From Planctomycetota bacterium (lineage in GTDB: Bacteria > Planctomycetota > Planctomycetia > Pirellulales > Thermoguttaceae), in the NCBI GenBank assembly GCA_021784975.1, contig JAJYGU010000452.1, positions 1 to 36,824 of the forward strand: DNA of 36,824 nucleotides. The letters run 5' to 3'. A program made the translations under genes and the position numbers. The notes under the pieces were generated by a model. That model searched no databases. It was not told the DNA's origin and saw nothing but the letters and a program-made list of their open reading frames with translations. This document shows positions 1 to 36,824 of this stretch, piece by piece. How positions within the stretch are numbered: position 1 is the first letter of the stretch; every line of letters begins with the position of its first letter.

Positions 1-414
1 CGGGTGGGCAGAGTGTTTCCGGTCGTCGATGCGGCGACCAGTCGGACTTTCGCCACACACGGGGCGGGGGTTGTAATCCACAAGATCAGCGAGCGGGCTG
101 GCGTGGTGGTCGGCCAGACGGAAAAGCTGGTCGAGGAAGACGGCAAGCGGGTCAAGAAGACCGTCAAGCTGTTCGCGGGTGCCCATGACCTCCGGCGGGC
201 GTTTTGCTCCCGGTGGGCGAAGAAGGTCATGCCAGCCGTCCTACAGCGGTTGGCGCGTCATGCCAACGTCGCTACCACGATGGCCTACTACGTGTCCTTG
301 ACGGCCGATGAGATTGGGGCCGACTTGTGGGCCACCCATGCGACGGGCAAAAACCAAGAAGGTAACATTTTTGGTAACATTCGCCGAAAAACGGCCCGAC
401 GGACAAAGAAGTGA
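1..414 (+). CDS. Tyrosine recombinase/integrase, C-terminal catalytic part (5' end outside window)
   Basis: ORF contains HDLRRAF (HxxR box) and LARHANVATTMAYYVS (late His plus catalytic Tyr region); the N-terminal part is missing at the window edge. Confidence 0.85.
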   Translation, partial: RVGRVFPVVDAATSRTFATHGAGVVIHKISERAGVVVGQTEKLVEEDGKRVKKTVKLFAGAHDLRRAFCSRWAKKVMPAVLQRLARHANVATTMAYYVSLTADEIGADLWATHATGKNQEGNIFGNIRRKTARRTKK

Positions 415-454
415 ACCATGCGTAACTATTTGCGCATTCTTGTCTTACGTCGAG

Positions 455-527
455 TGGACAGGGCCGGGATTGAACCGGCGACACCTGGATTTTCAGTCCA
501 GTGCTCTACCAACTGAGCTACCTGTCC
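455..527 (-). tRNA. tRNA-Phe (anticodon GAA)
   Basis: Reverse complement GGACAGGTAGCTCAGTTGGTAGAGCACTGGACTGAAAATCCAGGTGTCGCCGGTTCAATCCCGGCCCTGTCCA: 73 nt, 7-bp acceptor stem GGACAGG/CCTGTCC, GGTTCAATCC T-arm, anticodon loop CTGAAAA; CCA not encoded. Confidence 0.95.
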
Positions 528-1050
528 AAAGTCCTTTATTATCAAAGACTTATGGCGTTGCGTCTGAGTGCTCCCGGGCTCTTCTGCCGGCACACGATTC
601 GGATTTCGGCCAGCGATCGGAAACCCCGCTGAGTATCACATGCCAATGGCGAGGCGTCAAGCCGGTCGGGAGATTCCCCTGCCGGGACGCCGCCGACAGG
701 CAAGACCCCTGGGGCGCTGGGGCGCGAAATCCGGGAAATGATGGTGACAGGCGGGCGCATCGCGGCTACAATCGCCGCCACTTGTGCCACCATGACAAGG
801 CGGGCAGGCACCTGGCAATGGCTGCTTCCGCCGGATCGTACGCCTTTTGGCGTCGGTCGGCGGTGCGGAAGCCGGGTTATGATCGGTTGTTGGTTCAGCG
901 CCAGCCCCGTTTGGTCCAGACCCTTGGTCGAGAAAGACGCACCTCTTGCCCTCATCTTCCCAGACCTGCCAGTTGGGCGCTTCGCCGCCGGATGCCGCCG
1001 TTGCCGTAAGCACGACAATCGGGACCAGCACATCGCAGCATCACCCGCGG

Positions 1051-3099
1051 ATGATGCCTCCACCGAGCGGGGCGGGGGGCGGGATCGCTGGCTCCGGTCG
1101 GCTTCATGGGCCCGTGCCGCGGGTGCTCTTTCCCGAGCGGCTCTCCGAGCCGGCGTTTTTCCCAGCGGCCTATCCATGGATGTATCTCTCGCGCCGCATG
1201 GAAGAGAAGCTGATGGAGCTCTTCCAGAAAGGCTATGTGAAGGGGACGGTGACATCCGGCATCGGCAACGAAGCCACCGCGCTGGGCATGACCATGCCCT
1301 TGCGGCCGGGGCAAGATGTCGTATCGCTCCTGCACCGCGACTTCGCCGGCCATCTGGTTCTGGGATCGTCGCCGTATGAGCTGTTCTGCCAATACCTGGC
1401 CAACGCCGATAGCCGGACGCACGCCCGCGAGGGCAACGTCCATCATGGCAACGCCGCCCGGCGGCGGTTTCCGATGCTCAGCCACCTGGGTAAGATGCTG
1501 AGCGTGGTGGTAGGCGGGACCTGGGCGGCCCGGCGCCAGGGCGAAGAGGTATTCGGACTGGCGGCCATCGGCGACGGCGGCACGAGCACCGGCGAGTTCC
1601 ACGAAGCGCTGAACCTGGCCTCGGTGCACGCCGTGCCGGTCGTCTTCTTGATCGAAAACAACCATTACGCCTTCTCGACGCCGACGCAACGCCAATACCG
1701 TTGCCAACGGCTTTCCGATCGGGCGGCGGGGTACGGGATCAGCGGCCGAACCATTGACGGGGCCGACGCCTGGGCGGTCTACGCCGCGGTGTGCGACGCC
1801 CTGGAGGCGATCCGCCGCGAGCCCGCGCCGACGATCATTGAGTGCATGAGCCTGCGGCTGCTCGGGCATGCCGCCTACGACAAGGGGAGCTATGTTCCGG
1901 CGGAAACCTTGGGGCAGTGGCGCGAGCGCGACCCGCTACCGGCCGCGCGGCGGAGGCTGCTGGAGTTGGGCGGCATGTCGGATGCCGCTGTGCGATCGCT
2001 GGAAGAGGAGATCGAAAAGGAGATTCGCGAAGCGCTGGCCAAAGCGTTGGCGGTCGGGCGCCCTGAGCCGAGCGAGCCGGGCGCGGCAGTGTTTGCCCGA
2101 AGGCCGCGGACGACTGTGAAGCCCTTTCACTCGCCGCCGGTGAAAAACGGCGAGGCGGTCGGTCGGGCCTTGGATTACCTGCTGGAGAACGATCCACGGG
2201 CGTTCGTGGCGGGTCTCGACGTGGGCGTCTACGGTTCGGCTTTCAAGACCTGCAAAGGCTTGCTGGAGCGTCACGGGCCGCAGCGCGTGATCGACATGCC
2301 GTTGGCGGAATCGGCGATCATGGGCTTCGCCCTGGGGGCATCGCAGCTTGGCGGGCGGCCGATCGTCGAGTTCCAGTTCGCCGATTTTTCCACCGAAGCG
2401 GTCTCGCAGCTTGGGCTCAACGCGGCCACCTGGCACTTCCGCGCCGACCGGCCGGCGCCGTTGTTGGTGCGCCTGCCCTGCGGCGGCGGGTTGACGGTGG
2501 GTGCCTTTCATTCCGGCGAGTTTGAGGGCCTGTGGTCCCGCTTTCCCGGGCTGAAGCTGCTTTATCCCGCCACCGCCCAAGAGACCTTCGAGGCCCTGGT
2601 AGCGGGATACCATGATCCCAATCCGTGCCTGGTGTTGGAACACAAGCTGCTTTACTGGAGCAAAAGCGGGCCGATTGATTTTGACGGCGACCTGGAAGCC
2701 GTGTGGCGTCCGCGCTGCTACTGCGAAGGCGGCGAAGTGACCGTGGTGGCCTTCGGCGCCATGGTCCACCAGGCGCTGGCCGTGGCTGCTCGGAGCCGTT
2801 GCTCGATTGAGGTCTGGAACCCCTTCGTGCTGCAACCCTTGGAGATCGGACCCATCTTGGAATCGGTGCAAAAGACCGGGCGATTATTGGTGGTGCAGGA
2901 ATGCGGTGCCACCCAGGGTCTGGGCGACCGCGTGATCTCGCTGGTCTGCCGCGACTGTTTTGCGTCGTTGAAGCGTCCGCCGGTATTGGTGGCAGCGCCC
3001 GACGCGCCAGTCCCCTTTGCTGCCGAGTTGGAGTCGGCGCACCGGCCCGACGGCGCGCGGATCGAGGCGGCAGTCGCCGGACTCATGGAGGGCCGATGA
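1051..3099 (+). CDS. Fused E1 alpha-beta thiamine-diphosphate-dependent 2-oxoacid dehydrogenase (branched-chain/pyruvate type)
   Basis: Alpha half with ThDP motif GDGGTSTGEFHEALNLASVHAVPVVFLIENN; beta half with MPLAESAIMGFALGASQLGGRPIVEFQFADF and LLVRLPCGGG...HSGEFEG; start chosen at ATG 1051, exact start uncertain. Confidence 0.9.
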   Translation: MMPPPSGAGGGIAGSGRLHGPVPRVLFPERLSEPAFFPAAYPWMYLSRRMEEKLMELFQKGYVKGTVTSGIGNEATALGMTMPLRPGQDVVSLLHRDFAGHLVLGSSPYELFCQYLANADSRTHAREGNVHHGNAARRRFPMLSHLGKMLSVVVGGTWAARRQGEEVFGLAAIGDGGTSTGEFHEALNLASVHAVPVVFLIENNHYAFSTPTQRQYRCQRLSDRAAGYGISGRTIDGADAWAVYAAVCDALEAIRREPAPTIIECMSLRLLGHAAYDKGSYVPAETLGQWRERDPLPAARRRLLELGGMSDAAVRSLEEEIEKEIREALAKALAVGRPEPSEPGAAVFARRPRTTVKPFHSPPVKNGEAVGRALDYLLENDPRAFVAGLDVGVYGSAFKTCKGLLERHGPQRVIDMPLAESAIMGFALGASQLGGRPIVEFQFADFSTEAVSQLGLNAATWHFRADRPAPLLVRLPCGGGLTVGAFHSGEFEGLWSRFPGLKLLYPATAQETFEALVAGYHDPNPCLVLEHKLLYWSKSGPIDFDGDLEAVWRPRCYCEGGEVTVVAFGAMVHQALAVAARSRCSIEVWNPFVLQPLEIGPILESVQKTGRLLVVQECGATQGLGDRVISLVCRDCFASLKRPPVLVAAPDAPVPFAAELESAHRPDGARIEAAVAGLMEGR

Positions 3100-4415
3100 T
3101 GGACGCCGCCCTGCGCATGCCTTTGTATCTGCCGGCCCAAGGGGCCTCGGAGACCGACGCGACCATCATCGAGTGGCTGGTGGCCGAGGGCGATCACTTT
3201 CGCAAGGGGCAATCCTTGGCCCAGATCGACAGCGCCAAATCGGTCTTCGATTTCGAGGCCCCCTGCGACGGCATGGTGATCCGGCGATTTCATCTGGAAG
3301 GCGACACCCTGGCACTGACCACTCCGATCATGGAGATCGAGGCCTTCGACGCCGCCATGCGCGACTGGATTCCGCCCGCGGCAGCCAACCCGCGAGCGGC
3401 GGCGCGGCCCGAAACCGCCCCGGCGGCCGCCGATCCTGCTCCCGGCCGCGAGCCGGTGGTAATCCGCGGCGTCGGCGGCTATTTGCCGCCGCGGGTGGTC
3501 ACCAACTCCGAATTGGTGGCCGCCTTTCCCGAAATCTCGGAAGAGTACGTCTACCAGGTCACCGGCATTCGCGAGCGTCGCTGGGCCGAGGCCGATGAAA
3601 AGCCCTCCGGCATGGCCTACAAGGCGGCCTTGGAGGCGATCCGCCGCTCGGGCGTCGACAACAAGGACATCGACGCCCTGGTGCTGGCCACCACCACGCC
3701 GGACGTGGCCATGCCCTCGACCGCCGCCATCGTGCAAGACCGTTTGAACCTGCCCAGCATCCCCGCCTTCGACCTGAACGCCGCCTGCTCGGGCTGGCTG
3801 TACGCGGTCTCGGTGGCCCGCGGCCTGATCCTCGGCGGCACCGCCCGAAACGTGCTGACCATCGCGGTCGATATGCAGTCGCGGCTGATCGACCCTTCCG
3901 AGCGTAGTGCCTACCTGATCTTCGGCGACGGCGCCGGAGCGGCGATCATTTCCTCAGGCACGCTGGGGCATCCAATCCGCCACGTGCAATTGGGGGCCGA
4001 CACCCGCGGCCTGCGGATGGCCCGCCGCGAAGAGCCGGGCTACGCGGTGCGCAACGGGCATTGCCGTGTGGACCCCTGGATCCGCATCGACGGCCAGGCG
4101 ATGTTCCGTTTCGCCACCCAAGCTTTCACCAACGTCATCCGCCAGGCGATCGACCAGAGCGGCTGGACCGACGCCGAAACCCGCTGGATCATTCCCCATC
4201 AAGCCAACGGCCGAATCCTCAAGGCGGCCGCCAGGCGGAGCGGCCTGCCTTTCGACCGTTTCTTCCTGAACATCGAGCGGGTAGGCAACACCTCGAGCGC
4301 CAGCATCCCGCTGGCCTTGGTGGAAGCCGAAGAAAAGCTCCGCCCGGGCGACAAGCTGATTCTCTGCTCGGTCGGAGCCGGCTTGACCACCGCCGCCATT
4401 GCGGTCGAGTGGTAG
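3096..4415 (+). CDS. Lipoyl-attachment domain fused to beta-ketoacyl-ACP synthase III (FabH-like)
   Basis: N-terminus EWLVAEGDHFRKGQSLAQIDSAKSVFDFEAPCDGMVIRRFHLEGD is a lipoyl-type domain (K48); Ala/Pro linker; KASIII body with Cys (DLNAACSGW, C231), His (IPHQANGR, H368) and Asn (RVGNTSSAS, N398); start overlaps the upstream stop (ATGATGG). Confidence 0.92.
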   Translation: MMDAALRMPLYLPAQGASETDATIIEWLVAEGDHFRKGQSLAQIDSAKSVFDFEAPCDGMVIRRFHLEGDTLALTTPIMEIEAFDAAMRDWIPPAAANPRAAARPETAPAAADPAPGREPVVIRGVGGYLPPRVVTNSELVAAFPEISEEYVYQVTGIRERRWAEADEKPSGMAYKAALEAIRRSGVDNKDIDALVLATTTPDVAMPSTAAIVQDRLNLPSIPAFDLNAACSGWLYAVSVARGLILGGTARNVLTIAVDMQSRLIDPSERSAYLIFGDGAGAAIISSGTLGHPIRHVQLGADTRGLRMARREEPGYAVRNGHCRVDPWIRIDGQAMFRFATQAFTNVIRQAIDQSGWTDAETRWIIPHQANGRILKAAARRSGLPFDRFFLNIERVGNTSSASIPLALVEAEEKLRPGDKLILCSVGAGLTTAAIAVEW

Positions 4416-4427
4416 CCCGGGCCGGTG

Positions 4428-4481
4428 GTACTCGTTACGCGCTCCGCGTGACGACTTCTTCACGCGGAGCATGAAGAGTAC
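4428..4481. repeat. Imperfect palindromic repeat, family A (GTACTCGTnACGC...GCGTGA)
   Basis: GTACTCGTTACGCGCTCCGCGTGACGACTTCTTCACGCGGAGCATGAAGAGTAC is an inverted repeat; a related copy lies at 22385-22466. Confidence 0.75.
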
Positions 4482-4643
4482 GCGGTCCCCCGGCTGGCAT
4501 TTTCGCGATCTTCCGGGCATTCGGTTGCGAACTGGACGACGACGACTGGCGAACCCCTCTGGAATGGGGCTCGATTTCTTGTTTGCGCCGCCGACCCGTG
4601 CCACAATAATAGAGACTCTAGCGATGACGGAGGATATTCGGCT

Positions 4644-6308
4644 ATGACCCATAGTGTTGCACATCGGCTCCTCGTGCTGCTCGCGGTGGTAGGGGGCCTT
4701 ACGACGTTGGCAAATGCGGAGCCGGCCAAGCCCGCTAAGCGGGCCCTACCAGCTAAGCCTAAAGCGGTTTCCCAGCCGGCAGCGCCCAAAGCAGCCGATG
4801 CCGCCAAGCCCAAAGCGGCGGCTACGACAGCGGAAGCTAAGGCCGCCGAGGCGAAGAAACCCAAGGCCGCCGAGTCCGTGCAAGCGAAGGCCCCGGTTGG
4901 CACGACGGCGTCAAAACCGTCGGCTAGCGCGGGCACGACGTCGAATAGCTACACGGTCAAGAGGTCGCCGCTGCGGATTACGCTCGAGCTGGACGGCGTT
5001 TTCGAGAGCCGAAAGACGCACGAAGTTTTGGTCAAGCCCGCAGAATGGACGATGCTGACGGTTTTGGAGGCGGTGCCACACGGCGCCCGGGTAAGGCAGG
5101 GCGATGTATTGCTCAAGCTCGATACCCAGAAGCTCGATCAGACAATCCGCGATCTCGAAACCGAAGTGAAGCTCAACGAAACGGCCCGGCGGTTGGCGGC
5201 CGACCAGTTGCGGGTCCTGGAAAAGACGGTGCCGATGGATCTGGCGGACAGCCAGCGGGCGGCGCGGATTGCCGAGGAAGATCGGGCCGACTATTTTGCG
5301 GTCGATCGCCCCTTTCTGTTGAAGGCCAACACGCACCGGCTGAAGGACTCCAAGGACTCGGTTGACGATCGGGCCGAAGAGCTTCGGCAGTTGGAGAAGA
5401 TGTACAAGGCCGACGATATCACCGAGGAAACCGAGAAGATTGTCTTGAAACGGGCCCGAAACACCTTGGACCGGGTGAAGTTCTGGGACTTGGAAAGCAC
5501 CCAACGCCGCTACGACGAAGCCTTGAAGTACCTAATCCCACGGTTGGATACCCAGATGAAAGAATATGCCGATCGCAAGGCGATTGACTGGCAAAAAGAC
5601 AAGGTCCAATTGCCGCTGGTGCTGGAAAAGCAGCGGCTCGATCTGGAGAAGCTGAAGACGCTCCAGGCTCGCTCGGCGGAACGGCTTCAAAAGCTCTTGG
5701 CCGATCGAAAGTTGATGGAGGTGAAATCGCCTATCGACGGCGTGGTGTACTACGGCAAGGCGATTCGCGGCAAGTTCGGCGATTCCAACAGCCTGGCGGA
5801 AATGCTCCGTCGCCACAGCAACATCCAGCCCAATCAAGTGGTGATGACCATTGTACAGCCCGACGACCTCTTCATTCGAGCCACCGTCCCGGAGGAACAA
5901 CTGCACAACGTCCGTGCGGGCATCAAGGGCCTGGCCACGCCCACGGGTTACCCCGACACGCATCTGCCTGTCCGGGCAGATCGCATCGGCCGATTCCCGA
6001 TCGCCTCCGAGAGCTATGATGCACGGTTCAAGCTGACCGACGATGAGCCGGACGCCTCGCTGGTGCCGGGCATGACCTGCAAGGTTAGGCTGACCGCCTA
6101 CTTCAAGAAGGACGCTCTGTGTGTGCCGCCCAAGGCGCTGGTGCCCGACGAGTTGCACGATCAGCAGTATTGCGTCTGGGTGGTCAAGAGCGACGGCACG
6201 AAGGAGAAAACTCCGGTCGTGGCCGGCAGGCGGACCGACAAGAAGGTCGAGATCCTCGAAGGGCTCAACCTCAACGATCGGGTCCTGTTGGAACCTCCGC
6301 AGGAATAA
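4644..6308 (+). CDS. HlyD/RND-type periplasmic adaptor (membrane fusion protein) with Lys/Ala/Pro-rich N-terminal segment
   Basis: Signal peptide MTHSVAHRLLVLLAVVGGLTTLANA; VLEAVPHGARVRQGDVLLKLDTQKLDQTIRDLETEV plus long coiled coil and KSPIDGVVYYGKAIRGKF, typical adaptor hairpin architecture. Confidence 0.8.
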   Translation: MTHSVAHRLLVLLAVVGGLTTLANAEPAKPAKRALPAKPKAVSQPAAPKAADAAKPKAAATTAEAKAAEAKKPKAAESVQAKAPVGTTASKPSASAGTTSNSYTVKRSPLRITLELDGVFESRKTHEVLVKPAEWTMLTVLEAVPHGARVRQGDVLLKLDTQKLDQTIRDLETEVKLNETARRLAADQLRVLEKTVPMDLADSQRAARIAEEDRADYFAVDRPFLLKANTHRLKDSKDSVDDRAEELRQLEKMYKADDITEETEKIVLKRARNTLDRVKFWDLESTQRRYDEALKYLIPRLDTQMKEYADRKAIDWQKDKVQLPLVLEKQRLDLEKLKTLQARSAERLQKLLADRKLMEVKSPIDGVVYYGKAIRGKFGDSNSLAEMLRRHSNIQPNQVVMTIVQPDDLFIRATVPEEQLHNVRAGIKGLATPTGYPDTHLPVRADRIGRFPIASESYDARFKLTDDEPDASLVPGMTCKVRLTAYFKKDALCVPPKALVPDELHDQQYCVWVVKSDGTKEKTPVVAGRRTDKKVEILEGLNLNDRVLLEPPQE

Positions 6309-6316
6309 GGCAAAGC

Positions 6317-7522
6317 ATGCATCGACGGTGCCTGTCCCCTTTTGTGGTGCTTGCACTGGCCGTCTGTGGTCTACCAGCTTGGGCCGGCGGCGCAGTACCA
6401 GTCTCGCGCACTTCGCTGGCCGAGACGGGTCCGAAACCGAAGCCGATCCGGCCACCTTCGCAGCAAATGATCGACGCTTCGATCCGCCGCGGCGTCGCAT
6501 TCTTGCTGAAGCGACAGAACAAGGACGGCTCGTGGGGCTCGGCAAACATCACGCGTCCTGACGAGGTTTATGCCCCCGTGCCCGGCGCGCACCAAGCCTT
6601 TAAGGCGGCAGTGACGGCACTGTGTGTTTCGGCGCTAATTGAGGCCGGTGGTCCCCGGTCGGAAGTCGTAGATGCCGTCGATCGCGGCGAGACTTGGCTG
6701 TTTGGACACCTTGCGAAAGTGCGACGGGCCACGCCCGACACCCTGTACAACATCTGGACGCACGCCTATGCGATCCAGGCGTTGGTGCGGATGCTGGCCC
6801 GCCGACCCAAAGACCTCCAGCGCGCCCGAAAAATCCACGCCCTGATCGAGCAGCAGCTCGGCATGCTCGAACGCTACGAGGTGGTCGATGGCGGCTGGGC
6901 GTACTACGATTTCGAGGCCCAAACCCAGAAACCGAGCGGCTCGACGATGAGTTTCCTCACCGCGGCGGTGCTGGTCGCCCTGCATGAAGCCAAGAACGTA
7001 GGGGTGAAGATTCCCCGGCGGCTGGTGGATCGCGCCAAGGCGTCGCTCCTGCGTCAGCGCGAACCGGATTTCTCCTACCTCTACGGCGAGTACACCAAGT
7101 ACTGGGGTCTGCCGGGCATCAATCGGCCCGCCGGCAGTTTGGGTCGCTCGCAGGCCTGCAACCTGGCCATGCGCCTCTGGGGCGACCAGCGGGTGACCGA
7201 CGCCGTCTTGAAGACCTGGCTCGACCGCCTCTTCGCCCGCAACCTCTGGCTCGATCTGGGCCGCAAACGCCCGGTGCCGCACTCGTCGTGGTGCCAGGTG
7301 GCGGGCTACTTCTTTTACTACGGGCACTACTATGCCGCCCTGTGTATCGACCAACTCCCCAGGGACCAGCGCGGGCACTACGAAGGATACCTGGCCCACA
7401 TCCTCACCCACCTGCAAGAGCCGGACGGCTCGTGGTGGGATTTCCCGCTCTACGACTACCACACCCAGTACGGCACGGCCTTCGCGCTGATGTCGCTGCA
7501 CCGCTGCCAAGACAGCCGCTAG
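6317..7522 (+). CDS. Secreted prenyltransferase/squalene-hopene-cyclase-repeat protein
   Basis: Signal peptide MHRRCLSPFVVLALAVCGLPAWAGG; repeats such as GVAFLLKRQNKDGSWG, VVDGGWAYYDF and LQEPDGSWWDFPLYDYHTQYGTAFALMSL. Confidence 0.75.
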   Translation: MHRRCLSPFVVLALAVCGLPAWAGGAVPVSRTSLAETGPKPKPIRPPSQQMIDASIRRGVAFLLKRQNKDGSWGSANITRPDEVYAPVPGAHQAFKAAVTALCVSALIEAGGPRSEVVDAVDRGETWLFGHLAKVRRATPDTLYNIWTHAYAIQALVRMLARRPKDLQRARKIHALIEQQLGMLERYEVVDGGWAYYDFEAQTQKPSGSTMSFLTAAVLVALHEAKNVGVKIPRRLVDRAKASLLRQREPDFSYLYGEYTKYWGLPGINRPAGSLGRSQACNLAMRLWGDQRVTDAVLKTWLDRLFARNLWLDLGRKRPVPHSSWCQVAGYFFYYGHYYAALCIDQLPRDQRGHYEGYLAHILTHLQEPDGSWWDFPLYDYHTQYGTAFALMSLHRCQDSR

Positions 7523-7760
7523 CCTCCTCTCGCGGCCTTGGGTCGTCGCTCTTCCGCCCTCCGCCTTTCGCTCAACCTCTCAACTCTCACGCACGCCGCC
7601 CTCTGGACACGAGCAGCGGTTTCCGGTCCAATTACATTCGGGTGTCAAAGTCCGGCAAGGTCCGATCGTTGACCCGCGGTGGAAGAAGGCGCATCATGCG
7701 CGGCGCCAGCACGTTTACTGGCTTGTCTTTCGGAAGTCGCAAAAGTGCGAGTAGCTAGCT

Positions 7761-8183
7761 GTGAGATCACTGACCGAGTATTTGACTTTCAACGTGCCCA
7801 CGCGGATGGGCTTCGTGAACATCACCCACCAGGTGAAAGACGTGGTTCAGCGGAGCGGCGTCCAGGAAGGGTTGGTGCTGTGTAATGCCATGCATATTAC
7901 GGCCTCGGTGTTCATCAACGACGATGAGCCGGGCCTGCACGAGGACTACAAGCGGTGGCTGGAGAAGCTGGCCCCTTACGACCCCTCGCCGGCCACCTAC
8001 CAGCACAACCGCACCGGCGAGGACAACGGCGACGCCCACCACAAACGGCAAATTATGGGCCGCGAGGTGGTGGTGGCCGTCACCCGCGGCAAGCTCGACT
8101 TCGGCCCCTGGGAGCAGATCTTTTACGGCGAGTTCGATGGCCGGCGGACCAAGCGGGTGCTGGTCAAGGTGATCGGCGAGTGA
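7761..8183 (+). CDS. YjbQ family (UPF0047) protein
   Basis: [56 protein letters not shown]...[35 protein letters not shown], characteristic of the family. Confidence 0.92.
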
Positions 8184-8294
8184 GGGATTGATTTCCATTT
8201 GCTTCTCTGCTGAAATAGAAGTCAGCCGATCCGCGCGACGGCAGGCTCGCGCGGTCCCGATTTCGCACCTTCCCGCCCTCATAGGAGCCCACCC

Positions 8295-9731
8295 ATGTCG
8301 TCGCACACCCGCCGTGACTTCTTGAAACGATCCGCCGCTGTCGCCGGCGGCCTGGCCGCCTTCAGCCTCGCGGGAACCCAGGCCTCGGGCAGGGTGCTCG
8401 GGGCCAACGACCGCATCCGGGTGGCGGTGGCCGGCATCCATGGCCGCGGCCGCTCGCACATTGACGCCTACTCAAAAATGAAGGGTGTGGAAGTTGCCTA
8501 CCTGGTCGATCCCGACAGCCGTCTGTTTGCCTCGCGGAGCAAGGTGGTGGAAAAATACGGCGCGCCGAAACCAAAGTGCGTTCAAGACCTCCGCAAGATC
8601 CTGGACGACAAGAACCTCGACGCCGTCTCCATCGCCACTACTAACAGCTCGCACGCCCTGTTGGCCATCTGGGCGTGCCAGGCGGGCAAGGACGTATATG
8701 TCGAGAAGCCGTGCAGCCACAACATCTTCGAGGGCCGCAAGATCGTCGAGGCGGCGCGGAAGTACGATCGCATGGTGCAGATCGGCACCCAAAGCCGTTC
8801 GGATCCGCATTGGAACGAGGTGATCGAAGCCGTCCACAGCGGCAAGTACGGCAAGCTGCTGATCTCCTATGGTTATGCCAGCAAGCCCCGCGGCAGCATC
8901 GGCTTCAAACTACCCAAGAATCCGCCCAAGGAGCTGGATTTCGATGTCTGGCTTGGGCCGGCCTTGCAGCAGAAGTATCACGAGAACATCGTGCACTACA
9001 ACTGGCACTGGTTCTGGGACTTCGGCAACGGCGAGATCGGCAATCAGGGCATCCATCAGCTCGACATCGCCCGCTGGGCCATGCCCGCCGGGGCTGTGCC
9101 GCAGAGCGTGATCAGCCTGGGCGGACGCTTCGGCTACGAAGACCAGGGGCAGACGCCGAACACCCAGTTCACCGTGATCGACTTCGGCGGGCCCAAGATG
9201 TTCTTCGAAGACCGCGGCCTGGTGACCGGCAAGAGCTCCAAGGTGACCAACGAATTCTACACCGACCTGGGCGTGATCAAGGGCGGCAAGTTCTACCCGA
9301 AGGGCCAGAGCCAAGGCGAGCCGATCGTGCAGAGCAAGGCGGTCAACGTGGAGTTCCAGCCCAACCACTTCGCCAACTTTATCGATTGCGTGCGGAGCCA
9401 TAAACGCGAAGGACTGCACGCCGAAATTCTGGAGGGCCACCGCTCGACGCTGCTGGCCCACCTGGCCAACACCTCGTACCGGCTGGGCGCCCAGGTCCCC
9501 TTCAACAAGCAGATGAAGGCCTTCGGCGACGACAAGGCCGCCTACGAGTCCTTCGCAGACATCAAGGAGCACTTGAAGAAGGTGGCCAAGATGGACCTGA
9601 CGGCCTCGACGTATTGTTTGGGCCGCATGTTGAAGTTCGATGCCCAGACGGAGAAGTACGACGACGATCAGGCCAACAAGCTCCTGACGCGACCGTACCG
9701 CCGGCCGTATGTGGTGCCGGAACAGGTGTAA
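8295..9731 (+). CDS. Gfo/Idh/MocA family oxidoreductase with TAT signal
   Basis: TAT motif [70 protein letters not shown]. Confidence 0.92.
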
Positions 9732-10140
9732 GGCATTTTCGCCCCTATTTTCATCAACAAGTTTTCCACGCAGGTCGGGCGGCGGCTGCCCCCCCCTCGA
9801 AAAGGTGGATGGCATGTTCTCGTCCGGAGATTTTCGGGCCTTTTCCGCCTCCGCGAGATTATTTGGGAAGACGTCTGGAGAAGCCGTCGCCGGCCGTGGT
9901 ACAATACCACCGGTCACCCACGTCAAGGTTCGTAGGCTGGGGCCGAGCAGCGACTTCTCCACAGCCGAGGGAAGCCGAGGCGCGACCGCCGGCCTACGAG
10001 CTTTTTGGGATGGATGGCTCCGCCCTGAGAGACTTGGCGCAGTGCGTCCGCGCGCCCCGCCTAAGTGCGAACTGCGGGGCGTCGCCTCGCCAAACCCTGA
10101 TCTCAAATCCCGGCCCCCGACCTCTGGCCCCTCTCCAGCC

Positions 10141-11217
10141 ATGCTCCTCTTGGCCCAAGACACTACGCAAGACACGATCCAGGTACTCATCATCGTCGGC
10201 ATCATCCTGGCGATCTTTCTGGGGCTGATCGTGTTGGCGGTGTTTACCCGCTATTTTCGCCTCTGGATCCAGTCGGTCACCACCGGGGCCGGCATCGGCA
10301 TCTTCGATCTGCTGGGGATGACCTTTCGCAAGGTCAATCCGGCGGTGATCGTCCGCAGCAAGATCATGGCCGTCCAGGCGGGCATCGGTGAGGAACACGG
10401 AGTTACCTCACGGGCCCTGGAAGCGCATTATCTGGCCGGCGGCAACGTGCCGCTGGTGATCCGCGCCCTGGTGGCCGCCAACAAGGCCAAGCTCGAAGAA
10501 CTCACCTTCAAGCTGGCCACCGCCATCGACCTGGCCGGCCGCAACGTGCTGGAGGCCGTGCAGACCAGCGTTAATCCCAAGGTGATCGACTGCCCTGGTC
10601 GCAGCGGCGCCAAGCAATCGCTCGACGGCGTGGCCCAGAACGGCATCCAATTGAAGGTGAAGGCGCGGGTCACGGTGCGGGCGAACCTGCGGCAATTGAT
10701 CGGCGGGGCCACCGAAGAGACGATTATCGCCCGGGTGGGCGAAGGGATCGTTAGCGCCATCGGCTCGGCCGCCTCGCATCTGATCGTGCTGGAGAATCCC
10801 GACCGCATCTCGAAGACTGTGCTCGCCCGGCGGCTGGACGCCCAAACCGCCTTCGAGATCGTCTCGATCGACATTGCCGACGTCGACGTAGGCGAGAACA
10901 TCGGCGCCCGCCTGCAGGCCGACCAGGCCGAGGCCGACACCCGCGTGGCCCGCGCCAACGCCGAGGGCCGACGGGCCATGGCCGTGGCCGAAGAGCAGGA
11001 AATGATCGCCCGCATCGAAGAAAACCGGGCGAAAGTGGTGGAGGCCGAGGCCGAGGTGCCCAAGGCCATCGCCAACGCCTTCCAGAACGGCAAGCTCGGG
11101 CTGTTGGACTACTACAAGCTCCGCAACATCCAGGCCGACACCGACATGCGGTCTTCGATCGCCAAGATGAGCCCGACCAACCGTAAGGCAGGCGTCCCGA
11201 CGGGAGCGGCCACATGA
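10141..11217 (+). CDS. floA: Flotillin-like protein FloA
   Basis: N-terminal membrane segment; full-length match by recognition ([97 protein letters not shown]). Confidence 0.93.
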
Positions 11218-11918
11218 ACACCCTGAGGCCAGTGCTGGCAGCCGTAAACGGCGACTTGCTCCGGCTGTTGGTCATCATTGCGATCCTGGTTCTCAGCGGC
11301 CTGGGGCAACTGATCGGGCGGTTGAAACAAGCCAAGCCGCCGCGCCCCGGCCCGGGCAGGCCACAGCCGCCCAAACCCAAGGTGGGCCAACCGGACAATC
11401 CGGTGACCAAGGAAATCGACGAGTTTCTTCGCCGAGTGGCCGAACGCAGCCAACGCAAGGGCGTCGAGCCGGTGGCCAAGCCTAGGCTGCCAGAATTGCC
11501 GGCCAAGCCGAAAGTCTCGGCCCTGCCCAAAACCAGCACCGAAAAGCCCGTGGTCGCTGAGGCGGCCGCAGAGGTCCCCATCGGCCGGCAAGTCACCGAG
11601 CACGTGACCAAGTACCTCGACGAGCAGGAGTTCGCTCGCCGCAGTGCCCAACTCGGCGCCGAGGTGGCCGAGATCGACCGCGAGGTCGACCAGCACCTTC
11701 GCCAGACGTTCGACCACTCGCTCAGCAAACTGGCCAGCGTGCCGGGCGAGACGGCCGCGCCTCCGAGCGTCGAATCGGCGGAGCCGGTCCAGGTCGCTAC
11801 CGCCGTAGCCGTGGCCGGCCCCGAGAGCCTACTACTCGCGCTGGCCCATCCCGACTCGATTCGCCAGGCCATCGTGCTCAACGAGATTCTGCACCGGCCG
11901 GAAGAGCGCTGGGTGTAG
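11214..11918 (+). CDS. Hypothetical protein translationally coupled to floA (one N-terminal TM segment, charged/Pro-rich)
   Basis: ATGA overlap with the floA stop; [23 protein letters not shown] membrane segment; C-terminal [25 protein letters not shown]. Confidence 0.8.
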
Positions 11919-12065
11919 TGGGCCAGAGTGCCATTCAGAGCGAAGCTTGTCATTCTGGCGGGCACCATGCGAAGCATGGTCGGCGAAGGATCTCCTCCGC
12001 CAGAACAAGGCAGACGGACGACGCAGATTCTTCGCTGCGCTCAGAATGACTACGCCTACGTTACA

Positions 12066-12686
12066 TCACTTCGTTTTCTGACTGTTGGGCTTGACCCCGC
12101 TGGCGGCTGGCGAGTTCTTGTACATCATCCGCACGCCGTCGTCGGAAATGAGTTTGCGGGTCTTCTTGTCCCACTTCCGCGTCCGTACCGCCATGTGATG
12201 GTTTTCGCCGTGACATTCGGTGCAAACCAGATGTTCGTCGGCCGGCTGACTGGCCGCGAAGAGGCCTTGGTGGTGCTGGTTCTTGGCGATCTTCTCTTTC
12301 GGATGGCACGTCATGCAGAAGGCGTCCACGTCGCTGTGGGCGAACATCACGTCCGGCGGCGTCAGTCCGTCCTCGTCGCCGCTGTGTTTTTCCGATTCGC
12401 CGTGGCACTTGGCACAACCAACGCCCGCGATCTGGTGGCTGCGGGTCAACTTCTCGGTCTCATAGTTCAGGTGACATACGAGACAGTAGGAATTATCGGC
12501 CGGCTCGACTTTCGGCCTGGCAGCAGCTTTGGCCGAATCCTTTTTTGTGTCGGCGGCTTTTGCGGCCGGCTTTGCAGTCGCAGGATCGCCCGCGGAACTG
12601 GGCCCGGTCCAGACGGCAAGTATGGCGATCATCGCTGCGCCAGATGTCAGCGCCACCGCAAGCGGAAGGAATCGCCGGCCCCTCAT
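12066..12686 (-). CDS. Multiheme c-type cytochrome (four CxxCH motifs), secreted
   Basis: CLVCH, CAKCH, CMTCH, CTECH; N-terminal hydrophobic signal MRGRRFLPLAVALTSGAAMIAILAVWTG; start overlaps the upstream stop (TGATG). Confidence 0.88.
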   Translation of the reverse strand: MRGRRFLPLAVALTSGAAMIAILAVWTGPSSAGDPATAKPAAKAADTKKDSAKAAARPKVEPADNSYCLVCHLNYETEKLTRSHQIAGVGCAKCHGESEKHSGDEDGLTPPDVMFAHSDVDAFCMTCHPKEKIAKNQHHQGLFAASQPADEHLVCTECHGENHHMAVRTRKWDKKTRKLISDDGVRMMYKNSPAASGVKPNSQKTK

Positions 12687-13813
12687 CAAACGTACTCCCA
12701 CTCCCGCAGCCAATGGTAATCGGGGGGCAGGTTGGCCCACATCCGATCGCCCCACTCCTGCAACTGGGCCTTCTCGCCGGCATCCAATTGGCGGCGTTCG
12801 CGGATCGCTTGCACCACGTTATCGACCTGGCTGATGCTGATCAGACCGGGAATGGGGGCAGTCACGGCCGGGTTGCAGAGGATGTTGCGAATCGCCACCC
12901 GCGCGCGGCGGTTGTCTTCATCGCGATGCGGGCCGTTGGGCGAGCCGTCGCCCAGGAAGAGCGTATTGCTGGCGAACGGCTTGATCCCCAACATGCCTAC
13001 ATCGTGTTTCTTGATGGCGTCAAAGAGGCTATCGACGGGCAGGACTTTCGACGTGGCCGTGTAGGGCGTGCAGAGCATCTGGATCGTGTCGGGATATTCT
13101 TGGATGAGCTTCTTCGCCCACTTGCGATCGTGCGTCGACATGCCGGTGAAACGGCAGAGCCCCTTCTTCCTGGCGGCATCGAGGGCGCCGATCATGGCGT
13201 CCACGTCGGCCTGGCTGTGCGAACCGCCGCGCTCCAGGGCCATCAGCCGCCAGATATCGGCGTATTCCAGCTTGCAGCGTTTCAAGCCTGCCTCGAAGAG
13301 TTCGAGCAGTTTCTGGGTGCTGCGGTTCTCGGGCACTCGCAGTTCGCTGGCCGGATGCGAGTAGGCCAGGAACAACCGGTCGCGGCGGCCGGCCAGCACC
13401 CGGCAATAGACTTCCGGCTCGGCGTCGCCGGCGAAGTCGATCAGATTGATGCCGACGTCGATACAGTGATGGAGCACGTCGCGACGGTTCTTCAGGAAGG
13501 GCCCCAAGTCGGCCTTCTGGTCGGGGCCGTTGTACGGATTGATTTCGGCCTTGGCGCCGATGACCTTGTCGATCCGCTTCCAATGGCCGCCCATGCAGAC
13601 GGCGGAGACCCACAACCCGGTCTTGCCGAGCCGGCGATATTCCATGTTCGGATGGTAGCTGCGGGTGTTCTTGACTTCCGCCGGCACGTCGACGGCGCCT
13701 GCCGCTACGATGCCCGCTTGCCCGTGGAGCAGGCCGCCGGCCGCGGCCGCCCCGGCCGCCATCGCGACCGTATCACGCACGAACTCTCGTCGATTCAAGC
13801 GATCAGAATGCAT
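12686..13813 (-). CDS. Aldo/keto-reductase-like protein with TAT signal
   Basis: TAT motif NRREFVRDTVAMAAGAAAAGG; EYRRLGKTGLWVSAVCMGG; LAGRRDRLFLAYS; NILCNPAVTAPIPGLISISQVDNVVQAI. Confidence 0.88.
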   Translation of the reverse strand: MHSDRLNRREFVRDTVAMAAGAAAAGGLLHGQAGIVAAGAVDVPAEVKNTRSYHPNMEYRRLGKTGLWVSAVCMGGHWKRIDKVIGAKAEINPYNGPDQKADLGPFLKNRRDVLHHCIDVGINLIDFAGDAEPEVYCRVLAGRRDRLFLAYSHPASELRVPENRSTQKLLELFEAGLKRCKLEYADIWRLMALERGGSHSQADVDAMIGALDAARKKGLCRFTGMSTHDRKWAKKLIQEYPDTIQMLCTPYTATSKVLPVDSLFDAIKKHDVGMLGIKPFASNTLFLGDGSPNGPHRDEDNRRARVAIRNILCNPAVTAPIPGLISISQVDNVVQAIRERRQLDAGEKAQLQEWGDRMWANLPPDYHWLREWEYV

Positions 13814-13833
13814 CGGATTTCTCTCCTTGGTAG

Positions 13834-13852
13834 TGCAGGCATCTTGCCTGCA
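13834..13852. repeat. Short perfect palindrome TGCAGGCATCTTGCCTGCA
   Basis: 8-bp perfect inverted repeat around TCT in the upstream region of the minus-strand AKR gene. Confidence 0.5.
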
Positions 13853-13940
13853 TGTTGCGCTGCAAGTGCCTTATTTGCATGTTTCTGCGCCGACGGGACA
13901 CCTGCCCTACAATAACGTCCATGCCTGCCTCCACCAGCCC

Positions 13941-14855
13941 CTAGTGCTTTCCGGCGGGCGGGTGCCAAGTCCGCGGATGCGGTTTCGGTCCGGCCGGCTT
14001 TCCGTCGAGTTGGGCTACGAGCCAATCGAGGCCGTCCAGGTTGTCGCGCAGCCGGGCCTCGGCGTCTTCGCCCGTGTGGTTGAGAATGCCGATCGGGCCA
14101 CGGTAGCCGCTGGCGCGGATCAGTTCCAGCAGTTCGAGGTCGTAGTCGCCTTGCCCCAACGGCAGGATGATCTGCCCGCCGACCAGTTGGCCGTTCTTCA
14201 TCATGCCATTGAGATTCAGCGCGTGCAGGTAGGGAAGCATCTGCTTGAGCAACTCGGGAAACCGGGCCATGTGTTGGTGGCCGTGGTGCAGGTTGTACAC
14301 GATGCCGACGTTGGGCAACTTCAATTCCTTGATAATGGCGATTTGATTCTCGGGCTCGCCGAACCAGCCGTCGTGGTTGTAGAGTTCCACGCTGCAGCCG
14401 ATCTGGGCGGCGGCTTCGGCAATGGGTCGGATGCGGGCCGCCTCGGCAACCACGCGCTCGCGCTGTTCGGCGTCTGAGTGCGTCGGCCCGCCGCCGCCCA
14501 TCACCCAAAGTTGCGTGTGGATTCCGTTCTGTTTCAGCACGGCGAGGATGGTTTGCGCATCCTTATCGAGAGTCGTCGGGAACCAGAACGCCGTCAGCTT
14601 GATGCGATGGCGTTTCAAGGCCTCGATTTCGGCCGTGAAGGTGGGAATGTGCTCGGCTCGCCAGTCGTAAGCCAGTTGATGGATGTCCAAGCGTTCGAGC
14701 ATGGCTGCCCGCTGCTCCGGCCCGCGCTTTTGCGCATCGAAAGGAACAATGCACCAAGCCACGAGATTGTCGCGGGCAAACAGCGATTCGTCGGCATGGA
14801 CCGGCCCTGCCAAAGTCAGGACCGTATAACAGCCGAGAAGCAGGACGCTTCGCAT
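13941..14855 (-). CDS. Secreted sugar phosphate isomerase/epimerase (TIM barrel) family protein
   Basis: Signal peptide MRSVLLLGCYTVLTLAGPVHA; IGCSVELYNHDGWFGEPENQIAIIKELKLPNVGIVYNLHHGHQH; YRGPIGILNHTGEDAEARLRDNLDGLDWL. Confidence 0.85.
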   Translation of the reverse strand: MRSVLLLGCYTVLTLAGPVHADESLFARDNLVAWCIVPFDAQKRGPEQRAAMLERLDIHQLAYDWRAEHIPTFTAEIEALKRHRIKLTAFWFPTTLDKDAQTILAVLKQNGIHTQLWVMGGGGPTHSDAEQRERVVAEAARIRPIAEAAAQIGCSVELYNHDGWFGEPENQIAIIKELKLPNVGIVYNLHHGHQHMARFPELLKQMLPYLHALNLNGMMKNGQLVGGQIILPLGQGDYDLELLELIRASGYRGPIGILNHTGEDAEARLRDNLDGLDWLVAQLDGKPAGPKPHPRTWHPPAGKH

Positions 14856-15151
14856 GGCAACCTCCTCGAGTTCAAACCGCGGCAGCGAACTGCAGGTGGG
14901 ACACAACTGGGCAAGTGGGCACAATCTGGCAAATGGGCCGGATTACGATAGTTCGGCGACGTCGTGCATCGGTCGCGCGATTGCCATGGCGGGACCGCTT
15001 CTCAAGGTCCAATCTAACCAACGACGGCACGTCAGTAAAGACGGGCAATTTGCATCGACCGTTGATATTGGCCGGCCGAGCTTGACGCGCTGGCTTGGCT
15101 TCGCTATACCGTCCACGGCGCAAGACGAAGCATTGAGCCACCGCAAGAGGA

Positions 15152-15225
15152 AACGCTTAGCCGCCGCCGGTACGGCGGCGCAGGGATTCCCATTGGAAAG
15201 CCGACGTTCCGTCGGCCGCAAAACG
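15152..15225. repeat. Two-hairpin dispersed repeat, family B (CTTAGCCGCCGCCGGTACGGCGGC ... CCGACGTTCCGTCGG)
   Basis: Stem-loops GCCGCCGGTACGGCGGC and CCGACGTTCCGTCGG; related copy at 30783-30858. Confidence 0.75.
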
Positions 15226-15291
15226 GCTCGGTTCCTCCCGCGCGCTCCATAAAGTGCCAGCGCAATTGCCCGAACGGAAACCGTTACGGAA

Positions 15292-16221
15292 ATGAGCACA
15301 GACCTTCAAGAGTTGGCGCACAGCACGTCGACGGCCAAGCCAAGCTGGCAGCAATTGCCCCCTCGAATGAGGGTTCTCTATATTGCAAGTCGCCAACGGA
15401 CCGGCGGCTGGCTGGCCGAGGCCTTCGCCGCCGACAGCGCATCGCAGGTCGTGTTACAAGAGGCGGTGGGCACGGCCGCCGGTTTGGCCCGGCTCCGCGA
15501 CGACCTGTTCGACGCGGTATTGGTCAGCCACGAGCCGGGCGAGCTCGATGCACTGGACCTGGTCGAAGGCTATCGTGTCGGCGGGGCCGACGAACCGATC
15601 GTGGTGTTGGGCACGCAGAGCGAACAGGAGATGGCCGCCCTATGTTACGAGGTGGGCGCCGACGGCTACGTCTGCGTCCACACCACCACCACCCGCACCC
15701 TGATTTGGGTGGTCGCCCGCGCCGTCCAACGTTACCAGGTGGTGAAAGAGAACCAACGGCTCACCCTGGCCGAGCGAACCCGTCTGCAACGTGAGCACGA
15801 CGAGGCCGCCCGACTGCTCGACCAGCAGCGATCGCTGGTGGAGTGCTCCCAAGCGGGCGGGCAGGATGCCGGCGGCGATTTGTTGCCGATGCACCTGTTG
15901 CCCAACGAGTTGATCGCCCACTATCGCGAATTGCTGCGGACCTACGTGATTATGGGTTCCGGCAACCTGGTGGACGAGTTGAAGATCCTGGCCGAGCTGT
16001 TGGTCACCGCCGGCCTCTCCGCCCGGCAAATGCTGCAATTCCATTTGACCGTCCTGGAGGACCTGATCCACGGCCTGGGCATGCGGAGTTCGCGGCACGT
16101 CATGAATCGCGCCGACCTGTTGGCCTTGGAACTCCTCATGCACCTGGGCGAAGGCTATCGCCAGCGGTATCAGGAGCGACTCTACCCGCCAGCCCAACTC
16201 CGCTTACCGGGAATCGAATAG
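15292..16221 (+). CDS. Receiver-like (pseudo-response-regulator) protein with C-terminal conserved region
   Basis: MRVLYIASRQRTGG...LFDAVLVSHEPGELDALDLVEGYR...EPIVVLGTQ...CYEVGADGYVCVHTTTTRTLIWVVARAV has the alternating pattern of a REC domain but lacks Asp/Lys at the expected places. Confidence 0.65.
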   Translation: MSTDLQELAHSTSTAKPSWQQLPPRMRVLYIASRQRTGGWLAEAFAADSASQVVLQEAVGTAAGLARLRDDLFDAVLVSHEPGELDALDLVEGYRVGGADEPIVVLGTQSEQEMAALCYEVGADGYVCVHTTTTRTLIWVVARAVQRYQVVKENQRLTLAERTRLQREHDEAARLLDQQRSLVECSQAGGQDAGGDLLPMHLLPNELIAHYRELLRTYVIMGSGNLVDELKILAELLVTAGLSARQMLQFHLTVLEDLIHGLGMRSSRHVMNRADLLALELLMHLGEGYRQRYQERLYPPAQLRLPGIE

Positions 16222-16223
16222 CA

Positions 16224-16589
16224 ATGCCCGATTCCACCACTACCGTCGCCGAGCTGAAACGCTGGGTCAACGACTTTGTCGACCGCCGCGATTGGCACCA
16301 GTTTCATGCGCCGAAGAACCTTGCCATGTCGTTGGCCATCGAGGCGGCCGAGTTGATGGAACATTTCCAGTGGATTTCGGTCGATCAGTCGCGCGAGGCG
16401 GTCCAGCATCCGCAAAAGCTGGCCGAAGTGGGCGAAGAGCTGGCCGACGTGCTCTGCTACGCCCTGGCGATGGCCAATGAATTAGGGCTCGATCTGGCCA
16501 CCACCCTTCGCCAGAAAGTAGCCAAGAACGAGCAAAAATACCCCGCCGACCAATACCGCGGCCGCTACGGGCCGGAAGACCCAGGCTAG
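16224..16589 (+). CDS. MazG-like nucleotide pyrophosphohydrolase
   Basis: FHAPKNLAMSLAIEAAELMEHFQW ... EVGEELADVLCYALAMANELGLDL (EExxE / ExxD motifs); start 2 nt after the upstream stop. Confidence 0.92.
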   Translation: MPDSTTTVAELKRWVNDFVDRRDWHQFHAPKNLAMSLAIEAAELMEHFQWISVDQSREAVQHPQKLAEVGEELADVLCYALAMANELGLDLATTLRQKVAKNEQKYPADQYRGRYGPEDPG

Positions 16590-16610
16590 AATCGGAAGAG
16601 GACCGACTCG

Positions 16611-17960
16611 CTACTGCTCGACCTTCTTGGGCATGTAGTCGTGGGCCCGCTTGCGAAGGACTTTGGCCTCGATGATCTTGTCGGGCCGTGGGGCCTCCTG
16701 ATCCTCGGGGTCGCGCCGCTGGAGCTTGGCCAGCACGTCCATCCCCTTGATCACCCGGCCGAAGACGGTATGGTGGCCGTCCAGGCTCACGGTGGGCACG
16801 AAGGTGAGGAAGAACTGCGAGCCGCCGGTGTCGCGCCCCTGGCCGTCGGAGCCGCCGCTGGGGGCCTTGGCCATGCTCAAGCTGCCGCGAAAGTGATGGC
16901 GGTAGTTGGGCTTGTAGCATTCGCAGGGGATCGAGTAGCCGGGGCCGCCGGTTCCCGTGCCCGTCGGGTCGCCCCCCTGGGCCATGAAGCCCGGCAGCAC
17001 GCGGTGGAACGGCACGCCGTTGTAGAACTTCCTTTCCACCAGATAGATGAAATTCCCGACCGTCAGCGGGGCCTCATTCTCGAACAACTCCAGTTCGATA
17101 TCGCCTTTGGAGGTCTTCAGCAACACGCGGGGCAGATTGTCGGCGTTGGCCTCGTTCTCGCGGATTTGCTGCTCTTTGGCCCAGTTCCGCTCGAAGGGGG
17201 CGGGATTGCGGCGAAAGGCCTGCACCAATTGCTCCAGATAGGCGTGGTCCTTGTCGAGCCCCAGCGAGGTCTCCAGACCGGGAACCTGCTTCAAATAGCG
17301 CTCGGCCGCGGCGAGGTCGCCCACCACAAAGGCGGCCACCCCGGCCAAGGCCGGCAGTTGCTTGGCGTCGCAGTGGTTCTCCATCAAGAGCTTGCCCACC
17401 CGCGCGGCCGGCTCGTACTCGTCGCGCCGCAGCATGGGCCGGAGGACATTGGTCAAGTACTCGGTGATCCCCTTATCCTGGTTTGGCGCGGCCGCATAAG
17501 CTTTCTCGGCGGAATCGAGCAGCCGGGCCTCCATGACTTCGCCCTTGGCGATCAACTCGTCCCACTGTTGCTGGATCTCGAGTTTTTGATCGTCGTTGGC
17601 CGAGCGGTATCGCAGTTGCAGGCCGGCCAACTTGCCAATCAGATCCTTCCACTGGGTAAAGACCTTGCCGAACTCGGCGACGGCCGCGGACTGGGCCTTG
17701 GGCTGGCTGGCTGGCTTGCCTGGAGCTTTGCCCTCGCCTTTGGCCTTCGGCTCGGTTGCGGGCTTGCTTTGGCTCTTAGCTTTGACTGCGGCGGCTTTTG
17801 CCGGGACCGCAGCCGTTGAAGTCGCCCCGCCAGCTTTTGGAGCCGTGGCAGACGACGAGGGTCGGGCATCCTTCGGCGCCGCCGGCGGATCAGCCGCCCA
17901 AACCAATGCAGCCAGCCCCAGAACGGTGGTAATCGAAGCCCAAAAAACGCGAACGCTCAT
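16611..17960 (-). CDS. Secreted cyclophilin-type peptidyl-prolyl cis-trans isomerase with long N-terminal extension
   Basis: VLLKTSKGDIELELFENEAPLTVGNFIYLVERKFYNGVPFHRVLPGFMAQGGDPTGTGTGGPGYSIP...GSQFFLTFVPTVSLDGHHTVFGRVIKGMDVL; signal peptide; Ala/Lys/Pro-rich segment. Confidence 0.92.
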   Translation of the reverse strand: MSVRVFWASITTVLGLAALVWAADPPAAPKDARPSSSATAPKAGGATSTAAVPAKAAAVKAKSQSKPATEPKAKGEGKAPGKPASQPKAQSAAVAEFGKVFTQWKDLIGKLAGLQLRYRSANDDQKLEIQQQWDELIAKGEVMEARLLDSAEKAYAAAPNQDKGITEYLTNVLRPMLRRDEYEPAARVGKLLMENHCDAKQLPALAGVAAFVVGDLAAAERYLKQVPGLETSLGLDKDHAYLEQLVQAFRRNPAPFERNWAKEQQIRENEANADNLPRVLLKTSKGDIELELFENEAPLTVGNFIYLVERKFYNGVPFHRVLPGFMAQGGDPTGTGTGGPGYSIPCECYKPNYRHHFRGSLSMAKAPSGGSDGQGRDTGGSQFFLTFVPTVSLDGHHTVFGRVIKGMDVLAKLQRRDPEDQEAPRPDKIIEAKVLRKRAHDYMPKKVEQ

Positions 17961-18086
17961 AATGGAACTATCCCCCAATCGCTTGCTTTCGTGAATCCCC
18001 AATCCCTGATCCCTAACCTCACGGGTTCCCTCTCAATTCCTTTCACGGTACCATATTCGAGCGTGGCAGGCAAAGGGAGACCATCA

Positions 18087-18743
18087 ATGGCCCGGCGAGG
18101 AAGCAGACCGAATGACACTGCGGGCAAACATAGCGCAACCGCGCACGTCAGAAGCAGCGTCGGGGTGCGGATCATCGGTGGACGCTTTCGCGGCCGAAGG
18201 CTCCTCTACAGCGGCGATTTGCGTACCCGGCCCATGAAGGACCGGCTGCGGGAGACGGTTTTCAACCTGCTCGGGCCGTCCGTTCGTGAGAAACACGCCG
18301 TCGACTTGTTTGCCGGGACGGGCGCGTTGGCCTTCGAGGCCCTCAGCCGGGGCGCGGCGCGGGCTACGTTGATCGAGCAGCATTTTCCCACCGCCGACAT
18401 CCTACGGAAAAACGCCGTCCTGCTCGGCGTCGAAGGACTCGTCGACGTCATTGCCGGCAACGTCTTCGTGTGGGCGCGTCGGGAACTGCCGCCGGACAAT
18501 TTGCCGTGGGTGGTGTTTTGCTCGCCGCCCTACAAGTTCTACCGGGAACGCACGGAGGAAATGCTGGAGCTGATCGGCCGACTCTTGGAAAAGACGCCCG
18601 CGGCGAGCATCTTCGTCGTGGAAGCCGACGAAGGCTTTGACTTCCAACTGCTGCCCGATGCGCAATCCTGGGGCGTACGTCCTTACTTACCAGCGGTGAT
18701 TGGCATTTACCGGAAGCAGGCGAAGAGGCAAGATTTTATGTGA
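18087..18743 (+). CDS. rsmD: 16S rRNA (guanine(966)-N(2))-methyltransferase RsmD family
   Basis: VRIIGGRFRGRRLLYSGDLRTRPMKDRLRETVFNLLG, AVDLFAGTGALAFEALSRGA, catalytic-type motif CSPPY. Confidence 0.88.
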   Translation: MARRGSRPNDTAGKHSATAHVRSSVGVRIIGGRFRGRRLLYSGDLRTRPMKDRLRETVFNLLGPSVREKHAVDLFAGTGALAFEALSRGAARATLIEQHFPTADILRKNAVLLGVEGLVDVIAGNVFVWARRELPPDNLPWVVFCSPPYKFYRERTEEMLELIGRLLEKTPAASIFVVEADEGFDFQLLPDAQSWGVRPYLPAVIGIYRKQAKRQDFM

Positions 18744-19139
18744 CTAACCGAGCAGGAACTGTTCTGGTGGCGTGTGGTTCGTCGCCCACAGGCATCAAGT
18801 TGAGTGTTTCAAGGCGAATTGTGGCAGTTCAAACATCCCCAGATTTCCAAATTACCACAGATTCACACGACAAGCGTCCTAATCTTTGAAATCTGCGGAT
18901 TATACGTAGAATTTACAACTGGTTTTCGCGTGCCGCCTCGTTGACTTGGTGGGATTGGTGGCATCGACGGCTGTGCTTCCGGTCACCGGACACCTGTTCA
19001 TCCTTCCCCGTCACCCCAGTTCGTGCTGGCTGGTGCGTCCATTCTGGCTGATTCTGTCGTTTTTGTCGGCTTTATCGGCCGATCTAATAGAAGCGCAATT
19101 TCGTTGTTCTCAGCCGCGATTGGGTCGAGGGGATGAACG

Positions 19140-21371
19140 ATGCATCCTCGCCGAATTGGTCTCAAAACGCCTCTCTTGCCACTGTTAGCGTGTCTGGCTC
19201 TCGGGGCACCCACAATTCATCGATTGGCGTATGCCGACGGCAGCGCGCCCAGGAATGCAGGGCTCCACAAGGACTCTCGCTCCGCGGAGCAAGCTCGGGA
19301 TCGCGCCGTGCCGCCGGGAAAAAGCGTCAAGGGCCAGAATCCTGGCCAAAGAGTCTGGCAAAAACCCGAGGCCCTCTTGAAGAAGCTCAGGGAGTTGGCA
19401 AAGGCAAAATCGACCGCGCGATGGGCCGAGGGCGTATTGGACGGTACTCAGGCCCTGGGGGCAGCATTGGACGGCAAGACCGGCCAGCCGGCGTCTGCCA
19501 TCGGCGAACTGTTGGAACTCAACCGCCAGGTCCCGAAGTTAGCCGCCGGAATCGAGGACCGAGAAGTCCGCCGTAAGCTTTACGAGACCGGCTACGCCTT
19601 GGCGCGGCGTCTGGACGTCTGGCAAGGGGTTGTAGGTTTGCGGAATGCGTCCGCCGCCGATGCTGCCGCGACGAAGCCCGACCGCATGCGATTGGTAGCC
19701 TGCTTAGACCAGGTTGAAGCTCTGATCGGCAATTCGCCGCAGTCCCGGGGATGGCGAGACTACCTCTTGCTCGATGCCTTGAAGAAACGGTCCGGCCGGG
19801 AGGGAATGCTCGACAGTCCGGCCGGCTACAGACTTGCGCAACAGGCCTTGGCCCGCATGACACAAAGCCCGCTGACGTCCGACCAGCGGCAGTTCGTGAC
19901 CAGTCCAGCCGTAGTCGCATTGGCCGACCAGTTGCGGCGTTGGGCTGCCGAACCGGTGGGCATGGCCGCCTTGCTGGGCGACTTGGAACGCTACGAACGC
20001 ACCGACCGGCCGAGCGACGCCGGGCGGCTGGCGGAAGACTGCGAGCACTTGAGGGCCGCCTCGACACCAGCTCGGCGGGCGTTGTGCCAACGCTTGGACG
20101 CCCATTATCGCAACGCCAATCTCCGGGTAGCGGTCAGCGAAGAACTGCTCAACCGGCTCATCCCCGAGCGGGGGGTTGAGTACGCGCCGGTCAACGACAC
20201 GGTGCTCGGCCGACCGGTGCACGGCCGCAGTGAGATGGCTTCGGAAGTGGCCCTGCGAATGCTGCCCGATCCGCATCGGGTGCGGTTGGCCCTAGAGGTG
20301 ACCGGGCGGATTGCCGCAGAAACCACCGGCGACGCCGGACCGGCAAGGTTCGTCAACGACAGCCAATCGTATTACGTTGCCCGCAAGCCGCTGGAAATCA
20401 ACATGCAGGGCATTTCCCTTTGGCCGGCCGAGGTCGAGGTGCACAATCAAACCCGGCTCCGCGAGGTGGAGACCGACTTGGACGGCATTCCGTTGATCGG
20501 CTCGTTGGCCAAGGGGGTGGCCCGGACGCAATTGGAGATGAGCAGTTCCGCCGCCGACCAAGAGGTGCGGCGAAAGATTGCCGCCCAAGCCCGGCAACGC
20601 GTCGACGCCGAAGCCCGGCAGCGATTGGGCGAGTTGGTCGAGCGGCTGAATCGGCAGATGTTTGAGCCGTTGAGCTCGTTGGCCCTGGACCCGCAGATGA
20701 TCGATGGGGGAACCGCGCCGACGCGATTCACCATGCGATTGCGGTTGGCCGGCGAAGATCAACTGGGCAGCCACACTCCCCGCCCACAGGCCCCCGCCGA
20801 CAGCCTGGCGAGCGTGCAAATCCACGAATCGGTGATCAACAACTGCGTGGAGCGGCTGGAGCTGAACGGCCGGACGTTTACCTTGCTGGCCCTCTCGAAA
20901 CACATCGCCGCCCGGCTGAACCGGGCAAAGCTTTGCCAACTGAGCCCTGAGGCCGAGGACGTCCGCATCACCTTTGCCGCCAAAGACGCAGTGGTGGTCC
21001 ATTGCCGGGAGGGCCGGGTAGAGGTCACCGTATCGATCGCCGAGTTGGCCCGCTCGCCCCAGCGCTGGCGGAACTTCCGGGTCCGCGCCTTCTACCGACC
21101 GGAGGTCCACGGGCGATCGGCAGAATTGAAGCGCGAGGGCGTGGTGCAGCTCATCGGCCGATTGAACATGACCGGGCAGATCGCCTTGCGAGGCGTCTTC
21201 TCCCGGGCCTTCTCGAAGAACGTGCCCTGGCAACTCGTACCCGAACGGATCAGAAAAGAGCCCAAGCTCAAGGACGCCTCGATCCGTCAATTTGTGATCG
21301 ACGACGGTTGGATCGGCATCTCTCTCGGCCCGCAACGGCAATTCCTGCGGACCGCCGCCCGCGCCCAGTGA
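19140..21371 (+). CDS. Large secreted hypothetical protein
   Basis: Signal peptide-like N-terminus MHPRRIGLKTPLLPLLACLALGAPTIHRLAYA; uninterrupted 743-codon ORF with RBS-like GAGGGG upstream; family not recognised. Confidence 0.8.
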   Translation: MHPRRIGLKTPLLPLLACLALGAPTIHRLAYADGSAPRNAGLHKDSRSAEQARDRAVPPGKSVKGQNPGQRVWQKPEALLKKLRELAKAKSTARWAEGVLDGTQALGAALDGKTGQPASAIGELLELNRQVPKLAAGIEDREVRRKLYETGYALARRLDVWQGVVGLRNASAADAAATKPDRMRLVACLDQVEALIGNSPQSRGWRDYLLLDALKKRSGREGMLDSPAGYRLAQQALARMTQSPLTSDQRQFVTSPAVVALADQLRRWAAEPVGMAALLGDLERYERTDRPSDAGRLAEDCEHLRAASTPARRALCQRLDAHYRNANLRVAVSEELLNRLIPERGVEYAPVNDTVLGRPVHGRSEMASEVALRMLPDPHRVRLALEVTGRIAAETTGDAGPARFVNDSQSYYVARKPLEINMQGISLWPAEVEVHNQTRLREVETDLDGIPLIGSLAKGVARTQLEMSSSAADQEVRRKIAAQARQRVDAEARQRLGELVERLNRQMFEPLSSLALDPQMIDGGTAPTRFTMRLRLAGEDQLGSHTPRPQAPADSLASVQIHESVINNCVERLELNGRTFTLLALSKHIAARLNRAKLCQLSPEAEDVRITFAAKDAVVVHCREGRVEVTVSIAELARSPQRWRNFRVRAFYRPEVHGRSAELKREGVVQLIGRLNMTGQIALRGVFSRAFSKNVPWQLVPERIRKEPKLKDASIRQFVIDDGWIGISLGPQRQFLRTAARAQ

Positions 21372-21385
21372 ACCGGTACGGTCGT

Positions 21386-22375
21386 CTAGCCCCGGTAGCC
21401 TTGCGGATGGCTCCGGAACCAGTTCCAAGCCGTCTGCACAATGGCGTCGAGGTCGCGGTAACGGGCCGACCAGCCGAGTTGGCGGCTGATCTTTTCCGAG
21501 TCGGCAAAGAGGATTGCCGGGTCGCCGGGACGCCGGGCGCCGTACTGGATCGGAAGCTTGAGACCGGTTACCCGCTCCGCCGAGGCGATCACTTCCTTGA
21601 CGGAGTACCCTCTGCCGATGGCAAGGTTGTAGAAGCGTGCGTCGCCGGGCCGCAGCGCCTCCATCACCAGAACGTGCGCCGCGCACAGGTCTTCCACGTG
21701 GACGTAGTCGCGGATGCAGGTGCCGTCGGGGGTCGGGTAATCGCTGCCGAACACGGTCACTCGCTCCCGTTGGCCCAGCGCCGCCAGCAGCAATACCGGG
21801 ATGAGGTGCGTTTCCGGATCGTGGTCTTCTCCCAAAGAGCCGTCGGCGGCCGCGCCGGCCACATTGAAATAGCGCAAGGCGGCGAAGGAAAACTCCCGAT
21901 CGGCGGCCGAGTAATCGCGGAGCACGCGTTCGACACACCACTTGGACCAACCATAAGGATTCACCGGCTGCTGGGGCATGCTCTCCACTAGCGGAGTCCG
22001 CTCCGGCTCGCCGTAGGTGGCGGCGGTAGAGCTGAACACCAGCCGCTTCACCCTCGCCGTCTGCAGGGCCTTCAACAGGCTGATGGCGCCGGCCGTGTTG
22101 TTGTCGTAATAGGCCAGCGGATTGCCGACTGATTCGCCCACGTAGGCCAAGGCGGCAAAGTGCATCACACCCTCAATCGCATGGGCGGTCAGGGCGTCGG
22201 TCAGGCCGCGGGTGTCGGCCAGATCGATCTGGCGGAAGGCCGCCCGGCGATCTACCGCCCGCCGGTGGCCGCGACACAGATTGTCGACGACGACCACCCG
22301 GTGGCCGGCATCCAGCAGTTGTTTCACGGCGTGCGAACCGATGTATCCGGCGCCGCCGGTCACCAAGACGTTCAT
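21386..22375 (-). CDS. galE: UDP-glucose 4-epimerase
   Basis: MNVLVTGGAGYIGSHAVKQLLDAGHRVVVVDNL; FSSTAATYGEP; NPYGWSKWCVER; TPDGTCIRDYVHVEDLCAAHVL. Confidence 0.95.
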   Translation of the reverse strand: MNVLVTGGAGYIGSHAVKQLLDAGHRVVVVDNLCRGHRRAVDRRAAFRQIDLADTRGLTDALTAHAIEGVMHFAALAYVGESVGNPLAYYDNNTAGAISLLKALQTARVKRLVFSSTAATYGEPERTPLVESMPQQPVNPYGWSKWCVERVLRDYSAADREFSFAALRYFNVAGAAADGSLGEDHDPETHLIPVLLLAALGQRERVTVFGSDYPTPDGTCIRDYVHVEDLCAAHVLVMEALRPGDARFYNLAIGRGYSVKEVIASAERVTGLKLPIQYGARRPGDPAILFADSEKISRQLGWSARYRDLDAIVQTAWNWFRSHPQGYRG

Positions 22376-22384
22376 GGTTGCAAA

Positions 22385-22466
22385 GTGCTCCTCACGCTCC
22401 ACGCGAGAAAGGCCGTCACGCGAAGCGTGACGAGTACAATTTCCGTCACGCGGAGAGTCACGAGTG
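22385..22466. repeat. Palindromic repeat, family A, three arms
   Basis: GTGCTCCTCACGCTCCACGCGA ... CGTCACGCGAAGCGTGACGAGTAC ... CCGTCACGCGGAGAGTCACGAGTGCC; same core as 4428-4481. Confidence 0.75.
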
Positions 22467-22482
22467 CCGCTGAAGCTGGCCG

Positions 22483-24942
22483 CTAGTAATCCCCGTCGCC
22501 CTCGTCGTGCCGGCTGCCCGGGGTCGATTTCCCCGTCGAGGTCTGCTGCGCCGTCTTGTAGGCCTCGGTCCACTTGAAGCCGGCCGAAGCCTTGATTTCC
22601 TTGAGCCAGGCCGCGCCAATCTGCCGCTGCGCACCCGCCAAGGCCGGCTGATAGGTACTGAAGTCGTCAACCTTGAACTGGGTCCAGAGGGCCTCTGGCG
22701 ACGGGGCTATGCCGGTTACCCGAATCACGTAGGCTACCGTCTGGGGGGCGTTGAAGGCCACGCCGATCTGGCCGGGCTTGAGGCTGAAGACCGTCTCCAT
22801 GAACGTCTCACCGGCCAGGTCCACTCCGGGCACGCGGCTCATCCGCACCTCCCGCGACGACCCCGTCGGCACCTGCCCGAATGTCAACCAGCTAAATGGC
22901 GGCGGCGTCACCACCGGCAGGTCCGGACGGTTGACGAAGGTTTGCTTCAAGGAGCCTTTCGACTTGCGGCCTTCGTCGGCCAGGTGCTTGGCTTCGTCCG
23001 TGGCCGGCTTGCGAGCCTCGATCATCTTCCAGGCCCGAAGCACCTCGGCGGCCACGCCGGGATCGTCGAACTTGGGCACGCGGGCCGGCTCTTCGCCGGT
23101 CTTCCAGAACAGATAATAGTTGTCGCTCTGATCGTAGGACCTCTCGGGGCGATATTCGGAAAAGGAGCGAAAGGCAAAGGACCATACCGGCTGACCGGTT
23201 TCGACGACCGAATTGCAAAATGGATTGCGCTGCGCCACGACTTCCGACAGCCAACCGGTGGCGCCGGCCGTCAGTGCGCCGGGCGTGCCGGCGGTTTCGG
23301 CGGCTTGGCGGGCAAGGGCTGCTAGATCGAGCTTTTTGGGCGCGGCGATCGAGATGCCCTTGATTTTAGCGTCCTTGTATCGGCTCATGGCGCTGCGATG
23401 GCGGTCGATCTGCTCGCTCAGCGACTGAAAGGCCTTCTGCAGCCGTGCTCCGACGATCTGCCGGCGGATGAACGTTTTGAGATGCGCCGACGGCTCGGTC
23501 TTGGCAGCTCCAGGCCTCTTGGCTGCCGCCGCCGGTCCGGGGGCCTTCCCGGTCGGCTTTTCCGAGGCCCTGGCTGGCTTGGCCGGGGCTATCTTGGCCG
23601 GCTTCTCCGGGGTCTTGGCGGGTTTGGCCTCGATCGGCTTGGTGGGTTTGGCCGGGGCCTGGGTAGCCTTTGTCTTCGTAGATTTGGGGGCGTTCCCGGC
23701 GGCGGGCTTTGCGGCCTCGCCGAGCTCAGGTTTCTTGTCGGCCGCGAAGACCGTCCGCACAGACGCCCAGGGGCGATCCAAGCTGGAAGTGCTCTCCGGC
23801 TGTTTCTTCTGCTCGTCAGCCTTCTTGGCGTCGGTTTTCTTCTCGCCAGTCTTGATCGGCGATTTACCAGGCGGGGCGGCCTTCGGTGGGTTGCTCATGG
23901 ACTTCGAGGCCGGCTGGGGCTGAGCGGATTTTTTCTCCTTCGGGGATGGCGCAGCAGCAGGCGTGTTTTCCGCTCTAGGCTTGGCCGACTTTGCGGAGGT
24001 CGCCGGCTTGGTCGGCGGGGTCGCACTTTTCGGCGATACCGCCGGCCCTTCCTCTTGGAGCCTTGCTTGCGCCCGCCGTTGCTCCATTTGATCGTAGAGG
24101 GCCTTATCCTTCCGGTAGCGGGCCAGCACCTCGGAATCGCTCACGCCGGCCAGGAGCCTCTGGTAGTCGGCTTTGACATATTGCATCTCGATCCGCTTGG
24201 GGACGTGGAAGCCAGGAGCGGGCGAATCGGGCTTGGCGTCGTCATTCTTGTGCTTTTCAAAAAAGTCCTTCAGGGTTGCGGTGCTCGGATCGGCCACCCG
24301 GTCCACATACCGGTCCACCGGCACGGGCACGGCCTCGATCCGGGCCTGCTCCTTGACGCGGGTAAAGTATTTCCAACGCTCCGCCGGGGTGGCGGCCTCC
24401 AAGCTGTAGCCGAAGCTCTTCTTCAGTTGCAGGGCCAGCAATTCCTCGCGAAGCGCCGCAAAAAACCGCCGCTCGGAGACCCCGGTCCGCTGAAAGGCCG
24501 CTTGAAACTCCTTGGGCGAAACCCGGTTGAAGGTGACTTGTCTGAGGAACCCATTTATAATGTCGTCGCTGATCACCATCCCTGTTTTTTGGTGGGCGTA
24601 ATTGGCCAGCAACCAGCTATCCACCAAGCCCTCGTCGGTGGTTGGACCGAACACTTCGCTTTCCAGGTACTGCCGTGCGGCCTGCGGATTCCCGTGCGCC
24701 AGCGGCGCGAGCACCTCGGACAAGACGGCCAAGACCTGATTCCGCTCGGTCCGCAAGTTGTGCAAGTCGAATCTGGTCAGGTCGCCATATTTCGATTTGA
24801 CTACCACAGGGTTCGAAACCGTCTGGGAACCCATGGATTGCAAGAAGATGGGCAAGAAAACAAACCCAAACATGGAGAGAATGGTCAGAATGACCAGCAT
24901 CATCGTGCGGTTCTTGCGAAAAACAGAGAACGGGCTCGCCAT
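22483..24942 (-). CDS. SurA/PpiD-like membrane-anchored periplasmic chaperone with large Lys/Ala/Pro-rich insertion
   Basis: N-terminal TM anchor TMMLVILTILSMFGFVFLPIFLQ followed by a SurA_N-like helical region (ISDDIINGFLRQVTFNRVSPKEFQAAFQRTGVSERRFFAALREELLALQL); low-complexity segment in the middle. Confidence 0.75.
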   Translation of the reverse strand: MASPFSVFRKNRTMMLVILTILSMFGFVFLPIFLQSMGSQTVSNPVVVKSKYGDLTRFDLHNLRTERNQVLAVLSEVLAPLAHGNPQAARQYLESEVFGPTTDEGLVDSWLLANYAHQKTGMVISDDIINGFLRQVTFNRVSPKEFQAAFQRTGVSERRFFAALREELLALQLKKSFGYSLEAATPAERWKYFTRVKEQARIEAVPVPVDRYVDRVADPSTATLKDFFEKHKNDDAKPDSPAPGFHVPKRIEMQYVKADYQRLLAGVSDSEVLARYRKDKALYDQMEQRRAQARLQEEGPAVSPKSATPPTKPATSAKSAKPRAENTPAAAPSPKEKKSAQPQPASKSMSNPPKAAPPGKSPIKTGEKKTDAKKADEQKKQPESTSSLDRPWASVRTVFAADKKPELGEAAKPAAGNAPKSTKTKATQAPAKPTKPIEAKPAKTPEKPAKIAPAKPARASEKPTGKAPGPAAAAKRPGAAKTEPSAHLKTFIRRQIVGARLQKAFQSLSEQIDRHRSAMSRYKDAKIKGISIAAPKKLDLAALARQAAETAGTPGALTAGATGWLSEVVAQRNPFCNSVVETGQPVWSFAFRSFSEYRPERSYDQSDNYYLFWKTGEEPARVPKFDDPGVAAEVLRAWKMIEARKPATDEAKHLADEGRKSKGSLKQTFVNRPDLPVVTPPPFSWLTFGQVPTGSSREVRMSRVPGVDLAGETFMETVFSLKPGQIGVAFNAPQTVAYVIRVTGIAPSPEALWTQFKVDDFSTYQPALAGAQRQIGAAWLKEIKASAGFKWTEAYKTAQQTSTGKSTPGSRHDEGDGDY

Positions 24943-25120
24943 GTAATCCTATCCTTCTAGAGATGGGGCGAACTGGATTCGGCTTGACACGCCGGCCACT
25001 GCCGCGGTAATGGAATATGGAGCAATTCCCATGTCGTCAATCGCCGGAAGTCCTTCGTGTGACCAGAATTTAGTGATTTTAGAGGAGGCTGGCGCAAATG
25101 CAATGCCACTTGACGTGCGA

Positions 25121-25148
25121 TTGTGCGGACACGAGTCACTGGTACAAT
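25121..25148 (+). promoter_or_regulatory. Candidate sigma70-like promoter for topA (TTGTGC-16bp-TACAAT)
   Basis: TTGTGC at 25121-25126 and TACAAT at 25143-25148 upstream of ATG 25213. Confidence 0.4.
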
Positions 25149-25212
25149 TCTATCCCTGGCGCTGCGTGACCGTCGAACCGTTGACTGGATAACCCACATT
25201 TTCAAGACTTCC

Positions 25213-27933
25213 ATGGCCAAAAAATCAGCCGCCTCCACGGGAAATTCCTTGGTGATCGTCGAATCGCCCGCCAAGGCACGTACGATCAGCAAGTTTCTCG
25301 GCAGTGGCTACGTGCTCGAGGCCAGTATCGGCCATGTTCGCGACCTGCCGCAAGGTGCCAAGGAGGTTCCGGCGGAGTATAAGAAGGAGGATTGGGCGTA
25401 TCTGGGCGTCAACGTGAACCGGGACTTCGAACCGATTTACATCATTCCCCGCGAGAAATCGCAGCAAGTTCGCAAGCTCAAGCGGCTCTTGAAGGAGGCC
25501 AAAGACCTGTACCTGGCCACCGATGAAGACCGGGAAGGCGAGGCCATCAGTTGGCACTTGTGCGAGGTGCTGAACCCTCGCGTGCCGGTGCGGCGGTTGG
25601 TCTTCCATGAAATCACTGAAGGGGCCATTCGCGAGGCTCTGCAGAACCCGCGCGAGATTGATCACAATCTGGTTCGGGCTCAAGAGGTCCGCCGCATTGT
25701 CGATCGTCTTTATGGCTACGATGTCTCCCCCCTGTTGTGGCGGAAAATACGCCCGCGGCTCTCCGCCGGCCGGGTGCAGAGTGTGGCCGTGCGGCTGATC
25801 GTCGAGCGGGAGCGGCAGCGGATGGCCTTCAGGGCGGCGACGTTTTGGGACCTTTTGGGTGAGTTTGCCAAACCCAGCGGCGAGAGCTTCGCGGCCGAAC
25901 TAGTCTCGGTCGACGGCCGTAATATCCCCGCCAGCCGGGATTTCGACCCGGTCACCGGCAAGTTGAAGGACGCCAAGCTGTTGCTCCTGAGCGAGCAGGA
26001 GGCCCGGGCGTTGGTCGCCCGGCTCCGCGACGCCCTTTGCCGAGTGGCCCACGTCGAAGACAAGCCCTACACGACCCGCCCCTATCCGCCGTTTACCACC
26101 AGCACCTTGCAGCAAGAGGCCAACCGGAAGTACGGATTTACTGCCCGGCATACCATGCAGGTGGCCCAGGCGCTCTACGAGAACGGCTTCATCACCTACA
26201 TGCGGACGGATTCGACCACCCTGGCCGCCGTGGCCGTCGACGCTGCCCGCCGCCTGGTCGCCTCGCAGTACGGCGAGGAATACCTGCCCTCGGCGCCGCG
26301 GGTGTATCAAACCAAGGTCAAGAACGCCCAGGAGGCCCACGAGGCAATTCGACCCGCCGGTCGCGTGCTGGATTTTCCCGAAACCTTGCGCGGCCGGCTG
26401 AGCCCCGACGAGTTCAAGCTCTACGATTTGATCTGGAAGCGAACCGTCGCCAGTCAGATGGTCGATGCCCGCGGTCATCGCCTGACCATTCGCCTCGAAG
26501 TCGAGGGCGCGATCTTCGAGGCCAGTGGGAAGACGATCGAGTTCCCCGGCTATTTGCGGGCGTATGTCGAGGGCTCGGACGACCCCGAGGCCGAGTTGGC
26601 CGACCGCGAGACCGTGCTGCCGCCGCTGGCCGTCGGTGAAAGGCTGCACTGCCAACACCTCGAGCCGAAGAGCCACACCACCCAGCCGCCCAACCGCTAC
26701 AGCGAGGCCTCGCTGACCCGCGCGTTGGAGGAAATGGGCATCGGCCGGCCCAGCACCTATGCGTCGATCATCGACACCATCTTGGCCCGGCAATATGTCT
26801 TCAAGCTGGGCCGCAGCAACGTGCTGGTGCCCACCTGGACCGCGTTTGCCGTCTCGCAGTTGCTCGAGGCCCACCTGCCCGATCTGGTCGATTACCAGTT
26901 CACCGCGGAGATGGAGGACGAGCTCGACGCCATCAGCCGCGGCGAGATGAATTATCTCGACTACCTGCGGAGCTTCTACTTCGGCAATGAACACCCGGGC
27001 TTGAAGCAATTGTTGAAAGACAAGGCCGACGAGATTAGCGCCCGGGAGGTATGCCGTATCCCGCTTGGCGAACCGACGGGGGAAGGGGATCGCGGCCAAC
27101 AAGTCTTTATTCGCGTGGGCCGCTACGGCCCTTTCCTGGAACAAGGCCCGCGGCGGGCCAGCCTGCCCGACAAACTGCCCCCCGACGAACTGACTCTCCC
27201 ACGGGCCCTGGAGATGCTCGACCAGGCAGGGCAGGGCGAGGAGCCGCTGGGCTATTGTCCTGAGACGCACAAGCCTGTCTATCTCAAGACCGGACGTTTC
27301 GGTCCCTATGTGCAGCGCGGCACATCCGAGGACGACCAGAAGCCGCAGAGCGCCTCGCTGTTGAAAGGCATGACGGCCAAGGACGTCGATCTGGCCACTG
27401 CGGTGAAGCTGCTCGCCTTGCCACGCACGCTGGGCGATCATCCGCAGACGGGCCAGCCGATATTGGCCCACAACGGCCGCTACGGGCCGTATGTGAAGTG
27501 TGGGACGGAGACCCGCTCGCTGCCCGACGGCTGTTCGCCCCTGGACGTCACCCTGGAGCAGGCACTGGCCCTGTTGGCGCAGCCCAAGGCCCGGCGCGGG
27601 GCCGCCTCGCGGCGCGAGCCGTTGAAGGTCTTCGACCCCTCGCCGGTGACCGGCCAACCGGTGCGACTGATGCAAGGCCGCTACGGTCCTTACGTGAGCG
27701 ACGGCGCCACCAACGCCTCGCTGCCCCGCGGGGCCTCGCCGGAGGAAGTGACCTTCGCGTATGCTTTGGATCTCTTGAAGGCCCGTGCCGAAGCCGGCCC
27801 CGCTCGCCGGGCGGGCCGGAACAAGGCCGGCCCCCGCGCCTCCAAGGTCGCCAAGAAGACCGTCAAGACAACCGCGAAGAAGGCCGCCCGGAAGACCGCT
27901 AAACGCAACACCCAGAAATCTGACGACGCGTAA
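25213..27933 (+). CDS. topA: DNA topoisomerase I
   Basis: LVIVESPAKARTISKFLGSGY; ATDEDREGEAISWHL; SAGRVQSVAVRLIVERE; FITYMRTDSTTL; C-terminal GRYGPY repeats and basic tail. Confidence 0.97.
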   Translation: MAKKSAASTGNSLVIVESPAKARTISKFLGSGYVLEASIGHVRDLPQGAKEVPAEYKKEDWAYLGVNVNRDFEPIYIIPREKSQQVRKLKRLLKEAKDLYLATDEDREGEAISWHLCEVLNPRVPVRRLVFHEITEGAIREALQNPREIDHNLVRAQEVRRIVDRLYGYDVSPLLWRKIRPRLSAGRVQSVAVRLIVERERQRMAFRAATFWDLLGEFAKPSGESFAAELVSVDGRNIPASRDFDPVTGKLKDAKLLLLSEQEARALVARLRDALCRVAHVEDKPYTTRPYPPFTTSTLQQEANRKYGFTARHTMQVAQALYENGFITYMRTDSTTLAAVAVDAARRLVASQYGEEYLPSAPRVYQTKVKNAQEAHEAIRPAGRVLDFPETLRGRLSPDEFKLYDLIWKRTVASQMVDARGHRLTIRLEVEGAIFEASGKTIEFPGYLRAYVEGSDDPEAELADRETVLPPLAVGERLHCQHLEPKSHTTQPPNRYSEASLTRALEEMGIGRPSTYASIIDTILARQYVFKLGRSNVLVPTWTAFAVSQLLEAHLPDLVDYQFTAEMEDELDAISRGEMNYLDYLRSFYFGNEHPGLKQLLKDKADEISAREVCRIPLGEPTGEGDRGQQVFIRVGRYGPFLEQGPRRASLPDKLPPDELTLPRALEMLDQAGQGEEPLGYCPETHKPVYLKTGRFGPYVQRGTSEDDQKPQSASLLKGMTAKDVDLATAVKLLALPRTLGDHPQTGQPILAHNGRYGPYVKCGTETRSLPDGCSPLDVTLEQALALLAQPKARRGAASRREPLKVFDPSPVTGQPVRLMQGRYGPYVSDGATNASLPRGASPEEVTFAYALDLLKARAEAGPARRAGRNKAGPRASKVAKKTVKTTAKKAARKTAKRNTQKSDDA

Positions 27934-27955
27934 CGCCCGCGATAAGCCTGACGAC

Positions 27956-28010
27956 GGGGACGGTCCCGATTTTTTGTGGCAGGACGCCACAATAAATGGG
28001 ACTGTCCTCC
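27956..28010. repeat. Imperfect ~55-nt palindrome, family C (GGGACnGTCCCGATTTTT...)
   Basis: GGGGACGGTCCCGATTTTTTGTGGC-AGGAC-GCCACAATAAATGGGACTGTCCTCC: 25-nt arms complementary apart from a bulge and a few mismatches; related element at 36598-36664. Confidence 0.8.
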
Positions 28011-28042
28011 TTGGTTCACCAGAGACGCCCAAATCGAGCCCC

Positions 28043-28732
28043 ATGTTCCGCATCAAGATCTGTGGCATTACCAGCGTGGGCGACGGGCTGATGGCGGTCG
28101 ACGCCGGGGCCGATGCCGTCGGGTTGAACTTCTACGGCCGCAGCCCGCGCTTCATCACCTTCCAGACAGCCCGGCAAATCGTGGCCGCCTTGCCCAAGCC
28201 GGTGACCAAGGTCGGCCTGTTCGTCGATGCGGAGGTTGAGGAGGTCTGTCGCAGCTTCGACGAGCTGGGTCTGGATCTCGTGCAACTCCACGGCAACGAA
28301 CCGCCGGAGTATCTGCTTCGATTAGGTCAACGGCCGGTGATGCGAGCGTTTCGCCTCGGTGGTGACGGGCTGCGGCCGGTGACCGAGTATCTCGTTCGAT
28401 GCAGCGCCCTGGAGGCCGTGCCGAAATGGGTCTTGCTGGATGCGAAGGTCCCCGGCCAATATGGTGGCACCGGCCAGACGACCGACTGGTCGGCGGCCGC
28501 GTCGTACGTCCAACAAGGGGGCTTACCACCGCTGGTCTTGGCAGGCGGCCTGACGCCTGCCAATGTAGCCCAAGCGATCCACGTTGTCCGGCCAGCGGCC
28601 ATTGATACCGCCAGCGGTGTAGAAGCCAGCCCTGGCCACAAAGACCCGGTCCTGGTCCAGGCATTTGTGGTAGCCGCGCAGGCCGGCTGGGATCATGAGG
28701 CCGCTGGCTCGCCGGCGTCCGAATGGAACTGA
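28043..28732 (+). CDS. trpF: Phosphoribosylanthranilate isomerase
   Basis: FRIKICGITSVGDGLMAVDAGADAVGLNFYGRSPRFI; VQLHGNEPPEYL; LLDAKVPGQYGGTGQTTDW; LAGGLTPANVAQAI. Confidence 0.95.
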   Translation: MFRIKICGITSVGDGLMAVDAGADAVGLNFYGRSPRFITFQTARQIVAALPKPVTKVGLFVDAEVEEVCRSFDELGLDLVQLHGNEPPEYLLRLGQRPVMRAFRLGGDGLRPVTEYLVRCSALEAVPKWVLLDAKVPGQYGGTGQTTDWSAAASYVQQGGLPPLVLAGGLTPANVAQAIHVVRPAAIDTASGVEASPGHKDPVLVQAFVVAAQAGWDHEAAGSPASEWN

Positions 28733-28888
28733 CGTTTACTCAACCGGCAAAATCGGCTACTTTTCTCGCCAAGCCTCCGCATGGTAACGGGATGCGGCTT
28801 GCGTTTCGGTGCGCGCAAGACGTCCGGCGGGCGGCGCCGCGCACCGTCACGAAAGGCCACCCGGACGCATCTGCTCCCTCAGCCACGC

Positions 28889-29758
28889 ATGACTACCTCG
28901 ACTTTGCCCGCCCAGGCCTTGCCGACTTGCCCCCTACCCGTCGCAGGCTCCGCGTTACGGATCGCGCCAGCCGACCACGATTTGACGGTGGTCATTCCGG
29001 CCTACAACGAAGAGCAACGCTTGCCGGAGACGCTGACGCAACTGACCGCCTTCTTGAACCACTGGGGGGTAGATTATCGCGTGCTGGTGGCCGACGACGG
29101 GAGCACGGACCGAACGGAAGTGCTGGCCCGCGATCACGGCCCGCGCTGTTCCACCCTCCGGTTGACGCCGCAGGGCGGCAAGGGCCGAGCGGTCCGAGCC
29201 GCCATGCTCCGTGCCGCCGGGCGGGTGCTGGCCTTCACCGACGCCGATCTGCCCTTCGATCTGGCGGCCCTGCGGACGGGCTATGAGTTGATCCATCGTG
29301 GCCAGTGCCAAGTGGTCTTCGGCGCCCGCGACCTGCCTGAGTCCAAGAGCCTGGTCCCTCGGCGGATAACGCGGCGCATGGCCACCTTTGCCTTCCGCCA
29401 GATCGCCAAGTGGCTGATTTCCCGCCAAGTCACCGATACCCAGTGCGGGATGAAGGTCTTCAGCCGCCGCGCCGCTGTGGAAATCTTCTCCAGGACCACC
29501 ATTGAGGGATTTGCCTTCGATGCCGAAGTCGTCCTGCTGACCCATCGGCTGGCCCTGCCGTTCGAGCGGTTGCCGGTGCGGCTGGTCCACGACTTCGACT
29601 CGACGTTGTCGCTGCGTCGCAACGTCGTCCCCATGTTGTACGACGTGTTGCGCCTCTGGCTGCGCGATCGGCTGGGCCACCCATGGCCGGCGCCGCCGTT
29701 GGATTTCGCCGAGGCCGGGCCGACTTCGGAAGATGATCGCAACCGGCTGGCCGCGTAG
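28889..29758 (+). CDS. Glycosyltransferase family 2 (dolichyl-phosphate-sugar transferase-like)
   Basis: LTVVIPAYNEEQRLPETL; VADDGSTDRT; FTDADLPFDL; TDTQCGMKVFSRRAA. Confidence 0.92.
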   Translation: MTTSTLPAQALPTCPLPVAGSALRIAPADHDLTVVIPAYNEEQRLPETLTQLTAFLNHWGVDYRVLVADDGSTDRTEVLARDHGPRCSTLRLTPQGGKGRAVRAAMLRAAGRVLAFTDADLPFDLAALRTGYELIHRGQCQVVFGARDLPESKSLVPRRITRRMATFAFRQIAKWLISRQVTDTQCGMKVFSRRAAVEIFSRTTIEGFAFDAEVVLLTHRLALPFERLPVRLVHDFDSTLSLRRNVVPMLYDVLRLWLRDRLGHPWPAPPLDFAEAGPTSEDDRNRLAA

Positions 29759-29760
29759 CC

Positions 29761-30732
29761 ATGAACCCCACCGCCGCCCGCATCACCTTGCATGCCGACG
29801 ACCTGGGGCTGAACCCGGCCGTCCGCGAAGGCGTCTTACAAGGTTTCCGCCACGGGCTGTTGACCAGCAGTTCCCTACTGAGCAACGCCCCCGACGCCGC
29901 CCGCGCATTGGATGGGTGGAAGCAGCTTGAGGCGGAGCGGCGAAGTGGCGGTTTGCCGTCGTTGCTGAAGCGAGAGCGGCTCGGCGATCCGAATGAGCCT
30001 TTCGACTTGGGCGTCCATTTGAACCTGACTCAGGGCCGGCCGCTGACCGGCGACCGTTACCCAAGCGAATTGCTCGACCGCCGGGGCCGCTTTCCCGGCG
30101 TATTTGCTCTCTTTGCGCGACTGCTCCGCGGCGGCGGTCGCTTCCGTACGGCCGTGCAGGCGGAACTCGAAGAGCAGGTGCGGTTCGTCTGCGACCACGG
30201 TATCAGGCCATTGCCTCTCAACGGGCATCAATATGTGGAGATGATGCCGGAAGTCCGCTCCCTGCTGCCAGGGCTTGCAGAAAAGTTCCACATCCCGACG
30301 GTGCGAGTGGCCTTCGAGCCGACCCTGTTTCGCTCAACGTTCGTTGGTCGTTTTCAACCCTGGCAATGGCCTCTGGGCCGGCTCAAGCGATGCTTCGCCA
30401 AGCGCCTCCGCCGGCAAATGGACCGGGTGAGGATTGCACATCCCGCGGCGTTTTACGGCACCGTGCACGCCGGACGGGTCGACCTGCCGACGATGCGGTG
30501 CTTCCTAAGCCATGCGGGCCGTTTTTCGCTGACGGAGATTGCCCTGCACCCAGCGGTCGAGCGGCCCCTATTGTCCTCCGAAGAGGTCGCCGACGGCTGG
30601 GAAGACCCACTCGGCTCGCTACGTCCCCGAGAACTGCAATTGCTGGTGGCCGATGAGCTGGTGACGCTCATCGAATCCAACCACCTCCGCTTAGGCCGGC
30701 TTGCTTCCGATTCCTCCGACGCCGCTGGCTGA
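29761..30732 (+). CDS. ChbG/HpnK (YdjC-like) carbohydrate deacetylase
   Basis: ITLHADDLGLNPAVREGVLQGFRHGLLTSSSLLSNAP; FDLGVHLNLTQGRPL; PLNGHQYVEMMP; start 3 nt after the GT2 stop. Confidence 0.88.
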   Translation: MNPTAARITLHADDLGLNPAVREGVLQGFRHGLLTSSSLLSNAPDAARALDGWKQLEAERRSGGLPSLLKRERLGDPNEPFDLGVHLNLTQGRPLTGDRYPSELLDRRGRFPGVFALFARLLRGGGRFRTAVQAELEEQVRFVCDHGIRPLPLNGHQYVEMMPEVRSLLPGLAEKFHIPTVRVAFEPTLFRSTFVGRFQPWQWPLGRLKRCFAKRLRRQMDRVRIAHPAAFYGTVHAGRVDLPTMRCFLSHAGRFSLTEIALHPAVERPLLSSEEVADGWEDPLGSLRPRELQLLVADELVTLIESNHLRLGRLASDSSDAAG

Positions 30733-30782
30733 CTCAGCTATTCCGGCCGACAGTGAATATAGACCGTCGGCGGGGCAAAATG

Positions 30783-30858
30783 AGACGTTTAGCCGCCGCC
30801 GGTACGGCGACGATTGGCGGTGCAGGGCCGACCTTCCGTCGGTCGCTGAACGTTTCGG
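30783..30858. repeat. Two-hairpin dispersed repeat, family B
   Basis: GAGACGTTTAGCCGCCGCCGGTACGGCG...GCCGACCTTCCGTCGGTCGCTGAACGTTTC with terminal inverted repeat GAGACGTTTAGC/GCTGAACGTTTC. Confidence 0.75.
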
Positions 30859-30874
30859 TCCATCCCGCATGCGG

Positions 30875-30880
30875 TATAAT
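30875..30880 (+). promoter_or_regulatory. Candidate -10 element TATAAT upstream of uvrC
   Basis: Exact TATAAT 27 nt before ATG 30907; no strong -35 seen. Confidence 0.35.
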
Positions 30881-30906
30881 TCAGTGGGTTTGGGCGCCTC
30901 GCACCA

Positions 30907-32331
30907 ATGGCTGATGAACCTTCTCCGCCTTCCGATAATTCCTCGGCTGCCGAAAAGGTCCGCTCCTTTCCGCAGACGCCCGGGGTCTATCTGATGAAGG
31001 ATGGGGCGGGGCGAGTGATCTACGTGGGCAAGGCGAAGAACCTCCGCGCTCGGGCCGGCAGCTACTTCTTGCCGGCGGCCGCCGAGGACCCCCGCACCGC
31101 CCGGCTCGTGCCGGAGATTCGCGACATCGACTACCTCGAGGCCGAAAGCGAGATCGATGCCTTGTTGATGGAAGCCCGCCTGATCAAGGACATCCTGCCC
31201 AAGTACAATCGCGACCTCCGCGACGACAAGACTTTCCCCTACCTGGAAATCTATACGCGGGAAGACTTTCCCCGCGTCCGCTTGACCCGCCAGCCGATGG
31301 CCCGCGGCACCAAGCTCTATGGGCCGTTTACCAACCCACGGGCATTGCGAGGCGCAATCCAACTGCTGCAAAAGACCTTCAAGTTCCGCACCTGCTCGCT
31401 CGACATCGACGAGAGCGATCCCCGCTGGCGATGGTTCCGCCCCTGTCTGCTGGCCTCGATCCACCAGTGTTCGGCCCCGTGCAACCTGCGGATTTCGAAA
31501 CAGGAGTATCGCAAAGCCGTTCGCCGGCTGCAGCGGTTCCTGGAGGGCGATCGCCGGAAGCTGCTTGCCGAGATGCGCGAGGAAATGGCGGCGGCGGCCA
31601 AAGACCTGCACTTCGAGGAGGCCGCTCGGCTCCGCGACGAAATCGAGATGATCGAGTCGCTCGATCAATGCGGCAAGCTGGAGACCCACGTGCAGCCCGA
31701 GGTCTTTCCCATCGATCCCAAAAAGGGCGTAGCCGGTCTGCAGCGGGTGTTGCGGCTCGAGCGCCGGCCGCGGACCATCGAAGGGATCGACATCGCCCAC
31801 ACCGCCGGCACGGCCACGGTGGCCAGCCTGGTGCAGTTCATCGACGGGCTGCCGTTCAAGCCGGGCTACCGGCGGATGAAGATTCGCGGCGTGGAAGGGC
31901 CGGACGACGTGGCCAGCATCCACGAAGCGGTGGCCCGCCGTTTTCACCACCTCCGCACGGCGGGCGAAGCACCGCCCGACATCCTCTTGATCGACGGCGG
32001 CCCGGGACAGCTCAACGCCGCCTTGGCCGCGCTGCCTGATAAGGCAAGCCATGCTAGGCAGACTGGTCTCGAAGACGAACCCAGTTTCAACGACCCGCAC
32101 GAGAGTTCGGGCCAGTCGCCCGTCCCGGCGGCTAGTGGCGTCGGCCTGACGACGGTGCTCGCGCTGGCTAAGCGTGAAGAGATGGTGTACCTGCCGGGCA
32201 GCCCGGCCCCGCTGCAACTGAGCCGCCATAGTTATGCCTTGCGGCTGCTGCAATACGTCCGCGACGAGGCCCACCGCTTCGCCCAACACTATCACCACAT
32301 CCTGCGGCGCCAGTCGCAAATGGGTGAGTGA
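30907..32331 (+). CDS. uvrC: UvrABC system protein C, short form lacking the C-terminal HhH region
   Basis: GIY-YIG region PGVYLMKDGAGRVIYVGKAKNLRARAGSYF; UVR motif; RNase-H-like IEGIDIAHTAGTATVASLVQF, ILLIDGGPGQLNAAL, IRDEAHRFA-like VRDEAHRFAQHYH; protein ends at RRQSQMGE. Confidence 0.93.
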   Translation: MADEPSPPSDNSSAAEKVRSFPQTPGVYLMKDGAGRVIYVGKAKNLRARAGSYFLPAAAEDPRTARLVPEIRDIDYLEAESEIDALLMEARLIKDILPKYNRDLRDDKTFPYLEIYTREDFPRVRLTRQPMARGTKLYGPFTNPRALRGAIQLLQKTFKFRTCSLDIDESDPRWRWFRPCLLASIHQCSAPCNLRISKQEYRKAVRRLQRFLEGDRRKLLAEMREEMAAAAKDLHFEEAARLRDEIEMIESLDQCGKLETHVQPEVFPIDPKKGVAGLQRVLRLERRPRTIEGIDIAHTAGTATVASLVQFIDGLPFKPGYRRMKIRGVEGPDDVASIHEAVARRFHHLRTAGEAPPDILLIDGGPGQLNAALAALPDKASHARQTGLEDEPSFNDPHESSGQSPVPAASGVGLTTVLALAKREEMVYLPGSPAPLQLSRHSYALRLLQYVRDEAHRFAQHYHHILRRQSQMGE

Positions 32332-32600
32332 ACGCTTGAACCCGACCTTTACTCGGCGGTGGGAATGACCTACACTAGTAAGCTAGATTGTTAATCGTGG
32401 CTTGCGCCATCTAGGCGACTGTCGCCGGACCCAGCGGGTGAGTTTGATGGTGGCCCGCTGGCGAAGGGCTTCTGCCCACTGGCCCAAACATCGCCGGCAA
32501 AGAGGCGGTGTGTGACGAACACTGAGTGGCCGGACAAATACGCGAGGGGGCAAAGCCGACGGCAAGCTACGCTTCAGAGGGTGGGGCAGGGTCGATAGCA

Positions 32601-34664
32601 ATGGTCTCTCACAAGGTGAAACCCGCCAACCTGCCCAACCCGGTGGGAACTTGGCTATGGCTCCTGGGGTTGGCCAGTCTGACCGGCGTCGTGGCCGGGC
32701 TGTCGGCGGCCGCGCTGGATTGGAGCCTCGAGAAGGGGATCGACGCGGTCATTGGTCGGGTCGCCCCGCTGGACGTCGGGGAGATTTTCGCGTTTCATCC
32801 GCTGGTCCTCATCTTGCCTGCGGTCGGCGGACTGGCCTCGGCCTTGATAGTCATGTGGCTGTGCCCGACATTCACCCGCCAGGGGGCGAATGCGATGATT
32901 CGGGCATTTCACCGGCAGCGGGGCGAGTTGGAATTGCGGGGGCCAACCGTCAAGGCGGCTGCCTCGGTGGTGGTTATTTCCTGCGGAGGCTCGGCGGGGC
33001 CGGAAAGCCCCATCGCGGCCTTGGGGGCCGCCATCGGATCCCTGTGTGGAAAGCTGTTCCACGTGTCGCCTGCCCAGCGGCGGGTGCTGTTAATCGCGGG
33101 CTGCGCGTCGGGCATCGGGGCGATCTTCCATTGCCCGCTGGGCGGGGCCCTGTTCGCCATCAGCGTGCTTTATAGTGAACCGGACTACGAGACCGATGCG
33201 ATCATGCCCTCGCTGGTCGCTTCGGTGATGGGCCACTCCACCTTCATGGCCCTGTTGGGCCAGGACAAGTTCCTGGTTCGCGGGTGCGCGAGCTTGTTGT
33301 TCCGGTCGCCGTTGGAACTGGTGCTGTTCTTGGCGTTGGGGGTGGTATGTGGTCTGACGGCGATCTTTTTCGGGCTGAGTTTCCGCTTCGTCCGCTGGGT
33401 GAAAGGCGTCGGCCGGCTTCCACGGTGGCTATGGCCGGCGGTTGGGGGCTTGGCCACCGGCGGGTTGGCCTGTTTTCTGCCCCAGGTGATGGATGCCCGC
33501 TATGATTTCGTTCGCGCAATCATGGACGGGTCGGTGTTTGCCGGCGGGGCCGCCCATTCGTGGTGGTGGTGGACCGCTTTGTTTGGCGCCCTGGTCCTAG
33601 TGAAATGTATGGCAACCGCCTGCACGATCGGCAGCGGCGGGGCGGGCGGGGCGTTGGGGCCCGCGTTGGCCATCGGGGGCTTTGCCGGGGCCGCGCTGGG
33701 GGCGATCTGCGAGGCCCTCGTGCCCGGCATGTTCCCCGAGCCGCTGCGGCAAGCGCTCATCCCGGTGGGCATGGGCGGGGTGCTGGCGGCCAGTATGCGG
33801 GTCCCGCTGGCGGCCATCGTTATGATCGTCGAGATGACCGGAAGCTACGGCCTGATCGTCCCGATTATGCTGGTTTGCGTGACCGCCTACCTGATCGGAC
33901 GCCGCTGGGGGCTGCTGGACGAGCAGGTTCCGTCGAGCGTCGAATCGCCGATCCACACCGCCGACGTGGTCGTCCGCTTGCTGGAGTCGTCGCGAATCGG
34001 CGAACTGGTCGAGGTCGACGGCAGCCCCGTCGTTCCTCCGGACACCCACCTGAATCAACTGGTCCAGCAACTTAAGCCGGGACAACAGCCGGCCTTCATG
34101 GTGGTCCGGGACCGGCGCCTGCTGGGCGTGATCACCGTGCCCGACCTGGCCCATGTCCTCTGCAACTCCCAGCTCAACCGGGTGGTGATCGCCCACGATA
34201 TCATGAACGAGCAAACCCATGCCCTCACCCCCGACCGCAGCCTCTACGACGCCTTGGAAGTGTTTCGCAATAGCCAGCGTGCGGTCCTGCCGGTAGTCTC
34301 CCGCGAGCCGCCCCATTACTTTCTGGGGGCGGTGAGCCGGCGGACCATCTTCGACACCCTGGTCGAGCGGATCCACAGCATGAAGGAAATCGCCTTGGGC
34401 GAGCACAAGGGGCTGCTGGCCATCGAGGAAGAGGCCCGCTTGGACCACCTCTTGATGGCGGTCACCAACGGCCACGGTCCCCAAGTCAAGCGGTTGATGG
34501 TGCCGCTGGAGGTGCTGGGCAAGTCCATCCACGAATCCCAGTTCCGCAGCCGCTACGGTCTGCAGATCGTGGCCGTCGAACAGCCGGATGGAGTGATCCA
34601 GAGCCCGCCCGACTTGTACGTCCCGTTGGAGAGCTCGCAACGGCTACTGGTGATCTCGGCTTGA
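32601..34664 (+). CDS. CLC-family chloride channel/transporter with CBS pair and TrkA-C-like C-terminus
   Basis: SCGGSAGPESPIAALGAAIG; GSGGAGGALGPALAIGGFAGAALG; CBS-type region GVITVPDLAHVL and FRNSQRAVLPVV; C-terminal KRLMVPLEVLGKSIHESQFRSRYGLQIVAVEQPDG...PLESSQRLLVI. Confidence 0.9.
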   Translation: MVSHKVKPANLPNPVGTWLWLLGLASLTGVVAGLSAAALDWSLEKGIDAVIGRVAPLDVGEIFAFHPLVLILPAVGGLASALIVMWLCPTFTRQGANAMIRAFHRQRGELELRGPTVKAAASVVVISCGGSAGPESPIAALGAAIGSLCGKLFHVSPAQRRVLLIAGCASGIGAIFHCPLGGALFAISVLYSEPDYETDAIMPSLVASVMGHSTFMALLGQDKFLVRGCASLLFRSPLELVLFLALGVVCGLTAIFFGLSFRFVRWVKGVGRLPRWLWPAVGGLATGGLACFLPQVMDARYDFVRAIMDGSVFAGGAAHSWWWWTALFGALVLVKCMATACTIGSGGAGGALGPALAIGGFAGAALGAICEALVPGMFPEPLRQALIPVGMGGVLAASMRVPLAAIVMIVEMTGSYGLIVPIMLVCVTAYLIGRRWGLLDEQVPSSVESPIHTADVVVRLLESSRIGELVEVDGSPVVPPDTHLNQLVQQLKPGQQPAFMVVRDRRLLGVITVPDLAHVLCNSQLNRVVIAHDIMNEQTHALTPDRSLYDALEVFRNSQRAVLPVVSREPPHYFLGAVSRRTIFDTLVERIHSMKEIALGEHKGLLAIEEEARLDHLLMAVTNGHGPQVKRLMVPLEVLGKSIHESQFRSRYGLQIVAVEQPDGVIQSPPDLYVPLESSQRLLVISA

Positions 34665-36491
34665 CGGCTGCGGTGAGCGCGGTTGGCGGTTCCACCATTG
34701 CTGCACGCGAGCCGGCGACTGCGGGCTCTGGAAGCGATAGCCGTCAAGGTGCAGGCTAAGCATCAAGGGGTCGTGGATCGGCACGAGTTTGAAATCGGCG
34801 GGACGCTCTCCGTGCCGCTTGAGCAAGAGGGCAGCGGCAGTGGCCCCGATTTCCGCAGCCGGCAACGTGCGGCTTGCACGCGGCGCCGCCTTTCCCGCGG
34901 AATCATCGTCCTCGTCCGGCGTCGGTGGCCGGTGGGCACTGGAACTTTCCCGGAGGGCATCCTGGTTGCCGATCTGCCCGGCTAGCCATTCGTCGACCCC
35001 CCGCCACGGATCGCGAGTGGCGAGGGACAGGGCTGCCAGCCACTCGAGCCGGTAGGGCGAGGCCGGCGTGGGGGGAAGAAACCGTCGCTGGGCGATGGCT
35101 TCCGTCAAACCGGCAGTGGCCTCCTGGGTGCCGTCGATCGCCAGTTGAGCGCAGATCCTGCCAAACCGGCTGGGTTGTCCACCCGTCACGGCGGCAGGCG
35201 GACCGGTTTGCGGGCCGTCCTCGACCAGCAAAAAGTATCGGCCCGCAAATCGCGACACTTCCCTCGGGTCGAGACCGGCCAGCATCTGCAATTCCGGCTC
35301 GGTCAGCAGATGCTTGTCTGCCAAAAACCGATCGAGAGTGCGGCGGCTCAGGGCAGCCAGCCGCGTTGCCTGGTCGGTTTGCACGTAGTAGGCGTAGGCC
35401 AGGCGGCGCCGCGGCGTCGGCAAGTTGACCAGGTGAAACATCGCCCCCGGCTGCTTGGGGTGCGGAAAGGCCACGCCCACCGGATAATCGCCGGGCGAAA
35501 GCGAATTGCCGCTGACGCAATGCGCCGTGTGCTCATCCACACGATCAAAGTAGCTGGGCCGGGTGGCCCCGGGTGACATCAGGGGCACCCCTACGATGAG
35601 GTGTTGCTCACCCAGATGCCGGCGGCCGTACCAGTATTCGGCCACCATAGCCGGCTTGGTCAGATCAAGTAGGTCTTGCAATCGCCCTGCGGCCGCTGCT
35701 TCTAGTCCCTGATCCAGCCGCGCCTGCAAGGCCTGGACCACGCGCGGCGTGCAGCGGTCGCTGGCCAGCAGCACCAGCAACTCGCGGCGGGCGGTGCGAT
35801 GCAGGCGCCACCGCCCCGGTCTCTTGCCCGCCGGGGTGGGACGGGCTAAATCGTCGACCCACTGGCGGATCTGCTCATCGCTGGCCGGCGGCAGCCTCGA
35901 GGCCGACGGCTCGCTCAACAACCACGCCCCCCACGCACGTTTCCAGGCTGACTCCAGCGGACCTTCGGCGTCGGCCGGCTGAGCCGTGTCGGCCAGCCGC
36001 CGCTTCAGCCGCAGCAAAAGCGGACCCACCAGCTTCGGATTGCTCAACAGCCATTCCAGCCGCTCTACGGCGCCGCGGCGGGCCGCGTAGGACTCATCGT
36101 CCAACTGCCGCACCACCCGATCGAGTTCCGCGTCGGACACTGAAGCGGCCGGCGGCAACGGGGTAGGCGGCAGGCGGCGAACCCACTGCTCCAAGCGCCA
36201 GCGGACCTCAAACGAAATGTCCGCCCGCAATAACCATCGGCGGAACTCGGCCGACAACCAAGGGGCCAGTTCCGGCTGGCCCACCATAGTCTCCAATCGG
36301 GCAGCCGCCGCCCGGCGGTCATCGAACCGCTCACTATCCAGCTCGCCGATCAGCCGGGCGACCTCGACCTTCAACTGCTGTAGGCGGCCCGCTGGCTTAG
36401 CTGTGGATGTTGCGCCGGTCGGTGGAGCGCCGTCGCCGACCGCCGGCGCGGCGAGGAGGAATATTGCCAAGATGTTCAGCGGGCGCAGCAC
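34644..36491 (-). CDS. Large secreted hypothetical protein with HEAT-like helical N-terminal region
   Basis: Continuous ORF; inferred GTG start at 36491 gives signal peptide MLRPLNILAIFLLAAPAVGDG; repeats of the type LDSERFDDRRAAAARLETMVGQPELAP / LDDESYAARRGAVERLEWLLSNPKLVGP. Confidence 0.75.
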   Translation of the reverse strand: MLRPLNILAIFLLAAPAVGDGAPPTGATSTAKPAGRLQQLKVEVARLIGELDSERFDDRRAAAARLETMVGQPELAPWLSAEFRRWLLRADISFEVRWRLEQWVRRLPPTPLPPAASVSDAELDRVVRQLDDESYAARRGAVERLEWLLSNPKLVGPLLLRLKRRLADTAQPADAEGPLESAWKRAWGAWLLSEPSASRLPPASDEQIRQWVDDLARPTPAGKRPGRWRLHRTARRELLVLLASDRCTPRVVQALQARLDQGLEAAAAGRLQDLLDLTKPAMVAEYWYGRRHLGEQHLIVGVPLMSPGATRPSYFDRVDEHTAHCVSGNSLSPGDYPVGVAFPHPKQPGAMFHLVNLPTPRRRLAYAYYVQTDQATRLAALSRRTLDRFLADKHLLTEPELQMLAGLDPREVSRFAGRYFLLVEDGPQTGPPAAVTGGQPSRFGRICAQLAIDGTQEATAGLTEAIAQRRFLPPTPASPYRLEWLAALSLATRDPWRGVDEWLAGQIGNQDALRESSSAHRPPTPDEDDDSAGKAAPRASRTLPAAEIGATAAALLLKRHGERPADFKLVPIHDPLMLSLHLDGYRFQSPQSPARVQQWWNRQPRSPQPSSRDHQ

Positions 36492-36597
36492 TGCGGGTAA
36501 TGGTGAAAACGGGGTTTCAAGTTGAACGATACCACCGGAAGCCAACGAAGGGTAGCCGTCAAGGTGGGGGGGATGGACGCCGGTCAGGCTGATCTCT

Positions 36598-36664
36598 GGG
36601 ACTGTCCCGATTTTTGCGGCGATCGTGCTGCGCACGGTGCCCGGCCACAAGAATGAAATCGTCC
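36598..36664. repeat. Palindromic element, family C
   Basis: GGGACTGTCCCGATTTTTGCGGC ... GGCCACAAGAATGAAATCGTCC; arms match those of 27956-28010. Confidence 0.65.
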
Positions 36665-36794
36665 GCTCTGCGCGCCGTTTGACACCGAATTCGGTACCGG
36701 CTTGATCTTGCGTCGCCACGACATTTGCATTACAAGTCGCCGCTCAAAGACGTCTCGGAAACGGGCAGACTTCACAGCATAGCGAGGAGTTGCC

Positions 36795-36824
36795 ATGCAT
36801 CGCAGGGGAATCTGGCTGATGGTC
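36795..36824 (+). CDS. Start of a protein truncated by the window end (MHRRGIWLMV...)
   Basis: ATG preceded by GAGGAG ribosome-binding-like sequence (agcgaggagttgccATG). Confidence 0.45.
   Translation, partial: MHRRGIWLMV

Follow-up and report, generated by a model that had tools for sequence, protein, structure and literature searches.

The window, that is, the whole stretch of DNA analysed here, is a contig of 36,824 nucleotides (JAJYGU010000452.1) from a Planctomycetota bacterium of the family Thermoguttaceae. Two overlapping genes on its forward strand were found to encode the parts of an unusual 2-oxoacid dehydrogenase system. The first (1051–3099, +) encodes a fused E1 alpha-beta subunit of 682 aa, in which E1_dh (197 bits, residues 44–340), Transket_pyr (101 bits, residues 366–535) and Transketolase_C (84 bits, residues 558–671) all score above the Pfam cut-offs. 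Its exact start is uncertain, since homology to relatives sets in only at about residues 11–27. The thiamine diphosphate (ThDP) motif GDG-X26-NN was matched at residue 174 (1570–1662, +) and is also present in the E1 of Opitutae described below. In the beta half, the sequence PLAES carries a probable catalytic residue, Glu420 (2308–2310, +), which we presume to have this role from general knowledge of E1 beta subunits.

The second gene (3096–4415, +) encodes a protein of 438 or 439 aa. The E1 stop codon TGA (3097–3099) overlaps its ATG at 3096 as ATGA, and an alternative ATG lies at 3099, from which residues are numbered here. Three Pfam families were matched in its product: Biotin_lipoyl (40 bits), ACP_syn_III (76 bits) and ACP_syn_III_C (99 bits). 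A lipoyl domain (3129–3338, +; residues 11–80) with a predicted lipoyl-lysine, K47, in the motif DSAKS (3237–3239, +) is followed by an Ala/Pro-rich linker (3369–3452, +) and a FabH-like beta-ketoacyl-ACP synthase III (KASIII) domain (3456–4412, +; approximately residues 120–438). The KASIII domain contains the active-site Cys230 (3786–3788, +), His367 (4197–4199, +) and Asn397 (4287–4289, +), equivalent to C112, H244 and N274 of the E. coli enzyme; these three and K47 are invariant in the window's family. A first-pass annotation of the same DNA had described an E1 alpha-beta gene overlapping a lipoyl-KASIII gene, and the Pfam search and the sequence bear this out; the residues that it listed as K48 of the lipoyl domain and C231, H368 and N398 of the complete KASIII are the same four, counted from 3096.

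The fusion protein scored 316 bits against the NCBIfam model of beta-ketoacyl-ACP synthase 3 (cut-off 249) and was above the cut-off of the broader PRK09352 model, and it narrowly missed the curated fabH model TIGR00747 (287.0 versus 292.1 bits). Its AlphaFold2 model (mean pLDDT 81) consists of a beta-strand lipoyl-type domain and a KASIII fold, with best TM scores of about 0.88–0.92 to FabH structures by target length. The linker lies where the first-pass annotation had placed it and is modelled with very low confidence, the pLDDT falling below 50 at residues 94–115, which are probably disordered. A biotin carrier was rejected as the identity of the N-terminal domain, as the lysine lies in AKS or DKS and not in MKM, and the best scores of the lipoyl family profile were to E2 lipoyl domains of solved structures.

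No Pfam match to the E2 catalytic domain (2-oxoacid_dh, PF00198) or to E3_binding was found in the window's fusion protein, confirming that an E2 catalytic domain is absent beside the gene pair. Like E2 dihydrolipoamide acyltransferases, the fusion has an N-terminal lipoyl domain of the E2 type, a linker rich in Ala and Pro and a partner E1, but it has a KASIII where the PF00198 domain would stand. With FabH it shares the full KASIII fold, the Cys-His-Asn triad and the ACP-side Arg249, but differs in its lipoyl fusion, in the loss of W32 and R36 of the CoA site and in forming a supported clade of its own. Judged from its sequence, it is neither a complete E2, as PF00198 is absent, nor a typical CoA-using FabH, as W32 and R36 are lost.

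The fusion, which the first-pass annotation had allowed might be missing from related genomes, was found in 20 of the 36 other genomes of the window's family. Full-length identity to the window's protein is 57–72% in 19 other genera, and the twentieth copy (L026) has diverged; K47, C230, H367 and N397 are unchanged across the 18 aligned sequences. The gene-neighbourhood survey proposed earlier for the co-occurrence of the two genes gave a uniform answer, with E1 immediately upstream of the fusion in 20/20 relatives. E1 was present in 23 family genomes including the window's own, 21 of which carry the fusion, and no fusion without E1 was found among the family genomes. Two genomes have E1 alone, for which their assemblies account, E1 lying at or near a contig end in both: in G010 the contig stops 183 bases beyond E1, and in G003 the minus-strand E1 begins at base 3 of its contig. 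Among 393 genomes drawn from across the phylum, the fusion was found in the window's family only, at a cut-off (E<1e-75) that weak relatives would not pass; viral contigs gave no relative.

Homologues were also found in Verrucomicrobiota, so that the matches listed in the species-genome scan cover at least two phyla, which rules out an assembly artefact or chance fusion. Among these matches, a 529-aa protein of an Opitutaceae metagenome-assembled genome (MAG), L038, combines a lipoyl domain, an E3_binding domain (46 bits) and a KASIII, again with no match to PF00198, and in an uncultured Opitutae MAG, L035, the lipoyl-E3-binding protein and the KASIII are encoded by adjacent genes. The E3-binding domain is a further E2-like feature of the Opitutae homologues, which the window's fusion does not have. 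A draw of the class Opitutae yielded this KASIII in 11/189 genomes; counting L035, four of them have the lipoyl-E3-binding and KASIII parts as adjacent separate genes and the others as a single gene. All Opitutae homologues have the lipoyl-lysine motif ESDKS. An orthologous fused E1, with 55–59% identity to that of the L038 genome, was present in 11/11 of these genomes and in 17 of the class in total. The remaining six genomes, of Opitutae type, have the fused E1 and a stand-alone lipoyl-E3-binding protein (L263–L268) that lacks any catalytic domain, and neither this KASIII nor an attached E2 catalytic domain was found in them. The co-occurrence of E1 and fusion gave Fisher p values of 2e-8 and 6e-14, calculated with kinship ignored. 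In more distant relatives of the class, E1 alpha and E1 beta are separate genes, followed in L221 by a 400-aa E2-like gene, as read from the sequence; this third gene is an ordinary E2-like one, with no KASIII. A similar E2-like gene was read near the separate E1 genes of L223. The genome of L038 also contains a second, diverged lipoyl-E3-binding-KASIII copy (L169, 9404–10981) with E/D/L/P at CoA-site positions.

In a tree of 134 KASIIIs built by a quick method, the fused KASIIIs from the two phyla group in a single clade (SH-aLRT 100), within which a branch separates the set of one phylum from that of the other. The E1s of both phyla likewise group together (100/99), and the nearest outside group is the separate alpha/beta type of other Verrucomicrobiota represented by L221. 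Inside either phylum, the pairwise identities of KASIII correlate with those of E1 (r 0.84 and 0.76), as shared species history alone could also bring about. A single origin of the pair is probable from these trees, and one origin followed by transfer or loss would be the simplest reading. Together with the domain content, the E3-binding domain of the Opitutae homologues and the two-phylum co-occurrence, these congruent trees uphold the earlier proposal that KASIII stands in place of the E2 acyltransferase.

W32, R36 and R151 are CoA-site residues of E. coli KASIII (PMC8036411); a second paper counts Trp32 and Arg36 among the key contacts to CoA and gives Arg36 and Arg248 (H. influenzae numbering) as likely contacts to ACP (PMC9040583), so that R36 may contact ACP as well. 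Among ordinary FabHs from our scans, W32 was found in 97/97 and W32 together with R36 in 92/97, whereas in the fused KASIIIs each was found in 0/34. The window's protein has Tyr, Val and Arg at the W32, R36 and R151 sites. Copies of its family have Y/V at the first two and keep R151 in 14/21; in Opitutae the first site is E, D or A, the second L or V and the third H or P, mostly in the combination Glu/Leu/His. Of 53 positions conserved at 90% or more in ordinary FabHs, positions 28, 32, 36, 115, 173 and 183 were lost in both fused groups, while the catalytic triad and the ACP-side R249 are kept in all fused KASIIIs. A KASIII no longer primed from CoA would look like this, most clearly in Opitutae. 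The loss of CoA-site residues makes it more likely that the acyl group would be handed over directly, free of CoA. The first-pass annotation had already proposed such a handover, but the window's protein itself, with Tyr at the W32 site and Arg151 kept, could still bind CoA. Moreover, the KASIII of A. baumannii takes acyl-CoA despite having Phe and Ala at the Trp32 and Arg36 sites (PMC8036411), and divergent KASIII paralogues (L002, L247) have lost the same CoA-site residues, both of which argue against the handover. The window genome's second KASIII (L213, 4439–5590) diverges at the CoA site, with W/L/K at positions 28/32/36, and similar weak matches occur in many relatives.

FabH enzymes have a weak side activity as acyl-CoA:ACP transacylases. 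On this general knowledge, and with ACP-side Arg249 kept, the fused KASIII might simply be a stand-in E2 that passes the acyl group from lipoamide to ACP or CoA with no condensation. We hold this to be decidedly improbable, because the His and Asn required for decarboxylative condensation are invariant and the residues of the CoA site are lost.

The window's assembly also encodes an ordinary E2, whose catalytic domain scores 289 bits, and another fused E1, so the gene pair comes on top of a normal dehydrogenase complex. The lipoyl domain could then be a tether that holds KASIII to E1 or to the ordinary complex, where a housekeeping E2 supplies acyl-CoA nearby, and the window's protein might still bind CoA through the Tyr at the W32 site and Arg151 (PMC8036411). 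A pure tether would not need K47, yet this lysine is invariant, and in most Opitutae copies Glu, Leu and His replace the three CoA residues; tethering therefore seems distinctly unlikely. LipA scored above the cut-off in 33/40 genomes searched and was not found above it in the window's own assembly, which is 89% complete.

An ordinary FabH orthologue coexists with the fusion in at least 13/21 fusion genomes, so the idea that the fusion serves as the sole KASIII of its genomes was rejected as a rule; the other eight, the window's included, have a distant second KASIII or none, and several of these are incomplete. Such coexistence, and the patchy presence of the pair in 21 to 23 of 37 family genomes, would fit a pair that uses an unusual 2-oxoacid to prime some special acyl chain or a specialised metabolite and not bulk fatty acids, a reading compatible with lipoamide-to-KASIII handover and different in product. 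Neighbouring genes in Opitutae hint at lipid A acyl chains: by our reading of the genes, an Opitutae E1 precedes kdsC, lptC/A and lptB-like genes (L161, 2801–7336) and an Opitutae KASIII fusion comes after pyrG and kdsA-like genes (L162, 7675–11925), making a link to lipid A synthesis possible. We regard a specialised product as unlikely on balance, as by our reading no PKS/NRPS or tailoring genes recur in 16 operon neighbourhoods. Apart from an HlyD-like adaptor and a hopene-cyclase-like gene, which a few close relatives share, no recurrent biosynthetic neighbourhood was found. In the window, these two lie at 4644–7522, the HlyD-like adaptor gene first and the hopene-cyclase-C-like gene after it; as read from the sequence, G002 (L121) has a pair of this kind after its fusion, and in G035 (L124) a comparable adaptor gene is located nearby.

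The E1 alpha half scores higher against branched-chain-type alpha subunits than against pyruvate dehydrogenase alpha, and the beta half is not decisive; the 2-oxoacid substrate is probably branched-chain. In cultured Opitutaceae, iso and anteiso acids are among the major fatty acids, with iso-C15:0 accounting for 33–49% in two Lacunisphaera species and anteiso-C15:0, iso-C14:0 and iso-C13:0 3-OH among the others (PMC5303756, PMC12193912). This composition fits a branched-chain starter, though it is not tied to the gene pair.

We think it fairly probable that the two genes encode a dehydrogenase-synthase complex in which acyl groups are handed from lipoamide to KASIII and condensed with malonyl-ACP. 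In this mechanism, E1 with ThDP would decarboxylate a 2-oxoacid that is probably branched-chain, and the lipoyl arm of K47 would be reductively acylated by it; flexibility of the linker would allow the loaded arm to swing into the active site of KASIII and the acyl group to pass to Cys230. Condensation of the acyl-Cys230 with malonyl-ACP would then give 3-ketoacyl-ACP, the start of a fatty acid, and a housekeeping E3 would re-oxidise the lipoyl arm with NAD+. The net reaction would be 2-oxoacid + malonyl-ACP + NAD+ → 3-ketoacyl-ACP + 2 CO2 + NADH. We infer the lipoylation of K47, the direct acyl transfer, the condensation, the substrate and the product, taking the chemical steps from knowledge of the enzyme families.

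This mechanism is favoured by the absent E2 catalytic domain, the operon in 20/20 relatives, the co-occurrence of E1 and fusion and their joint clades, and by the loss of W32/R36 with the triad and R249 kept, the branched-type E1 alpha and the iso/anteiso acids of Opitutaceae. Besides the counter-evidence from the CoA site, the six Opitutae-type genomes that have E1 and the lipoyl-E3-binding protein without this KASIII argue against it, as do the LipA missing from the window's assembly and the ordinary FabH of at least 13/21 fusion genomes. A further point against it is that the window's fusion has no E3-binding domain by which E3 would be recruited. Taken as a whole, the interpretation first drawn from this sequence is partly supported.

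Fatty-acid initiation classically uses an acyl-CoA primer, and 2-oxoacid dehydrogenase complexes pass their acyl groups to CoA. In the Bacillus-type route, a branched-chain 2-oxoacid dehydrogenase with a true E2 and a FabH prime iso/anteiso acids via free acyl-CoA. The presumed overall chemistry here is alike, leading from a 2-oxoacid to a branched 3-ketoacyl-ACP, but both steps appear to be joined in a single polypeptide, whose working principle resembles that of an E2 with a condensing enzyme as its acceptor. A literature search on lipoyl/KASIII/FabH, with thin coverage of subscription journals, returned no description of the fusion; as far as the literature covered shows, the replacement of the E2 acyltransferase by a ketosynthase is a real, conserved and undescribed architecture. 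We lean slightly towards a distinct class of complex, of single origin and present in at least two phyla, in which lipoamide-bound acyl groups would go straight to a ketosynthase with no free acyl-CoA. Such a fusion would reveal another acceptor for lipoyl-bound acyl groups, would offer a CoA-sparing start of branched chains, and could serve as a ready template for producing branched 3-ketoacyl-ACP out of 2-oxoacids derived from amino acids.

Elsewhere in the window, the contig starts with a C-terminal fragment of a tyrosine recombinase (4–414; Pfam Phage_integrase, below cut-off), which is adjoined by a tRNA-Phe gene on the minus strand (454–527); the two may be the remnant of an integrated element. 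Downstream of the gene pair, a Flotillin-like FloA gene (484 bits) was found at 10126–11217, and a small multihaem cytochrome-like protein is encoded on the minus strand at 12066–12755.
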